DNA from: Pseudoselenomonas ruminantium
GTDB taxonomy: Bacteria; Bacillota; Negativicutes; Selenomonadales; Selenomonadaceae
Length of the DNA stretch: 64,000 nucleotides
Assembly: GCA_015058655.1 (NCBI GenBank)
Contig: SVBX01000012.1
Span: 1 to 64,000, forward strand
Reading direction: 5' to 3'
Shown here: piece after piece, positions 1-64,000 of the stretch
Numbering within the stretch: the stretch's first letter is position 1
Layout of the letters: every line of letters starts with the position of its first letter
Position numbers and translations under genes: made by a program
Notes under the pieces: model-generated
Told to the model about the DNA's origin: nothing
What the model saw: the letters and a program-made list of their open reading frames with translations, nothing else
The model's database searches: none

Positions 1-74
1 TTCGGCTATGACCTTCCCGCTACCGGGCGGTCTAGGGACTTTCACCCATTAGAGTGCGCCCATGCCGGGCGCAC
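1..74 (-). mobile_element. Group IIC intron, 5' end (partial)
   Basis: Read on the minus strand from 74, the sequence starts GTGCGCCCGGCATGGGCGCA and continues with a TCTAATGGGTGAAAGTCCC block. This is the 5' end and early domain I of a class C group II intron. From memory the Oceanobacillus iheyensis IIC intron starts GTGTGCCCGGCATGGGTGCA and has the matching GGGTGAGAGTCCC. The intron begins four bases after the stem of a Rho-independent terminator, which is the known target preference of IIC introns. The rest, including any reverse transcriptase/maturase gene, lies beyond the left edge, so intactness cannot be judged. Confidence 0.85.
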
Positions 75-78
75 TTGC

Positions 79-113
79 AAAAGCTCCTGCGAATTTGTCT
101 CGCAGGAGCTTTT
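79..113 (-). terminator. Rho-independent terminator of the SYLF gene, intron target site
   Basis: A perfect 13-bp stem, 79-91 with 101-113 (AAAAGCTCCTGCG / CGCAGGAGCTTTT), has a 9-nt loop. It lies 30 bases past the stop of the SYLF-domain gene. On the minus strand the stem ends in TTTT, followed by GCAA and then the group IIC intron. Confidence 0.9.
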
Positions 114-143
114 CTACAAGTTAGGCACTTTGATGGAGTTGCC

Positions 144-713
144 TTAATTGAGTGTTCTATACGGAGAGATCCGCCCACCTTTGAAGGTGGCTTCAATAGC
201 CAGCCCCTTTTTGTCAAGTTGGTAAACCTGCACGCCTTCAGCAGCGATGGTCGCCCCTGCATAAGACACGCCATTGACACTGTCAGTACCATCTACTACA
301 GCTTCAGAACCGAATTTGATGTTGCCGGAAATAAACCTGTCCCAGGCCTTCTTATTGGCAATGATGAAAAGCAAATCATATTCCTTCGCGCCGAAATTGA
401 TGCCTAGGCTTACTTCCTTCATCTTCACATATATTTTTTCCCCTGTGTGATTGTTCACAGCCATACCGCGCCCGTGATTGTCACCTATAAATCCCCATTT
501 GACACTGGAAGCGCTGATAGTGCAGTAGGCATAGGCATCCTGCACGGCCTCCTCTGCTGATGGATATTTTTGATACATGCGTTCCAGGACCTTCCCGCGC
601 ATCCCGTCCAACTCAGCACGCTGTTCTTCCGGTGAAGCCTTGGCGGCAAATGCGGTACTTGCCATCACAAGCACAAGTGCAAATAAAACTAGTTGGAAAA
701 TTCTTCTCTTCAC
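144..713 (-). CDS. Exported YSC84/SYLF-domain lipid-binding protein
   Basis: The product is about 189 aa, with an N-terminal signal peptide (KRR, then a hydrophobic LVLFALVLVMA run ending ASTAFA) and a mature SYLF/Ysc84 domain. Typical parts are the LLFIIANKKAWDRF segment around residues 115-130 and the C-terminal GLAIEATFKGGRI. SYLF domains bind phosphoinositides or other lipids in eukaryotes. In bacteria they occur in exported proteins of poorly known role, so no specific function is claimed. I chose the GTG at 713 because an AGGAGG sits nine bases upstream (723-728); the in-frame ATG six codons earlier overlaps that Shine-Dalgarno. The gene is monocistronic with its own terminator and a possibly structured leader. 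Confidence 0.85.
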   Translation of the reverse strand: MKRRIFQLVLFALVLVMASTAFAAKASPEEQRAELDGMRGKVLERMYQKYPSAEEAVQDAYAYCTISASSVKWGFIGDNHGRGMAVNNHTGEKIYVKMKEVSLGINFGAKEYDLLFIIANKKAWDRFISGNIKFGSEAVVDGTDSVNGVSYAGATIAAEGVQVYQLDKKGLAIEATFKGGRISPYRTLN

Positions 714-740
714 GAAAATGCACCTCCTCAAATTGCTCCC

Positions 741-786
741 AAAGGCAATAAATCCCAGTCACCACTGAAAACATGGCTTTGCCTTT
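741..786 (-). promoter_or_regulatory. Possible stem-loop in the SYLF gene leader
   Basis: AAAGGCAA (741-748) can pair with TTGCCTTT (779-786), and a CAGT/ACTG mini-stem lies inside. The 3' edge is about 12 bases from the Shine-Dalgarno. It could shape translation, but no known riboswitch class was recognised. The TGAATCA motif shared with the mdh leader (793-799) lies next to it. Confidence 0.3.
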
Positions 787-893
787 CATTCATGATTCAC
801 CCATCTTTTACTTCGCCGTAAACTTCCGAACTCCTGCTAATATTAAGACTGCAGATACGCCTTTTACTATCCAGCCGCCCCTCCTCTACCTTG

Positions 894-934
894 CAAAAAA
901 AGACTGACTTGCCCTACTACACAGAGCAAGTCAG
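894..934 (-). terminator. clpB terminator
   Basis: A 9-bp stem, 904-912 with 926-934 (CTGACTTGC / GCAAGTCAG), is followed on the minus strand by a short TCTTTTTTT tract. It lies 26 bases past the clpB stop. Confidence 0.85.
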
Positions 935-959
935 CAAAATCAATCTTCAATGAAATGTA

Positions 960-3533
<2,574 letters not shown>

Positions 3534-3586
3534 ATATATTCCTCCAATCTTGACCTGCAAGAACGACTTCAATTCCTTATGTCTTC

Positions 3587-3615
3587 ATTAAAACACAATA
3601 AAGTCAAAAAGTCAA
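3587..3615 (-). promoter_or_regulatory. Predicted clpB sigma-A promoter
   Basis: On the minus strand TTGACT (3610-3615) and TTTAAT (3587-3592) are separated by exactly 17 bases. They lie about 55 bases before the clpB start. The -35 box lies inside the left arm of the inverted repeat at 3603-3637. Confidence 0.65.
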
Positions 3616-3637
3616 ATACTTTTCTTGACTTTTTGAC
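3603..3637. promoter_or_regulatory. GTCAAA-repeat operator over the clpB promoter (CtsR-like)
   Basis: A perfect 13-bp inverted repeat, GTCAAAAAGTCAA (3603-3615) and TTGACTTTTTGAC (3625-3637), has a 9-base spacer. Each arm holds two direct GTCAA units 8 bases apart. CtsR binds direct heptads of RGTCAAA with a 3-base spacer upstream of clp genes. Here the within-arm spacing is shorter and the arms are inverted, so it is CtsR-like at most. It overlaps the clpB -35 box. It could also serve as the yifB terminator, but the stem is AT-rich and lacks a clean T-run. Confidence 0.6.
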
Positions 3638-3652
3638 CTTATTCAAGACATA

Positions 3653-5173
3653 TCAAATTTCAAAGTCCTTGTCATTTCTCAGCTGGATAGCTTCGCCTAT
3701 ATGCATGGCAGAGATATTTTCCTCTCCAGCCAGGTCCGCTATGGTGCGTGCCACTTTGACGATGCGGTCATAGGATCTGGCTGAAAGGTTCATGCTCCTG
3801 AAAGCCTGTTCAAGAAGCTTCTGGGCCTGGGGCTCCAAGGAGCAGAGCTCTTGCAACAGCGCATGGTTCATCTGGGCATTGCAGAAAAGGTGGTATCTAT
3901 TCAGCCTTTGCAACTGTATCTGTCTGGCTGCCACAACTCTTTGACGAATCACAGCCGAAGGCTCAGCCTTCTTTTTGGAGGAAAGTTCCTCGTATTTCAC
4001 CTGGGGCACTCTGATATGAATGTCAATGCGGTCAAGCAGGGGGCCGGAAATTCGCTGGCTATAACGCTTGATCTCATTGGGAGTGCAGGTGCAGACTCTG
4101 TCAGGAGAGCCTGCCATGCCGCAGGGACATGGATTGGCCGCGGCCACCATGATGAAACTTGACGGAAAGGTCAGCGATGCATGCACCCTGGAAATAGTAA
4201 TCTGCCGATCCTCGATGGGCTCTCGCAAAACCTCCAAGGTTTTCTTGCTGAACTCCGGTAGCTCATCCAAGAACAAAACCCCGTGATGAGCCAGAGTCAC
4301 TTCCCCGGGCTTTGGCATGCTCCCACCACCTATCAGCGCCGTCATGGAACTGGTATGATGTGGGCTGCGAAAAGGCCTCTCCTTCACCAGGCCCCGCCCC
4401 TTCAACAATCCAGCTATGCTGTAGATCTTGGTGACTTCCAGCGCTTCTTCCCTGGACATCTCCGGCAAGATTGAGCTCAACCTTCGGGCCAGCATGGTCT
4501 TGCCTGCCCCTGGCACACCAACCATCAGCACATTGTGTCCTCCGGCTGCAGCTATCTCCAATGCCCTTTTAGCCTGATACTGTCCTTGCACATCGGCAAA
4601 ATCATCCATGAAAATGCGTTCCTCCTGCTGCTTCTCCTTGGTTTTGGCAGGTTCCAGGGATTCCCTGCCTGTAAGAAAGAGCACCAATTGCCTTAGGTCC
4701 TGCAGGGCATATACCTTCAGGCCTTCTACCAGCAAAGCCTCCTCGGCATTTTCCTCAGCCACAAATATGCGCTCGAAACCTGCCTCTCTGGCCTTGATAG
4801 CCATAGGCAGAACCCCCTTGACCCCACGGCACTTTCCCTCCAAAGAAAGCTCCGCTGTAAAAAGGCTCTTTTCCACACTCTCTTGAGTAACAATACCATA
4901 CGCCGTGAGCAGCCCTACTGCAATGGGCAAATCTAAGCCCGAACTGTCTTTCTTCAAATCCGCAGGGGCAAGATTGATGGTAACTCTCTCCTGACGCAGC
5001 TTGATGCCTGTGTTGCGGATGGCTGTTCGAACTCTCTCCTTGGACTCCTTCACAGAAGCATCCGGCAAGCCTACCATATCCATCCCCGGCAACCCTGAGC
5101 TCGCATCCACTTCCACAGAGATAATAAGGCCATCCACTCCCAGCGTGGACGCTCCATATGTTCTGGCAAACAA
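3653..5173 (-). CDS. yifB: YifB/ComM family Mg-chelatase-like AAA+ ATPase
   Basis: The 506-aa protein has the YifB architecture. An N-terminal Lon-substrate-like (ChlI-type) domain carries GLPDASVKESKERVR and INLAPADLKK. The AAA+ Mg-chelatase core has Walker A GVPGAGKT near 220, and there is a C-terminal Mg_chelatase_C domain. In Gram-negatives ComM is a hexameric helicase promoting branch migration during natural transformation, but its role here is not established. The start is taken as TTG 5173, because GGAGG lies seven bases upstream and the product then starts MFARTYGA, as in homologues. The ATG seven codons upstream has no ribosome site. It follows yraN by about 30 bases, a frequent pairing. 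Confidence 0.93.
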   Translation of the reverse strand: MFARTYGASTLGVDGLIISVEVDASSGLPGMDMVGLPDASVKESKERVRTAIRNTGIKLRQERVTINLAPADLKKDSSGLDLPIAVGLLTAYGIVTQESVEKSLFTAELSLEGKCRGVKGVLPMAIKAREAGFERIFVAEENAEEALLVEGLKVYALQDLRQLVLFLTGRESLEPAKTKEKQQEERIFMDDFADVQGQYQAKRALEIAAAGGHNVLMVGVPGAGKTMLARRLSSILPEMSREEALEVTKIYSIAGLLKGRGLVKERPFRSPHHTSSMTALIGGGSMPKPGEVTLAHHGVLFLDELPEFSKKTLEVLREPIEDRQITISRVHASLTFPSSFIMVAAANPCPCGMAGSPDRVCTCTPNEIKRYSQRISGPLLDRIDIHIRVPQVKYEELSSKKKAEPSAVIRQRVVAARQIQLQRLNRYHLFCNAQMNHALLQELCSLEPQAQKLLEQAFRSMNLSARSYDRIVKVARTIADLAGEENISAMHIGEAIQLRNDKDFEI

Positions 5174-5203
5174 TGCTCTCCCTCCATCCTCCATCTTATT
5201 TCT

Positions 5204-5560
5204 TCATGCCTCAAACGCACCTTCTATATGCCTGATCCTGCAGGTATTCCCCTGTGGATAAACCTCAAGCACATCAAAGCGGCAGGGGCACATTTCCTCA
5301 TGCCTCTGCCGCAAGTACCATTCAGCTGTCCTGACAATTTTCTGCTGCTTGCGATAATCCACTGCCTGAGCAGGCTGACCACACGCATCGGAACGGCGAG
5401 TCTTCACCTCTGCAAAGACAAGTGTATCCCCTGTCACAGCCACAATGTCAATTTCTCCAGTGGAAACCCTGAAATTCCTCTCCAATATCTCATAGCCATG
5501 TCTCATGAGATAGACAGCCGCAGCTTCCTCGCCACGGCTCCCCAAGCTCTTGTTATCCAT
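5204..5560 (-). CDS. yraN: UPF0102 family YraN-like endonuclease-fold protein
   Basis: The 118-aa protein starts with the family signature LGSRGEEAAAVYL. It has GEIDIVA and FAEVKTRR, which give the E-x-D and E-V-K residues of a Holliday-junction-resolvase-like nuclease fold. The biochemical role is unproven in the family. A ribosome site (AGGAAGG) lies upstream of ATG 5560. It lies between ylqH and yifB in the same direction, in the rbgA-rnhB-ylqG-ylqH-yraN-yifB string, probably one transcription unit. Confidence 0.92.
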   Translation of the reverse strand: MDNKSLGSRGEEAAAVYLMRHGYEILERNFRVSTGEIDIVAVTGDTLVFAEVKTRRSDACGQPAQAVDYRKQQKIVRTAEWYLRQRHEEMCPCRFDVLEVYPQGNTCRIRHIEGAFEA

Positions 5561-5589
5561 GTCCAGGACCTTCCTCTTAAATTGCGCGG

Positions 5590-5928
5590 TTATCTTGCCT
5601 TGTTATTTTTCCTGCGGCGGTCTCCAGCATGCTTGTCTATGCGATATACATACGCCATGACCTCAGCTATGGCCCGATAAAGTTCCGGTGGGATTTCCCT
5701 ATCAATATCCAGTGCCATCAGCATGTTCACCAGCGTTTTGTTTTGATACACAGGCACTGCAGCCTTTTGGGCTGCTGCCATGATATTTTCTGCCACATAT
5801 CCCTTGCCTTTAGCCACCACTTTGGGAGCCTTGTCCCGTTCCATGTCATAGCGCAGAGCCACCGCTTTGGCTTCTGCATTTGGGTCTGTCTCCGGCTCCT
5901 CTATGGGACGGCTCCCTCTTCTTGGCAT
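5590..5928 (-). CDS. ylqH: FlhB-like cytoplasmic-domain protein (YlqH type)
   Basis: About 112 aa matching only the C-terminal cytoplasmic part of FlhB/EscU export-switch proteins: AVALRYD, then APKVVAKGKGYVAENI, AVPVYQN and LYRAIAEVMAYVYRI. The transmembrane region and the NPTH autocleavage site of full FlhB are absent, as in Bacillus subtilis YlqH. It follows the FliK-like ylqG, and full FlhB and FliK interact at the flagellar export gate. A role in export-substrate switching is therefore inferred, not shown. The start is chosen at ATG 5928, where AGGTGA precedes it; an upstream in-frame ATG (5946) is possible. Confidence 0.85.
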   Translation of the reverse strand: MPRRGSRPIEEPETDPNAEAKAVALRYDMERDKAPKVVAKGKGYVAENIMAAAQKAAVPVYQNKTLVNMLMALDIDREIPPELYRAIAEVMAYVYRIDKHAGDRRRKNNKAR

Positions 5929-6013
5929 ATTTCTCACCTGCCCCATCTTCCCAATACCTCTACCTTATTATTCTCCCCATGGTCTTTTGTTCCTGCCTGT
6001 CCATGCTCTTTTC

Positions 6014-8218
6014 TCAAATAAAACGCCTTTCCCCTACAGCCCCCACCTTCAATTCGTTGAGCTGAAGATTTTCTGACCCTCGCAGAGCCTGACGGATGTC
6101 CTGCATGCTGGCACGGAATTCATCAGCAATCTCAGAATCCGAGAAGAAAAGACGCATATCCAACTGATTGTCATCAAAAACCCTGCAAGTCAGCTCCACC
6201 GCCCCTATGTTTTCAGTCAGCACACAGAGACGCAACCAGGTTTCCTTTTTGTAGTAACCCGTTTCAGGATCTTGCTTTGCCTCATCGTAAACATGGATAT
6301 AGGATGGGTAGCTTTGTTCATTCTCCCCCAAATACATAGGCATCATAAAGCTGAGGGAGCGCTGGCCCTGTACCATTGAGTTATCTCCGGACATGGACCC
6401 GCGCATAGCCAGCACGAAAGCTGCCACATCACGCCCCGCTCTTTTGAGCTGCTTGGCCGTCATCTGACGGGCATTGGCCATATCGCAAAGCTGCATAAAA
6501 GCGTAAAGCCGGGGCAGATCGGGAATATTCTGCTGCAAGGCCGCCTGCTGGACAGTGACGGGCACATTCTGCTGACAAAGGCGAATCAGCTGCTGAAGCT
6601 GTCTTGCCTCTTGTTCTCCCATAGCAGTCTGACGACCGTTGACAAAATTCTGCAACAACTGCGCATCCCTCTGCGTAAGCTGGGAATTCTTCAATAAGAG
6701 CTGCGCCAGTTCCTTCATGGTTTCCATGGTTTGAGGGGTATTTTCCATATTCTGGCTCATAAGCTGAGCCTTAGCCTGCTGCATGGCTTCCTGCTGTGGC
6801 GCATTTGGTTGAGTGAGCTGTCCACGCTGAGACTGCATTCTAAATTGCTGGAAAACGCCTTCCTGTTGCATCGGCTGCTGAATGGCCTGCTGTCCTGGAG
6901 CAGTTCCGCCCTGCTGTGACTGCATGGCGCCCTGACCTGACTGATAGGTGGCCGTATTCTGCCCTTGCTGAAGATTTTGACCCTGCGTATTGTTGCTTTG
7001 TCCTTGCTGGGCAGCAGTTTGTCCTTGAGGCTGCATCTGGCCCTGAGCGCTCTGGCCTTGCTGCGCTTGCGGGGGCTGCCCTCCCTGTGAAGTCTGAGCT
7101 TGCGCCTGGGATTGGCCTTCATAGGCTGCAGCCTGCCCTCCAGGTGCAGCATTTTGCCCCTGCTGAGACATTTGCGGCTGGTTCTGCGAAGCCTGCCCTT
7201 GCTGAGACATCGCTGGCTGATTCTGGGCAGTATTCTGCCCCTGCTGGAGATTTTGACCTTGCTGCCCTTGATTCGCCTGAAATTGCCCCGTCTGCTGAGC
7301 CTGGTTCTGCCCCTGTCCTGTCTGGCCTGCTCCCTGAGAGCCTCCTTGCGCTTGTCCTTGAGGCGTATTCTGCATCTGCCCCTGCTGTTGCATCCGTCCC
7401 TGTTGAGTCGCCTGCCCCTGCTGGGCCTGACTCCCCTGCTGGGTTGTCTGTCCTTGCATTGTTCCCTGTGAACGCCCCTCCTGCTGATTGCCCTGCGCCT
7501 GTTCCTGCTGGGGAGCCTGCTGCGCCTGAGAATGACTCTCAGCCGTTGCAGGACGGGGCATAAAAAACTGTACCAACTGCTTCAGAAAGCCCAGAGTGCT
7601 CCCTTCTTCAAAAGGCATGATAGAGGGCTGGCCTTTAGGCTGCAAAGACAATAGAAGCTGCTGCATTTCCTGCGGCAAATCATCAAAATTCCTGTCGACA
7701 AGCATATCGAAAGAAGCCTTCAGCAAAAGCACTGGCTCCAATATTTTGCTGTCGGCGCTGCCATTGCTCACCATGCTCTTGAGATTCGTCAAAAGCACCT
7801 GCAGAGCATCGCTGACAGCAGGAGTCGTCCCCTTTTCTGCCAAAGCAGCCATCTGGTTCAGCATCCTGGACATGCTGGTAAGCTGCTCGGCAGTGAAGCG
7901 CTGGCTTTCCACAGTGCTGCTGAGCCCCTGTCCCAGGGTTTCCTCAAAAGAGAACGCCTGCTTCAAAACATTTCTGATAACTTCCTGCAACTCCTGAGGC
8001 ATCTTTTCCATAGCCTCACTCTGCGCGCTGGCAATCTTGGCAAGAATACCTGCCATATCATCTACAGCAACCTGCAAAGCCACATTTGTGCGTGGCGAAA
8101 ACGCCTCCGCCGAACTGCCACCGGTGCGCTGACCTATGCGATCAGGCCCCCCCGAAGACTGAGGGCGTTCTATTGGGCGTATGCCCACATTCATCTGTGT
8201 TCCCGCTTCTAAAGGCAT
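6014..8218 (-). CDS. ylqG: FliK-like hook-length-control homologue with a long Gln-rich linker (YlqG type)
   Basis: The 734-aa protein has three parts. Residues 1-220 are largely helical. About 223-480 is extremely rich in Gln, Gly and Ala, with QQGQ units and internal repeats (QNLQQGQNTA occurs twice, and a QNQPxMSQQGQ unit is tandem). The C-terminal 130 residues are folded (YIHVYDE, LTENIGAVELTCRVF, LDMRLFF) and resemble the FliK/Flg_hook C-terminal domain. Proteins of this locus in Firmicutes (YlqG) resemble FliK. The linker is far longer than usual, and a molecular-ruler role is an inference. ATG 8218 has an AAGGGTGAG site. It lies between rnhB and ylqH. Confidence 0.75.
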   Translation of the reverse strand: MPLEAGTQMNVGIRPIERPQSSGGPDRIGQRTGGSSAEAFSPRTNVALQVAVDDMAGILAKIASAQSEAMEKMPQELQEVIRNVLKQAFSFEETLGQGLSSTVESQRFTAEQLTSMSRMLNQMAALAEKGTTPAVSDALQVLLTNLKSMVSNGSADSKILEPVLLLKASFDMLVDRNFDDLPQEMQQLLLSLQPKGQPSIMPFEEGSTLGFLKQLVQFFMPRPATAESHSQAQQAPQQEQAQGNQQEGRSQGTMQGQTTQQGSQAQQGQATQQGRMQQQGQMQNTPQGQAQGGSQGAGQTGQGQNQAQQTGQFQANQGQQGQNLQQGQNTAQNQPAMSQQGQASQNQPQMSQQGQNAAPGGQAAAYEGQSQAQAQTSQGGQPPQAQQGQSAQGQMQPQGQTAAQQGQSNNTQGQNLQQGQNTATYQSGQGAMQSQQGGTAPGQQAIQQPMQQEGVFQQFRMQSQRGQLTQPNAPQQEAMQQAKAQLMSQNMENTPQTMETMKELAQLLLKNSQLTQRDAQLLQNFVNGRQTAMGEQEARQLQQLIRLCQQNVPVTVQQAALQQNIPDLPRLYAFMQLCDMANARQMTAKQLKRAGRDVAAFVLAMRGSMSGDNSMVQGQRSLSFMMPMYLGENEQSYPSYIHVYDEAKQDPETGYYKKETWLRLCVLTENIGAVELTCRVFDDNQLDMRLFFSDSEIADEFRASMQDIRQALRGSENLQLNELKVGAVGERRFI

Positions 8219-8252
8219 AGCTTCTCACCCTTCCAAGATATAGATGCAAGCG

Positions 8253-9035
8253 TCAAAAAGGTTGTTTTTCTGCAAACAGGGATTTAATAGGTTCAAAAGA
8301 CATTCTGTGTATGGGACAAGGGCCATGCTTTTTCAGCGCCTCTATATGCTGGGCAGTGCCGTACCCCTTGTGACTGGCAAAGCCGTACTCAGGGTATTTT
8401 TGATCATACTCATCCATCAAACGATCACGAGCAACCTTAGCAATAATAGACGCAGCTGCAATAGAAGCAGACTTGGCATCTCCCTTGATGATGGAACGCG
8501 AAGGCATGGGCAGAGCCGCCAGAGGCACCGCATCCACCAGTACCTGCTGCGGCTCAGGCTTCAGTCCAAATATAGCCTCATACATGCCGTTGAGAGTAGC
8601 TTGATAGATATTCACCCTATCTATGGTCTTTGCATCTACCAGCACGCTGCTCACAGCCACAGCTTTCTCCTTTATCTCGGCAAAAAGCTCCTCCCTCCGC
8701 TCAGGCGAGAGCTTCTTGGAATCATTGAGATGAGGCAGCTCCAGCTCATGGGGAAGTATCACCGCCGCCACAGACACAGGCCCTGCCAAGGGGCCACGAC
8801 CGGCCTCGTCCACGCCCGCCACGATTTCAAGCCCCTCAGCCCATGCCTCCCGCTCGAAATCGTACAAGGACAAAAGTCGCGCCTTTTCCTTCTGAGCCCT
8901 TTCGTAGCGGCGCAGAATAGCCCCCGCCGCCTTCCGCGAATCCAAGCGGCAGGCATCCAGCAGTTCCTCCGTCACAGGGCCTTCTGCAAAAAGCCTCTCA
9001 ATGTCTTTTATCGTCATTTTCGACAAATCAATCAA
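8253..9035 (-). CDS. rnhB: Ribonuclease HII
   Basis: It removes ribonucleotides and RNA primers from RNA/DNA hybrids. Catalytic motifs are visible: VDEAGRGPLAGPV (first Asp-Glu pair), NDSKKLS, the VDA strand, GDAKS, and the C-terminal HKGYGT. The conserved N-terminal extension starts near MTIKDIERLF. The start is uncertain. TTG 9035 overlaps the rbgA stop and is preceded by AGGGGAG; ATG 9017 lacks a ribosome site; ATG 9059 would overlap rbgA more. The rbgA-rnhB overlap suggests translational coupling. Confidence 0.95.
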   Translation of the reverse strand: MIDLSKMTIKDIERLFAEGPVTEELLDACRLDSRKAAGAILRRYERAQKEKARLLSLYDFEREAWAEGLEIVAGVDEAGRGPLAGPVSVAAVILPHELELPHLNDSKKLSPERREELFAEIKEKAVAVSSVLVDAKTIDRVNIYQATLNGMYEAIFGLKPEPQQVLVDAVPLAALPMPSRSIIKGDAKSASIAAASIIAKVARDRLMDEYDQKYPEYGFASHKGYGTAQHIEALKKHGPCPIHRMSFEPIKSLFAEKQPF

Positions 9036-9951
9036 GTCTTTTTTCGCTCCCCTCAGCATTTTCCATTTTTTCCTCTGCGGGAACGGCATCCAAAGTCACA
9101 GGGCCCAGCTTGCCGGAACGGAACTCCGTCAGCACGATATTCACGGCCTTTTCCAAATCAACCACGCCGCCCTTCACCAGGCAGCCGCGTTTCCTGCCCA
9201 CAGCATCCAAAAGCTCCAGCCCCGTTTCCGGCAATTCGCCTTTGAATTTGAAACGCTCTGTCAGCCTCTCCGGATGGTCACGACGCAGAGATTCCAATAG
9301 CAACGCCGTAACCTTTTCCCTGTCATAGATATCGTCGTTGATGGCTCCCGTAAAGGCCAGCTTCAGCCCCACGGTCATGTCCTCAAACTTGGGCCAGAGA
9401 ATGCCAGGCATATCCAAAAGATCTAGATTACTGCCCAGTTTTATCCATTGCTTGGCCCTAGTGACGCCTGGCTTGTCGGCAGCCTTGGCCTTTACAGAGC
9501 CTGCCAGCCGGTTGATCAAGGAAGACTTGCCCACATTGGGGATGCCCAGGATCATGCAGCGGGCAGCCCGAGCCTTGCCGCCTTTGGCTACCAGTTTCTC
9601 TGTCTTTGGTCTGGCCAAATCTTCAGCCAGCTTTACCAGCTGCTTCAGGCCCTTGCCATTCAAAGAGTCTATAGAAACAGCCGCCATGCCATGTCCCTTG
9701 AAATACGCCAGCCACGCCTTGGTCATGGCGGGGTCAGCCAAATCGGACTTATTGAGGGCTACCAACCTTGGCTTGTCCTTGATGATTTCTGCTAGCATGG
9801 GATTGGCGCTGCTATAAGGAATGCGAGCATCCAAAAGCTCTATGGCCACATCCACCAGCTTCAGATTCTCTTCGATGAGGCGCTGGGCTTTCTTCATATG
9901 GCCTGGGAACCATTGCAGATTCGGCAGACCTTCTCTTTCCATTTCATCCAT
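9028..9951 (-). CDS. rbgA: Ribosome biogenesis GTPase RbgA (YlqF)
   Basis: The 307-aa protein is a circularly permuted GTPase. The G4 motif NKSD comes near residue 70, before the P-loop GIPNVGKSS near 140 and the G3 DMPG near 180. It opens with the family signature WFPGHMKKA. RbgA assists late assembly of the 50S subunit in Firmicutes. It leads the rbgA-rnhB-ylqG-ylqH-yraN-yifB string, diverging from the aldolase gene across about 185 bases. Confidence 0.96.
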   Translation of the reverse strand: MDEMEREGLPNLQWFPGHMKKAQRLIEENLKLVDVAIELLDARIPYSSANPMLAEIIKDKPRLVALNKSDLADPAMTKAWLAYFKGHGMAAVSIDSLNGKGLKQLVKLAEDLARPKTEKLVAKGGKARAARCMILGIPNVGKSSLINRLAGSVKAKAADKPGVTRAKQWIKLGSNLDLLDMPGILWPKFEDMTVGLKLAFTGAINDDIYDREKVTALLLESLRRDHPERLTERFKFKGELPETGLELLDAVGRKRGCLVKGGVVDLEKAVNIVLTEFRSGKLGPVTLDAVPAEEKMENAEGSEKRLD

Positions 9952-10088
9952 ATATTTGCACTTCCGTCCTATAGATTTATTTCATACCCATTTTACTATA
10001 GCCTGTGCTTGAGGTGCAAGCATAGCGGTTTTTTAGCTATCCTTGTAAAAATTATCTTTCAACTCTACCGAAAAGCTTTTTTATATGG

Positions 10089-10094
10089 TATAAT
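10089..10094 (+). promoter_or_regulatory. -10 box of the aldolase promoter
   Basis: A perfect TATAAT lies 44 bases before the fba start. The -35 region 17 bases upstream (TACCGA) is a poor match, so an activator or AT-rich upstream contacts may contribute. The leader ends with AGGGGGT eight bases before the ATG. Confidence 0.55.
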
Positions 10095-10137
10095 AGACGA
10101 GGTTAATTCGACCACAAAGATTAGGGGGTAATGAAAA

Positions 10138-11127
10138 ATGCCATTAGTCGGAACTAAAGAAATGTTCAAGAAGGCTTACGAGGGCGGCTACGCTATCGGT
10201 GCTTTCAATGTGAACAACATGGAAATCGTGCAGGGCATCACCGAGGCAGCTGCTGAGCTGAACTCTCCTGTTATCCTGCAGTGCTCTGCTGGCGCACGCA
10301 AGTACGCTAAGCATGAGTATCTCGTGCACCTGGTAAAGGCTGCTCTCGAGATCAACGATATTCCTATCGCCCTGCATCTGGATCACGGTGCAGATTTCGA
10401 GACCTGCAAATCCTGCATCGACGGCGGCTTCACTTCCGTCATGATCGATGGTTCCCACTTTGACTTCAAAGAGAACATCGAGCTCACCAAGAAGGTCGTT
10501 GACTATGCCCATGAGCGTGGCGTAGTTGTCGAGGCTGAGCTGGGCAAACTGGCTGGCATCGAGGATGACGTCAAGGTTGCTGCACATGATGCAGCTTACA
10601 CTCAGCCGGAAGAGGTTGAGGAGTTCGTCACCAAGACCGGCGTTGACTCTCTGGCTATCGCCATCGGTACTTCCCATGGCGCTTTCAAGTTCAAACCCGA
10701 GCAGTGCACCCGCAATGCTGACGGCGTTCTGGTTCCGCCCGAGCTCCGTTTTGATATCCTGGCTGAGATTGAGAAGCGCATCCCCGAGTTCCCGATTGTC
10801 CTCCACGGCGCATCTTCCGTCATTCCGAAGTATGTGAAGATCATCAACGCCAACGGTGGCAAGCTGGATGATGCTGTTGGTATTCCTGAGGATCAGCTCC
10901 GCAAGGCAGCTAAGTCTGCAGTCTGCAAGATCAACATCGACTCCGACCTGCGTCTCGCTATGACCGCTGGTATCCGTGAGCACTTCGTAGCTCATCCGGA
11001 GCACTTCGATCCGCGCCAGTATGTGGCTGACGGCCGCTCCTACATCAAGGAGCTGGTTGAGCACAAGATCAAGAATGTGCTCGGTTGTGATGGCCGCGCT
11101 AAGGAGATCATGGATCTTATCAAGTAA
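10138..11127 (+). CDS. fba: Class II fructose-bisphosphate aldolase
   Basis: The 329-aa enzyme cleaves fructose 1,6-bisphosphate to glyceraldehyde 3-phosphate and dihydroxyacetone phosphate. Zinc and catalytic motifs are HLDHGAD (near 80), EAELGKLAG (near 135), GTSHGAFK (near 180) and LHGASS (near 220). The extended form with NADGVLVPPELRFD resembles the long class II variant of many anaerobes. Codon use is strongly biased, as expected for a highly expressed glycolytic gene, and also produces a long open frame on the opposite strand. It has its own promoter and terminator. Confidence 0.97.
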   Translation: MPLVGTKEMFKKAYEGGYAIGAFNVNNMEIVQGITEAAAELNSPVILQCSAGARKYAKHEYLVHLVKAALEINDIPIALHLDHGADFETCKSCIDGGFTSVMIDGSHFDFKENIELTKKVVDYAHERGVVVEAELGKLAGIEDDVKVAAHDAAYTQPEEVEEFVTKTGVDSLAIAIGTSHGAFKFKPEQCTRNADGVLVPPELRFDILAEIEKRIPEFPIVLHGASSVIPKYVKIINANGGKLDDAVGIPEDQLRKAAKSAVCKINIDSDLRLAMTAGIREHFVAHPEHFDPRQYVADGRSYIKELVEHKIKNVLGCDGRAKEIMDLIK

Positions 11128-11157
11128 GGTTCTCTCCCTTGAGTTCATAAAGAAATT

Positions 11158-11188
11158 ATGGCTCCCGCTTTTAGCGGGAGCCATTTTC
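11158..11188 (+). terminator. fba terminator
   Basis: A perfect 11-bp stem ATGGCTCCCGC / GCGGGAGCCAT (11158-11168 with 11174-11184) is followed by TTTTC. Confidence 0.93.
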
Positions 11189-11280
11189 TGTATAAGTCTT
11201 ATCCCCTATGAATCACCATGCTGCTCCATGCTAAATCCTCTGACCTTAAATCAGCAGAAGAACAAGAATGAAAGGGCGGA

Positions 11281-12012
11281 TTAAATTTGCCCGATGAACT
11301 TATGTGTCTGCGGTATGACCCTCACATCCTTCAGCTTCGTAAGGGCATAGTTCTGGCACATGAGGATTTTTTCCGGGCTGGCGGCTTTGACGCCGCCGTA
11401 AGGGGTCACGGGCTGGATGATGAAAAGTGTTTCGGGGGCTGTTTCTGCTACTAAGTCTATGGCCTGGCGGAATTCCTGCTCTGTGGTTTCCTCTTCTACT
11501 ACCAGCTTGATATAGAGGTCTTTGGCTTTTGCCACCTCTATGAAGTGCCTGTGAGCTTCCCATTGGGGCTGGCTTACGATGCTGGGCAGCTTGATGTCCA
11601 TGCTGATAATATCCACTACATCTATGATACTTGCCAGTTGCTTGTATAAGGTGCCATTTGTTTCAAGGAAGAGAGGCACCTCCAGCTCTTTGGCAAGTTC
11701 CCGGATAAAATCGGCATGCAGCAGCGGCTCTCCCCCGGTGAAGCTCACCGCCTGATGCGACACCTCTTTGCAGAGGCGGTTGATTTCCATGGCCACCTGG
11801 CTGGCAGAGCGGGGATTGGACAGCTTGGCAAATTCACGGCTACCAGCATAGGTTTCTATATCGCAGGTAGTATGGCTGCCTGGCGTGTTTTCCGTGTCGC
11901 AGTAGCGGCAGTCCAGATTGCAGCCCTCGAAGCGCACAAACACCTGACGGCAGCCCACATATTTGCCTTCCCCCTGTATAGAGGAAAAAATCTCAATCAA
12001 ATTTTCTTTCAT
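11281..12012 (-). CDS. queE: 7-carboxy-7-deazaguanine synthase (radical SAM)
   Basis: The 243-aa protein converts 6-carboxytetrahydropterin to 7-carboxy-7-deazaguanine in queuosine/preQ0 synthesis. The substrate-capping start IFSSIQGEG and the radical SAM cluster CNLDCRYCD (CX3CX2C, near 31-38) identify it, with FTGGEPLL downstream. AAGGA lies seven bases before ATG 12012. It follows queD by three bases, so the two are cotranscribed. queC and queF are not in the window. Confidence 0.95.
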   Translation of the reverse strand: MKENLIEIFSSIQGEGKYVGCRQVFVRFEGCNLDCRYCDTENTPGSHTTCDIETYAGSREFAKLSNPRSASQVAMEINRLCKEVSHQAVSFTGGEPLLHADFIRELAKELEVPLFLETNGTLYKQLASIIDVVDIISMDIKLPSIVSQPQWEAHRHFIEVAKAKDLYIKLVVEEETTEQEFRQAIDLVAETAPETLFIIQPVTPYGGVKAASPEKILMCQNYALTKLKDVRVIPQTHKFIGQI

Positions 12013-12015
12013 GGT

Positions 12016-12393
12016 TCAGTCCTTTGTATAAGTGACACTTGATTTGGGCGACTCAAAGACAGTGACGGCAGACAAATAGCTATCACGCTGGAATACTTCA
12101 TTCCCCTCAAGTTCTTCATAAATAATGCGAGCCAAATTTTCCGCCGTAGGATTCATGCCCTCGCTGAAAGGCTCCAGCTCATTCAAGAAGCGATGGTCGA
12201 AACGCTCCAGCGTATTTTTCAACGCTTTCTTGATGACCTTGAAGTCAACCAGCATGCCCAGCTCGTCAAGCTCCTTGCCCTTTACCACGGCTTCCACCAC
12301 CCAGTTATGTCCGTGAAGCCTGTCACACTTGCCCGGATAGCCTGCCACGCGATGGGCGGCTTCAAAGGCCCCCTCTACTTTCAGCGTATACAT
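12016..12393 (-). CDS. queD: 6-carboxy-5,6,7,8-tetrahydropterin synthase
   Basis: The 125-aa protein makes 6-carboxytetrahydropterin from dihydroneopterin triphosphate. Zinc histidines are visible in FEAAHRV and RLHGHNW, the catalytic region includes the Cys of GKCDRLHGH, and the FDHRFLNE and NPTAENLA segments are typical. ATG 12393 has GGGAGG at the right distance; the ATG two codons upstream is too close to it. No preQ1 riboswitch was recognised upstream, where the glycosyltransferase terminator stands. Confidence 0.95.
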   Translation of the reverse strand: MYTLKVEGAFEAAHRVAGYPGKCDRLHGHNWVVEAVVKGKELDELGMLVDFKVIKKALKNTLERFDHRFLNELEPFSEGMNPTAENLARIIYEELEGNEVFQRDSYLSAVTVFESPKSSVTYTKD

Positions 12394-12413
12394 TTTCATT
12401 CCTCCCTAGATAG

Positions 12414-12441
12414 AAAAGCACCTCGCTTCTGCGAAGTGCTT
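12414..12441 (-). terminator. Terminator after the GT2 gene
   Basis: An 11-bp stem with one G-T pair (12416-12426 with 12431-12441, loop TTCT) ends in TTTTC on the minus strand. It lies between the glycosyltransferase stop and queD. queDE expression must therefore depend on read-through or a cryptic promoter. Confidence 0.8.
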
Positions 12442-12445
12442 GTTT

Positions 12446-13711
12446 TTATTTCAGTTTGTCAAAGCCCTTGGTATTCTTCACATTGCCCACCAGGTCTGCC
12501 ATATTCATAGCTCTGGTGTGCTGAGTGTGGCTCCACTCATGTTCGTTTCTGTGGATAAAGCCCAGGAAGATAATGGGAATCCATGAATAGATGAACACTG
12601 GGTAAAGCAACATATAGAGCCATGCTTTCCACTTAGCCCGAATCTTGAAGAGAATGATCATGGGCAGAATGTACTGTCCCAACATGATGGCAGTCATCAT
12701 CTGAGATGGCAGCAAAGTGTAGATATTGGTATAGAAAGGCTCATAGGCCAGCTGCACATAGCTGATGATGATGAAGAAGGTGGAAATCATCAGGAAATGG
12801 GGCTGCAAGAGGTAGATGCAGCCATCCCAGATGCGGATATCCTTCTGCCGCCACCCCTCGACGAGCATCTTGGGAATGAAGCGGTGCGCCACATCGAACT
12901 GCCCCTGGGCCCAGCGCTTGCGCTGATTCCAGGACTGCTTGAAGGTCAGGGGCTTTTCATCGTAAACAATGGCATCATGTGCCCAAGTGGTCTTGATGCC
13001 CTCGGCCAAGGACTTCATGGTGAACTCCATGTCCTCAGTCAGGCAAGTAGCACGCCAGCCATGCTTCTTCAGCACATCGGTGGTTATGCACATGCCGGTG
13101 CCGCCCAGTACCGCAGACAGGCCGATATTGGTCTTGGCCAGATGGGAAATGTGGTCAATGACCCAGAAGGCGATGGCAAAAGTACCTGCCACCCAGGTAT
13201 CGTACGGGTTTTTGGCATCCAGATAGCCCTGGATGATCTTGTCGCCTTTGCACAGGCGGTTGTTCATTTCCATCAAGAACTGGGGATGCACCAGGTTGTC
13301 TGCATCGAAGATAACCACAGCATCGTACTGCTTCTTCATCTGAAACAGCTTCTCGAACATCCACTCCAAGGCAAAGCCCTTACTCTTCTTGGTAGGATGG
13401 GTGCGCTCACAGACGATAGCACCGGCCTTTTCCGCAATCTCTGCTGTATTATCAGAGCAGTTATCCGCAATGACGAAAATATCAAAAAGCTCCTTGGGAT
13501 AATTGAGCATCTGCAGATTTTCTACCAGCTGGCCGATGACAGCATGCTCATTATGCGCTGCCACAATGACCGCGAAGGTCTTTTTCGGTGTCATGATCTT
13601 CTTTTCCCTGCGCCGCCAAAGGCCACAGAAGCCAATGACGAAGAAGTACAGGGTAAACAGGAAAATCAAGATCTGCATGGGGACCATGACTATATCAAAA
13701 GGGTATGCCAC
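12446..13711 (-). CDS. Membrane GT2 family glycosyltransferase (polysaccharide synthase type)
   Basis: The 421-aa protein has an N-terminal membrane helix, a GT-A catalytic domain with IVAAHNE, FDADN (a DxD-type metal site), TEDMEF and QRKRW (the QxxRW acceptor motif of processive beta-glycosyltransferases), then three to four C-terminal helices. This matches cellulose/hyaluronan/poly-GlcNAc synthase-like enzymes. The sugar and product cannot be told from sequence. It is last in the psd-pssA-GT2 run, so a surface glycan or glycolipid role is plausible. The GTG start lies four bases after the pssA stop. Confidence 0.88.
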   Translation of the reverse strand: MAYPFDIVMVPMQILIFLFTLYFFVIGFCGLWRRREKKIMTPKKTFAVIVAAHNEHAVIGQLVENLQMLNYPKELFDIFVIADNCSDNTAEIAEKAGAIVCERTHPTKKSKGFALEWMFEKLFQMKKQYDAVVIFDADNLVHPQFLMEMNNRLCKGDKIIQGYLDAKNPYDTWVAGTFAIAFWVIDHISHLAKTNIGLSAVLGGTGMCITTDVLKKHGWRATCLTEDMEFTMKSLAEGIKTTWAHDAIVYDEKPLTFKQSWNQRKRWAQGQFDVAHRFIPKMLVEGWRQKDIRIWDGCIYLLQPHFLMISTFFIIISYVQLAYEPFYTNIYTLLPSQMMTAIMLGQYILPMIILFKIRAKWKAWLYMLLYPVFIYSWIPIIFLGFIHRNEHEWSHTQHTRAMNMADLVGNVKNTKGFDKLK

Positions 13712-13717
13712 TTACTA

Positions 13718-14425
13718 TCAGCCTTTCCTCATTATTGCAATGATTGAATTGAGTATGCCACTGGCGGCATAAGTACCGAACACAGCTGCCAAAATGGCGG
13801 GAACGATAGCCGCTGAACCCAGGTAGAGAATGGCGACAAAGCATAAAGCGGCAAAAATCTTAGTGGGCAGATAGATAGGCTCGGCGCCATCTCCCTTGAA
13901 ATTGGGATAATGCACATGGCTCACCATGAGATATGCCACTACTGCCATAATGAGCGGATAGCTGTAACCCAGTACATGCGGATCGAAGCCGGTTTCTACA
14001 AAAACCAGGGTGGACATAGCCACGATATTGCCCCCTGCCGGAATAGCCAGCCCCATGAAATAGCCATGTACCACATCTGCGTTCACATTGAAGCGAGCCA
14101 GCCGCCACATGCCGCAGATGGCAAAGAAAATAGCCACTGCCATGCCAAGGTAGCCGTAATCCTTCAGCACCAAAGACCAGGCCAGAATGGCCGGTGCAAT
14201 GCCAAAGGAACCCAAATCGCACAGGGAATCCATTTCCTTGCCCATTTCGCTGGACACACCGAAAAAGCGAGCAGTGCGGCCATCAAGTCCGTCAGCCACC
14301 AAGGCCAGCAATATAAAAATGGAACCCCATACGAAATCATGGTCAATTGTTGCTATGATTGAGCACATGCCGAACACCAGATTCATGGATGTGCATGCGT
14401 TGGGAATAATCTTGCGATAATTCAT
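13718..14425 (-). CDS. pssA: CDP-diacylglycerol-serine O-phosphatidyltransferase
   Basis: The 235-aa membrane protein makes phosphatidylserine from CDP-diacylglycerol and serine. The CDP-alcohol phosphatidyltransferase motif DG-x2-AR-x8-G-x3-D-x3-D is intact around residues 45-70 (DGRTAR, then G, D and D at the expected spacing). Its ATG overlaps the psd stop by one base (TGATG), so the 21 upstream codons in frame are rejected. Its product feeds psd. Confidence 0.95.
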   Translation of the reverse strand: MNYRKIIPNACTSMNLVFGMCSIIATIDHDFVWGSIFILLALVADGLDGRTARFFGVSSEMGKEMDSLCDLGSFGIAPAILAWSLVLKDYGYLGMAVAIFFAICGMWRLARFNVNADVVHGYFMGLAIPAGGNIVAMSTLVFVETGFDPHVLGYSYPLIMAVVAYLMVSHVHYPNFKGDGAEPIYLPTKIFAALCFVAILYLGSAAIVPAILAAVFGTYAASGILNSIIAIMRKG

Positions 14426-15063
14426 CAGTCCTTCAGCCTCCCGATAACAGTCTGTCCCCCTGTGACCTTTTCGCCTTTCCTGACACAAATCTCCACTTCA
14501 GCAGGAACCACAATCTCAAGGCAGGAACCGAAACGGATCATGCCGTAAAGATCCCCCTGCTTCAGCTTGTCCTCCAAAGTCACCCAGGACACAATGCGAC
14601 GGGCCAGAATGCCTGCAATCTGCTTCACAGTGATGCGCAGGCGGTCATTTTCCAGACCGATGAGATGATGCTCATTGACAAAGCCAACCTCGTCCTTATA
14701 AGCAGGACGGAAGCGGCCGCAAAAATACTTCTGCAGCTTGATTTCCCCATCCATAGGACTGCGGTTCACATGGACATTGAAGACAGACATGAAGATGATA
14801 ACCTTCTTGCAAGGCCCCTGCACAAAATCGTCCTCATCATGCTCCAGCTCTGCCACATCCTGCACCGTACCGTCAGCAGGAGAAAGGATATGCTGGGGAT
14901 TCTTGGCAATCTCCCTGCGGGGATTGCGGAAAAAGTACATGAAATAAAGGGCCAGCACAGCGGGAATCACCGCCAGATAAGGGCTGACCGAAAAACCTAA
15001 GATGATTGCCAGGGCCAGACAGAATCCGATGAAAGGATAGCCTTCCCTTACGATATGGAGCAA
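14425..15063 (-). CDS. psd: Phosphatidylserine decarboxylase (short PSD-A type)
   Basis: The 212-aa proenzyme has an N-terminal membrane anchor, LSPADGTV, FNVHVNRSP and the self-cleavage region MIRFGSCLE. Its Gly-Ser bond would yield a pyruvoyl-bearing alpha subunit. It decarboxylates phosphatidylserine to phosphatidylethanolamine. The TTG start at 15063 is supported by AGGAGG seven bases upstream (15071-15076). It is translationally coupled to pssA. Phosphatidylethanolamine synthesis fits a cell with an outer membrane. Confidence 0.95.
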   Translation of the reverse strand: MLHIVREGYPFIGFCLALAIILGFSVSPYLAVIPAVLALYFMYFFRNPRREIAKNPQHILSPADGTVQDVAELEHDEDDFVQGPCKKVIIFMSVFNVHVNRSPMDGEIKLQKYFCGRFRPAYKDEVGFVNEHHLIGLENDRLRITVKQIAGILARRIVSWVTLEDKLKQGDLYGMIRFGSCLEIVVPAEVEICVRKGEKVTGGQTVIGRLKD

Positions 15064-15189
15064 GACTCCACCTCCTGAGCAAAAATTTTTTGATATTTTA
15101 TATTAGGGAAAGTCACTTCCCCCATTGAACCACCTAATGATTATAACGCAATTGTTCAGTTTTTGCCATAGGCAAAACTTCAAAGTGCA

Positions 15190-15915
15190 CTATCTTTTCG
15201 AAGCGTGGACCTTCAGCACAAATTTAGGCAGCGCCAGAAGCCTGCCTGCCCGCTTAGGCTGAAGCATGCCACGGAAAAGCCATTCCAGCTTGGCCTTCTG
15301 CATCCAGCGAGGTGCCCTCTTCATGACTCCGGCCATGACATCCAGCGTACCGCCTACACCAATGGAAACTGGCACCCCCAATTCTTCCTTATACTTCCAA
15401 AGCCACTTTTCCTGCTTGGGGACCCCCAGGGCCGCCAGCAGGATGTCCGGCTTGGCTGCCTTGATTTCCTCGATGATGGCAGGCTCGTCCGACTCCTTGA
15501 AGAAACCGTTCCTTACCCCGCAGATCTCGATACCAGGATAAAGATTTTCTGCCTTGGCCTTGGCCTTTTCCGCCACCCCGGGAGCAGAACCGAAGAAAAA
15601 GACCTTCTGCCCCCTCTTGGCTGCCTCTGCCATGAGATTCTGAGCCAGATCATAGCCTGCCACCCTCTCAGGCATGGCAAAGCCCAGATGATGGGCCGCC
15701 CACACCGTACCAGCCCCGTCAGGGGTTACCATAGCCGCACCGTTGAGTATACTTTTCAGTTCCTCATCATAGGTGGCCCTCATCAGCATCTCTGCGTTAG
15801 CAGTAGCTATCAGCACCGGATTCCTTTCCTCAATGTACTTTTCTACCTGCTCTACAGCTTCCTGCATGGTCAGCGAATCAACATTCACTCCCAGTATATC
15901 TACCTTGTTAGGCAC
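15190..15915 (-). CDS. WecG/TagA/CpsF family glycosyltransferase (GT26)
   Basis: The 241-aa protein carries the GT26 signatures TANAEM, TPDGAG, the FFFGS strand with GVAEKAK, LGVPKQEKW and the basic C-terminus RAPRWMQ. GT26 enzymes add N-acetylmannosamine or a related sugar to an undecaprenyl-linked acceptor at the inner membrane. In a diderm this points to a surface polysaccharide rather than wall teichoic acid. The start is GTG 15915, with GGAGG seven bases upstream. Confidence 0.93.
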   Translation of the reverse strand: MPNKVDILGVNVDSLTMQEAVEQVEKYIEERNPVLIATANAEMLMRATYDEELKSILNGAAMVTPDGAGTVWAAHHLGFAMPERVAGYDLAQNLMAEAAKRGQKVFFFGSAPGVAEKAKAKAENLYPGIEICGVRNGFFKESDEPAIIEEIKAAKPDILLAALGVPKQEKWLWKYKEELGVPVSIGVGGTLDVMAGVMKRAPRWMQKAKLEWLFRGMLQPKRAGRLLALPKFVLKVHASKR

Positions 15916-16010
15916 TTTATTCCCTCCTATATGGTAAAGGCTTCCGCCCGTCAATTATCCGTATGATTGTAACATTTTTTTATTTTGCAGGCAAGACAAC
16001 AAAATAAAAA

Positions 16011-16146
16011 GCCTTCCCCTTGAGGGGAAGGTGCCCCGTCAGGGGCGGATGAGGTGGGGCATTCACTCGTTTAGGAATCATAACTAGTTCATTCGCACCT
16101 CATCCGTCAGTCCTTCGGACTGCCACCTTCCCCTCAAGGGGAAGGC
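16011..16146. repeat. 136-bp palindromic intergenic repeat (MITE-like)
   Basis: The two ends are inverted copies: GCCTTCCCCTTGAGGGGAAG at 16011-16030 and its complement ending at 16146. Inside is a second inverted pair (GGATGAGGTG near 16047 and CACCTCATCC near 16097). The ends are themselves small palindromes, so the element could form a cruciform or a long structured RNA. No ORF is present. It sits between two minus-strand genes and may act as a terminator for the downstream beta-CASP gene. Confidence 0.8.
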
Positions 16147-16187
16147 AAGTGTGCAGCAACCATGATTTACGAAACAGCCCTTACTGT

Positions 16188-17804
16188 TCAGCCGATATTG
16201 TAAGAAGCCATCAGCTTCTTCATGTAGTTCCTGAGTTTCTGCAATACCTTCACCATGCCGTCAATGGCCTTGGGCTGGCGGATGACATACTGGAGCACCT
16301 TATGCCGCATCTGACGATAATCCTCGTCGAAGGTCTTCAATACTTCCTCCATCTCCATTTCTGTAGAGACTTCCGGGATATTGGAGAACTGTATTTCCGA
16401 AGCCCTGCCGCTGATTTTGGCCACATCGCCCCGGAAGGGAATGTAGACCTCCTCCCCGCACTCCTTCTGGATTCTCGCCTTCAGAGCCTCCTGAGCGGTA
16501 GACTCACCGTGGACGATAAAGACCTTGGCGGGCTTGGGATTCTGGAAAGCTGAAATCCAGGTCATGAGTTGATTGGCGTCAGCATGAGCGGAGAAGCCGT
16601 TCATCACCTCGATCTTGGCCCTGACTACCACTTCCTCCCCCATGACCCTGACCCGCTTCAGCCCTTCTACCAGACGGCGTCCCAGGCTGCCCTCAGCCTG
16701 ATAGCCTGCGAAGAGAATCGTGGACTCCGGCCGCCAGAGATTATGCTTCAAATGATGGAGCACACGGCCAGCATCCGCCATGCCAGATGCAGAGAGAATA
16801 ATCGCAGAGCCCTCAGAAGAATTCAGCGCTCTGGATTCCTCGGGGGTCACGCAGAGATGGAGCTGGGGGAATTCAGGCACGGTGCCGTCAGGCCCCACCA
16901 TCTGCAATGATTCCTCATCAAAATTCTCATAGTTTTGCAGGAAAATCTTCGTAGCATTGATAGCCAGAGGGCTGTCCAGCACGATGGGAATATCGCTGTC
17001 CAGCCTTCCTGCCCGCCACAGATTATAAAGATAGTACAAGAGTGTCTGCGTGCGGCCTACGGCAAAGGCGGGAATAATGAGATTGCCGCCCCTGTCCATG
17101 GTGTCGTTGATGATTTCCAGCAGCCTGGTTTCCTTGTCATAGATGGGGTGCAACCTGTCACCATAGGTAGATTCCACCAAGAGGAAGTCAGCCCCCTCGA
17201 TGACAGTGGGATCACGCAGGATGGGCTGGTCATTCTGCCCCACATCCCCCGAGAATACCAGCTTGGTTGTCTTCTCCCCTTCCGTAACCCATATTTCCAC
17301 CAAGGCCGAACCGATAATATGGCCTGCGTCACGGAATCTCACCTTGATATTATCTGCCAAATCCCACTCCGCATCATAGGGGCGGGACTGAAAGTGCTTC
17401 AAGGCCTCCATCGCATCATCGAGAGTATACAGGGGTTCCAAGGGCTCCAGACCGCGCCGGGCATTTTTGCGATTCATGATCAAGGAATCAGATTCCTGTA
17501 TATGCGCCGAATCCGGCAACATAATTTTAGCCAAGTCGCAGGTAGCCTTGGTGGCATACACCGTCCCCTTGAACCCCTGCCGCACCAGTTTCGGTATCAG
17601 CCCGCTGTGATCCACATGGGCATGAGTCAGCACCACAGCCTCAATATCCGCCGGATTGAAGCTGAAATCGTTATAATTCAGCATTCTCACCCGCCTGGCG
17701 CCCTGAAACATACCACAATCTATCAGGTAACGCTTGTCATTGCTCTCCAGCAGATAGCAGGACCCCGTCACCGTATGGGCCGCACCCCAGAATTCCAACC
17801 TCAT
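16188..17804 (-). CDS. Metallo-beta-lactamase/beta-CASP RNA-specificity nuclease
   Basis: The 538-aa protein has the MBL motif THAHVDHSG (near 60), further metal ligands in AGHIIGSA and FSGDVG, the beta-CASP motifs ESTYGDR, IPAFAVGRTQ and SASGMADAGR, and the RMMBL end with FSAHAD and VHGE. It resembles CPSF73/YsdC-type ribonucleases distinct from RNase J. The substrate is unknown. The start is ATG 17804 with AGGGGTGG upstream; a GTG three codons earlier is possible. A roughly 70-residue C-terminal tail beyond the RMMBL domain is unassigned. Confidence 0.9.
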   Translation of the reverse strand: MRLEFWGAAHTVTGSCYLLESNDKRYLIDCGMFQGARRVRMLNYNDFSFNPADIEAVVLTHAHVDHSGLIPKLVRQGFKGTVYATKATCDLAKIMLPDSAHIQESDSLIMNRKNARRGLEPLEPLYTLDDAMEALKHFQSRPYDAEWDLADNIKVRFRDAGHIIGSALVEIWVTEGEKTTKLVFSGDVGQNDQPILRDPTVIEGADFLLVESTYGDRLHPIYDKETRLLEIINDTMDRGGNLIIPAFAVGRTQTLLYYLYNLWRAGRLDSDIPIVLDSPLAINATKIFLQNYENFDEESLQMVGPDGTVPEFPQLHLCVTPEESRALNSSEGSAIILSASGMADAGRVLHHLKHNLWRPESTILFAGYQAEGSLGRRLVEGLKRVRVMGEEVVVRAKIEVMNGFSAHADANQLMTWISAFQNPKPAKVFIVHGESTAQEALKARIQKECGEEVYIPFRGDVAKISGRASEIQFSNIPEVSTEMEMEEVLKTFDEDYRQMRHKVLQYVIRQPKAIDGMVKVLQKLRNYMKKLMASYNIG

Positions 17805-17867
17805 AGCCGCCACCCCTTTCTAAAAATCAGAGTGTTCCTATATTGGTTAAATTCTTGCCAAATAGAA

Positions 17868-17894
17868 AAAGTCCTTCCAAATAGAAAGGACTTT
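17868..17894 (-). terminator. murB terminator
   Basis: The 9-bp stem AAAGTCCTT / AAGGACTTT (17868-17876 with 17886-17894) ends in a T-rich tract on the minus strand. It lies just past the murB stop. Confidence 0.85.
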
Positions 17895-17899
17895 CATAC

Positions 17900-18817
17900 T
17901 CAATCTTCGCCTATCATGCGTACTTCCGGATAGAGCTTCACCCCATGGGCTTCAAAGACCCGACGCTGGACTTCCTTGATAAGATTCTGCACATCAGCTG
18001 CGGTAGCGCCCCCTGCGTTCACCACGAAGCCTGCGTGCTTGGTTGAAACCTGGGCACCGCCCACCTTGAGGCCCTTGAGACCCGTCTGGTCTATCAGCGT
18101 ACCGGCAAAATACCCCTCCGGACGCTTGAAGGTGGAGCCTGCACTGGGCATTTCCAAAGGCTGCTTGGACTCACGGCGCTGGGTGAAATCTGCCATTTTG
18201 GCACGAATATCAGCCTCATTGCCAGGCTCAAGGGACAGCTCCACTTCGCAGATAAGCTCCCCATTCTCCTGGAATACGCTGTGGCGGTAGCCTAAGCCCA
18301 ATCCGTCCTCGCTGTATTCCTTGATTTCCCCCTGAAGGGTAACGGCTCTGACCCCGTAGGCCACATTCTTGGTCTCCCCATCATAAGCTCCTGCATTCAT
18401 GAAAATGGCACCGCCGATGCTGCCCGGAATGCCACAAGCGTACTCAAGACCCGTCAGCCCGTTGGCGGCGGCAAATTCGCTCACATCCTTCATGTGGGCG
18501 CCGGCGCCGGCTATGATGTGGTTCCCCTCCAGGCGCAGGTCAGACATGGGGCCGTTGAACTTCAGCACCACTCCCCTTATGCCCCCATCGCGTACCAACA
18601 GGTTGGAGCCATTGCCTAGCACCGTCAGTGGCAAGCTGTACTCATTCACCAGCGCTACCACCTGCCGTACTTCTTCAAGATCACGCGGGAAGATCAGGCA
18701 GTCTGCAGGGCCGCCAATCTCAAAAGAGGTCTGGCGGCTCATGGGCTCGTCCAAAAGCAACTGCTCTTCCTGCAAAAACTCACGGCAGGACTTGATAAAT
18801 TCTTCGTTGATTTTCAT
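17900..18817 (-). CDS. murB: UDP-N-acetylenolpyruvoylglucosamine reductase
   Basis: The 305-aa flavoenzyme reduces UDP-GlcNAc-enolpyruvate to UDP-MurNAc in peptidoglycan synthesis. FAD-binding motifs are LGNGSNLLV and GIPGSIGGAIFMNAGAYDGE. YRHSVFQ, AGSTFKRPEGYFAG and the C-terminal EVRMIG mark the type II enzyme. GGGGAAG lies nine bases before ATG 18817. It follows trmL closely. Confidence 0.97.
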   Translation of the reverse strand: MKINEEFIKSCREFLQEEQLLLDEPMSRQTSFEIGGPADCLIFPRDLEEVRQVVALVNEYSLPLTVLGNGSNLLVRDGGIRGVVLKFNGPMSDLRLEGNHIIAGAGAHMKDVSEFAAANGLTGLEYACGIPGSIGGAIFMNAGAYDGETKNVAYGVRAVTLQGEIKEYSEDGLGLGYRHSVFQENGELICEVELSLEPGNEADIRAKMADFTQRRESKQPLEMPSAGSTFKRPEGYFAGTLIDQTGLKGLKVGGAQVSTKHAGFVVNAGGATAADVQNLIKEVQRRVFEAHGVKLYPEVRMIGED

Positions 18818-18836
18818 TCGCTAAATCTTCCCCTTG

Positions 18837-19319
18837 TCAAATATGCAGCCCCGGGCCAATCTCAGACAGGCCGGGGTAATTCAGCTGGCGCAAGGCTTCG
18901 TAAGCCACAATAGCGGCAGAATTGCCCAGATTCAAGGAGCGGGCTTCTGCCACCATGGGTATGCGCACACATTCATCCCAGTGCTCCTGCAGGATTTCCT
19001 CGGGAATCCCCGCTGTCTCCTTGCCGAAAATTAGCAGGTCATCCTCCCCATAGCTGTCTTCACTATGGGCTCTTGGAGCCTTGGTAGAACAATAATGGAA
19101 CCTGTGTCCCTGATACTTTTCCAGAACCTCGCCAAAGTTTTCATGAACATGCACCTTCACCAGATGCCAATAGTCAAGGCCTGCCCGCTTCAAATGCTTG
19201 TCGTCTATCTCAAAGCCTAGGGGTTTCACCAGATGCAACTCTATGCCCGTGGCAGCGCAAAGCCTGGCAATGTTCCCCGTATTGCCGGGAATCTCCGGCT
19301 CTATAAGTACGATATGCAC
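18837..19319 (-). CDS. trmL: tRNA (cytidine/uridine-2'-O-)-methyltransferase TrmL
   Basis: The 160-aa SPOUT enzyme starts HIVLIEPEIPGNTGNIAR. It has LVKPLGFEI, the motif 2 segment LLIFGKETAGIP and motif 3 IPMVAEARSLNLGNSAAIVAYEA, which form the trefoil-knot SAM site. TrmL methylates the wobble nucleotide of tRNA-Leu. The GTG at 19319 is preferred because the GTG three codons earlier is part of the AGAGGTG ribosome site. Confidence 0.94.
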   Translation of the reverse strand: MHIVLIEPEIPGNTGNIARLCAATGIELHLVKPLGFEIDDKHLKRAGLDYWHLVKVHVHENFGEVLEKYQGHRFHYCSTKAPRAHSEDSYGEDDLLIFGKETAGIPEEILQEHWDECVRIPMVAEARSLNLGNSAAIVAYEALRQLNYPGLSEIGPGLHI

Positions 19320-19393
19320 AAATGTCACCTCTATTTTTCATCTGACTAGGTAATTATAGCTAAATGAAAGGACAATTACAAGGTTCAAGCCCT

Positions 19394-19476
19394 ATGCAAC
19401 AAAAAATAAAGCCGGGCGATCGCCCCTTCCACCGTCTTCGACGGTCCCCCTTCCCCGTTTCACGGGGCAGGCCTGC
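19394..19476. repeat. Cluster of small palindromes resembling one half of the 16-kb repeat
   Basis: Three short dyads follow each other: GGGCGATCGCCC, ACCGTC-TTC-GACGGT and CCCCGT-TTC-ACGGGG. The arrangement of a TTCG-loop palindrome followed by a CCCTTCCCC block parallels the right half of the element at 16011-16146. This suggests a degenerate relative. No protein is encoded. Confidence 0.4.
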
Positions 19477-19483
19477 CCCACAA

Positions 19484-19516
19484 AAAATCGGCAGCCTGTC
19501 ATTGACTGCCGATCTA
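19484..19516 (-). terminator. ilvD terminator
   Basis: The 8-bp stem ATCGGCAG / CTGCCGAT ends in TTTTTT on the minus strand. It lies about 15 bases past the ilvD stop. Confidence 0.88.
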
Positions 19517-19530
19517 TATAGCAAATTATT

Positions 19531-21183
19531 CTATTCTACTACTGCCCCAGTGCTGGCGGAGGTGGTGAGCTTAGCATAGCGCGCCAGATACCCGGTCTTG
19601 ATCTTGGGCTCCGGCTGCTTCCACTCATCCTTGCGCTTGGCCAGTTCTTCCTCGCTGACCTTCAGCTCCAGCTTGCGGTTGGGAATGTCAATGGAAATCA
19701 CATCCCCATCCTCAATGAGGGCAATGGGACCGCCTGCCATGGCTTCCGGGGAGATATGTCCGATGCAGGCTCCCTGGCTGGCGCCGCTGAAGCGTCCATC
19801 GGTAATGAGGCCTACCTTCAGCCCCATGCCGGTGATGACTGCCGTTGGATTCAGCATTTCCTGCATGCCAGGGCCGCCCTTGGGGCCTTCGTAGCGGATA
19901 ACCACCACATTGCCGTCCTTGATCTCGCCCTCCATGATGGCCTTGCAGGCGGATTCCTCGGAATTGTAGCACTTGGCGGTTCCCTCGTACACCAGCATAT
20001 CCTCTGCCACAGCAGAAGCCTTAACCACCGCATAATCCGGGGCCAGATTCCCCTGCAGGATGGCAATGCCGCCCTCCTTGCGATAGGGTTCTTCCACGGA
20101 ATGAATCACATTCCTGTCCAGCACCTTCGCGTTCTTGATGCGGTCTGCCACCGTACCAGTGACAGTGAGGGCATCTTCGTGGATAAGACCCTTCTTGGAG
20201 AGCTCATGCATGACGGCAGGAATGCCGCCTGCCTCATTGAGGTCGGTCATATGATGCTTGCCCGCCGGACTGAGCTTGGCGATATACGGAGTGCGGCGGC
20301 TGATTTCGTCAAAGAGGGGGGCGGGAATCTCAATGCCTGCCTCATGGGCGATAGCTGTCAAATGCAGCACCGTATTGGAAGAACCGCCTATGGCCATATC
20401 CACGGTAATGGCGTTCTCAAAAGCCTCCTTGGTCATAATATCGCGGGGGCAGACATTCTTCTTGATCATGTCCATCACCGCTGCCCCTGCCCGCTTAGCC
20501 AGCAGGCGGCGCTGCCCGCTATAGGCGGCAGGAATGGTGCCGTTGCCCGGCAGCCCCATGCCCAGCACTTCCGTAAGGCTGTTCATGGTATTGGCGGTGA
20601 AAAGACCGGCGCAGGAGCCACAGCCCGGGCAAGCATGGGCTTCCAGGTCTGCCATAGCTGCTTCATCCATCTCACCTGCAGCAAACTTGCCGGCAGCTTC
20701 AAAGGACTGGCTGACGCTGATATCCCTACCTTGATAGCGTCCCGGCAACATGGGGCCGCCAGATACCACCACAGCTGGAATGTTCAGACGGGCTGCTGCC
20801 ATGAGCATGCCCGGCACCACCTTGTCGCAGTTCGGTATCAGCACCAGACCATCAAAGCCGGAAGCCATAGCCACCGCCTCAATGGAGTCGGCAATAAGTT
20901 CACGGCTGGCCAGGGAATACTTCATGCCCGTATGCCCCATGGCAATGCCATCGCAGACGCCGATGGCGGGGAACTCCATAGGAGTGCCACCGGCAGCGGC
21001 CACGCCCAGTTTGGCTGCTTCGGTAATCTCCTTGAGACCCATATGGCCGGGAATCACCTCATTGAAAGAATTGCAGACACCAATGAGAGGCTTCTGCAAG
21101 TCCTCCGGGCCAAAGCCCAGAGCATTGAACAGGGAACGATGGGCACAACGGGTAGCGCCCTTCTTGACAACATCACTTCTCAT
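19531..21183 (-). CDS. ilvD: Dihydroxy-acid dehydratase
   Basis: The 550-aa iron-sulfur enzyme dehydrates 2,3-dihydroxy acids in isoleucine and valine synthesis. Cluster cysteines sit in [14 protein letters not shown] and [19 protein letters not shown]. The C-terminal GRFSGAS and GHISPEA motifs are typical. AGGAGA precedes ATG 21183. A small GC hairpin (AGCCCG/CGGGCT) lies in the leader, but no T-box or complete attenuator was recognised. Other ilv genes are not in the window. Confidence 0.97.
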
Positions 21184-21296
21184 ATATCAGCTCTCCTAAC
21201 CTGGCAGCCCGAAAATCGGGCTTTAGTCTTCGTACACAAATGTGCAAGCACGATGTTACAAGTTTACAACTTTATGGGGAAAATTGCAAGAGCCAC

Positions 21297-21836
21297 TCAG
21301 AACTCTATGCCCTTCTGAGCCTTCACTCCCTGGTCATAAGGATGCTTCACCAGATGCATCTCCGTCACCAGGTCTGCCCGCTCAATCAAAGCATCGCAGG
21401 CATCCCGCCCTGTTAGCACCACATGGAGGTCAGCGGGCTTCTTGTCCAAGAGGGACATCATTTCCTCTTCTGTCACCAGCTCATACTTCACGGCATAATT
21501 CATCTCATCCAAAATGACCAGATCCCACTCACCGCCGGTCAAAGCTTCCTCGGCCTTCTCCAGTGCCTCATGGGCAGCGGCCTTATGCTCCTCCATGCTG
21601 ACCTTGCCCGTATTGGTGAAGCCCTTGCCGCACTGCTCTACCCGGATACGGCCCTCGGAGAGCTTGCCAAGTTCCTCGATGGTCTTCAGCTCCCCATAGT
21701 TCCAGCCACCCTTGATGAACTGCAAGATGAGCACTCGCAGGCCGTCCCCCCAGGCTCTCATGGCAAGGCCCAATGCCGCCGTAGTCTTGCCCTTGCCGTC
21801 ACCTGTATGCACCATTATCAAACCATGCTTTTCCAT
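21297..21836 (-). CDS. cobO: Cob(I)yrinic acid a,c-diamide adenosyltransferase (CobO/BtuR)
   Basis: The 179-aa protein has the CobA/CobO P-loop GDGKGKTTAALGLAMRA, FIKGGWNYGE, LDEMNYAV and VLTGRDA. It transfers adenosyl from ATP to cob(I)alamin precursors, giving the coenzyme B12 form. No other cobalamin gene is adjacent. AGAGGTG precedes ATG 21836. It diverges from the SGNH hydrolase gene. Confidence 0.95.
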   Translation of the reverse strand: MEKHGLIMVHTGDGKGKTTAALGLAMRAWGDGLRVLILQFIKGGWNYGELKTIEELGKLSEGRIRVEQCGKGFTNTGKVSMEEHKAAAHEALEKAEEALTGGEWDLVILDEMNYAVKYELVTEEEMMSLLDKKPADLHVVLTGRDACDALIERADLVTEMHLVKHPYDQGVKAQKGIEF

Positions 21837-21916
21837 TTCGCAACACCTCTGTTTTGTGATATACTATTATCTATTCCCTGCATTTCAGGGAAAATCCTTT
21901 TAGAATCGGTAGTTTT

Positions 21917-23539
21917 ATGAAGAAATTTTTTCTTTTTGCTGTCATTATATTATCATTTACGCTTATGTCCATCTTTGTAGCGGAAAAGACTGATGTCTTG
22001 GGGCTGCAACAGAAACCCTTGTCAGTTTCTTTCAAGGAAACTGACGGTCATCTGGTGCTGTCCTGGGAGCGCCTGCCTTATCCCTGCTTTTACCGCATAG
22101 AAACATATTCCAAGACCACAGGGCTGGTGGAAAATGAGCCTGACTTGCACTTTTTCCTGGGCGAATTCACCTTCAGTGACTCTTACGAGGTGCCTCGCTC
22201 TGCCATCCCCATGATCTACAGGGTGACAGCCTATGGCATGTTCGGACAGCTTACAGAGCCCTCTGCGCCCATCCCTAATCCCCACTATGCTGCCAGCAAG
22301 CAGGACAGCGCTCCCGTTTCCATTTTCCACTACACCAAAGACAAGCCTGCCAGCCTGATGCCTTTCTTAGTCTGGCATACGGTGCCTGATGCTGTGTGCT
22401 ACGAAGTAGAGTTGCTCTCTGCCCCTCCTGCCCAGGAAGGTGGCATAATCCACGACCCAGCCGCCCACCTCTACAGCACTCGCTCTATCTTTACCAATGG
22501 CTGGCAAGCAGACCTGCGCCCCTATGCCAGCAAGCAGGTAGTGTATTGGCGGGCCAGGGCCCTTGACCTACACCTGCAGCCCATAGGTGTCTTTTCCAAG
22601 GCAGAACCTATCTACATAGATGCCTCATTGCCAATGCCACAGGCACCGCTGCTCAACACCTTTGACCAGATGCCTGACTTTCATCAGCCCATCTATCCTG
22701 TGTACCAGTGGATTCCTCTTCACGATATCACACACTATGAGGTGGAGCTGATGACCTCCCCACCGGAGGAAGAAAACGGCACCATGCCAGATAAGGGAAG
22801 AGTCTGGAGCCGCATTGTGGACTCCGCCAGCACCTGTTATGACGAATATGCCCGCCCCTACGCCGGAGAATACTATTGGCGTGTGCGGGCATTGGATGCC
22901 AACAACAACATCATCGGCACCTGGTCCAAGACTGCGAAATTCACCATGCCACAAAGGGAAAAGCGTATTCAGACAGCCGTCCTGGGAGACAGCATCACCC
23001 ACGGGGGCGGAGCTATCTCCTACTCCCCCGCCTCTCTGGAGTACAGCTACACCACCTATCTGGACTTCCCTTGCTTGAACCTTGGCAGGAGCGGCGACAC
23101 CTCCACCATGACGAAAGACCGCTTTGATACTGATGTGCTGCCCCTCCATCCCCTAAATCTCTTGATACTCACCGGCTCCAACAGCCTTCGCGCCCCGGAA
23201 ATCCCGCCCCAGGACATCATAAATGACCTGGAGGAAATCAAGAGGAAGTGTATAGCCCACGACATCAGGCCCATCTTCCTGACCCTGATGCCTATCAACC
23301 CCGGCAACATCAAGTACGCCTTCCACACAGACACTGACCCTCTGTGGCGACAAAAGCTGAATCAAGTCAATGGCTGGATTCGCCAGCAAAAGTATTTCAT
23401 AGACCTGGAGCCATACTTCTACGACCAAGCAGGCCAGCAGATGGACACCGGCTTTGCCATCGACGGACTGCACCCGGATATACGGGGGAAGATGCTGATG
23501 GGGGAGATTATCAACGCCCATAGGAAATTATTACGCTAA
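21917..23539 (+). CDS. Exported SGNH/GDSL hydrolase with FN3-like N-terminal repeats
   Basis: The 540-aa protein starts with a membrane/signal segment (about 1-22). Two clear tandem beta modules follow (about 145-235 and 255-345), sharing YEVEL, PP, YWRxRALD and a G-x-x-SK end. A more divergent first module lies at 35-120. The C-terminal domain is an SGNH hydrolase: block I LGDSITHG near 355, block III TGSNSL (GxN) near 420, block V DGLHPD near 515 with the Asp-His pair. It probably de-esterifies a surface or extracellular glycan or lipid; the substrate is unknown. Its 3' end meets the Tad operon across a shared terminator. Confidence 0.82.
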   Translation: MKKFFLFAVIILSFTLMSIFVAEKTDVLGLQQKPLSVSFKETDGHLVLSWERLPYPCFYRIETYSKTTGLVENEPDLHFFLGEFTFSDSYEVPRSAIPMIYRVTAYGMFGQLTEPSAPIPNPHYAASKQDSAPVSIFHYTKDKPASLMPFLVWHTVPDAVCYEVELLSAPPAQEGGIIHDPAAHLYSTRSIFTNGWQADLRPYASKQVVYWRARALDLHLQPIGVFSKAEPIYIDASLPMPQAPLLNTFDQMPDFHQPIYPVYQWIPLHDITHYEVELMTSPPEEENGTMPDKGRVWSRIVDSASTCYDEYARPYAGEYYWRVRALDANNNIIGTWSKTAKFTMPQREKRIQTAVLGDSITHGGGAISYSPASLEYSYTTYLDFPCLNLGRSGDTSTMTKDRFDTDVLPLHPLNLLILTGSNSLRAPEIPPQDIINDLEEIKRKCIAHDIRPIFLTLMPINPGNIKYAFHTDTDPLWRQKLNQVNGWIRQQKYFIDLEPYFYDQAGQQMDTGFAIDGLHPDIRGKMLMGEIINAHRKLLR

Positions 23540-23540
23540 C

Positions 23541-23570
23541 AAAAAAACGCACCGTAAGGGTGCGTTTTTT
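23541..23570. terminator. Bidirectional terminator between the SGNH gene and the Tad operon
   Basis: AAAAAACGCACC / GGTGCGTTTTTT with loop GTAA gives a GC stem flanked by A- and T-runs, so it works for both convergent units. Confidence 0.92.
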
Positions 23571-23572
23571 CG

Positions 23573-25282
23573 TTAGATGGTTATACGGGCACGACTTGTA
23601 ATGTATATAACATCCTTCTCTGGTTTTTTGTAAATAGTCAATTTCACTACATCAAAATCATCATACTTTGCATCACTCAGGTCCAATCTGTCATAGAACG
23701 CCTGCAGTGTTGCATTGGTTTCATTATTCTGTCGTGATGGCATCTCAGCTGTTAAGTCTTCACCATCTGGCCCTATGATGCGCTGTGCGATAATGTAACC
23801 GTTAAACTCATGTCCGTTGCCCTTCACCTGTACAGGACTATTGGGAGCATAAATAATGCCCCTAAAATCAGCATTCAGCTCCAACACAACTGTATTTGAC
23901 TTTCGGCCAACTCCATGATTGCCGTCTGCATCCATAGGCCCCTCATAGAAGAATACCATCGGCCGATATATATATTCATCATTTACTTTTGCAGTATTTT
24001 TTACATTGATATTTATAGAAATGTCGCGAACAGAGTTAGTAACACCACCAGAAGCAGAATTAGTAGCTCTACCATTGTCACTGGAATTGAATTCTTCACT
24101 TTCAATCCTCACGAAAAGCGGGTCTTGACGATTACGCTTATCGTCATTGTATACGAAAGAAACCTTACTTTCTGGCAAACTGTCTACCTGCCTTACAGGA
24201 TATGCTACATTTACATTTATCGCATCTTCAATAGTAGAGGTAAGCATTTTCAAAGCATCCTCTATATGCTCATAGTTGGCATAATTACCCCCCGTTTTAG
24301 CATCAAGTGTTTGACGGCTATAACCATCAACTGCTGCTGCATAATTTCGTATGAATTGATCCAATGTAATGGTATCATAATTTAGTGTGTCGTTATTTTT
24401 AGGTATATCTAACCATACTTTCGCTTTTTTTTCAGAAGACGAAAAATCATAGAATAACTCACTTATCTCGTCATAACTCTTACCTCTAAAATCAGAAATA
24501 TCCCAAGTATCTGCAAATGCGCTTTTAGCCGAGATGTCCTGCCTAAGATTAATAAAGACATCCTTTCTTTCCGCAACAATTTCATTCATGTTAAAGACTT
24601 CACTACGAGTTTTTTCTTCAGCTCCAAAATTATAGGCAACACCAGGATTAGTAAAACTTAGTTGCTGTGCTGTAGCAAAATCTCCCCCTGCATGTTTTTG
24701 CCATTCGTAAAAGTTAGCAGCTGTTTCCTTATGCAAAATATCATATGTCATTTTGTCGAGGTCTAAACCATCATTTATCTTAGCCTTAGCCCAGGCCTTA
24801 GCTGCCACCTTCATATTCCAGTCATCTGGGATAAGGCTCTGAGGAAGGAACAGTTGTGCGAAGACCATCTTCACTTCATCGGTCAGTTCCACCATATAGT
24901 AATAAGTGTCAACATTGACCTTGGGGTCATTACCCTCCTTGGTCATGCGAAGTTTCGTATTGGATTCATTGGCACTTGCCGTCCCTGTATCTTTGACCAA
25001 AACAACATTCGCTGCATTTTTAGCCACAACCAGTTTATCAGCTTCACCAGTCGTCAAAAAACCGGAAGGGATAGTGTCTACCAGATGAGCAGAGCTGCTT
25101 CTCGCTGCTGCGGAAACCCCGGCCAGGGCTGCAGCATCTGCGGCGTTTTGAAGCTGCAATTTATGCAGGTACGCCCGTCCGAAGTCTATCGCCATGCCAC
25201 TGAAGAACACCACTATGGGCAGCATAAGGGCCATAAAGACCAGGACGGCCCCCTTCTGTGAACTGTTTCCCAGTCTTCTCAT
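23573..25282 (-). CDS. tadG: TadG-like pilus-associated protein
   Basis: The 569-aa protein has the TadG/TadE N-terminus: QKGAVLVFMALMLPIVVFFSGMAIDFGRAY, hence a cleavable or anchoring helix, then LQNAADAAALAG. The long C-terminal region is poorly conserved and ends in strand-rich sequence (VKLTIYKKP, VIYITSRARITI). It is the last gene of the Tad operon. It is visibly more AT-rich than the motor genes, suggesting rapid divergence or exchange. A minor-pilin or tip role is inferred from family and position. Confidence 0.75.
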   Translation of the reverse strand: MRRLGNSSQKGAVLVFMALMLPIVVFFSGMAIDFGRAYLHKLQLQNAADAAALAGVSAAARSSSAHLVDTIPSGFLTTGEADKLVVAKNAANVVLVKDTGTASANESNTKLRMTKEGNDPKVNVDTYYYMVELTDEVKMVFAQLFLPQSLIPDDWNMKVAAKAWAKAKINDGLDLDKMTYDILHKETAANFYEWQKHAGGDFATAQQLSFTNPGVAYNFGAEEKTRSEVFNMNEIVAERKDVFINLRQDISAKSAFADTWDISDFRGKSYDEISELFYDFSSSEKKAKVWLDIPKNNDTLNYDTITLDQFIRNYAAAVDGYSRQTLDAKTGGNYANYEHIEDALKMLTSTIEDAINVNVAYPVRQVDSLPESKVSFVYNDDKRNRQDPLFVRIESEEFNSSDNGRATNSASGGVTNSVRDISININVKNTAKVNDEYIYRPMVFFYEGPMDADGNHGVGRKSNTVVLELNADFRGIIYAPNSPVQVKGNGHEFNGYIIAQRIIGPDGEDLTAEMPSRQNNETNATLQAFYDRLDLSDAKYDDFDVVKLTIYKKPEKDVIYITSRARITI

Positions 25283-25296
25283 TACTCACACCTCCC

Positions 25297-26088
25297 TCAT
25301 TTGCTTACAACAACATCAGTCAACCCCTCACAATTTGTACGCTTCCATGCTCCAGAATCTCCATTTTCTTGATAGCTCCTGCTCATACTTAACTTAACAG
25401 ATGTTACATTACCACCGCTATCAAAAGTAAAAGCAGCCCACAATGTAGCTGACTGTTCTCCCTTTGTTAAATGTGCTTGCGGTCTGGGATCTATGGCATC
25501 ATTCGAATAAAAGAAGCGATTAGAAACAATCTCGCTTTTATTACCTTTATAGGGCTCCGTATTTTTATCATAATTACCTTGCAGCCACTGTATCGCTTGC
25601 TGATTACTAAGGTATCCCGCACCATTGTTACGGAGCTTGACCTTCAATGCTTCACCATTATCACCTGCATTTTCAATGCAGTAGTCAAACAAGGCTACAC
25701 CAGGCTTACTGCCATCTGTACCTGTCCAGCGAGACTCTTTAGTTCCAGGAAACAGATTCGCAATATCACTTTTGTTCAATGTCAGCAGAAACTCTCCCAG
25801 AGCAGTTATGGTAGCCTTGTCAGCAGCAATACGCTCTGCATTCTTTATTTTTTTCAAATCAGAAGTAGACATATGGCTATACGCATCTTCAATTTCCGCC
25901 CGGGAAAGTTTTGTTCCCATGGAACCTGCCATCTTTTGGTAGGCGCCTCCTGCACTATCCCTGATCCCATCCCAGTTGATAGCCAGGAACACCACTACTG
26001 CAAAGCACATCAACAATGCCAGCTCCACCATGCTTTGCCCATTTTCACGGCTTAGAAACTGCCGCACTTTTCGACCAATGTATAACAT
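25297..26088 (-). CDS. TadE/Flp-like pseudopilin
   Basis: The 263-aa protein has a type IV-pilin-like N-terminus. A short basic leader is followed by ENGQSMVELALLMCFAVVVFL, with Glu five residues into the hydrophobic helix, as in substrates of TadV. The rest is about 220 residues of soluble, unrecognised domain ending CEGLTDVVVSK. Prepilin cleavage before the helix is likely. It sits between tadC and tadG and is AT-rich like tadG. ATG 26088 follows AAGGAGGTG; the upstream GTG lies within that ribosome site. Confidence 0.7.
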   Translation of the reverse strand: MLYIGRKVRQFLSRENGQSMVELALLMCFAVVVFLAINWDGIRDSAGGAYQKMAGSMGTKLSRAEIEDAYSHMSTSDLKKIKNAERIAADKATITALGEFLLTLNKSDIANLFPGTKESRWTGTDGSKPGVALFDYCIENAGDNGEALKVKLRNNGAGYLSNQQAIQWLQGNYDKNTEPYKGNKSEIVSNRFFYSNDAIDPRPQAHLTKGEQSATLWAAFTFDSGGNVTSVKLSMSRSYQENGDSGAWKRTNCEGLTDVVVSK

Positions 26089-26106
26089 GCCCTGCACCTC
26101 CTTCGC

Positions 26107-27087
26107 TTATTTTCCCAGGGACTTCAACAAGGATAAAGCCGCCGGGAAAACTACCATCACGAAAATCGAGGGGAAAATAAAGAATACCATAGGGAAAATT
26201 ATCTTGATAGGCGCCTGCATAGCTGCCGTCCTCACTGCCTGGCGGTGACGGTCGCGCATATTGTCTGCCTGGGTCTTGAGAGTTTTTGACATGCTGGTGC
26301 CAAGATGCTCAGCCTGTATCACCGAAGAGGTGAAAAGGTATATTTCCTCCAAATCGCACCTTTTGGCAAGCTGCGTCAAGGTACGCTGACGGGTCATGCC
26401 CAGGCTCATGTCACGGAGCATGCGGCGGAACTCGTCAATCAGAGGGCCTTTCATGCGGCTGGCGATTTTTGCCACAGCGCCATCAAAGGAAAGGCCTGCC
26501 TGCACGCTGACGCAGAGGAAATCCAGGAACTCCGGCAACTGACGCCGAAGCTGGGCCTTTCTCTGCCTGATGGCTGACTGGAGCGCCATGAAAGGCACCA
26601 CAGCTCCGGCGGTGACTCCCAAAGCCAGCAAAGCAACTTGCTGTGAGAATTGCAAATCGGATTTATAAACAATCAGCATAGCCAGCAAAAATCCCAAGGA
26701 AACGGAGATTACCCAGCCAGCAGCCAGGCGCTTCACGCTCCATTGCTCCTGCACCCCCAGTCGAAAGAGCATCTGCTCCATCATATTCCTGAGTTCTTGG
26801 GGGGCAAACTGCATAAGCCTGGCTTCAAAGCCCGATATGATAGGCTGGATAACGCGCTCTTTGAAAGACATCTCCGCCATGGTGCGGTGATCTACCGTGG
26901 TATTGTCAACCGCTACCAGACGCTGTTTAGCAGCCTTTTGGGCTTCATGCCGTTCCTTCTCGGCTTCGGCAATCATCTGCCCCATGCGGCGTTGTATGTG
27001 CGTCTGTGGCATACGCACAGCATACATTATCAAGATTACCGTGAGCATAAAAAGCACACTTACAAAAAAAGCCACCAAAATAACCAT
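26107..27087 (-). CDS. tadC: Tad pilus inner-membrane platform protein TadC
   Basis: The 326-aa protein has a T2SF-type domain with four membrane helices. The conserved LPEFLDFLCVSVQAGLSFDGAV and the C-terminal run IFPMVFFIFPSIFVMVVFPA are typical of TadC. With TadB it forms the platform on which the TadA ATPase acts. Its ATG overlaps the tadA stop by one base (TAATG), so translation is coupled. Confidence 0.92.
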   Translation of the reverse strand: MVILVAFFVSVLFMLTVILIMYAVRMPQTHIQRRMGQMIAEAEKERHEAQKAAKQRLVAVDNTTVDHRTMAEMSFKERVIQPIISGFEARLMQFAPQELRNMMEQMLFRLGVQEQWSVKRLAAGWVISVSLGFLLAMLIVYKSDLQFSQQVALLALGVTAGAVVPFMALQSAIRQRKAQLRRQLPEFLDFLCVSVQAGLSFDGAVAKIASRMKGPLIDEFRRMLRDMSLGMTRQRTLTQLAKRCDLEEIYLFTSSVIQAEHLGTSMSKTLKTQADNMRDRHRQAVRTAAMQAPIKIIFPMVFFIFPSIFVMVVFPAALSLLKSLGK

Positions 27088-28613
27088 TATTTCCTGCCCC
27101 CTTTGCCTGTTCCGCCGAACATATTATAGGGAAGCTCCACACCATTCATGCGGAATTTGTCCATAAAGGCAGGCTGCAATCCCGTAGACTCGAAATGTCC
27201 CACAGACTTGCCATTGTCGTCAATGTAATCCTGCACATAGCGGAAGAGATCCTGAAGGATAATGGTGTCCCCCTCCATGCCCTGTACCTCTGTGATATGG
27301 GTAATCTTGCGGCTGCCATCCTTGATGCGGGATTGCTGCAGGATAAGGTCAATAGCTGAAGAAACCTGGGTACGCACAGCTCGCACGGGCAGTTCCATAC
27401 CTGCCATAAGGGTCATAGTTTCCAAGCGTGAAAGCACATCACGGGGGCTGTTGGCATGGGCGGTAGTAAGGGAGCCATCATGTCCAGTATTCATGGCCTG
27501 AAGCATATCCAAAGCCTCGCCGGTACGAACCTCACCCACTATGATTCTATCCGGACGCATGCGCAGGGCATTTCTCACCAAATCTCGGATAGTCACCGCA
27601 CCTGTGCCCTCAATATTGGCAGGACGGGCCTCCAAGGTCACCACATGGCGCTGCTGGAGCCGCAGCTCTGCCGCATCCTCGATAGTGACAATGCGCTCTG
27701 TAGCGGGGATGAAGGAGGACAGAACATTCAGCGTGGTGGTCTTGCCGGAGCCGGTACCGCCTGATACCAAAATATTCAGCCTAGCCTTTACGCAAGCCTC
27801 CAAAAAGGCCGCCATATTTTCATCCAGAGTACCGAACCTCACCAAATCCTCTACCCCCAGGGCCTTCTTGGAGAACTTACGGATGGTAACTACAGGCCCC
27901 ACCAGGGAAAGGGGCGGGATGATGATATTCACGCGGGAACCATCGGAGAGACGGGCATCTACCAAGGGCGAGGATTCATCTACACGCCGCCCCAAAGGTG
28001 CCAGGATGCGCTCGATGATGCTCATAAGGTGGGCATCATCTGAGAAACGGGTATCTGAGAGAAGCAGCTTGCCCTCCCGCTCCACGAATACATCCTTGGG
28101 CCCATTCACCATGATTTCTGTGATAGTCGGGTCTTTCAACAGGGGTTCCAAGGGGCCAAGGCCCAGCATCTCATCGCAGATATCATCCACCAGAGACAGA
28201 CGCTCTGCCCTGGACAGGGAGTAGGAATTGTTGGCCATTTCTTTCTCGAAATAAGAAGAAATAAGGGCCTTGATCTGCTCTCTGGCCGACTCGCCTTGGG
28301 CCAGCAGCATTTGCTCCGTCACCGTCATTTCGTCCACAATCCGGCGGTGAATAGCCAATCTCAGTTCCTGTATCTGGTCAAGCTCCACAACCGCAGTGCG
28401 CCGACCTGCAAAGGCAGAGGCCATCTGGGTATGGTGATGCTGTTTGGGAGCTTCAACACGGGAATAGACTCCCTGCATATCTCCGTCACGGCCCTGTGGC
28501 GAACGGGGAACAGAGCTTTTATCAGCAGGTTGCCGCCAATCTTCCGGCTTTTGTTGCTCTACTTCCTTGATAGCATGTTCTTTTGTCTTGCCCAAACGCT
28601 CTAAGAGTGACAT
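27087..28613 (-). CDS. tadA: Tad pilus assembly ATPase TadA/CpaF
   Basis: The 508-aa secretion ATPase has an N-terminal variable segment (about 1-90, with an HHH stretch), an all-helical/N2 domain with GPLEPLL and ITEIMVNG, and the RecA-like motor with Walker A GGTGSGKTTTLN near 290. Asp box, His box (TAHANSP) and the Walker B-like IIVGEVRTGEALDML follow. It powers extension (and in Tad systems also retraction) of Flp pili. GAGGGG precedes ATG 28613. It lies downstream of flp and tadE, not between cpaE and tadB as is usual. Confidence 0.95.
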   Translation of the reverse strand: MSLLERLGKTKEHAIKEVEQQKPEDWRQPADKSSVPRSPQGRDGDMQGVYSRVEAPKQHHHTQMASAFAGRRTAVVELDQIQELRLAIHRRIVDEMTVTEQMLLAQGESAREQIKALISSYFEKEMANNSYSLSRAERLSLVDDICDEMLGLGPLEPLLKDPTITEIMVNGPKDVFVEREGKLLLSDTRFSDDAHLMSIIERILAPLGRRVDESSPLVDARLSDGSRVNIIIPPLSLVGPVVTIRKFSKKALGVEDLVRFGTLDENMAAFLEACVKARLNILVSGGTGSGKTTTLNVLSSFIPATERIVTIEDAAELRLQQRHVVTLEARPANIEGTGAVTIRDLVRNALRMRPDRIIVGEVRTGEALDMLQAMNTGHDGSLTTAHANSPRDVLSRLETMTLMAGMELPVRAVRTQVSSAIDLILQQSRIKDGSRKITHITEVQGMEGDTIILQDLFRYVQDYIDDNGKSVGHFESTGLQPAFMDKFRMNGVELPYNMFGGTGKGGRK

Positions 28614-28665
28614 TGACTTCCCCTCACTTCTCCCGATTTATATGGCGTTACCGCGATAGCTGTTT

Positions 28666-29046
28666 TTAATATTCCATAGGCATAGTGCATTGCAAATCCT
28701 TCATGGGCAAAAAATTTATGCCATATTCGTTGGTAAAGGTTACCCGCACCTGCGCAAAATCACCATTAGCCTCATGGATAATTTCCGCATGGAATTTCCC
28801 CGTGTAAAGTTTCGTCAGTGGGGTAAAATAAGAGACATTGCCATTATTTATCCTGTTCGTGAGACTTTCACGCTTTGCGTCATCCGTCTGCACAGAAAGC
28901 TCTCTGGCTGCCTGCCGCACTGCATTGCCATACTGCAGGTAATCCGAATAGGCAAAACCACCGTATATCATGCCCACAATCAAGAAGAGGAATAACGGTA
29001 TCACCAAGGCAAACTCCACCGCAGACTGTCCCTTCTGTCCTTTCAC
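28666..29046 (-). CDS. tadE: TadE-like minor pilin
   Basis: The 126-aa protein starts MKGQKGQSAVEFALVIPLFL, the classic TadE prepilin motif with Glu5, followed by one helix and a small soluble domain ending KDLQCTMPMEY. It is likely processed by TadV. The start is GTG 29046 with GGGAGGTGAGG upstream. It stands just behind the strong terminator at 29061-29105, so only read-through from flp reaches it. Confidence 0.88.
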   Translation of the reverse strand: MKGQKGQSAVEFALVIPLFLFLIVGMIYGGFAYSDYLQYGNAVRQAARELSVQTDDAKRESLTNRINNGNVSYFTPLTKLYTGKFHAEIIHEANGDFAQVRVTFTNEYGINFLPMKDLQCTMPMEY

Positions 29047-29060
29047 AACCTCACCTCCCG

Positions 29061-29105
29061 AAAAAAGGCAATAAAGAGCCTCCTGAATACAGGAAGCTCT
29101 TTATT
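29061..29105 (-). terminator. Intra-operon terminator between flp and tadE
   Basis: AATAAAGAGC (29070-29079) pairs with GCTCTTTATT (29096-29105), and TCCTG/CAGGA extends the stem inside with one unpaired base each side. A TTTTTT tract follows on the minus strand. It would trim most transcripts after the major pilin gene. Confidence 0.85.
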
Positions 29106-29130
29106 AACATTGTTTTTTGACTCCACAATA

Positions 29131-29361
29131 TCAACCAGGATTAGTAGTTGGTGTTGTGCTACCAGACGAAGAGCCTCCTGCACTATCTATTTTAGCCTTA
29201 GTGTTGTCAAACAGGGTCTGGATAGACTTGCCTATACCACTATCACTTTTCAATGCCACGGCGGCAATAGCCACTACAAACGCCAAAATCAGAGCATACT
29301 CCACAATGCCCTGACCTTTCTGAGATTTCCTGTGGAAAAACTTGTAAATACGCTGTAACAT
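29131..29361 (-). CDS. flp: Flp-family major pilin
   Basis: The 76-aa prepilin has a basic leader ending QKGQG, then IVEYALILAFVVAIAAVALK. This is the Flp motif with Glu5-Tyr6 and a hydrophobic helix. The tail is Ser/Thr/Gly/Pro-rich. Flp pilins are cut by TadV after the Gly and assemble into thin adhesive fibres. The start is ATG 29361; an in-frame GTG three codons upstream is too close to its ribosome site. It lies between tadB and tadE and is followed by a terminator, consistent with excess pilin. Confidence 0.93.
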   Translation of the reverse strand: MLQRIYKFFHRKSQKGQGIVEYALILAFVVAIAAVALKSDSGIGKSIQTLFDNTKAKIDSAGGSSSGSTTPTTNPG

Positions 29362-29388
29362 TCCCCTCACATCCTTTCAAACACACTG

Positions 29389-30351
29389 TCAAACCTCAAC
29401 ATTGACTATGCGTTGGATAACCACATAGCCTATAACCTCAAAGGTGAAAGCTACTAGCATTGCCAGTCGCCCAATGGGGTCTTCTACCAGAATCATCAGC
29501 TGCTCCCGGCTGAATAGGAACATGAATAATGCCATGGCGAAAGGCAGTAGTATCAACACCCAAGCTGACAACCTTCCCTGTGCCGTGAGAGCGAAAATCT
29601 CACGCTTCATGCGGACACGCTCGTGAATGGTATCGCTGATAGAATCGAGAATCTGGGCCAGATTGCCGCCCACTTCCCTCTGTATCAGCACCGCCGTGAC
29701 CATCAGGTCGAGATCTCCACTGCCTACGCGCTTGGCCATAGCTTCCAAAGCTGTGTCCAGCGGCACGCTCATGGCAATCTCCCGATTCACCTGCGCGAAC
29801 TCATCGCTGATGGGAGGCTCCATTTCCCTTGCCACTACCTCCATGGACTGCTGAAAACTATAGCCTGCCCTGAGAGCATTAGCTATAGTATAAAGGCAGT
29901 CACCCAACTGCTCGGTGAAAGCATTGCGGCGACGGCGCACACGCAGGGATACAATTCCCCAGACAATGCCTGCTGCAATGACACCGAAGAGGAAAGCAAC
30001 GCTGCCGTCCAGGGTCAACATCCAGGTGACAACAGCCACCACCCCCGCGATAACAAGAAGGAGAATCATGAACTCTCCCCCCAGCAGGGGGATGCCAGCC
30101 TGGCGCATCCTCAAGTCAAGGTCCTGGATAGGCTGCCATTCAGCAATAGGCGAAGCCACCTTTGTCAAGAGCCTGCGAAGCCTGTCTCCCAGGAACGGAG
30201 AATCATCTGCGCCCTCGGCTTCGATGATATTGTAGCGGCGCAAGCGATAGAAAAGATTCGTGCGCCTCTGATGCTGCACATAAAGCAATACCAGAAGCAC
30301 CAACAGAAAGGTGAGCATTCCTGCCACCACAGCTACAAAAGCAACAGCCAT
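29389..30351 (-). CDS. tadB: Tad pilus inner-membrane platform protein TadB
   Basis: The 320-aa T2SF-type protein has an N-terminal helix, a central pair, the conserved LGDCLYTIANALRAGYSF and NLAQILDSISDTIHER, and LTAQGRLSAWVLILLPFA near the C-terminus, which is typical of TadB rather than TadC. AGGAGGTGAGG precedes ATG 30351. It is separated from tadC by flp, tadE and tadA, whereas in most Tad loci tadB and tadC are neighbours. Confidence 0.92.
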   Translation of the reverse strand: MAVAFVAVVAGMLTFLLVLLVLLYVQHQRRTNLFYRLRRYNIIEAEGADDSPFLGDRLRRLLTKVASPIAEWQPIQDLDLRMRQAGIPLLGGEFMILLLVIAGVVAVVTWMLTLDGSVAFLFGVIAAGIVWGIVSLRVRRRRNAFTEQLGDCLYTIANALRAGYSFQQSMEVVAREMEPPISDEFAQVNREIAMSVPLDTALEAMAKRVGSGDLDLMVTAVLIQREVGGNLAQILDSISDTIHERVRMKREIFALTAQGRLSAWVLILLPFAMALFMFLFSREQLMILVEDPIGRLAMLVAFTFEVIGYVVIQRIVNVEV

Positions 30352-30355
30352 GGCC

Positions 30356-31462
30356 TCACCTCCTGCCCATCACAATGTCATTAGCTAAGCTCATGACTTC
30401 GTTGACATAGGGCATGCTTTCCGGCAAATCCTTCATCAGCCGGCCACTACCTGTGATATCAGTTATCCTGCTTTCCATGGGCAATATATTCGTCACAGGA
30501 CGGCCAAACTCCTCTTCTATCTTCTTTTTTTGCTCCGCAGTGCACTTTTTCACTCCGGAAAAAAAGGGATAAATCTTCTTGCCATAAGCTCCCCAGGTAT
30601 TGAACATCTTCATGGAGCGCTTCATGTGACGGATCTCATGCCCACTTTGAATCATGGACAGCAGTATATCCGTATCGGCAAACTCTGCCAAAGCCAGCGA
30701 AATGGGGTTGAACCCTGCTGGCAAATCCAGCAATACATAGCGGAAAAGGCTTCCTGCCATGCGCACCACATCTATCAGGTTGTTTGCCTCCACCAGTTCC
30801 GCATGTTCCGGCCTGGTAGGCCCCCCCATAATCCACACGCCATTGCCCACAGGATGGAAGTAGGCTTCCAAGGTAGCCGGATTCAGCAAGCGCACATCAT
30901 GCGAGGCTTCTACCACATTATGCTGTGGCACCACATCAAAGAACATGGATACATCGCCGAACTGCAAGTCTGCATCTATGAGCGCCACAGCCTCGCCGCT
31001 TTTCTTAGCCAGTTCAATGGCCATCACCGAAGCCATGGTAGTACGCCCCGAATGTCCTTTGGGACTGAAGAAGGCCATGGTGCGGGTAGGAAGGCTCTTC
31101 CCCCGCCGCTTGTATAGCTTTATGGCCTGCAGGACATCCCTGGTGCGGAATGGCTTCACCAGGCACCCCAAAGCCCCCGCCTCAATGACTCGCTCCGCTG
31201 TGTCCGCCTTCCACTGTTCCATAGTGCCCAAGATGGTAGCCTGGGGAAAGAGGTCTATGAAACTTGACAGAAGGTTCAAATTTTGCGAATCGTCCACATC
31301 AACGAGAAAGAGATTGGGACGAAATACACTGCTCTGTCCCAAAGCCTGCTCTGCCTTGAAGAAGGTAGCGGCCAAATCAAAATCAGAGTCGATTTTCAAG
31401 GCTCCTGCCAATTGGGAAAGCCTGCCTGCTTCGTGCTCTACGAGAATCACACGATATTTCAC
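30356..31462 (-). CDS. cpaE: CpaE/TadZ-like protein: receiver-like domain plus MinD-type ATPase
   Basis: The 368-aa protein begins with a receiver-like domain (about 1-120; VDVDDS and LVKPF place an Asp and Lys at phosphoacceptor-like positions). It then has a MinD/ParA fold with LIDADLQFGDV and LLDLPAG. The deviant Walker A reads KGHSGRT. The first (signature) Lys is present but the P-loop Lys is Arg, so ATP hydrolysis is doubtful. CpaE/TadZ localises Tad pili to a cell pole. The GTG start 31462 has GGGAGGTG upstream. Confidence 0.88.
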   Translation of the reverse strand: MKYRVILVEHEAGRLSQLAGALKIDSDFDLAATFFKAEQALGQSSVFRPNLFLVDVDDSQNLNLLSSFIDLFPQATILGTMEQWKADTAERVIEAGALGCLVKPFRTRDVLQAIKLYKRRGKSLPTRTMAFFSPKGHSGRTTMASVMAIELAKKSGEAVALIDADLQFGDVSMFFDVVPQHNVVEASHDVRLLNPATLEAYFHPVGNGVWIMGGPTRPEHAELVEANNLIDVVRMAGSLFRYVLLDLPAGFNPISLALAEFADTDILLSMIQSGHEIRHMKRSMKMFNTWGAYGKKIYPFFSGVKKCTAEQKKKIEEEFGRPVTNILPMESRITDITGSGRLMKDLPESMPYVNEVMSLANDIVMGRR

Positions 31463-31479
31463 AGCCTGTCACCTCCCCT

Positions 31480-32343
31480 TCATTCAGCAACGCCAGATTC
31501 AGGCTTTTTCCTGCCACGCAGCCAGGAAAAGAAAGGTTTATTCTCTTCCTGAGCAGATTCATCATCATGCCTCGATAGGTGCTCAGCGTTCACATCGCGG
31601 TTGCTGTAGCGTCCCACCAGCTGCCAATAGCTCTGGGTCAATGGTGACAAAGGCGCGGAAAACATCAAGGGCCTGCCCATGCGGATGGACTGAGTGACCG
31701 CCTGAGAATCAAGGGGAAGCCTGTGAAAGAACGGCGCTCCAAGCAGCCGCTCCACATCTTTGGAGCTGATATACCTGTCATAATCCGCCATATTCTCCAC
31801 CAGACAGATTTTTCTTTCTTCATACTCGAAGCGCAGAAGAGTGTCGTAGCCCACCTTGTAATTTTTCACGCTGGGCAGGAAATCCGTCACTCCCATGAAG
31901 TTGATGACTGTGCTCATGTCCAGCATGACGAGGTTCAAGGTGCTGAATACAGCTGTCAGATCCAGCACGATGAAATTGAAATTGTCCATGCGCTGGATGA
32001 TTTCTGCCACCATGTCCACATCCACCAGATAAGCATCATTTATCTCTCTGGGAGGAGGCAGCACCGAAAAGGAAACACCGCCGCAGCTGTATTCTGTCAG
32101 GTAATCCTCCGCCCGAAAGCTTGCTGCGTCTTTCTCCAGGGCAGCCTGGGCATCTGCCAGGGTCACATCGCTGACCATGTCCAGATAGCCCATCACATCC
32201 CCAAACTGCAAATCCAAATCCACCAGACAGGTCTGGTAGCCTTCTTTAGCCAGCCCCGCCGCGAGATTGATGGCAGTCACGGTCTTGCCACATCCTGCCG
32301 AGGTACTGAAGACAGCAATGACTATACTTCTATGTCCTTCCAA
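31480..32343 (-). CDS. Second CpaE-like MinD/ParA ATPase
   Basis: The 287-aa protein has a MinD/ParA fold without a receiver domain: VFSTSAGCGKTVTAINLA, LVDLDLQFGDVMGYL and IVLDLTAVF. Its Walker A keeps the P-loop Lys (GCGKT) but has Ser where the MinD signature Lys should be, the opposite defect to its downstream neighbour. The basic C-terminus (SWLRGRKKP) may contact membrane. The TTG start at 32343 is supported by GGAGGGG seven bases upstream. It probably partners the other CpaE. Confidence 0.85.
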   Translation of the reverse strand: MEGHRSIVIAVFSTSAGCGKTVTAINLAAGLAKEGYQTCLVDLDLQFGDVMGYLDMVSDVTLADAQAALEKDAASFRAEDYLTEYSCGGVSFSVLPPPREINDAYLVDVDMVAEIIQRMDNFNFIVLDLTAVFSTLNLVMLDMSTVINFMGVTDFLPSVKNYKVGYDTLLRFEYEERKICLVENMADYDRYISSKDVERLLGAPFFHRLPLDSQAVTQSIRMGRPLMFSAPLSPLTQSYWQLVGRYSNRDVNAEHLSRHDDESAQEENKPFFSWLRGRKKPESGVAE

Positions 32344-32360
32344 ATCAGTACCCCTCCTTT

Positions 32361-33899
32361 TTATTCATTGTCGCTTGCCTGTCTGGCTTTTGGCAAAACA
32401 GCCCTGTTCAGGTACTTGCCAAGCGTAGATTGACTCTCCGCTGCTGCAGGAGCCGCCACTTCCTCATCTGCAGCCAAGGCCTTTTCCTCCTTGGGGTCTT
32501 CCAAAGGCGCATCCAGGTCTACAGTCTTCTTGGCAGCCTCTTCACGGCGTCCCTGATTGTAGTATTTCTCCATATCAGGAGTCATCTTGGCCTGATTAGT
32601 CTCATACTCGCTTACCAGATGCGGCGTCACCAGAATAATAAGCTCCTGATTGTCCCTCGTGCTGGTCGTGTACTTGAAGAATTCGCCAATCACGGGAATA
32701 TCTCCCAAGAAGGGGAATTTCCGCACGGTCTTGTAGTCTCTGGAATCCATCAGGCCGCCAATGACCATGGTAGAGTCAGAAGCCACCGTAACCACCGCAT
32801 CTGCCCGCCTGCGATCCAGGATGGGCTGGCCATCCACGGATTCTCCATTTGGCATACTCACCTCTGTATGCACAGCGGTGACAATGCGATTCTCCGCATC
32901 TACCACCGGCTTGAACTGCAGGATAATACCATAATCCTTGAATTCCGTATGGGGAGTGCCATTGCTGTCCCTGGTGGTGTAGGGAATCTCGCCCCCCACC
33001 TGTATGACTGCCGATTCACCGCTCATGGTGGTGATGCTGGGACGGGAGAGGATCTTGGCCCTGTTCTGGGTAACAAGGGCGCTGATGCCCATATTGATGC
33101 CGGAACGCCTGTCAGTCAGCCACTTCCAGGGATTATGGGCAAAAGTCGTATCGCCGGAGCCATAGGACTCGCCCACATAGAAGACGCCCGGAGAAGAGAA
33201 CAAATCCGAACCCGTACCGGAACCATAGACGATGCCCAGATTCTTGGTATCAGAAGGATTGATAGCTATGACCTGAGCCTCCAGACGAATCTGGGAAGGA
33301 TGGGTCATGTGCAGGAGGTCGATGACCGAGCCGTCATCCTGCATCTCATTGCCACCTATAGTGCGGCTGACATCCTTGTTCAAAGAGCTTTGGGTAGAAA
33401 GGCTCATGTTGGCATTGCTGCCTACGCTGAGACCTCCCTTGTCTCCACTCTTGACAAAGAGCTGGGCCGTACGCACAGCGTAATTTCTCTCATACTGGTT
33501 CTCTACAGTGCCCGTGAGCATGATTTTGCCGTCTACCATCTTCACATGGACATCCGGCAGATTGATAACACGCTCTATGACCTTGGCCTGCCCTGCATCC
33601 TCCGGGGAAACGCCCACCACATATTCATAGCGGCTGCCCGAAGATGTCCAGACAAACAAGGAAGTCGTTCCCGCCTTGTGAGCTACCAGCAAGAATTCAT
33701 TGTCCGAAGACGGCACTTCTATGACTGTAGCTATCTCAGGATCACCCACGGCAATCTGCGTAATGCTGTCCGGCATAGCTATGCAACGCGAGCTATGCAT
33801 ATCAACAGACAGCAGCTCCGCAGCAGACACAGGCGAAGCCGTCCAAAAGCAGCACCCGGCTGCCAGCAATCCCAAACTTTTGATTATTCCCTTCTTCAC
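32361..33899 (-). CDS. cpaC: Tad pilus outer-membrane secretin CpaC/RcpA
   Basis: The 512-aa protein has a signal peptide (KKGIIKSLGLLAAGCCFW to SAA), a pilus_CpaA-type N-domain (SRCIAMPDSITQIAVGDPEIA), a BON-like segment (KIMLTGTVENQYERNYA), and the secretin core with ILSRPSITTMSGESAVIQVGGEIPY and GGLMDSRD. The C-terminal Glu/Ala-rich tail is about 75 residues. It forms the channel through the outer membrane, showing that the host is diderm. GTG 33899 is chosen for GAGGG eight bases upstream and the canonical signal peptide. Confidence 0.93.
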   Translation of the reverse strand: MKKGIIKSLGLLAAGCCFWTASPVSAAELLSVDMHSSRCIAMPDSITQIAVGDPEIATVIEVPSSDNEFLLVAHKAGTTSLFVWTSSGSRYEYVVGVSPEDAGQAKVIERVINLPDVHVKMVDGKIMLTGTVENQYERNYAVRTAQLFVKSGDKGGLSVGSNANMSLSTQSSLNKDVSRTIGGNEMQDDGSVIDLLHMTHPSQIRLEAQVIAINPSDTKNLGIVYGSGTGSDLFSSPGVFYVGESYGSGDTTFAHNPWKWLTDRRSGINMGISALVTQNRAKILSRPSITTMSGESAVIQVGGEIPYTTRDSNGTPHTEFKDYGIILQFKPVVDAENRIVTAVHTEVSMPNGESVDGQPILDRRRADAVVTVASDSTMVIGGLMDSRDYKTVRKFPFLGDIPVIGEFFKYTTSTRDNQELIILVTPHLVSEYETNQAKMTPDMEKYYNQGRREEAAKKTVDLDAPLEDPKEEKALAADEEVAAPAAAESQSTLGKYLNRAVLPKARQASDNE

Positions 33900-33910
33900 G
33901 GCAGACACCC

Positions 33911-34822
33911 TCACTTCCCAAGTATTTTATCGCCCTGGATAATCCTTATCCCAGAGGAAGCCGGAGCCGGCTGAGGTGCCGCTGCAGGCGGCTGATAGGC
34001 CTGCACCGGTGCAGCAACTACAGGCGCAGGACTTGCTGCAGGTGCCGAAGTTTCCACCTGAGAAGACTTCAGCGTATACTCTCCGAAGCCTGCATAGATG
34101 TCCTTAGCCTGGAAAGGCCGCAAGGCCAGATATATCTCACCCACAGAGGCAGCGGACACCAGCTCCAGCATCTCTGCCGGCGCAAGGGCCAGAGTAGCTA
34201 TAGCGGGCTTGGCGCCAGCTTTCTTGTTATCCTCTCCCTGTTCTTTCTCCTTGGCGCTGGCATTCTGATTCACTGCCAGAAGCAGAACATTCTGCAGCAG
34301 GAAACGGCTGGATGCCCCCGCCTTCCCCTTCTCCACCAGGATTACATCCACATAATCCCCGGGCTTGGCAAAGCCTGCCACTCCCGTTATATCGTTTATT
34401 CCCACGGACACAGCGCGGCAGTTTTCGGGAATGGTACCCGTAAAGCCTGTCATGCCTTTGTCCGAGAAGACCTTGGATACGGTGATGATGTCACCGGCAT
34501 AGATGGTGGAAGCTGCAGGCTGCCCTACCACATCTTTCATGACCATGACAGAGCCTTTGGGAACTGCTGAAGCCGGCAACTCCTTGATTTCCAGCATATC
34601 CTCCCGAAGAGGGGTGTTGGCAGCTATGTCATCCCGGGCCACCACCACAGAACGGGTAACAGTCTGCGAAACAGGCGCCATCACCGTCACTTCTTTCTTG
34701 TCCGTCAGCCCCGTCAGGGCAAAGTAAACCACCACAAACATCAGCAAAGCGGTGGCCCCGGCCAGCATCATCAGCTGCCTGGGCTTCAAATCGTTTAACA
34801 CATCCAACAGCTTGGAAAACAT
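33911..34822 (-). CDS. cpaB: Tad pilus periplasmic protein CpaB/RcpC (SAF domain)
   Basis: The 303-aa protein has a membrane anchor (about 17-37), then a SAF domain (VVVARDDIAANTPLREDML) and the RcpC region (GFAKPGDYVDVILV). It ends with a Pro/Ala-rich tail. It works in the periplasm with CpaC, probably stabilising the secretin. ATG 34822 has GAGGGG six bases upstream, so 22 upstream codons in frame are rejected. It is the first gene of the Tad operon. Confidence 0.93.
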   Translation of the reverse strand: MFSKLLDVLNDLKPRQLMMLAGATALLMFVVVYFALTGLTDKKEVTVMAPVSQTVTRSVVVARDDIAANTPLREDMLEIKELPASAVPKGSVMVMKDVVGQPAASTIYAGDIITVSKVFSDKGMTGFTGTIPENCRAVSVGINDITGVAGFAKPGDYVDVILVEKGKAGASSRFLLQNVLLLAVNQNASAKEKEQGEDNKKAGAKPAIATLALAPAEMLELVSAASVGEIYLALRPFQAKDIYAGFGEYTLKSSQVETSAPAASPAPVVAAPVQAYQPPAAAPQPAPASSGIRIIQGDKILGK

Positions 34823-34868
34823 GGGCATCCCCTCGATTTTCATTTGTTTTTCAGTTACACCTAGCCCA

Positions 34869-34896
34869 ATTATAGCACTTTGAAGCAATTTGTCAA
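34869..34896 (-). promoter_or_regulatory. Tad operon promoter P1
   Basis: On the minus strand TTGACA (34891-34896) and TATAAT (34869-34874), both perfect consensus, are separated by 16 bases. They lie about 50 bases before cpaB. Confidence 0.85.
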
Positions 34897-34932
34897 AAAG
34901 GTAAACTTAACAAAAATTCTGCCTTCACTAAT

Positions 34933-34961
34933 ATTATAGCATGACTGCACCGCCAATACAA
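34933..34961 (-). promoter_or_regulatory. Tad operon promoter P2
   Basis: TTGTAT (34956-34961) and TATAAT (34933-34938) lie 17 bases apart on the minus strand, 64 bases upstream of P1. The two would give tandem start sites for the Tad operon. Confidence 0.6.
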
Positions 34962-35055
34962 TTTAGTCCCCTTGCAATAGACATATTTTCGCAAAATTTT
35001 CATTTTCTCTCTTTCAGTTACGCTAATCTTTGTGTACTTATTTCGAAAATTTTGA

Positions 35056-35061
35056 TATAAT
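35056..35061 (+). promoter_or_regulatory. -10 box upstream of the first receptor gene
   Basis: A perfect TATAAT on the plus strand; no good -35 was found at 16-18 bases. The MITE copy begins 22 bases downstream, so the transcript leader would include the whole element. Confidence 0.45.
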
Positions 35062-35082
35062 ACCCTTGGTAGTGAAAATCTA

Positions 35083-35238
35083 AGGAACTGGCAAGAAATA
35101 AATTGAGCATAATGCGAAGGATTAGTTTGGCTAGACAAGGCGGAGGAAGGAGGCATAGCGGTGCTATGTCGACTGACGACAACGCAGTATAGACGAACTA
35201 AGACAAGCAGAATGCTTAATTTATTTCTGAACAGTTCC
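35083..35238. mobile_element. 156-bp MITE-like element, copy 1 (TA target duplication)
   Basis: The element starts AGGAACTGGCAAGAAATAAA and ends with the complement of AGGAACTGTTCAGAAATAAA, so the termini are long imperfect inverted repeats. It is flanked by TA on both sides. An almost identical copy in opposite orientation is at 41473-41628; one substitution was noticed by eye. The TA target and non-coding size suggest a MITE mobilised by an IS630/mariner-like transposase, none of which is in the window. Confidence 0.85.
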
Positions 35239-35300
35239 TAAATTGCAGAGCAGCTGTGTTTTCGATTTACTGCCAAATACAATATGAGAGGTGCACAAGG

Positions 35301-36881
35301 ATGAGCAGCAAAAGTATCAAGACAAAGTTATTTCTCCTTCTTGCCCTGATGGGGGCAATCCCCTTCCTGGTCGCCATCATTTTCATCGGCTACAGGAATG
35401 TCATCCATATGGAAGAACATGCCAAAGAAGAATCCTGGACAAAAAATGTCACTATCAACAGCGACCTGACTCAGGAACTGGACAAAAATCTCTATGTACT
35501 CCACACATTGGCGCTTTCACCTTCGATAAAACGCTATTTGGCCGACCCCAATCCGCAGAATGAAGCAATCGTACATGATATCATCCAAAGCACCAACAGC
35601 CTCTTTCAGGATGATAACCTGCTAGCCATCGTAGATACCCACGGGCTGCAGCTCCTGCGCACGGATAACTCACCCAGGGTGAACATTACCCAGCGGAAGA
35701 ACTTCAAGGAGGTCATGAACGGAAAAGACTATGTCTCCGATATCATGATCAGCATGTCCACAGGCAGCCTGATGGTGGCCATAGCCACCCCTGTCTTCGA
35801 CAACAACCACAGAGTCATAGGCATGGTAGAAAGGAATTTCTACCTGGATGTACTGCAAAATTTCATTCAGACCCAAAACAATGAGCACACTTCCATCTAC
35901 ATCCTTGACCGCGAGAACAAGGTAGTGGCCCACTCCGAAGGAGACAAATCAACGGAAGAGCTTGATTTGTCAGATGAGCTGATGCTGATAAAAAAAGCTC
36001 TCGACGGACACCAAGGCACAGCCCATGTAGATGAGGAAGGGACAAATATCCTTGCCACCTACTCCGTCAACCAGCTCAGCGACTGGAGCATAGTCACTCT
36101 CATGCCCTACAGGCAAATCTGGCTGACAGTGAACGATGCCATCGCCCGTGGTCTCGTCCTTGGCTTCGTGGTCATGCTGTTCGTGAACATGGCAGCCCAC
36201 CTGATGGCCACCCGCATCACCCGTCCCCTGAGAGAAATAACAGATGCCGTCACGAAAATAGCCAGCGGTCAGACCGATATCGAGAAGCTGCAGGTAACCT
36301 CCGATGATGAGCTGGGTGAAATGGCCAAGGCTGTCAATGAGATGACTGCCATGCGAGGAAACGCCAGCAGCACAGTCATCCACGATTTCCTGACGGGGCT
36401 CTATACAAGGGAAGCCATGGAAAACCTCTGCCGCAGGAAACTGATGGAATACAACGAGGCCACCGCCTCTCCCGGTATGGTGTCCATCATCCTCATAGAC
36501 CTGGACCACTTCAATAAGGCCAGCAGGGATGAGGGACATGAATACGGCAACCAAATTCTCAAAGACTTTGCCAACCGCCTCGAAAGCCTCTTCCAAAATT
36601 CCGCTTGCCTGGGACGCCTGGAAGGCGATGAGTTCATGATTATCCTGGACAATCAGAAAGATTTGGACTCCATCAAGAGAAATGCCGCTCAGGTGAACAA
36701 GATAGCCAGAGAGATAACAGTAAATGGCCAAAATGCCGGTCTTTCAGCCAGCATCGGCGTAGCCATCGCCCCTGTAGACGGCAAGACCTACAACCATCTG
36801 TTCCACGCAGCTGACCTCGCCCTTTTCCAGGCCAAAGACCAAGGCAGGGACTGCTATCATCTGGCCAGCGACTCCGAATGA
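35301..36881 (+). CDS. Membrane receptor with dCACHE-like sensor, HAMP and degenerate GGDEF (EGDEF)
   Basis: The 526-aa protein has a first helix at about 11-31, a periplasmic dCACHE-like region (about 35-275; DTHGLQLLRTD, YVSDIMIS, MVERNFYLD), a second helix near 285, HAMP (about 305-355) and a GGDEF fold (about 365-520, with DLDHF and SIGVAIAPVDGKTYNHLF). The signature reads RLEGDEF, with Glu for the first Gly, and the guanine-contact Asn is replaced (KASRDEGH). The RxxD inhibitory site is absent. It may be an inactive GGDEF that binds GTP or a partner rather than making c-di-GMP. Start ATG 35301 follows GAGAGGTG. It diverges from the Tad operon. Confidence 0.88.
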   Translation: MSSKSIKTKLFLLLALMGAIPFLVAIIFIGYRNVIHMEEHAKEESWTKNVTINSDLTQELDKNLYVLHTLALSPSIKRYLADPNPQNEAIVHDIIQSTNSLFQDDNLLAIVDTHGLQLLRTDNSPRVNITQRKNFKEVMNGKDYVSDIMISMSTGSLMVAIATPVFDNNHRVIGMVERNFYLDVLQNFIQTQNNEHTSIYILDRENKVVAHSEGDKSTEELDLSDELMLIKKALDGHQGTAHVDEEGTNILATYSVNQLSDWSIVTLMPYRQIWLTVNDAIARGLVLGFVVMLFVNMAAHLMATRITRPLREITDAVTKIASGQTDIEKLQVTSDDELGEMAKAVNEMTAMRGNASSTVIHDFLTGLYTREAMENLCRRKLMEYNEATASPGMVSIILIDLDHFNKASRDEGHEYGNQILKDFANRLESLFQNSACLGRLEGDEFMIILDNQKDLDSIKRNAAQVNKIAREITVNGQNAGLSASIGVAIAPVDGKTYNHLFHAADLALFQAKDQGRDCYHLASDSE

Positions 36882-36919
36882 TACGAAGAATCATACCTGA
36901 CACAAAGAGGTGAAAACAC

Positions 36920-38503
36920 ATGAACAGCAGAAGCATCAGATCAAAATTATTCCTGCTGCTGGCCCTTATGGGCGCTATCCCCTTCATCATCACCATAGTA
37001 TTCATAGGCTTGCGAAGCGCCGACCACATGGAAAAGCACGCCAGGACCGATGCCTGGAGCAAGAACCTGGCCATCAACGATCACCTGAACCAGATTACGG
37101 GAAAAAATATCCTCGTGCTGCGCACCCTGGCGGGGGCGCCGATAGTAAAGAGCTATCTGGAAAATCCCACTCCCCAAAATGAAGCCTTGGTGCGGCCTCT
37201 GCTGAACAACACCAACGAAAATTTCCAGGATAATAACGCCATTATCCTGACAGACAGCACCGGCGTGCAGCTTATACGCACAGATAACATTCCCAAGGTG
37301 AACATCTCCCACAGAAAGCACTTCCAGGAGGCCATGGCCGGCCATGATTATGTCTCCGACATGATGGTCAGCATCGCCAATGGCGAAATGGTGCTGGTAG
37401 CTGTTTCCCCTGTTTTCAACGACCAGCATCAGGTCATTGGCCTGGTGCAAAGGAATTTCTACCTGAACAAGATGCAGAAATTCGTCAAGACCCAGGGCAA
37501 CGATGCGCTTTCCATTATCATCACAGACCGCCAAAACAAGATCGTGGCCCAAACCGATGATAACGGCAACTATGCCACAGGCACGGATCTGTCAGCAGAA
37601 TGCCGCCTGATTTCCGAAGCCCTTGACTGGGGTGAGGGAGTAATACGCATGAATCTCAACGGAGAAGATTGCGTTATCACCCTCTCCCGTGACAGATTGA
37701 CCGAGTGGAACATCATTACCATCACTCCCTACAGCTTCATCTGGGGTTCAGTACACGACGCAGTTTCCGGAGGCGCTTTGCTGGGGCTGCTCATCATGCT
37801 GTTCGTAAACCTCGTCGCCTATCTGCTGGCCAACCGTCTCACCCGTCCCTTGTACCGAATCAGTCAGGCAATGGACGACCTGGCCAGCGGCAAGACTGAT
37901 ATAGAAAAGCTGAACCACTACTCTGATGACGAACTGGGCGAGATTTCCAAAGCCATCAACGAGGTACACAGCATCCATGAGGGACTGCGAAAAGACTCTC
38001 AGCTGGATAAGCTCACCGGGCTGTACAATCAGTATTCCGTGGAAGAAATCTGCCGTCATAAGCTTCGTGAGTACGAAGATGCTGTCGCCCCCGGCCTGCT
38101 GGCTATCTATCTGATAGACCTTGACCACTTCCAGAAAGCCAACCGGGATGAAGGACGGCAGCACGGCGACAAGATCCTCAAAGAGTTTGCCGCGGGGCTG
38201 AGAAAAGCCTTCCCGAACGGCGAGTGCATAGGCCGTCTGGAGGCAGACGAGTTTGTCGTGGTGCTGGATAATCAGCAAGATACGGATGCCATCAGGAAAA
38301 AGGCGCAGCTCATCAAAGAAACCGCCCATAGTGTGGCCCTGAACGGGCAGCAGGTAGGCCTCACCGTCAGCATCGGCGTAGCCATCGCCCCCCACAACGG
38401 CAAAACCTACAACCACCTCTTCCACGCCGCTGACCTGGCCCTTTACGATGCCAAAGAGAAAGGCAGGGACAGGTATAGCCTGGCCGATGATTTGGAAGGG
38501 TAA
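36920..38503 (+). CDS. Paralogous membrane receptor with degenerate GGDEF (EADEF)
   Basis: The 527-aa protein is a close paralogue of its upstream neighbour, sharing the N-terminus SKLFLLLALMGAIPF and the same dCACHE-like/HAMP/GGDEF order. The signature is RLEADEF, so both glycines are lost; both Gly positions bear on GTP phosphate binding. DLDHF and the NRDEG Asn are kept. There is no RxxD site. Synthesis of c-di-GMP is unlikely and a ligand-sensing or partner role is inferred. It starts 38 bases after the first gene with AAAGAGGTG upstream; the pair is a tandem duplication, probably cotranscribed. Confidence 0.87.
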   Translation: MNSRSIRSKLFLLLALMGAIPFIITIVFIGLRSADHMEKHARTDAWSKNLAINDHLNQITGKNILVLRTLAGAPIVKSYLENPTPQNEALVRPLLNNTNENFQDNNAIILTDSTGVQLIRTDNIPKVNISHRKHFQEAMAGHDYVSDMMVSIANGEMVLVAVSPVFNDQHQVIGLVQRNFYLNKMQKFVKTQGNDALSIIITDRQNKIVAQTDDNGNYATGTDLSAECRLISEALDWGEGVIRMNLNGEDCVITLSRDRLTEWNIITITPYSFIWGSVHDAVSGGALLGLLIMLFVNLVAYLLANRLTRPLYRISQAMDDLASGKTDIEKLNHYSDDELGEISKAINEVHSIHEGLRKDSQLDKLTGLYNQYSVEEICRHKLREYEDAVAPGLLAIYLIDLDHFQKANRDEGRQHGDKILKEFAAGLRKAFPNGECIGRLEADEFVVVLDNQQDTDAIRKKAQLIKETAHSVALNGQQVGLTVSIGVAIAPHNGKTYNHLFHAADLALYDAKEKGRDRYSLADDLEG

Positions 38504-38505
38504 AA

Positions 38506-38532
38506 GAAAAGCCTCCCCTGGCGGGAAGGCTG
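38506..38532 (-). terminator. tadV terminator
   Basis: AGCCTTCCC / GGGGAGGCT with one G-T pair (minus strand), followed by TTTTCTTTT. It lies at the convergent ends of tadV and the second receptor gene. Confidence 0.7.
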
Positions 38533-39147
38533 TCATACCAGCAACAGTATCAATGCTATAACAGAAAAATAAGGGCTGTAGGCAAAATGCTCATCACGCT
38601 TCCAGCGTCCCGATAGCAGCATGACACCCGCTACCAGCCCACCAAGGATAAAGCCTCCTGCAATGACTTGCAGGAGCTTTTCCATGCCCAACCAAAGGCC
38701 CAGGACGAACATCAGCTTGATATCTCCCCCGCCGATGGCCCCTCTGGTGAGAAGTGCCAACAGGAGGAAGGCAATGCCCCCTGCCACGGCTGCCAGAAGA
38801 TGATTGCCTAGCTGTCCTGACAGGCTCATGAAGATAAGGGCCAGCAGGGCAAAGGGCAGCTGCATCCTGTCAAAGATTAGATGCTGCTCAAGGTCCGTGA
38901 CCATGGTCATCAACAGGAAATACCCAAGAAGCAGGCACTTCAACACCTCCTGAATTGCCCGGTCTGTACCTGACAAGAAAAAAGCCAGCAGGGAACCCCC
39001 CACCATCAGCAGAGGGAGGCGGAAGGCAGCAGCACCAATTTTATTGGGAAAGGTCAGTATTTCCCTTTCTCTCCGATATAGTGAATCTATCCACGCCGAA
39101 GCCCCGAGGGCTAAAACAACAGACAGTGCAAAAATGGTTGGAAGCAT
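38533..39147 (-). CDS. tadV: Type IV prepilin peptidase TadV/CpaA
   Basis: The 204-aa A24 aspartic protease has about six helices. Catalytic Asp residues are visible in TDLEQHLI (near 94) and GGGDIKLM (near 150). The N-terminal methylase domain of PilD is missing, as in TadV. It processes Flp, TadE and TadE-like prepilins at the inner membrane. It stands apart from the Tad operon, beyond the receptor pair. ATG 39147 is favoured; the longer frame runs into the DUF192 gene's promoter side. Confidence 0.92.
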   Translation of the reverse strand: MLPTIFALSVVLALGASAWIDSLYRREREILTFPNKIGAAAFRLPLLMVGGSLLAFFLSGTDRAIQEVLKCLLLGYFLLMTMVTDLEQHLIFDRMQLPFALLALIFMSLSGQLGNHLLAAVAGGIAFLLLALLTRGAIGGGDIKLMFVLGLWLGMEKLLQVIAGGFILGGLVAGVMLLSGRWKRDEHFAYSPYFSVIALILLLV

Positions 39148-39187
39148 CTGCTCATTTCCCTTTCTATTGCAATTTAGGAGAACCCCC

Positions 39188-39532
39188 ATGAGAACCGTAA
39201 CACTTGCAGCTTTAAGCAAATCCATACAAGCAAAGGTAGCAGACAATTTCCTGGACAGGTTTTTGGGGCTGATGGGAAGAAAGGCACCGCCCCAAAATCA
39301 CGGGCTGCTTCTCTCTCCCTGCAACAGTATCCACATGATGTTCATGCGCTTTGCCATTGACGCCATCTTTTTGGACAGGGACAACCGCATTGTGAAGATT
39401 GTCCCCCATCTGCGCCCCTGGCTGGGGCTTGCCTTTGCCCCTGGGGCATATGCCTGCATAGAACTTCCAGCCGGCACGGTCGAAATGCTAGGCTGGCGGG
39501 TAGGCATGAAGCTTTCCTCCTCAGAAGTATAG
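39188..39532 (+). CDS. DUF192 family protein
   Basis: The 114-aa protein matches DUF192: FLDRFLGLMGRK, the NSIHMMFMRFAIDAIFLD core with conserved His-Met-x-Phe-Met, and IELPAGTVEMLG. The family's function is unknown; its compact beta fold may bind a ligand or metal. It diverges from tadV, about 40 bases apart, and DUF192 genes are often found near pilus prepilin peptidases. Start ATG 39188 follows AGGAGA. Confidence 0.88.
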   Translation: MRTVTLAALSKSIQAKVADNFLDRFLGLMGRKAPPQNHGLLLSPCNSIHMMFMRFAIDAIFLDRDNRIVKIVPHLRPWLGLAFAPGAYACIELPAGTVEMLGWRVGMKLSSSEV

Positions 39533-39546
39533 CACAAAGAGGCAAA

Positions 39547-39580
39547 AAAATCCCCTGCCGCATCGTGGGCAGGGGATTTT
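39547..39580. terminator. Bidirectional terminator between the DUF192 gene and aspS
   Basis: The perfect 13-bp stem AAAATCCCCTGCC / GGCAGGGGATTTT, with A- and T-runs on both sides, serves the two convergent genes. Confidence 0.92.
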
Positions 39581-39604
39581 CTATGCCAGAACAAGATTGG
39601 ATAT

Positions 39605-41416
<1,812 letters not shown>

Positions 41417-41472
41417 TTAAACTTTCACCTCAGATTGAAATTTTTAAAACGCTGCAATTCAAATCTTGCCTA

Positions 41473-41628
41473 AGGAACTGTTCAGAAATAAATTAAGCAT
41501 TCTGCTTGTCTTAGTTCGTCTATACTGCGTTGTCGTCAGTCGACATAGCACCGCTATGCCTCCTTCCTCCGCCTTGTATAGCCAAACTAATCCTTCGCAT
41601 TATGCTCAATTTATTTCTTGCCAGTTCC
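41473..41628. mobile_element. 156-bp MITE-like element, copy 2 (inverted, TA target)
   Basis: A reverse-complement copy of the element at 35083-35238, same length, again bounded by TA. It lies between the hisS stop and the aspS start, so it either provides or interrupts the link between these usually cotranscribed synthetase genes. An apparent open frame reading MPPSSALYSQTNPSHY in both copies is a by-product of the repeat. Confidence 0.85.
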
Positions 41629-41654
41629 TAAGGCAATGTATTTTTCTTGGCGTT

Positions 41655-42914
41655 TCAACGATTGCTCATTATCTGATCTATGACTTCATCAAGGGATACC
41701 TTCTGCTGCTGGCTCTTTTCCATGTCCTTGAGCATCACGGCATTTTCCTTGATTTCATCCTCACCTAATATCAGGGCGAAACGCGCCCCTGCCTTGCCGG
41801 CCTGTTTCATCTGCGCCTTCATGCTGCGGCCTGCATAATCCATAAGGGCTGTAAGGCCCGCGCTGCGCAGCTGCTGCAACAGACGAAAGGCGGGCTTTTG
41901 GGCAGCTTCGCCCAGGGCCACCACAAAGGCATCTGCCTGCTTCTTGGTATCCGGCAGAAGCCCTTGTTTTTCCAGAGCCAGCAGCACACGCTCCAGTCCC
42001 GTAGCAAAGCCTACAGCCGGAGTGGGATTCCCCCCCATCTCCTCAATCAGGCCATCGTAACGGCCGCCGCCTGCCACGGCGCTCTGCGCTCCCAGGGGAG
42101 CATACTTGATTTCAAAAGCAGTCTTGGTGTAGTAGTCAAGGCCGCGCACCAGACGCGGGTCAAGCTCGAACTCCACCCCGGCTTCCGTCAGCAGGGACTG
42201 CACCTGCTCAAAGTGCTCACGGCACTCATCGCAGAGGCAATCAGTGATTTTCGGAGCGCCTGTCATGAACTCCTTGTCCGCATCAGCCTTGCAGTCCAGT
42301 ATGCGCAAGGGGCTGCGCTCGAAGCGATCCTTGCAATCGCCGCAAAGCTCATCCAGATGGGGGCGGAAATATTCCTGCAGGGCCTGGCGATAAGCAGGAC
42401 GGCAGGACGGGCAGCCCACGGAATTCAGGCTGAGCTTCAAATCCTTCAGGCCCAGGGACTTCAAAAACTCCATGGCCAGGAGGATAATTTCTGCATCTAC
42501 AGCAGGATTAGCCTCACCCAAGGCCTCCACCCCAAACTGGTGGAACTCCCGCATGCGGCCTGCCTGGGGGCGGTCATAGCGGAACATGGAGCCGATGTAG
42601 AAGAGCTTGGTCAGGGAGCTGTCCCCATAAAGCTTGTTCTGCAAGTAAGCCCTCACAGCAGAAGCCGTGTTCTCCGGGCGCAGGGTAATGCTCCTGCCCC
42701 CCCTGTCCGTGAAGGTATACATTTCCTTGTCCACCACATCCGTGCCCTCACCGATGCCACGGTGGAAAAGCTCCGTATGCTCGAACATGGGGGTGCGGAT
42801 TTCCTCATAGCCAAAGCGGGCGCAGATATCGCGAATCTTCTGCTCCACATAATTCCAGCCGGCTACATTCTCCGGCAATATATCCTTAGTGCCTCTGGGC
42901 GCATTAGTAAGCAA
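41655..42914 (-). CDS. hisS: Histidyl-tRNA synthetase
   Basis: The 419-aa class II enzyme has PRGTKDILPE near the start, motif 2 FYIGSMFRYDRPQAGRMREFHQ, the histidine-binding LVRGLDYYTKTAFE and motif 3 AVGFATGLERVLLAL, with a C-terminal anticodon domain. It charges tRNA-His. The only good start is TTG 42914, inside the end of hemZ (11-base overlap), with AAGGGGAAG upstream. Confidence 0.96.
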   Translation of the reverse strand: MLTNAPRGTKDILPENVAGWNYVEQKIRDICARFGYEEIRTPMFEHTELFHRGIGEGTDVVDKEMYTFTDRGGRSITLRPENTASAVRAYLQNKLYGDSSLTKLFYIGSMFRYDRPQAGRMREFHQFGVEALGEANPAVDAEIILLAMEFLKSLGLKDLKLSLNSVGCPSCRPAYRQALQEYFRPHLDELCGDCKDRFERSPLRILDCKADADKEFMTGAPKITDCLCDECREHFEQVQSLLTEAGVEFELDPRLVRGLDYYTKTAFEIKYAPLGAQSAVAGGGRYDGLIEEMGGNPTPAVGFATGLERVLLALEKQGLLPDTKKQADAFVVALGEAAQKPAFRLLQQLRSAGLTALMDYAGRSMKAQMKQAGKAGARFALILGEDEIKENAVMLKDMEKSQQQKVSLDEVIDQIMSNR

Positions 42915-44463
42915 TGCTCATCTTCCCCTTATCTAAATGTTGCTCCTTGGGACCGGCCCCGTAGACCGAATCCAACAATTGCTGTCTTTTCTCGATATAG
43001 ATGTCAATATCCCGCAGATAAGTAGCCAAATCCTTGGCATTGAACACCGAGCGAAGCCTCCCTGCCTTATGGTCCACGACCTTGGTAGTAGCAGCGCCGC
43101 CAATGCCAATAATAGTCTGGTGTTCCTCCATGATCTGGATATTGTACATTCCCTCGGCTCCCGGTCGGGCGCAGCCGATATTCTCCAAATCCCCGGACAT
43201 ATAGCCCTGGCGGTACAGGTAATAGGGCTGATAGCCGCCCCTCTCCATAAAGCCCAGGGCCACTTCTGACATCTTGCGGGTTTCCTCATCAGAGGGCAGC
43301 TCCACATGGCGTTCCTCCATCAGGAGCTTCAGCCGGGAACCGCGTTTGATGGCCAGGGCATGTAGGGTAATGTCATCAGGCTCCAGAGCTGTGACCTTTT
43401 CCAAAGTATCACGCACATCTTCAGCCTTTTCCCCCGGCAGTCCCAGAATGAGATCCATATTGATATGGGGGATGGCTCCCCGCAGGGCATGGAACATCTC
43501 TTCCACTGCTGCGGGAGTGTGCTGACGGCCAATGAGCCTCAGCGTCCTCTGTTGCATGGTCTGTGGATTCACGCTGACACGAGAAACCTTGAACCGCTTC
43601 ATGGCTTCAATCTTGCCAGGAGTAATGCTGTCTGGCCTGCCGGCCTCCACAGTAAACTCCACCAGATTTTCCCCATAGAAGGCATTATATACCATTTCCA
43701 GCATTTCCGCAAAGAACTCGTCAGGCAGGCTGGTAGGAGTGCCGCCTCCCACATAGATGTTCTGGACCTTGAAGCCATGCTGCTCCACCGCCCGCTTGCC
43801 TGCTGCCAGATCCCTGCGGAAGACATCCATGAACTGCCTGAGTTGCTTCTCCCCCGGCAGGATATTGGCGGGAAAGGAACAGTATAGGCAACGGGTCAGG
43901 CAGAAGGGAATGCCCACATAGATGCTGACAGTCCTCTCATCAGAAGTCTGCAGGAAGGGCAGCTGGCGGAAAGCCATTGGCACGATAATATTGGCTTTTT
44001 CCGCGCTGCAGGCGTAATCTTCCTGTATGCGTGCCAGTATCTCCTGCTGGCTGCCGCCCCCTCTTATCCAGCGGTGGATAATCTTGGTGGGGCGCACTCC
44101 GTGGAGTATGCCCCAAGGAGCCGCCTCTGCCCCTAAATGCTTTCTGAAAATGTGGTAAAGGTTCAGCTTGATAAGCCTGTGACGGGCGGCTGCTTCCCGC
44201 TCATCTCCCTTCCCCTCGCCGCGGAAGCTGTACTCCTGCAGATTTCCCTGCAGGTCAAAGAGCATCAGTCGGCTTTCCACCGTTACCCCTTTGCCTGTGC
44301 CATCCACCGAAGGGGTCAGCTGGCGGTTCACCACGGAAAGCTGCAGATAATCAGCCTCCCCACAGGAACCCGTTATCTCTAATTTGAAAAGGTTCAGGAT
44401 TTCCCTGACAATCTTGGAAACCACTTCCTGCCTGCTGTTCAGGGTAAAGGTCTTAATCCTCAC
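42904..44463 (-). CDS. hemZ: Coproporphyrinogen dehydrogenase HemZ (radical SAM)
   Basis: The 519-aa protein has an N-terminal extension typical of HemZ (WGILHGVRPTKI near 120) and the radical SAM motif CLTRCLYCSF (CX3CX2C, near 185), followed by YVGGGTPTSL. HemZ is a Firmicute radical SAM enzyme of heme metabolism related to HemN; its exact reaction is less sure. GTG 44463 overlaps the fur stop by 11 bases, and hemZ overlaps hisS in turn, giving a tightly packed fur-hemZ-hisS unit. Confidence 0.92.
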   Translation of the reverse strand: MRIKTFTLNSRQEVVSKIVREILNLFKLEITGSCGEADYLQLSVVNRQLTPSVDGTGKGVTVESRLMLFDLQGNLQEYSFRGEGKGDEREAAARHRLIKLNLYHIFRKHLGAEAAPWGILHGVRPTKIIHRWIRGGGSQQEILARIQEDYACSAEKANIIVPMAFRQLPFLQTSDERTVSIYVGIPFCLTRCLYCSFPANILPGEKQLRQFMDVFRRDLAAGKRAVEQHGFKVQNIYVGGGTPTSLPDEFFAEMLEMVYNAFYGENLVEFTVEAGRPDSITPGKIEAMKRFKVSRVSVNPQTMQQRTLRLIGRQHTPAAVEEMFHALRGAIPHINMDLILGLPGEKAEDVRDTLEKVTALEPDDITLHALAIKRGSRLKLLMEERHVELPSDEETRKMSEVALGFMERGGYQPYYLYRQGYMSGDLENIGCARPGAEGMYNIQIMEEHQTIIGIGGAATTKVVDHKAGRLRSVFNAKDLATYLRDIDIYIEKRQQLLDSVYGAGPKEQHLDKGKMSIAY

Positions 44464-44911
44464 TTTCTGCCCGACACTCCTTGCAGATACCGAAGAATTT
44501 CACCTGATGATCCTGAATCTTGAAGCCGGATTTGCGACAAATATCCTGTTCCAACTCATCCAGCAGGTCTTCCTCAAACTCAATGACCTTGTTGCACTTG
44601 GTACAGATAAGGTGATGATGGTGGTGCGCCTTGGGATCAGTGGTGTTCACTTCATAACGGCTGCAGCCATCGCCAAATTCCATCTTCTGCAATATCCCCA
44701 GATTGGATAAAAGCTCCAGGCTGCGATACACAGTGGCCAAGCCAATCTCTGCCTTGCTGTCCCTGAGGAGCCCATGCACATCCTCGGCACTCAAATGCTC
44801 CCCAGGATGATCCAGGAAAATCTGCAGGACAATCTGCCGTTGTGGAGTCATCTTATGCTGACGCTCCTGCAATTTTTTCTTCAAATAATCCATGTCAATT
44901 GTCTTGGGCAT
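44453..44911 (-). CDS. fur: Fur family metal-responsive repressor
   Basis: The 152-aa regulator has an N-terminal winged helix (MTPQRQIVLQIF, GLATVYRSLELL) and a dimerisation/metal domain with HHHHHLICTKC and a second C-x2-C (CKEC) forming the structural zinc site. Whether it is Fur, Zur or PerR cannot be fully decided from sequence. Its overlap with hemZ favours iron/heme control. AAGAGG precedes ATG 44911. A TATAAT stands at 44995-45000 with a weak -35; no clear Fur box was seen. Confidence 0.9.
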   Translation of the reverse strand: MPKTIDMDYLKKKLQERQHKMTPQRQIVLQIFLDHPGEHLSAEDVHGLLRDSKAEIGLATVYRSLELLSNLGILQKMEFGDGCSRYEVNTTDPKAHHHHHLICTKCNKVIEFEEDLLDELEQDICRKSGFKIQDHQVKFFGICKECRAESED

Positions 44912-45051
44912 GACCTATACCTCTTTCCCTATAGCTTGTTTATGTTACTAAGGGCTTTCATAAAGCTTCTCGTACATCGCAATCAAATAAGGACATTATA
45001 TCCTAAACTCACCTAAAAAGCTAGTGCACCGGCCCAGGTTTCAACAGGTTT

Positions 45052-47523
45052 TCATCTGGCTCCCTGCACAGCTGCCAGAGCATCCTCGCTGTTCATCAAG
45101 ATTTCCCTGGGCTTGCTGCCTGCATTGGGACCTACTATACCAAGTTCTTCCATAGCATCTATAAGCCTGGCTGCCCTGGTATAGCCCACCCGGAAGCGGC
45201 GCTGAACGGAGCTGGTGGAGGCCTGTCCCGTGCTGAGCACCAGGTTCACAGCCTCCTCCAGCAACTCATCCTGCTGAGGTTCTTTGCTCTTCTTGCCGCC
45301 CTCTGCTTCCTCAGCTTCGGCAGCGGCTCTCTCCGTGAAGTTCACCAAATCCTCATTGGTTTCCGCTTCCTGGCCCTGGCTGCGGATAAAGTCTAGTAGA
45401 TGCTCCACTTCCTCATCGCTGATGAAAGCCCCCTGCACTCGCCGGGGCTTGGAGGAACCCACGGGGTAAAAGAGCATATCGCCCTTACCCAGCAGCTTCT
45501 CCGCCCCGCTCCTGTCCAGGATAGTACGGGAATCAATCTGGGAGGACACCGCAAAGGAAATGCGGGAAGGGATATTGGCCTTGATGATGCCGGTAATGAC
45601 ATCCACTGAGGGGCGCTGAGTAGCCAGCACCATGTGGATGCCTGCAGCGCGGGCCTTCTGGGCCAGACGGCAGATGGCATCCTCCACATCGTGGGGAGCC
45701 ACCATCATCAAATCTGCCAGCTCGTCGATGATGATGACGATAGCAGGCATCTTCTGGTCGGGGAAATGCTCATTGAAACCAGCCATATTGCGGACGCCAT
45801 GGTCAGCAAAGCTTGAGTAGCGCCGTTCCATTTCCTGCACGGACCAGTTCAGCACCGAGGCCGCCTTCTTGGCATCCGTCACCACCGGCACCATCAGATG
45901 GGGAATGCCGTTGTAGCCGGAAAGCTCTACCATCTTGGGGTCAATGAGGATAAACTTCACCTCATCCGGCTTGGCCTTGAAGAGGATGCTGGTAATGAGG
46001 GTATTGATGCAAACGGACTTGCCGGAGCCGGTAGCGCCTGCCACCAGCAGATGGGGCATCTTGCCCAAATCTGCAAAGATGGCCTGACCGCCGATGTCCA
46101 TGCCCAACCCCACTGTGAGACGGGACTTGGCGCTGCTGAATTTCTCGCTTTCCAGCACCTCGCGAAGCTGCACGCCCTCAAGTTCCTTGTTGGGCACCTC
46201 GATGCCAATGGCAGCCTTGCCGGGAATTGGCTCAATGCGCACAGAGAAAGCCGCCAGGCTCAAGGCTATGTCGTCAGCCAGATTAGTAATCTTGCTGACC
46301 TTCACCCCAGGGGCTGGCTCCAGTTCATACCTGGTCACGGCAGGGCCGTGGCAGGCATTTAGTATTCTGGCCTTCACATGGAAGTTTTCCAAAGTCTGCT
46401 GCAGGGTGCGGGCATTTTCCTCGATTTCCATTTCCAGTGCCACATTCTTTTGCTTCACATGTTTGGAAAGGATTTGTGAAACCTGCGGTATCACATAGGG
46501 GCGCTGTGGCTTTTCCTCAGGGGTCTCTGCCGCTCCTGCCTTTGCCATGGCCTGCATGGCTGCCTGTGCTTCAGCTTCTGCTTCAGCCACAGCATTCCTG
46601 GCTGTCATAGCTCCCAGGGAAGCGGCTTCCGCTGATTCCTGCCCCAGAAGCTCGAATTCCTCCGTCCTGGTCGGCGGTTCTTGTTCCTGCCTGCCGTATT
46701 CTATGGTAAAAGCAGGCTGCTCCACCTCTTCTGCCTGTGGCTGAATCCGGCTGACCAAATCCTCTGCCGGAATGGGTTCAGCCTGCTCTATTTCTGCAGG
46801 CTCAGATTCCATCTGTTCTGAAAAATGCTCATCCCGCTCCTGATTGTAGAAAGAATTCCTCACGGTGGTTTTTACAGCCTCCACCACCCGCTCTTCCACT
46901 CTGCCGCCTACCTCTGCTACTTTGCTGGAAGTGGCAGCAATAGCTGTGCCGGCAACATTCGCTCCCTTGACCGCTGTTTCCTTGGTCCTGATGACACCAG
47001 TGGCCAGCGACCAGGTAGTGGAGAGGAGCACCGAGCCGATAACTCCTGCCCCCAGCAGGATTATAGCTCCATCCACCCCGAAGAACTTTCTCAGTATAAA
47101 CAGCAATCCTCCCCCCAGGAGTCCTCCCCCTTGGGGCAAACTGCCGGGCATGATTTCCTCCCCCGGCGCTGCGACAAAATGATGCCAGATAGCCAGCAGG
47201 GATACATAAAGAAGTGCCAAGCCGAAAAAGCGCAGTGAGTAGCGCAGGCCGCAATGCTTGGTGATGTACTGATAGCCCATGAGAAGGATCAGCACACAAA
47301 CCAGCACCGCCCCCACGCCGAAGAAATAGTGCAGGAACTTGGCAAAGTAAAGGCCAACAAAGCCCACATTGAGGTCAAAGAGGCCTCCCAGGGAAATCAG
47401 CCCCGCTGCCACGCAGGCCAGCCCCAAAAGCTCATAGCGGCGTCCGGGATTGGCAGGGGATGCATTGGCACTCTGGACAGCTTTTTTTTTCCTGCTGCGA
47501 GTGCCGTTAGTTTTTCTAGGCAA
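45052..47523 (-). CDS. ftsK: DNA translocase FtsK/SpoIIIE
   Basis: The 823-aa protein has four N-terminal helices (about 28-175), a long variable Glu-rich linker (about 210-340), and the motor: alpha/beta RecA domain with Walker [10 protein letters not shown] near 505, IDELADLMM and [14 protein letters not shown]-terminal winged-helix gamma domain ([15 protein letters not shown]) reads orienting DNA sequences. It pumps chromosomal DNA through the division septum. The start is TTG 47523 with GAGGTG five bases upstream. Confidence 0.95.
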
Positions 47524-47582
47524 TTCATCACCTCATTTCCACTTGTTAGTGAAATTGATTTTTTAGTATGATTCCAAAACAA

Positions 47583-47612
47583 ATCCGCCCTTCAAAACTC
47601 CTAAGGGCGGAT
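47583..47612 (-). terminator. Terminator of the ahcY-deaminase operon
   Basis: The perfect 10-bp stem ATCCGCCCTT / AAGGGCGGAT is followed on the minus strand by TTGTTTT. It lies about 20 bases past the deaminase stop. Confidence 0.85.
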
Positions 47613-47633
47613 AAGTCAGGCAGTTTCAAGCGA

Positions 47634-48911
47634 TTATTTAGTCAGCCTGTCGGCGCAGCGCTGAGCCTCGAAGCGAATGCGTTCCTCGTCCAGGGTCTTC
47701 AATTCATGCTTCTCCATGAGCACCTTGCCTGCCACCAGCACCGTATCTACAGAGGAAGAACGGGCGGAGTAAGCCAAGAGCGACACCAGGTTGTGACGGG
47801 GACACCACATGACATTGTTCAAATCGAAGAGCACAACATCTGCCAGGGCTCCAGCCTCAAGCCTGCCAGCATCTTTCAGCCCCACAGCCTGAGCACTGTA
47901 CTCCGTGCCCATCTTGACAGCTTCCAAGGCTGGCACTGCCAACGGGTCGCAGGCGGCAACCTTGTGCAGCAGGGCAGAAAGCTGTACTTCTTCCAGCATA
48001 TCAAGATTGTTGTTGGAAGAAGCACCGTCCGTCCCCAAGCCCACGCAGATACCTTCCTTCAGCAAGCGGGGCACAGGAGCTATGCCACTGGCCAGCTTCA
48101 TATTGCTGCCGGGGTTGTGGACCACGCGGATATGATGCTTCTTGATGATATCAATATCCTCATCATCCACATGCACGCAGTGAGCCGCCATGGTGCCATG
48201 CTCGAAAAGCCCTGTGGACTCCACATGGGCAAAGGGACGCTTGCCGTATTCCTTCAGGCAGTTCTCCACTTCCCCCTGGGTTTCTGACATATGGATATGG
48301 ATTTCAGCATTGTATTCATCAGCCGCCTTGCTGACCTTCTTCAAGAACTCCGGCGGGCAGGTGTAGAGAGCATGAGGGGCAAACATCACTGTCACCCTGC
48401 CCTCCCCCGCGCCGTGGAAATCCCTGTAAAGGGCTGCAGCCTCTTCAAGCTTCTTGTCACTGTCGGGGGCTACGCCTATGAGGCCGCGGGAAAGAATCCC
48501 CCGCAAGCCGGATTCGATGGTCGCCTCGGCGACCCTTTCCTCGCAAGGCCCGTACAAGTCAGCGAAGGCAGTAGTGCCGGAGCGAATCATCTCTGCCGCT
48601 GCCAGCATGGCTCCCCAGTAAATATCATCGCTGCCCATCTTTTCCTCAACAGGCCAAATCTTATTGGTCAGCCAGTCCATGAGCTCCATGTCATCTGCAT
48701 AGCTTCTCAGCAGATTCATGGAAGCATGGGTATGGGCGTTCACCAGGCCGGGAATGGCAAAGTGATCCTTGCCGTCTATGGTCTTATCCGGCAAAAAGCC
48801 TTCCGGCACTTCCCCCATGGCCTTGATGCGGTCCCCCTCAATCATGATGTTGGTGAGGGGTGTAGTGCCATCAGGCAAAAGGGCATGCACATTCTTGATT
48901 AGCGTCTTCAA
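47634..48911 (-). CDS. mtaD: 5'-methylthioadenosine/S-adenosylhomocysteine deaminase
   Basis: The 425-aa amidohydrolase has metal ligands HTH in GLVNAHTHASMNLLR (near 60), later His residues in IHIHMSET and AAHCVH, and the catalytic Asp in LGTDGASSNNNLDM. These features match the MtaD/SAH-deaminase/DadD family. It deaminates SAH to S-inosylhomocysteine, and perhaps methylthioadenosine or 5'-deoxyadenosine. The TTG start at 48911 is supported by GGAGG seven bases upstream. It starts 16 bases after ahcY, so the two act together. Confidence 0.92.
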   Translation of the reverse strand: MKTLIKNVHALLPDGTTPLTNIMIEGDRIKAMGEVPEGFLPDKTIDGKDHFAIPGLVNAHTHASMNLLRSYADDMELMDWLTNKIWPVEEKMGSDDIYWGAMLAAAEMIRSGTTAFADLYGPCEERVAEATIESGLRGILSRGLIGVAPDSDKKLEEAAALYRDFHGAGEGRVTVMFAPHALYTCPPEFLKKVSKAADEYNAEIHIHMSETQGEVENCLKEYGKRPFAHVESTGLFEHGTMAAHCVHVDDEDIDIIKKHHIRVVHNPGSNMKLASGIAPVPRLLKEGICVGLGTDGASSNNNLDMLEEVQLSALLHKVAACDPLAVPALEAVKMGTEYSAQAVGLKDAGRLEAGALADVVLFDLNNVMWCPRHNLVSLLAYSARSSSVDTVLVAGKVLMEKHELKTLDEERIRFEAQRCADRLTK

Positions 48912-48926
48912 AACTGATCCTCCCCA

Positions 48927-50168
48927 TCAAGCCATGTTCAGATAAGCCTGCTGCTCAGGAGTCAGCTTGTCGATGCTGACCCCAAGGGACTTCAGCTTGA
49001 TTTCCGCGATGCGCTGGTTGATGGAGTCCGGCATGAGATGCACAGCCTTCTCCATCTCCTTGCCATGCTCCAAAAGGTGCAGGGCAGAGAAGAACTGCAC
49101 GCCGAAGGACAGATCCATGATCTCTGCCGGGTGACCGTCGCCTGCCGCCAGGTTCACCAGACGCCCCTCTGCCAGCAGGTAGAGCTTCCTGCCATCTTCC
49201 TGCAGGAATTCCTCGATGTTGTTCCTCACCTTGCGGCGGGATTTGGACATGGCCTCCAGTTCGGGAATGTTGATTTCCACATCGAAGTGGCCGGAGTTGG
49301 CCATCATAGCCCCGTCCTTCATGACCTTGAAGTGACGGTCGCGGATCACATCCTTGTCACCAGTGAGGGTAAGGAATATGTCTCCCTCTTTGGCAGCCTC
49401 ATCCATGGTCATAACACGGAAACCATCAAAGACTGCCTCGATGGCCTTGATGGGGTCAACCTCGGTGATGATGACATTGGCGCCCAGTCCCCGGGCTCGC
49501 ATGGCGCCGCCCTTGCCGCACCAGCCATAGCCTGCAATGACCACGGTCTTGCCTGCAATAACCAGATTGGTGGTACGCATGATGCCATCCCAAGTGGACT
49601 GGCCCGTGCCGTAACGGTTATCGAAGAGGTACTTGCAGTAAGCATCATTGGCGGCAATCATGGGGAATTCCAGCTTGCCCTGATCTGCCAGCGCCCTCAA
49701 CCTGTGCACACCTGTGGTGGTCTCCTCGGAGCCGCCGATAATGCCCGTCAAGAGTTCCCTGCGCTTGGTATGGAGCATATGCACCAAGTCGCCGCCATCG
49801 TCAATGACTATATCCGGCTTGATATCCAAAGCCCTGTTGATGAAGGTATCGTACTCTTCATCAGTGCAGCCATGCCAGGCAAAGACATTAACCCCGTCCT
49901 CTACCAGGGCAGCTGCCACATCGTCCTGGGTGGAAAGAGGATTGCTGCCGGTAAGAGCCACCTCAGCGCCTGCATGATGGAAGATTTCTGCCATATAGGC
50001 CGTCTTGGCCTCAAGGTGCAAGGTAATGACCATCTTTTTGCCAGCAAAGGGCTTGGACTTGGAAAATTCCTCGTCCACCGCCGCCATCACCGGCATGAAG
50101 TTCTTGACCCACTCAATCTTATCATGTCCAGACGGTGCCAGCCTAATGTCTCTTATCATTGATTCCAT
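48927..50168 (-). CDS. ahcY: S-adenosylhomocysteine hydrolase (short form; possibly S-inosylhomocysteine hydrolase)
   Basis: The 413-aa NAD-dependent enzyme has IRDIRLAPSGHDKIEWV, LTGSNPLSTQDDVAAAL, FAWHGCTDEEY, the Rossmann motif GYGWCGKG (near 217), SGHFDVEI and the NLAAGDGHP loop. It lacks the 40-residue insertion of the long bacterial/eukaryal enzyme, as do archaeal and thermophile forms. It hydrolyses SAH to adenosine plus homocysteine. Because it is cotranscribed with a SAH deaminase, its real substrate could be S-inosylhomocysteine, as found for the methanogen enzyme. AAGGAGG precedes ATG 50168. Confidence 0.93.
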   Translation of the reverse strand: MESMIRDIRLAPSGHDKIEWVKNFMPVMAAVDEEFSKSKPFAGKKMVITLHLEAKTAYMAEIFHHAGAEVALTGSNPLSTQDDVAAALVEDGVNVFAWHGCTDEEYDTFINRALDIKPDIVIDDGGDLVHMLHTKRRELLTGIIGGSEETTTGVHRLRALADQGKLEFPMIAANDAYCKYLFDNRYGTGQSTWDGIMRTTNLVIAGKTVVIAGYGWCGKGGAMRARGLGANVIITEVDPIKAIEAVFDGFRVMTMDEAAKEGDIFLTLTGDKDVIRDRHFKVMKDGAMMANSGHFDVEINIPELEAMSKSRRKVRNNIEEFLQEDGRKLYLLAEGRLVNLAAGDGHPAEIMDLSFGVQFFSALHLLEHGKEMEKAVHLMPDSINQRIAEIKLKSLGVSIDKLTPEQQAYLNMA

Positions 50169-50262
50169 GCTATTGCCCTCCTTCTAAAAGCTATGTTCTA
50201 TTCTAACACACAACCCCCGCCATGTCACCTGACCGAGGACTTCTTCTTATGTCGTTGTACTA

Positions 50263-50288
50263 AAAAAGCACCCACATAATGAGTGCTT
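50263..50288 (-). terminator. Terminator of the Panacea pair
   Basis: AAGCAC / GTGCTT (50266-50271 with 50283-50288) overlaps the stop of the last gene and is followed on the minus strand by TTTTTT. Confidence 0.75.
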
Positions 50289-50733
50289 ATCGTTTTACTG
50301 GGTATACTTCGTGATTTGGATCATACCAGAGGACATAGAAGTTGTCATCCAGTCTCAGTCCCACTATCCGCAGCATATTGGTGAACGCAAAGGAGAACAA
50401 GTCTCCAGCCATATCCTCTAAGTCAATTGCCTTCAGCCGGTCTCTCGCATCCTTAGACAGTCTCTCGACATTATCCAGATAATGGTGCTTGCTTTTTCCC
50501 CTGTCATGGGTCTGCTTGGATATATCAACCCATGTCATGCAGGAATACATCATCATCTTATCAAGGAAAAGTCCAGCCTTGAAGTCACTCCGGGATAAAT
50601 CAAAGGCAAACTTGCCGTTGCGATCAATCTTCTCAAAGCGGAAATGAGGCTTGCCACTAGCTACTTGCTGGAGCTGTACCTGCTTCCTTGCTTCCGACTT
50701 GGCAAGTTTTACTTGCTTGACTTTGCTCGCCAT
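50287..50733 (-). CDS. Unrecognised partner of the Panacea antitoxin (candidate toxin)
   Basis: The 148-aa protein has a Lys-rich N-terminal part (about 1-25), then RFEKIDRNGKFAFDLS, LFLDKMMMYS, a HDRGKSKHHYL segment and a well-ordered end LLRIVGLRLDDNFYVLWYDPNHEVYPV, read approximately. No named family was recognised with confidence. It is basic, as many nucleic-acid-targeting toxins are. The ATG overlaps the antitoxin stop by one base (TGATG) with GGGAG upstream, so the two are coupled. It is more AT-rich than the flanking housekeeping genes. Toxin status is inferred from the antitoxin neighbour. Confidence 0.65.
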   Translation of the reverse strand: MASKVKQVKLAKSEARKQVQLQQVASGKPHFRFEKIDRNGKFAFDLSRSDFKAGLFLDKMMMYSCMTWVDISKQTHDRGKSKHHYLDNVERLSKDARDRLKAIDLEDMAGDLFSFAFTNMLRIVGLRLDDNFYVLWYDPNHEVYPVKR

Positions 50734-51167
50734 CACAAGCTCCCGTAATACTCGCCCATTGCCGTCTTGGTTATGACATTTGAGCAGTAGTCAAAATCCC
50801 CAAGTCCCTTGCGCATATCCTTCCAAGGGGGCTCTGCGTGTGAAATTGCCCTAAGCTCATAAGGTTCCTTATCCCCATAATTGCTAAGGACAACATCTAT
50901 AGTCTCCTTCTCATCGGCAGACAATGCAGAAGGATCAGCCTTGGGAAGCAAACTCGCATCCACAGAAAACATTCCCTTATGCACATGGAAGAGTTCCGGA
51001 CACACAGGACCATTGCGCCATGCCTCGAAATCCTCATCAAACAGAGGCTCCCCAGTCCATGCCAAAGACCATGCCTGGGAATAATAGCACAGCTTCTGCA
51101 ATTTCCATGTGCTCATACTCCCTTGCTTTTCCAGAATATATTTTGCAACATCGAAAACCGTAGCCAT
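50733..51167 (-). CDS. Panacea-domain (DUF4065, SocA-like) antitoxin
   Basis: The 144-aa protein shows the DUF4065/Panacea pattern: VFDVAKYILEKQG, TWKLQKLCYYSQAWSL, PLFDEDFEAWRNGPVCPEL, and the C-terminal SHAEPPWKDMR. Panacea proteins are antitoxins that neutralise many unrelated toxins encoded next to them. ATG 51167 follows GGGAGGTG. A promoter is visible 30 bases upstream. It is first in the pair, before the candidate toxin, between ahcY and scpB. Confidence 0.85.
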   Translation of the reverse strand: MATVFDVAKYILEKQGSMSTWKLQKLCYYSQAWSLAWTGEPLFDEDFEAWRNGPVCPELFHVHKGMFSVDASLLPKADPSALSADEKETIDVVLSNYGDKEPYELRAISHAEPPWKDMRKGLGDFDYCSNVITKTAMGEYYGSL

Positions 51168-51199
51168 ACTTACACCTCCCTGCCCCACAAACTTTGTTC

Positions 51200-51228
51200 A
51201 TGTTATCACAAATAACTTTTGGTGACAA
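51200..51228 (-). promoter_or_regulatory. Promoter of the Panacea pair
   Basis: TTGTCA (51223-51228) and TAACAT (51200-51205) are separated by 17 bases on the minus strand, about 30 bases before the antitoxin start. Confidence 0.6.
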
Positions 51229-51349
51229 TACCACTATACTACATTATCGGTCGAGTCTCCTTCCTGCTTAAATAATTTTTTGCAAGACCCCTGCACCAGC
51301 CGAAGCCATGCCCTATCATTCCGCAAGCTTGAACATTTCCCCCGCCGTG

Positions 51350-51994
51350 TCACGGCAGGGGACTATTATCGCTATCGTTTTCTTTCATTTCAACTATTTC
51401 ATCGTCTTCTTCGCCCTCGCCCATGCCTTCAAGTTCGCCTAAAAGTTCCAGCTGCTCATCATCCATGCCAACGGCAGCTTCCCTGTCGCTGGGCAGGTTG
51501 GGCAAATCCTCCAGGGAATCCAGTCCGAAGGTACGCAAGAAGGTATCAGTGGTGCCATAGAGGATTGGCCTTCCCAAAACCTGCTTGCGGCCCACCTCGG
51601 AGATAAGTTCCAGCTCTATAAGCTTGCTGAGGGCTCTCTCTATGCGAACCCCTCGGATGTGCTCTATCTCCTGCTTGGTAATTGGCTGCTTGAAGGCAAT
51701 GATGGAGAGGGTTTCCATGGTGGGAGCAGAAAGCTTCCTGTCAACCACCTGCGAAAGCCGCTCCACGACAGGGTAAAGTTCCGGCCTGGTGGCAAGCTGC
51801 AGACCTCCTGCCACCCGCCTGATGGTAAGGCCGCTATGGCGCTCATCCAGCTCTTTCTGCAAGCGGGTCGTAAGATTCTGCACCGTCAGGAGGTCAGCAT
51901 GAAGGATGTCCGCCAAATCCTCCATGCTCATGGGGTCTCCTGCAGCAAACATCACCGCCTCCAGCGCAGCCGTTGTCGGCAATCCTTCATTCAT
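51350..51994 (-). CDS. scpB: Segregation and condensation protein B
   Basis: The 214-aa protein has two winged-helix domains. The first contains LEAVMFAAGDPMS and the second has LSIIAFKQPITKQEIEHIRGV and LYGTTDTFLRTFGL. The tail is acidic (EGEEDDEIVEM). It binds ScpA and SMC to form bacterial condensin. GGAGGAGG precedes ATG 51994, and the gene overlaps the end of scpA. Confidence 0.96.
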   Translation of the reverse strand: MNEGLPTTAALEAVMFAAGDPMSMEDLADILHADLLTVQNLTTRLQKELDERHSGLTIRRVAGGLQLATRPELYPVVERLSQVVDRKLSAPTMETLSIIAFKQPITKQEIEHIRGVRIERALSKLIELELISEVGRKQVLGRPILYGTTDTFLRTFGLDSLEDLPNLPSDREAAVGMDDEQLELLGELEGMGEGEEDDEIVEMKENDSDNSPLP

Positions 51995-52730
51995 CTTCCT
52001 CCTCCTTTCCCCCTACGCAGATATAGATATCCGCAAAAAGCCGCTGCTGCCTCACCACTACCGCTTTCAGCTTTATCAGCTCCAGAAGGGCCAGAAAGGT
52101 TACTATCAGCTCGCTGCGGCTGCCCGTGGGAAAGGCTTCTGCAAAGAGCAGACGGCCACCGCTGCGGTCCAGCAGGTTCAGCAGGTAGTGCATCTTATCC
52201 TGGATATTGTAGCTCTCCGGCTCCACCAACGCCTTGGGGATGGAAAGTTCTTCTTTTATGTCCAATACCGTCTGGAAAGCCTCCAAAAGCAGGGAAAGCT
52301 TGAGATTTGCCGGGGGCAGATGGTGCACAGGCAAAGCCAGCGGCTCTCTGGCCACATATTTCTCATGGGTGCCAGCCATGCCCTCAAGCACAGAGCTCAC
52401 CTGCTTGAACTTGCGGTACTCCAGAATGCGCCGCACCAGTTCCAGCCTAGGGTCTTCTTCCTCCTCTTCCTGCGGGGCGGGAGGCTTGGGCAGCATCATG
52501 CGGGATTTGATCTGCAGGAGCGTGGCTGCCATCACCAAAAAGGAACTGGCAATCTCCATATCAAATTCCTGCATCTGTCGAAGATAATCCAGATACTGTT
52601 CCGTCAGCTTGGCTATGGGTATATCATAGATATCTATCTTGTCCTTCTCAATCAGGTGCATCAGAAGATCCATTGGCCCTTCAAAGGCTTCCAGATGCAC
52701 CGTGTAGCCCTTGGGCCTTGCCTCTTCCAT
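51987..52730 (-). CDS. scpA: Segregation and condensation protein A (kleisin)
   Basis: The 247-aa kleisin has the N-terminal SMC-binding helix with FEGPMDLLMHLIEKDKIDIYD, EYLDYLRQMQEFDMEIASSFLVMAA near 60, an acidic linker (QEEEEEDP) and a C-terminal winged helix (VTFLALLELIKL). It bridges SMC heads and ScpB. It starts two bases after the M50 protease stop and overlaps scpB by eight bases, so scpAB are coupled. Confidence 0.96.
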   Translation of the reverse strand: MEEARPKGYTVHLEAFEGPMDLLMHLIEKDKIDIYDIPIAKLTEQYLDYLRQMQEFDMEIASSFLVMAATLLQIKSRMMLPKPPAPQEEEEEDPRLELVRRILEYRKFKQVSSVLEGMAGTHEKYVAREPLALPVHHLPPANLKLSLLLEAFQTVLDIKEELSIPKALVEPESYNIQDKMHYLLNLLDRSGGRLLFAEAFPTGSRSELIVTFLALLELIKLKAVVVRQQRLFADIYICVGGKEEEDE

Positions 52731-52732
52731 TA

Positions 52733-53359
52733 TCAGAAGAAGGGGCTGAGCACAGCTATGAATACATCCCAGATAATACGCTGTGCCGGCACAAAGATAA
52801 GGTGCAGGATAGGTGTCCAGATCAGGACAATGAGAATGAGAAAGCTGTAGCGCTCCAGCTGGACATATTTGTAAGCCAAATCAGAGGGCAGGAAATACTT
52901 CAGAATATGGGAACCGTCCAAAGGCGGCAGCGGAATCATATTGAAGATGGCAAAGTTGATATTGTAAATGACCATGAGCTGGAACACCATAGTCACGCCG
53001 GTAGAGCGTCCATAGCCCATCTTCAGCAGCACCAGCCATACCACCAAAGCCACGAATGCCGTCAGGAGATTGGCAGCAGGCCCTGCCAGAGATACCAGGA
53101 TGTCCCCCTTCTTGGGGTCGCGGAAATTCCTGGGATTTATGGTGACAGGCTTGGCCCAGCCAAAACGCACCAAAAACAGCATCAAAAGGCCGATGGGGTC
53201 GATATGAGCCTTGGGATTCAAGGTAAGGCGCCCCATCATCTTAGGAGTGAAATCTCCCATGGCCACCGCCACCCGGGCGTGTGCGTACTCATGTATCACC
53301 AGGGCGATGATAAGCCCTGGCAAGCCAGCTACAAGAGACTGCCAGCTGAAATCGAACAT
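52733..53359 (-). CDS. Site-2 protease family (M50) membrane metalloprotease
   Basis: The 208-aa protein has zinc ligands HEYAHA in the second helix (near 23) and IPLPPLDGSHI (the third-ligand region, near 140), with about five helices and no PDZ domain. This is the short YwhC-like type often found next to scpA in Firmicutes. Its natural substrate is unknown. GGAGGATTGGTTT precedes ATG 53359. Confidence 0.92.
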   Translation of the reverse strand: MFDFSWQSLVAGLPGLIIALVIHEYAHARVAVAMGDFTPKMMGRLTLNPKAHIDPIGLLMLFLVRFGWAKPVTINPRNFRDPKKGDILVSLAGPAANLLTAFVALVVWLVLLKMGYGRSTGVTMVFQLMVIYNINFAIFNMIPLPPLDGSHILKYFLPSDLAYKYVQLERYSFLILIVLIWTPILHLIFVPAQRIIWDVFIAVLSPFF

Positions 53360-53379
53360 AAACCAATCCTCCTAGAAAA

Positions 53380-53922
53380 TCAACCCTGTCTGGCAGCAGC
53401 CATCAAGATGGAAACCACGGATTTCGCATCGATGATCCTGCCGTCATTCACCATTTCCACAGCCTCCTTGAGAGGCACCTTCACCACATTGATGAATTCA
53501 TCCTCATCGGTATGCTGCTCCCCTGCATGAAGGCCAGTGGCAAGATAAAGATGGATATACTCATTGGAAAAACCCACAGTGGTGGCAATGGTAGTCATTT
53601 TCTCTATTTTGTCGGCAGTATAGCCTGTTTCCTCGGAAAGCTCCCTCTCAGCGCAAACCAGCGGATCCTCGTCCGGGGCATCCAGCTTGCCTGCCGGCAC
53701 TTCCAGCGTAACCTTCCCGACAGGATAGCGGTACTGCTTCACCAGGATTATGGAACCATCAGGAAACATGGGAATCACAGAAGATGCCCCAGGATGCTTG
53801 ATCCATTCCCGGGTGGCAGTATTCCCATTGGGCAGCTTCACCGTATCCCGGCGCACATGCAAGAGCGTGCCGTCAAATATGTTCTCCGAGGCAATGCCTG
53901 TTTCAATCAATGCTTCATCCAT
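53380..53922 (-). CDS. nudF: Nudix hydrolase, ADP-ribose pyrophosphatase type
   Basis: The 180-aa protein has an N-terminal beta domain (LHVRRDTVKLPNG, REWIKHPGASSVIP), then VPAGKLDAPDEDP and a Nudix box ending AERELSEETGY. It resembles NudF, which splits ADP-ribose to AMP and ribose 5-phosphate. ATG 53922 has AGGAGG upstream, and the twelve codons upstream are in the recN spacer. It begins 20 bases after the recN stop, in the scpBA-M50-nudF-recN run. Confidence 0.9.
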   Translation of the reverse strand: MDEALIETGIASENIFDGTLLHVRRDTVKLPNGNTATREWIKHPGASSVIPMFPDGSIILVKQYRYPVGKVTLEVPAGKLDAPDEDPLVCAERELSEETGYTADKIEKMTTIATTVGFSNEYIHLYLATGLHAGEQHTDEDEFINVVKVPLKEAVEMVNDGRIIDAKSVVSILMAAARQG

Positions 53923-53941
53923 CTCAATCTTCCTCCTGCTT

Positions 53942-55654
53942 TTATGCTGTATGGGCAAATTGCTGCTTTTTCATCCGGGCATGACTCACCATTTCCCTGG
54001 CGTTGTCCAGAGATGCTGTGGTAAGATCTGCCCCGGAAGCCATGCGGGCAATCTCTCTGACACGCTCATGCTCCGACAAGGGACGCACCTGAGTGACCGT
54101 AGACTGTCCCACAGAGCTTTTAGCAATATAAAGATGCTGGTCCGCCATGCAGGCAATCTGCGGCAAATGAGTGATGCAGAGCACCTGCTTGAAATTTGCC
54201 ACCAGGGCAATGCGCTCTGCCACCATCTGAGCAGTGCGCCCGCCTATGCCGGTGTCTATCTCATCGAAAACCATGCTGCCGATAGCCCTGTCCCGGGAGG
54301 CCGCCACAGCTTTGATAGCCAAGGCAATACGGGAAAGCTCGCCGCCCGAAGCCACCTTTTGCAATGGCTTTTCTGCCTCTCCAGGATTGGCGGAAAAGAA
54401 CATAGACACCGTATCTGCCCCGGAGGCAGCGAATTTGCCTGACCTGCCTATCTCAACACGAAAAACTGCCTTAGGCATGCCCAATGACAAAAGCTGCTCC
54501 CCTATGGCCCCAGACAAGGCTTCAGCTGACCTCTGGCGCCACTTGGTGAGAATGGCCGCTTTCTGCTCCATTTCCCCGTGAAGTTTTGCCATCTGTTCCT
54601 TCAGAGCTGCCATATCATCATCGTAGTTCTCTATTTCAGCCAGTTCCTGCTGCACCTTCTTCTGATGCGCCAAAACATCAGCCACTGTGACACCATATTT
54701 CCTGCACAGCTTATCAATAAGGTCCATGCGGGTCTGCAGCTTGTCCAGACGGGCCGGGCTATAATCAAGTGATTCCCCATAATCCCGCAGCTCATAAGCC
54801 GCTTCCTGCAGGGAAATCTCTGCTTCCTCTACGATGGTCTGGGCATTTGCAAGGCTATCATCATAGCGGCTGATATCAGCCAGGTGCTTTTTCACCAGGG
54901 AAACAGCCGACAGTATGCCCAGGCCAGACTTGCCGCCACCTTCAAAAAGACCATACGCCTCCTCAGCATGATTAGCAATCTTTTCCGCATGGGAGAGCTT
55001 GCGGATTTCCGCCTCCAGTTCCTCATCTTCGCCCTCCCTGAGCTGGGCTTCGCTGATTTCCTTGTCCTGCCAACGAAGCATGTCCAGCCGCTGGGCATTT
55101 TCCCTGGCCGCCTGCTCCTTGGCCTTGCACTTCTGCTGGCAGTCATGCCATGCGGTGTAGCTCTTGCCATAATCAGCGAGGGATTCCTGCACCTCCGGCA
55201 AAAAACTATCCACCAGATTGAACTGGTTTGCTTCCTTAAGCAGCGCTAGATTCTCATTCTGGCCATGAATATCCACCAGCAGGGTTCCCAGCTGCTTCAG
55301 CACAGCCAGCGTCAAATGGCATCCATTCACCAGTACAATGCCACGCCCCCCTCGGTTTAACTGACGGGTGACAATAACCTGCCCCTCTTCAGTGTCAACT
55401 GCCTGACTCTCAAGGAACTCCTTGAGTTCGTCAGGCATGCTGTCAAAGGAAAAGACAGCCTCTATCCTCAGCCAATCACAGCCGGTGCGTATCATATCCC
55501 CGGAAAGCCTCTGCCCGAGAATTCCTCCCAGCGCATCTATGAGGATAGATTTGCCCGCGCCTGTCTCACCGGTGAGGATATTGAGACCGGCACCAAATTC
55601 CACCTGCACATGCTCCAGCAAAGCAAAGTTCCAAACTGTCAAAGTCTTCAGCAT
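53942..55654 (-). CDS. recN: DNA repair protein RecN
   Basis: The 570-aa SMC-like ATPase has LTVWNFALLEHVQVEF, Walker A TGETGAGKSILIDAL (near 30), a long coiled-coil middle (about 150-370), the signature region KVASGGELSRIALAIK and Walker B MVFDEIDTGIGG, then HLPQIACMAD. It acts early at double-strand breaks. The ATG at 55654 is used; an ATG three codons upstream is too close to AAGGAG. Confidence 0.96.
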   Translation of the reverse strand: MLKTLTVWNFALLEHVQVEFGAGLNILTGETGAGKSILIDALGGILGQRLSGDMIRTGCDWLRIEAVFSFDSMPDELKEFLESQAVDTEEGQVIVTRQLNRGGRGIVLVNGCHLTLAVLKQLGTLLVDIHGQNENLALLKEANQFNLVDSFLPEVQESLADYGKSYTAWHDCQQKCKAKEQAARENAQRLDMLRWQDKEISEAQLREGEDEELEAEIRKLSHAEKIANHAEEAYGLFEGGGKSGLGILSAVSLVKKHLADISRYDDSLANAQTIVEEAEISLQEAAYELRDYGESLDYSPARLDKLQTRMDLIDKLCRKYGVTVADVLAHQKKVQQELAEIENYDDDMAALKEQMAKLHGEMEQKAAILTKWRQRSAEALSGAIGEQLLSLGMPKAVFRVEIGRSGKFAASGADTVSMFFSANPGEAEKPLQKVASGGELSRIALAIKAVAASRDRAIGSMVFDEIDTGIGGRTAQMVAERIALVANFKQVLCITHLPQIACMADQHLYIAKSSVGQSTVTQVRPLSEHERVREIARMASGADLTTASLDNAREMVSHARMKKQQFAHTA

Positions 55655-55707
55655 GCCCTGCATATCTCCTTCTGCATTTCCTGCTTATAATGTCATATGA
55701 GCAAATT

Positions 55708-56157
55708 TTAAAAATACTGGCTCAAACGCTTTACCACCTTGGGCACTGCGGCCTTAGGCTTGATGACTGCCAGGATGTTGTCATCCCCGGCAATAGTGCC
55801 AATGATCTCAGGCCACTGTGACTGGTCAAGGCCTGCTGCTACAAGGCTGGCACTGCCCGGCAGTGTTTTCACCACTATCAGATTCTCACTGGAGTCCACC
55901 CCAGTCACATTGTCCTTGAGCAGTCTTGCCAGGCGATCCTTGGTAAATACAACATTTTCCTGCGGTGGAGACGCATAGCGATAGCGGCCGCTTTCCGTAG
56001 GCACCTTGATGAGCATCATTTCCTTGATATCCCTTGATACTGTGGCCTGGGTCACCTGTATATTCATGTTGCGCAAGGCTTCTGCCAATTCCTCCTGGGT
56101 TTCCACCACCTGATTTTCGATAATCTCCTTGATTATTGCATGACGCTTGCTCTTCAT
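55708..56157 (-). CDS. argR: Arginine repressor ArgR/AhrC
   Basis: The 149-aa protein has an N-terminal winged helix (RHAIIKEIIENQVVETQEELAEAL, VTQATVSRDIKEM) and a C-terminal hexamerisation domain with the arginine-binding GTIAGDDNILAVIK. It represses arginine synthesis with arginine as corepressor. No ARG box was recognised nearby. AAGAGGTGAG precedes ATG 56157. The nadK-argR-recN order is typical of Firmicutes. Confidence 0.96.
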   Translation of the reverse strand: MKSKRHAIIKEIIENQVVETQEELAEALRNMNIQVTQATVSRDIKEMMLIKVPTESGRYRYASPPQENVVFTKDRLARLLKDNVTGVDSSENLIVVKTLPGSASLVAAGLDQSQWPEIIGTIAGDDNILAVIKPKAAVPKVVKRLSQYF

Positions 56158-56178
56158 CTTATCTCACCTCTTGCCGGT

Positions 56179-57027
56179 TCAGCTTTCTTTCCAAAGCTTT
56201 GTTCTGAGAATCTGGTAATAATCCTTGTCTTGAAACTTCACTATGCTTGCTTGAACCTTTGACTTGCGTACTATTACCTCGTCCCCGGGCAACAAGCGAA
56301 AACTTTCCTGTCCATCAAAGGTCACCAGGATATCCTGATGCACTGCCGCTATCTTGATATGCACCACATCATCCTCCCCGATGACCAGGGGGCGCATATT
56401 GAAGGTGTGAGCACAAATGGGAGTAAGCAGCAAGGCCGGTATGCTGGGGCTCATGATAGGCCCTCCTGCGGACAGGGAATATGCTGTGGACCCCGTAGGG
56501 GATGATACGATAATTCCATCAGCCTTGTAATCTATCAAATGCACTTCATTGATGGCCAGGCCAAGGTGCAGCATACGGGCGACGCCCCCCTTGGTAATAA
56601 CCACATCATTGATGGCATGCCCCAAAAAACGCCGCTCTCCCTCACTCTGGACATAGCCCGCCAGAAGAAGCCTATGCTCTATGCGATAATTGCGTTCCAG
56701 GATGCGCCGGAGCATATCCTCCAGTTCCCCCAGCTCGATATCTGCCATAAACCCCAGGGTTCCCAGGTTAATGCCACAGACCGGCACCGGGTGGCTGCCA
56801 TATCTCCTGCATACCCCCAACAAGGTGCCATCGCCCCCCAGGCTCAAGGCGATATCTGCCTCTTGCTTTTCAATCTCCGCCACGCCATACTCCTCCAGGC
56901 CGAAAAACCTGGATTCGTCCAAAGGAAGCATGAGTTCTGTTGCTTTATCGCTAAAAAAAGCTATGATCCTCTTCAGCACCTCACCAGCGGCAGGCTTATC
57001 TACATTTGGAAAGACGGCTATCCTCAT
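56179..57027 (-). CDS. nadK: NAD kinase
   Basis: The 282-aa enzyme phosphorylates NAD to NADP. It has LSLGGDGTLLGVCR, INLGTLGFMADIE and the NE-A-x-D region ADGIIVSSPTGSTAYSLSAGGPI, the canonical NADK diacylglycerol-kinase-like fold. The start is uncertain. ATG 57027 is used, but TTG starts four codons and one codon earlier lie nearer to GGGAGG. It is 30 bases after tlyA. Confidence 0.95.
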   Translation of the reverse strand: MRIAVFPNVDKPAAGEVLKRIIAFFSDKATELMLPLDESRFFGLEEYGVAEIEKQEADIALSLGGDGTLLGVCRRYGSHPVPVCGINLGTLGFMADIELGELEDMLRRILERNYRIEHRLLLAGYVQSEGERRFLGHAINDVVITKGGVARMLHLGLAINEVHLIDYKADGIIVSSPTGSTAYSLSAGGPIMSPSIPALLLTPICAHTFNMRPLVIGEDDVVHIKIAAVHQDILVTFDGQESFRLLPGDEVIVRKSKVQASIVKFQDKDYYQILRTKLWKES

Positions 57028-57056
57028 CAATGGTCCCAATCCCTCCCAAAGGATTT

Positions 57057-57866
57057 TTATTTATCCAGAGCAGCATGAGCCTCCCGAACGATTTCTTCCG
57101 GCAAACTCTCTTCTATTCCACTTCCCTCTGCCTGGCCTTTGAAAAGCCAAACCAGATACTCGATGTTGCCCTCAGGCCCCTTCACCGGCGAGAAAGTAAG
57201 TCCACGGACGGCAAAGCCTAATTCCTGGCTGAATTCCACTATCCTCCGAATAACCTCAAGATGAACAGCAGGGTCACGCACTACCCCTTTTTTCCCAACC
57301 TTGTCCTTGCCTGCTTCAAATTGCGGCTTGATGAGCGCGGCAATCTCTCCCTCATCTTTCAGCAGCTCATATGCTACAGGAAGCACCTTGGTAAGGGAAA
57401 TAAAAGCCACATCGATAGAAGCAAAATCCAGTGGGCTTTCAAACATGTCCACTGTCACATTCCTGATGTTGGTGCGCTCCATATTCACCACGCGCTCATC
57501 AGTCCGCAGCTTCCATGCCAGCTGGCCATAGCCTACATCAATGGCGTAGACCTTCACAGCTCCGTTCTGCAGCATGCAGTCAGTGAAACCGCCGGTAGAA
57601 GCGCCTATATCAGCTGCCACCTTGCCTGACATCGATATGCCGAAGGTCTCCATGGCCTTTGCCAGCTTGAGCCCGCCACGGCTTACATAGGGAATGTCAT
57701 TCCCCAACAGCCGTATCTCAGCTTCCCGCTTCACAGTGGTGCCTGCCTTGTCAACCTTCTGACCGTCCACCAGCACCTCGCCTGCCATAATCATGCGCTT
57801 GGCTCGTTCCCGGCTGCCCGCCAGCCCCTTTTCCACTAGCAGTATATCTAATCTTTCCTTTGGCAT
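57057..57866 (-). CDS. tlyA: TlyA family rRNA 2'-O-methyltransferase/hemolysin-like protein
   Basis: The 269-aa protein has an N-terminal S4 RNA-binding domain (RLDILLVEKGLAGSRERAKRM) and an FtsJ-type methyltransferase domain with the SAM motif ADIGASTGGFTDC (near 90) and later KPQFEAGKDKVGKKGVV. TlyA methylates 16S and 23S rRNA in mycobacteria. ATG 57866 has AAGGA upstream and gives the usual N-terminus. The alternative GTG 57884 would overlap the dxs stop as GTGA. Confidence 0.93.
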   Translation of the reverse strand: MPKERLDILLVEKGLAGSRERAKRMIMAGEVLVDGQKVDKAGTTVKREAEIRLLGNDIPYVSRGGLKLAKAMETFGISMSGKVAADIGASTGGFTDCMLQNGAVKVYAIDVGYGQLAWKLRTDERVVNMERTNIRNVTVDMFESPLDFASIDVAFISLTKVLPVAYELLKDEGEIAALIKPQFEAGKDKVGKKGVVRDPAVHLEVIRRIVEFSQELGFAVRGLTFSPVKGPEGNIEYLVWLFKGQAEGSGIEESLPEEIVREAHAALDK

Positions 57867-57880
57867 TTCCTTTTCCTTGC

Positions 57881-59764
57881 TCACTTTGTATTGGTCTGTA
57901 ATCTCGCCATTACCTTTTCGGCAACAGCTTCCGGCGTAAGTCCTACTAGTTTCAGCAACTCGCTGCGCGCCCCTTGCTCCACAAAGGCATCAGGCAAACC
58001 GCACCGCATAAGACCAGCAGGAAGGTTCCTATCCAGAAGAAACTCGGCTACAGCAGAACCGAAACCGCCTGCCAGCACATTTTCTTCCAGCGTCACCAGT
58101 AGCTTCTTGCTCTCTCCCAGCCGTTGCAGCAGTTCCTCATCCAGGGGTTTGATAAAGCGCATATTCACCAGAGTTGCTTCTATGCCATGCCTGGACAAAA
58201 GCTCAACTGCCCCGGCAGCCACCTCATTCATGGCTCCCACGGCCAGGAAAGCTATCTCTCCGCCTTCGGATAGGACCTCTGCTTCGCCTACTTGCATATC
58301 GGAAAACTCTTCCTGGATCTCCACCCCCAGGCCGGCACCACGAGGATAGCGAATCGCCGTAGGGGTATCCATAGTGACGGCCTTTCCCAGCATCTGCCTG
58401 AGCTCGTTTTCATCCTTGGGAACAAAAACCGTCATATTGGGCATATGACGAAGGTATGACAGGTCAAACACACCGTGATGGGTAGGCCCGTCTTCACCTA
58501 CCAGCCCAGCCCTGTCAAGGCAAATAGTCACAGGGAGGTTTTGCAGGCACACATCATGGATAAGCTGGTCATAGGCACGCTGGGCAAAGGTGGAATATAT
58601 AGCTACCACCGGATGCTTGCCATCGGCAGCCAGACCTGCTGCCAAAGTCACGGCATGCTCTTCCGCAATGCCTGTATCCAAGAATCTGCCTTGATATTTT
58701 TCCTTAAAGGCGCTGAGTCCCGTGCCGGAAGGCATAGCCGCAGTGATGGCCACAAGTTCCGGCCTCTTCTCTGCCAAATCCAGCAAGGCCTGACTGAAAA
58801 CCGAGGTATAGGATGGGGCCCCCGCTGCCTTTTTGGCACACTCTCCTGTAGCCAGATCGAACTTGCCCACCCCATGAAACTTGCCGGGATTCTTCTCAGC
58901 CGGAGCATACCCCCTGCCCTTCATGGTATGCACATGAATAAGCAACGGGCCGTCCATTTCCCGTACCTTGTTGAATACATCCTGCAGGAGGCTGATGTTA
59001 TGCCCATCCAAAGGCCCCAGATAATTGAAGCCCATTTCCTCAAAAAGTGCCCCTGGCACCAACACCGAGCGTATGCCATCTTTGATCTGATTGGCTGTCT
59101 TCAAGACGCGGCTGCCAATGCGTGGAATACTGGAAAGTATCTCTTCCACATCATGCTTTGCCTGCTTGTATTGCGGTGCCAGCCTGATACGGGAGAGATA
59201 TTCGCTCATAGCCCCCACATTCTTGTCGATGGACATTTCGTTATCATTCAGTATGACAATGAGATTCCTGCCCAGCTGTCCCGCATGGTTCAAAGCTTCG
59301 AAGGCCTCACCGCCTGTAAGGGCCCCGTCACCGATAACTGCAATTACCTTATTGCTGCGACCGCTCAAATCCCTGGAAATGGCCATGCCTAAAGCAGCGG
59401 AAATAGAGGTGCTGGCATGCCCCACACCAAAAGCGTCATAAGATGACTCAAATCTGTTGGGAAAGCCGGTAATGCCCCCCTGCTGCCGCAGGGTCGAAAA
59501 TCTTTCCTTCCTGCCGGTGAGGATTTTATGCGTATAAGCCTGATGCCCCACATCCCAGATGAGCTTATCCTGCGGAAACTTGAATACGCTATAGAGAGCC
59601 AGCGTGAGTTCTACCGTCCCCAGGCTGGGAGCCAGATGCCCCCCATTTGCCGCCACAGTCTCTATGATGAGTTGTCGTATTTCTTTGGCAAGGCTCTCCA
59701 GTTCGAAAAGGGAATATTTCTTGATATCCTCTGGCTGACCTAGCTTATCGAGCAGTGAATACAT
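57881..59764 (-). CDS. dxs: 1-deoxy-D-xylulose-5-phosphate synthase
   Basis: The 627-aa enzyme condenses pyruvate and glyceraldehyde 3-phosphate at the head of the MEP isoprenoid pathway. It has the thiamine diphosphate region GDGALTGGEAFEALNHAG...NDNEMSI, the GHASTS segment and the transketolase-like C-terminal part (GLAADGKHPVVAIYSTF, HHGVFDL). ATG 59764 follows AGGAAGTG. It is coupled to ispA upstream and tlyA downstream. Confidence 0.96.
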   Translation of the reverse strand: MYSLLDKLGQPEDIKKYSLFELESLAKEIRQLIIETVAANGGHLAPSLGTVELTLALYSVFKFPQDKLIWDVGHQAYTHKILTGRKERFSTLRQQGGITGFPNRFESSYDAFGVGHASTSISAALGMAISRDLSGRSNKVIAVIGDGALTGGEAFEALNHAGQLGRNLIVILNDNEMSIDKNVGAMSEYLSRIRLAPQYKQAKHDVEEILSSIPRIGSRVLKTANQIKDGIRSVLVPGALFEEMGFNYLGPLDGHNISLLQDVFNKVREMDGPLLIHVHTMKGRGYAPAEKNPGKFHGVGKFDLATGECAKKAAGAPSYTSVFSQALLDLAEKRPELVAITAAMPSGTGLSAFKEKYQGRFLDTGIAEEHAVTLAAGLAADGKHPVVAIYSTFAQRAYDQLIHDVCLQNLPVTICLDRAGLVGEDGPTHHGVFDLSYLRHMPNMTVFVPKDENELRQMLGKAVTMDTPTAIRYPRGAGLGVEIQEEFSDMQVGEAEVLSEGGEIAFLAVGAMNEVAAGAVELLSRHGIEATLVNMRFIKPLDEELLQRLGESKKLLVTLEENVLAGGFGSAVAEFLLDRNLPAGLMRCGLPDAFVEQGARSELLKLVGLTPEAVAEKVMARLQTNTK

Positions 59765-59778
59765 AAAAGCACTTCCTG

Positions 59779-60654
59779 TCATTTATTTCTTTTCAGCAGG
59801 TATTCTACAAGCTCGCGCAGGAAACCTGCCTGTTCCCCTAAAGGCGCCAGGGCTTCCACTGCCTCTGCCACAGTTTCTTCAGCCAGCTTTCTTGCCTCTT
59901 CCAACGAGGTGAGCGTCACATAGGTTGACTTATCATTGCGTTCATCGCTTCCCACAGGTTTGCCAATGACAGATTCGTCCCCCGTTACATCGAGGATATC
60001 GTCTGTAATCTGGAAAGCCAGCCCAAACTTGTCTGCATAAGTGGTGAGGGCCGCTAATTTCTCCTCAGAAGCTCCTGCCAGCAGGGCACCACTGCGTATG
60101 GCAGCGTGGAACAGGGCACCTGTCTTCCCCATGTGGAGGCGCTTCAATGTTTCCATGTCTATTTTCTTGCCTTCGGCTTCCAAATCCATGGCCTGGCCGC
60201 CCACCATGCCACTCTGACCGGCAGCCAGGGCAAATTCCCGCGCTACAGCCAGCTTCACCTGCGGCTCTGCCTCCTGCCGCAAAACCACCTCGAAGGCCAG
60301 GGTCAGCAGGGCATCGCCTGCCAAAACAGCCATGCCATCCCCGTAAACCTTATGGTTGGTCAGCTTGCCACGCCGATAGTCATCATTATCCATAGCCGGC
60401 AAATCATCATGGATAAGTGAATAAGTATGTATCATTTCCATGGCACAAGCAGCGGTAAGATAATCAGTTCCCCTGCCCCCTACGGCATCTGCCGCCGCCA
60501 TGAGCAGCATGGGGCGCATCCTCTTGCCGCCTGCCATAAGGCTGTACTCCATAGCCTCTCCCAGCTTATGATCCAAAGAGGGGTTAGACTTCAATTCCCT
60601 CTCCAGCTGTGCCTCAACTAATTGCAGACGCTCCTGCCAAATCTCCTTCAGCAT
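59779..60654 (-). CDS. ispA: Polyprenyl synthase (farnesyl diphosphate synthase type)
   Basis: The 291-aa enzyme makes C15 or longer allylic diphosphates. It has the first Asp-rich motif HDDLPAMDNDDYRRG (near 80) and the second QITDDILDVTG (near 215). The two residues inserted within the first motif identify the FPP/GGPP class of IspA. xseA/xseB, which often precede ispA, are absent here. AGAGGAG precedes ATG 60654. Confidence 0.94.
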   Translation of the reverse strand: MLKEIWQERLQLVEAQLERELKSNPSLDHKLGEAMEYSLMAGGKRMRPMLLMAAADAVGGRGTDYLTAACAMEMIHTYSLIHDDLPAMDNDDYRRGKLTNHKVYGDGMAVLAGDALLTLAFEVVLRQEAEPQVKLAVAREFALAAGQSGMVGGQAMDLEAEGKKIDMETLKRLHMGKTGALFHAAIRSGALLAGASEEKLAALTTYADKFGLAFQITDDILDVTGDESVIGKPVGSDERNDKSTYVTLTSLEEARKLAEETVAEAVEALAPLGEQAGFLRELVEYLLKRNK

Positions 60655-60782
60655 TCCAATTCTCCTCTATGTCGATATGCCATTTAGTATTTTTATACAT
60701 TGTATTCCAGTCCACATGGTACACGAAATTTGCATAAAAATCAACCATGCTTGAGCTTCCTGTCAATCATTCCTGCATGAAA

Positions 60783-60830
60783 AAACCTCCGCAGGCCCTC
60801 ATTCGCATGAGGTAACGGAGGTTTTCCTTG
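60783..60830 (-). terminator. rnjA terminator
   Basis: AAAACCTCCG / CGGAGGTTTT encloses a second stem CCTCAT-TCGC-ATGAGG; TTTTTT follows on the minus strand. It lies 25 bases past the rnjA stop. Confidence 0.9.
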
Positions 60831-60850
60831 CAAAGCTATGTTCCTATTTG

Positions 60851-62515
60851 TCAAATCTCCATGATGATGGGAAGTATCATAGGCCTGCGACGAGTCTTAT
60901 CAAAGAGATACCTGCCCAAAGCGTCACGAACATTGGCCTTGATGGCAGCCCATTCCTTCACGCCCTCATCCTCGCAACGGTCAAGGGCCTGCTGCACGCG
61001 GGCTCTGGCTTCATCCATCAGCGCTTCTGACTCACGGACATATACGAAGCCGCGGGAAACGATGTCCGGGCCTGCTACCACGCGGTTGCTGGCCTTGTCC
61101 ATGGTCACCACCACAATGAGGATGCCATCCTGGGACAGCTGGCGACGATCTCTGAGGACGATGTTGCCCACATCGCCCACGCCAAGGCCATCCACCATCA
61201 CCATGCCTGCGGTGACTTTGCCGGCCTGGGTGCCTTTGTCACGGGTGAATTCCATGATCTGGCCGTTCTCCCCAATGAAGATATTCTCCTTGGGCATTCC
61301 CAGTTCCCTGGCCAGGCGGGCATGCTGCACCAGCATATGGTACTCGCCATGGACCGGAATGAAGAACTTAGGCCGCACCAGGTTGTGCATGAGCTTCAAT
61401 TCCTCGCGGCTGGCATGGCCGGATACATGGATGCCCTGATTGCGGCCATATATGACATTGGCCCCCAGCTTCATGAGGTTGTCAATGGTTCTGGTCACCA
61501 GCTTCTCATTGCCCGGGATGGGAGTCGCGGAAATGATAACCGTATCTCCCGGCACCACCGTCACCTTGCGGTGATCGGACATGGACATGCGGGTCAGAGC
61601 CGACATGGGCTCGCCCTGGCTGCCGGTAGTGCAGATGACAATTTGGTCAGAACGGAAACGATTGATTTCATCTATATCGATGATAGTTCCCTCAGGAGCA
61701 TGGATATATCCCAGCTCCATAGAGATGCCCACCACATTCACCATGCTGCGCCCCAGAATGGCTACCCGCCGCTTGTAGCGCACGGCGGTATCGATGACCT
61801 GCTGGATGCGGTGCACATTGGATGAGAAGGTAGCTACGATAATGCGGCCCTTGGCACCATGGAAAGCCTTGTCAAAGGCAGCACCTACGGTGCTCTCGCT
61901 CATGGTGTGGCCTTCGCGCTCGGCATTGGTGCTGTCTGCCATCATCACCAGCACGCCCTTGTTGCCCAGCTCGGCAAAGCGGCGGAAATCCGTCATCTTC
62001 CCATCTACAGGAGTGTAGTCCAGCTTGAAATCGCCGGTGTGGACAATCATGCCCACAGGTGTCTTGATAGAAAGGCCCACAGCATCTGGAATGGAATGAT
62101 TGACACGGATGAAACCCACGCTGAAGCAGCCGACATTGATGATATCCCCCTGCATGACGGAATGCAGATTGCTGGAATCGACTCCGTTCTCCTGCAGGCG
62201 TCCTTCCAGGATGCCCAAGGTCAGGCGAGTACCATACACAGGCACATTGATCTGCTTCAGCAGATAAGGCAGGGCACCAATATGATCCTCGTGGCCATGA
62301 GTCAAGACCACTGCCTTGATCATATCCCTGTTTTCAATCAGATATGAAATATCGGGGATAACCAGGTCGATACCCAGCATATCCTCCTCCGGGAACATAA
62401 GACCGGAGTCAATCACCAAAATCTCATCATCCACGCGGATGACGGTCATGTTCTTGCCGATTTCCCCAAGTCCGCCAAGGGGAATGATTTGCAGTTTTTG
62501 TGCTCCTTTAGACAA
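60851..62515 (-). CDS. rnjA: Ribonuclease J
   Basis: The 554-aa MBL/beta-CASP RNase processes and decays mRNA with 5'-exo- and endonucleolytic activity. It has LGGLGEIGKNM, the zinc motif THGHEDHIGALPYLL, HTGDFKLDYTP, DSTNAEREGHT and the beta-CASP motifs ATFSSNVHRIQQ and CTTGSQGEPMSAL, then HVSGHASREEL. It is RNase J by the full-length C-terminal domain. The TTG start at 62515 is supported by GGAGGTG seven bases upstream. It is monocistronic, with promoter and terminator visible. Confidence 0.96.
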   Translation of the reverse strand: MSKGAQKLQIIPLGGLGEIGKNMTVIRVDDEILVIDSGLMFPEEDMLGIDLVIPDISYLIENRDMIKAVVLTHGHEDHIGALPYLLKQINVPVYGTRLTLGILEGRLQENGVDSSNLHSVMQGDIINVGCFSVGFIRVNHSIPDAVGLSIKTPVGMIVHTGDFKLDYTPVDGKMTDFRRFAELGNKGVLVMMADSTNAEREGHTMSESTVGAAFDKAFHGAKGRIIVATFSSNVHRIQQVIDTAVRYKRRVAILGRSMVNVVGISMELGYIHAPEGTIIDIDEINRFRSDQIVICTTGSQGEPMSALTRMSMSDHRKVTVVPGDTVIISATPIPGNEKLVTRTIDNLMKLGANVIYGRNQGIHVSGHASREELKLMHNLVRPKFFIPVHGEYHMLVQHARLARELGMPKENIFIGENGQIMEFTRDKGTQAGKVTAGMVMVDGLGVGDVGNIVLRDRRQLSQDGILIVVVTMDKASNRVVAGPDIVSRGFVYVRESEALMDEARARVQQALDRCEDEGVKEWAAIKANVRDALGRYLFDKTRRRPMILPIIMEI

Positions 62516-62671
62516 AAAATCACACCTCCGAAGTGTTTATATATATTAATCAAGGCAATATCCCAAATATAGCGCTCATTAAAAAACCAATCAGCAGGCA
62601 CACTCCGACACAGCTTCTTGGATATAAAAAATAAGCCTATTCAGTTTTGTCCGCTCAACTTATTCTCTTAC

Positions 62672-62700
62672 ATTTTAACATCACGAGCATAATATTGCAA
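62672..62700 (-). promoter_or_regulatory. rnjA promoter
   Basis: TTGCAA (62695-62700) and TAAAAT (62672-62677) lie exactly 17 bases apart on the minus strand. This gives a leader of about 150 bases. Nothing else was recognised between rnjA and the mdh terminator. Confidence 0.6.
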
Positions 62701-62751
62701 ATGGAAAAGATAAAAAACGCTAATGGTTTTGCATAGCCAAAATAATTTGCA

Positions 62752-62793
62752 CAAAAAATAGCACCGCAGTCCCCAAAGGAACCGCAGTGCTAT
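62752..62793 (-). terminator. mdh terminator
   Basis: ATAGCACCGCAGT (62758-62770) pairs with ACCGCAGTGCTAT (62781-62793), read with two G-T pairs; TTTTTT follows on the minus strand. It is about 20 bases past the mdh stop. Confidence 0.88.
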
Positions 62794-62811
62794 CAGTCAG
62801 TTCAGTATAAC

Positions 62812-63762
62812 TTATTTCAGCGCATCGCCAATCTTGGAGTTGGTGTCGCGAGCCGCAGCTACGCTCTCATCGAACTTAGCCTTCTCCTCGCCTTCCAGCT
62901 TGACTTCCACGACCTTCTCCATGCCATCCTTGCCAAGGATGACAGGCACACCGATGCAGAGGTCTTTCTCGCCATACTCGCCATCGAGATATACGCAGCA
63001 AGGCATGAGCTTCTTGGCATCGAGAGCGATAGCCTCCACCATGGCAGCAGCTGCCGCGCCCGGAGCATACCAAGCGGAAGTGCCCAGGAGCTTAGTGAGG
63101 GTTGCGCCGCCGACCTTGGTGGCTTCCACAGCCTCAGTGAGCTGTTCCTCGGTGAGGAGCTCCTTCACGGGGATGCCACGATAGGTAGCAAGGCTTACGA
63201 GAGGAACCATGGTCTTGTCGCTGTGGCCGCCGATAACGGTGCCATCCACATCAGTCGGAGTAGCAGGATAGCCGGCTTTCTGAAGAGCCTTGGACAGGAA
63301 ATAACGGAAGCGGCTGCTGTCCAGCATGCCGCCCTGGCCGATGACACGGTTGCGGGGCAGCTTGGAATCCTTGAAAGTAAGGTAGGTCATTGCATCCATG
63401 GGGTTGGAAATGATGATGAAGATAGCGTCAGGAGAATACTCCAAAGCCTGATCCACGACGCTTTTCACGATCTTGGCATTGGTGCCGATAAGGTCTTCAC
63501 GGCTCATGCCCGGCTTGCGGGGAATGCCGGAAGTCACAACCACAACCTGGGAACCTGCCGTTGCAGCATAATCATTGGTCACGCCAGTTACGGTAGTGTC
63601 GAAATTCAGGAGATGGGCCGTCTGCATGATGTCCATGGCTTTGCCTTCGGACACGCCCTCTTTGATATCAATGAGCACAACCTCGCTGCAAATGTTCTTC
63701 GTAGCCAGCACATTTGCTACGGTTGCACCAACATTACCTGCACCAACAACTGTTACCTTCAT
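62812..63762 (-). CDS. mdh: Malate dehydrogenase (LDH-like type)
   Basis: The 316-aa NAD-dependent enzyme interconverts malate and oxaloacetate. It has the Rossmann motif VVGAGNVGATVA, SGIPRKPGMSREDL (the Arg after GIP marks malate rather than lactate specificity), ISNPMDAMTYL and the catalytic GGHSDKTMVP. In this group it fits a succinate/propionate fermentation route, an inference. ATG 63762 has AGGAGG nine bases upstream. The promoter and a TGAATCA repeat lie upstream. Confidence 0.95.
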   Translation of the reverse strand: MKVTVVGAGNVGATVANVLATKNICSEVVLIDIKEGVSEGKAMDIMQTAHLLNFDTTVTGVTNDYAATAGSQVVVVTSGIPRKPGMSREDLIGTNAKIVKSVVDQALEYSPDAIFIIISNPMDAMTYLTFKDSKLPRNRVIGQGGMLDSSRFRYFLSKALQKAGYPATPTDVDGTVIGGHSDKTMVPLVSLATYRGIPVKELLTEEQLTEAVEATKVGGATLTKLLGTSAWYAPGAAAAAMVEAIALDAKKLMPCCVYLDGEYGEKDLCIGVPVILGKDGMEKVVEVKLEGEEKAKFDESVAAARDTNSKIGDALK

Positions 63763-63824
63763 AATGAAATGCCTCCTTGAGATATGGCCGGGCACATTTT
63801 ATTTTCCCGGCGGAATGGCTTTTA

Positions 63825-63851
63825 TGAATCATGAATCACACTTATGATTCA
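63825..63851. promoter_or_regulatory. Candidate operator in the mdh leader (TGAATCA repeats)
   Basis: Two direct TGAATCA units (63825-63838) are followed after six bases by one inverted unit, TGATTCA (63845-63851). The cluster sits just downstream of the predicted transcription start. A TGAATCATGAATGA variant also precedes the SYLF gene on the minus strand. The regulator is not recognised. Confidence 0.4.
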
Positions 63852-63861
63852 CTATGTTCTG

Positions 63862-63890
63862 ATTATAACAAAGTTAATGCCCATCGTCAA
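63862..63890 (-). promoter_or_regulatory. mdh promoter
   Basis: TTGACG (63885-63890) and TATAAT (63862-63867) are separated by 17 bases on the minus strand, about 100 bases before the mdh start. Confidence 0.85.
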
Positions 63891-63941
63891 GAAAAAAGAC
63901 AATAGTCGTAAAATTGTATTCAGTTTTTGCATCAAAACATG

Positions 63942-63984
63942 AAAATAGCCGCTGGACAAATCCCATGAGAATTTATTCAGCGGC
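63942..63984 (-). terminator. Possible terminator of a gene beyond the right edge
   Basis: GCCGCTG (63948-63954) pairs with CAGCGGC (63978-63984) across a 23-base loop, and TATTTTC follows on the minus strand. The loop is long. No gene is visible in 63763-64000. Confidence 0.4.
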
Positions 63985-64000
63985 ATAAAGTTTTCGATAT

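Follow-up and report, generated by a model that had tools for sequence, protein, structure and literature searches.

PanAT toxin–antitoxin systems are mobile two-gene operons with overlapping genes, found in prophages and chromosomes, in which an antitoxin carrying a Panacea domain with a GPV motif comes first (PMC8832971; PMC10440598). Kurata et al. 2022 predicted 88 clusters of the toxin, PanT, including MqsR-, ParE- and PemK-like proteins and 41 clusters without a recognised domain, and nine Panacea pairs have been validated as toxin–antitoxins (PMC8832971). Stand-alone Panacea domains are able to neutralise directly (PMC10440598). Here we analysed a two-gene cassette in a 64,000-nucleotide stretch of DNA from Pseudoselenomonas ruminantium (contig SVBX01000012.1, positions 1 to 64,000), hereafter the window (Table 1). 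Judged from its Panacea domain, GPV motif, gene order and overlap, the cassette is of the PanAT kind; it is almost certainly a Panacea-type toxin–antitoxin pair, with the toxicity of the second protein (the partner) being predicted. It differs from the described systems in that the searches made placed the partner in no Pfam family, Pfam toxin families included, and matched it to no validated PanT. New here are a fold proposal for the partner, a family signature, a clean empty site and a domain common to the partner and the Menshen protein NsnC.

Table 1. Features of the cassette and its flanks, in positions of the window
Feature	Position	Strand	Description	Basis
ahcY	48927–50168		AdoHcyase	Pfam
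Left direct repeat	50214–50228		CCCCCGCCATGTCAC, 15 bp, apparent target duplication
Inserted cassette	50229–51338		About 1.1 kb, missing in four congeners	blastn and junction comparison with L063–L066
Intrinsic terminator	50266–50288	-	AAGCACTCATTATGTGGGTGCTT + TTTTTA; overlaps partner stop codon
panT-like partner	50287–50733	-	148 aa, pI 9.5; ATG from 50733, stop ends 50287; predicted RelE/HigB-superfamily toxin	Model, alignment
CGGGAG	50740–50745	-	Ribosome-binding-like, within panA 3′ end, 6 nt 5′ of partner ATG	Sequence
panA	50733–51167	-	144 aa, pI 4.8; ATG at 51167, stop TGA 50735–50733; stand-alone Panacea (SocA_Panacea/DUF4065) antitoxin	Pfam, PHROG, alignment
Ribosome-binding site of panA	51173–51180	-	GGGAGGTG	Sequence
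Candidate promoter	51200–51228	-	TTGTCA-N17-TAACAT, TG before -10	Consensus scan only, 9/12
Right direct repeat	51339–51353		CCCCCGCCGTGTCAC, 15 bp, 14/15 identical to left copy; part of target hairpin downstream of scpB
Target hairpin	51340–51360	-	CCCTGCCGTGACACGGCGGGG, whole on scpB side
scpB	51350–51994		SMC_ScpB	Pfam

The earlier note had described a DUF4065/Panacea gene followed by a basic, AT-richer partner overlapping it by one base, the two forming a self-contained cassette between ahcY and scpB, and each part of this description held. PanA matches Pfam SocA_Panacea (PF13274) at 1.2e-21 (78.1 bits, cut-off 25.7) and PHROG 1281 at 2.7e-40. Its GPV motif (G53-P54-V55) is invariant across 12 aligned PanA sequences, and the protein has neither an N-terminal HTH nor any other added domain. 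The panA stop and the partner start share one base in a TGATG junction, and the 148-residue partner has a pI of 9.52. The GC content is 45.9% for the partner and 47.6% for panA (~46% for the pair), against 55.2% for ahcY and 54.9% for scpB; Pfam confirmed the neighbours as AdoHcyase, SMC_ScpB and SMC_ScpA. The cassette carries its own ribosome-binding sites, a strong terminator (10-bp stem and T tract) directly 3′ of the partner, and a promoter-like element 5′ of panA, whose 9/12 consensus match is weak evidence. SocAB, the type VI system of Caulobacter, likewise has a Panacea-type antitoxin. By sequence score the cassette is not SocAB, as PanA reaches 47.3 bits in the NCBIfam SocA model, under the equivalog cut-off of 190; a SocB-type match was not reported for the partner.

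The cassette is an insertion. Homology between the window and four same-genus genomes (L063–L066) breaks at 50228 and picks up again at 51339, and in these genomes ahcY and scpB are contiguous, with nothing but the hairpin CCCCCGCCGTGTCACGGCAGGGGG, or a close variant of it, between them. The 15 bases at 50214–50228 recur at 51339–51353 with one mismatch, in the manner of a target-site duplication. The pair, and the partner by itself, were absent from all five congeners searched, and fixation in all relatives, which the earlier note would have counted against its reading, is thus not the case. No second copy of the cassette was found in the host genome, and no recombinase gene lies within the 1.1 kb. 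The best reading is of a naked ~1.1-kb cassette, horizontally acquired and recently inserted, that entered the hairpin separating scpB from ahcY; as a single clean event with a 15-bp target repeat, it offers a neat case for how naked toxin–antitoxin cassettes move. The insertion target itself is the hairpin downstream of scpB (51340–51360). We rejected a REP-like or otherwise repeated target site, as the hairpin is single copy in the genome save one match elsewhere with two mismatches.

We searched whole genomes at the family, class and phylum levels, Corynebacterium, a Rhizobium plasmid, phages and viral contigs for homologues of the partner. Besides other Bacillota and Corynebacterium, the carriers include the Rhizobium plasmid and phages, Salmonella phage Emek among them; on viral contigs, an alignment-based scan gave 21 contigs with a homologue and a single-sequence scan gave none. 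After duplicates were removed, 49 distinct loci with a partner ORF remained. At 47 of these, a Panacea gene lies immediately upstream on the same strand, and in 46 of the 47 both listed ORFs are at most 120 bp apart, the remaining locus (L011) holding a partner fragment only. The TGATG junction recurs at several homologous loci, and many sit amid phage structural or lysis genes. The pairing of PanA and partner is old and strict; the recurrence of the two-gene order at 47/49 loci makes it more than chance. One of the two loci without an upstream panA (L052) is on a contig that starts inside or at the partner gene. At the other (L036, 1480–3110), an RRXRR/HNH (IscB-like) gene stands directly upstream of the partner homologue, where it has perhaps replaced the antitoxin. 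A further match, L039, was discarded as false, having no partner ORF.

The earlier note had found no family it could name for the partner. This stands for Pfam, and fails for three other matches. PHROG 8366 aligns over almost the full length of the partner (5.2e-11) and is matched by all 13 of the first members; NCBIfam MAG6450, which provides a name only, hits the C-terminal core of 36/37 members (best 1.3e-24), the window partner itself scoring 21.3 bits against a cut-off of 40; and the C-terminal part of NsnC is matched as well. PHROG 8366 and MAG6450 are both families without known function. The partner does not belong to a known housekeeping family, the other outcome that the earlier note had set against its reading. 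Given that 41 of the 88 PanT clusters lack a domain, the partner family may already stand, unrecognised, in the list of Kurata et al. Positions R122, G125, F132, W136, D138 and H141 are invariant or nearly so, giving the family signature RLxGxR...FxVxWxDPxH; H84 is kept in just 27/37 members. The Salmonella phage Emek homologue (L013, 2501–2917) is the sole one of the 37 without equivalents of R122 and H141 and may be an inactive toxin. A match to Pfam CMAS and a PDB cyclopropane synthase was set aside as weak and confined to one member.

Structure prediction linked the partner to described toxins. An AlphaFold2 model of the window partner (34-sequence alignment, pLDDT 87) has a basic disordered N-terminus of 28 residues and a confident core, and the PDB structures ranked 1–19 against it are all RelE-superfamily toxins, the nearest being HigB, YoeB, HP0894, RelJK, RelE and YafQ. 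For a second model, of a member 26% identical (pLDDT 85), ranks 1–15 are again all RelE-superfamily toxins, with YafQ, ParE2, RelE and YoeB among them; the alignments behind both models contain the same 34 sequences, and the models are not fully independent. Each Foldseek match is weak, with a best E of 0.14, none passing E 0.001, and TM normalised to the target of up to about 0.57. Comparison by hhalign with local HigB and RelE/ParE alignments, built from relatives, gave scores not above column-shuffled controls (15.5 against HigB; shuffled mean 11.4, maximum 22), and we therefore rejected sequence-profile proof of RelE kinship; a viral structure library gave no meaningful match to the partner model. 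With profile comparison not significant and single matches weak, the assignment rests on the agreement of the two fold searches, by which the partner appears to be a highly diverged RelE/HigB/YoeB/YafQ fold. The predicted fold would share with the RelE/HigB/YoeB/YafQ/ParE superfamily two N-terminal helices, a C-terminal antiparallel three-strand hairpin sheet and conserved polar residues after the last strand. The partner differs in length (148 residues against about 90), in the disordered basic N-terminus and extra helices, in having no detectable sequence similarity, and in its antitoxin, which is Panacea instead of RelB, HigA, YefM or DinJ. The suggestion in the earlier note of a less-studied toxin type thus holds insofar as the partner is unannotated; the fold points to a classical superfamily and not to a wholly new type.

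We consider it somewhat more likely than not that the cassette is a type II PanAT module gained by horizontal transfer, and that its toxin, a far-diverged member of the RelE superfamily, probably cleaves RNA via R122, D138 and H141. These residues, kept in 36/37, 37/37 and 36/37 members, form a polar set at matching strand ends of the model and are probably the active site, by analogy of position: they would lie where HigB and YafQ keep their catalytic residues. Translation of the shared mRNA would yield the acidic Panacea protein first, with that of the basic partner coupled to it. PanA would bind the partner directly, as in the validated PanAT pairs (PMC8832971), and hold it inactive; upon loss or titration of PanA, the freed partner would arrest growth. 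Given the RelE/HigB/YoeB/YafQ-like predicted fold, RNA cleavage is the most likely mechanism, with the partner cutting mRNA or other RNA, perhaps at the ribosome, by means of Arg122 in the penultimate strand and Asp138/His141 immediately after the last strand. The module moves in prophages and on a plasmid.

Some of the same evidence would fit a genuine PanAT pair whose RelE-like toxin is no RNase, being either aimed elsewhere, as ParE is at gyrase, or non-catalytic. The RelE superfamily takes in the gyrase-poisoning ParE, the fold searches also matched ParE structures, ParE2 included, and the catalytic set R122/D138/H141 is only putative; yet the most conserved residues are a polar Arg-Asp-His set beside the last strand, which suits an RNA-cleaving relative better, and ParE is not known to have such a set. 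We regard this reading as unlikely, and still the most credible of the alternatives. A little less credible is that the RelE likeness is spurious, the product of a small alpha/beta domain, so that the partner would be a toxin of separate fold with an undefined target, SocB-type binding of the sliding clamp included. The fold E-values, every one above 0.1, and the hhalign result would agree with this, as would SocA, an antitoxin of the same superfamily that counters the replication-inhibiting toxin SocB (PMC8832971). A generic small fold, however, would not be expected to place one superfamily exclusively at the top for two distant members, with leading matches that differ by model (HigB and YoeB for one, YafQ and ParE for the other).

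Further from our preferred reading, we think it improbable that the pair is no toxin–antitoxin at all and instead works as a phage or defence accessory of two subunits, with the Panacea protein as sensor or tether and the partner as an effector or adaptor that is not toxic. Many members do lie on prophages and viral contigs, and 33/37 match the C-terminal part of NsnC from Menshen (best 3.8e-13). Against this stand the strict pairing of overlapping genes and the placing of the antitoxin first, typical of toxin–antitoxin modules, and the Panacea pairs that have been tested, which often act as such (PMC8832971).

The NsnC match places positions 183–280 of the 284-residue protein (PADLOC) on partner residues 32–143. 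The partner has no counterpart to the N-terminal two thirds of that protein, and NsnC belongs to a three-gene system (NsnABC), whereas here housekeeping genes, ahcY and scpB/scpA, flank the pair; full-length NsnC with NsnA and NsnB does not occur at the locus. With a single NsnC domain matched and housekeeping genes around it, the cassette is not Menshen. Tentatively, and with the balance tipped against it, the partner could be a widespread RelE-derived domain, carrying the signature above, that Panacea pairs share with the NsnC C-terminus, one hidden toxin module serving both addiction and phage defence. The NsnC link, if true, would hand Menshen a candidate toxic domain. A family of 'unknown function' gains a predicted fold that can be tested, a likely active site and a setting among mobile elements. 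By this example, some of the many Panacea partners that lack annotation may be classical toxins that have diverged, and not new folds.

Several loci show further variation of the module. One single-contig genome of the family holds two copies (L032, 590–2019; L021, 1432–2864) that are 97.8% identical over 1.4 kb; each has an amidase gene as a neighbour, which points to a pair of related prophage lysis regions. At two loci (L028, 309–651; L011, 1621–1791) an intact panA is followed by a partner that looks frameshifted or truncated, the pattern expected upon toxin loss with the antitoxin remaining. Four loci (L030, 1447–1944; L031, 1165–1659; L038, 1429–1875; L040, 1465–2211) form a more distant second branch with the signature HGRxHGF...FYxVWLDPxH, likewise behind Panacea genes; the L040 partner has a C-terminal extension bearing Cys pairs.
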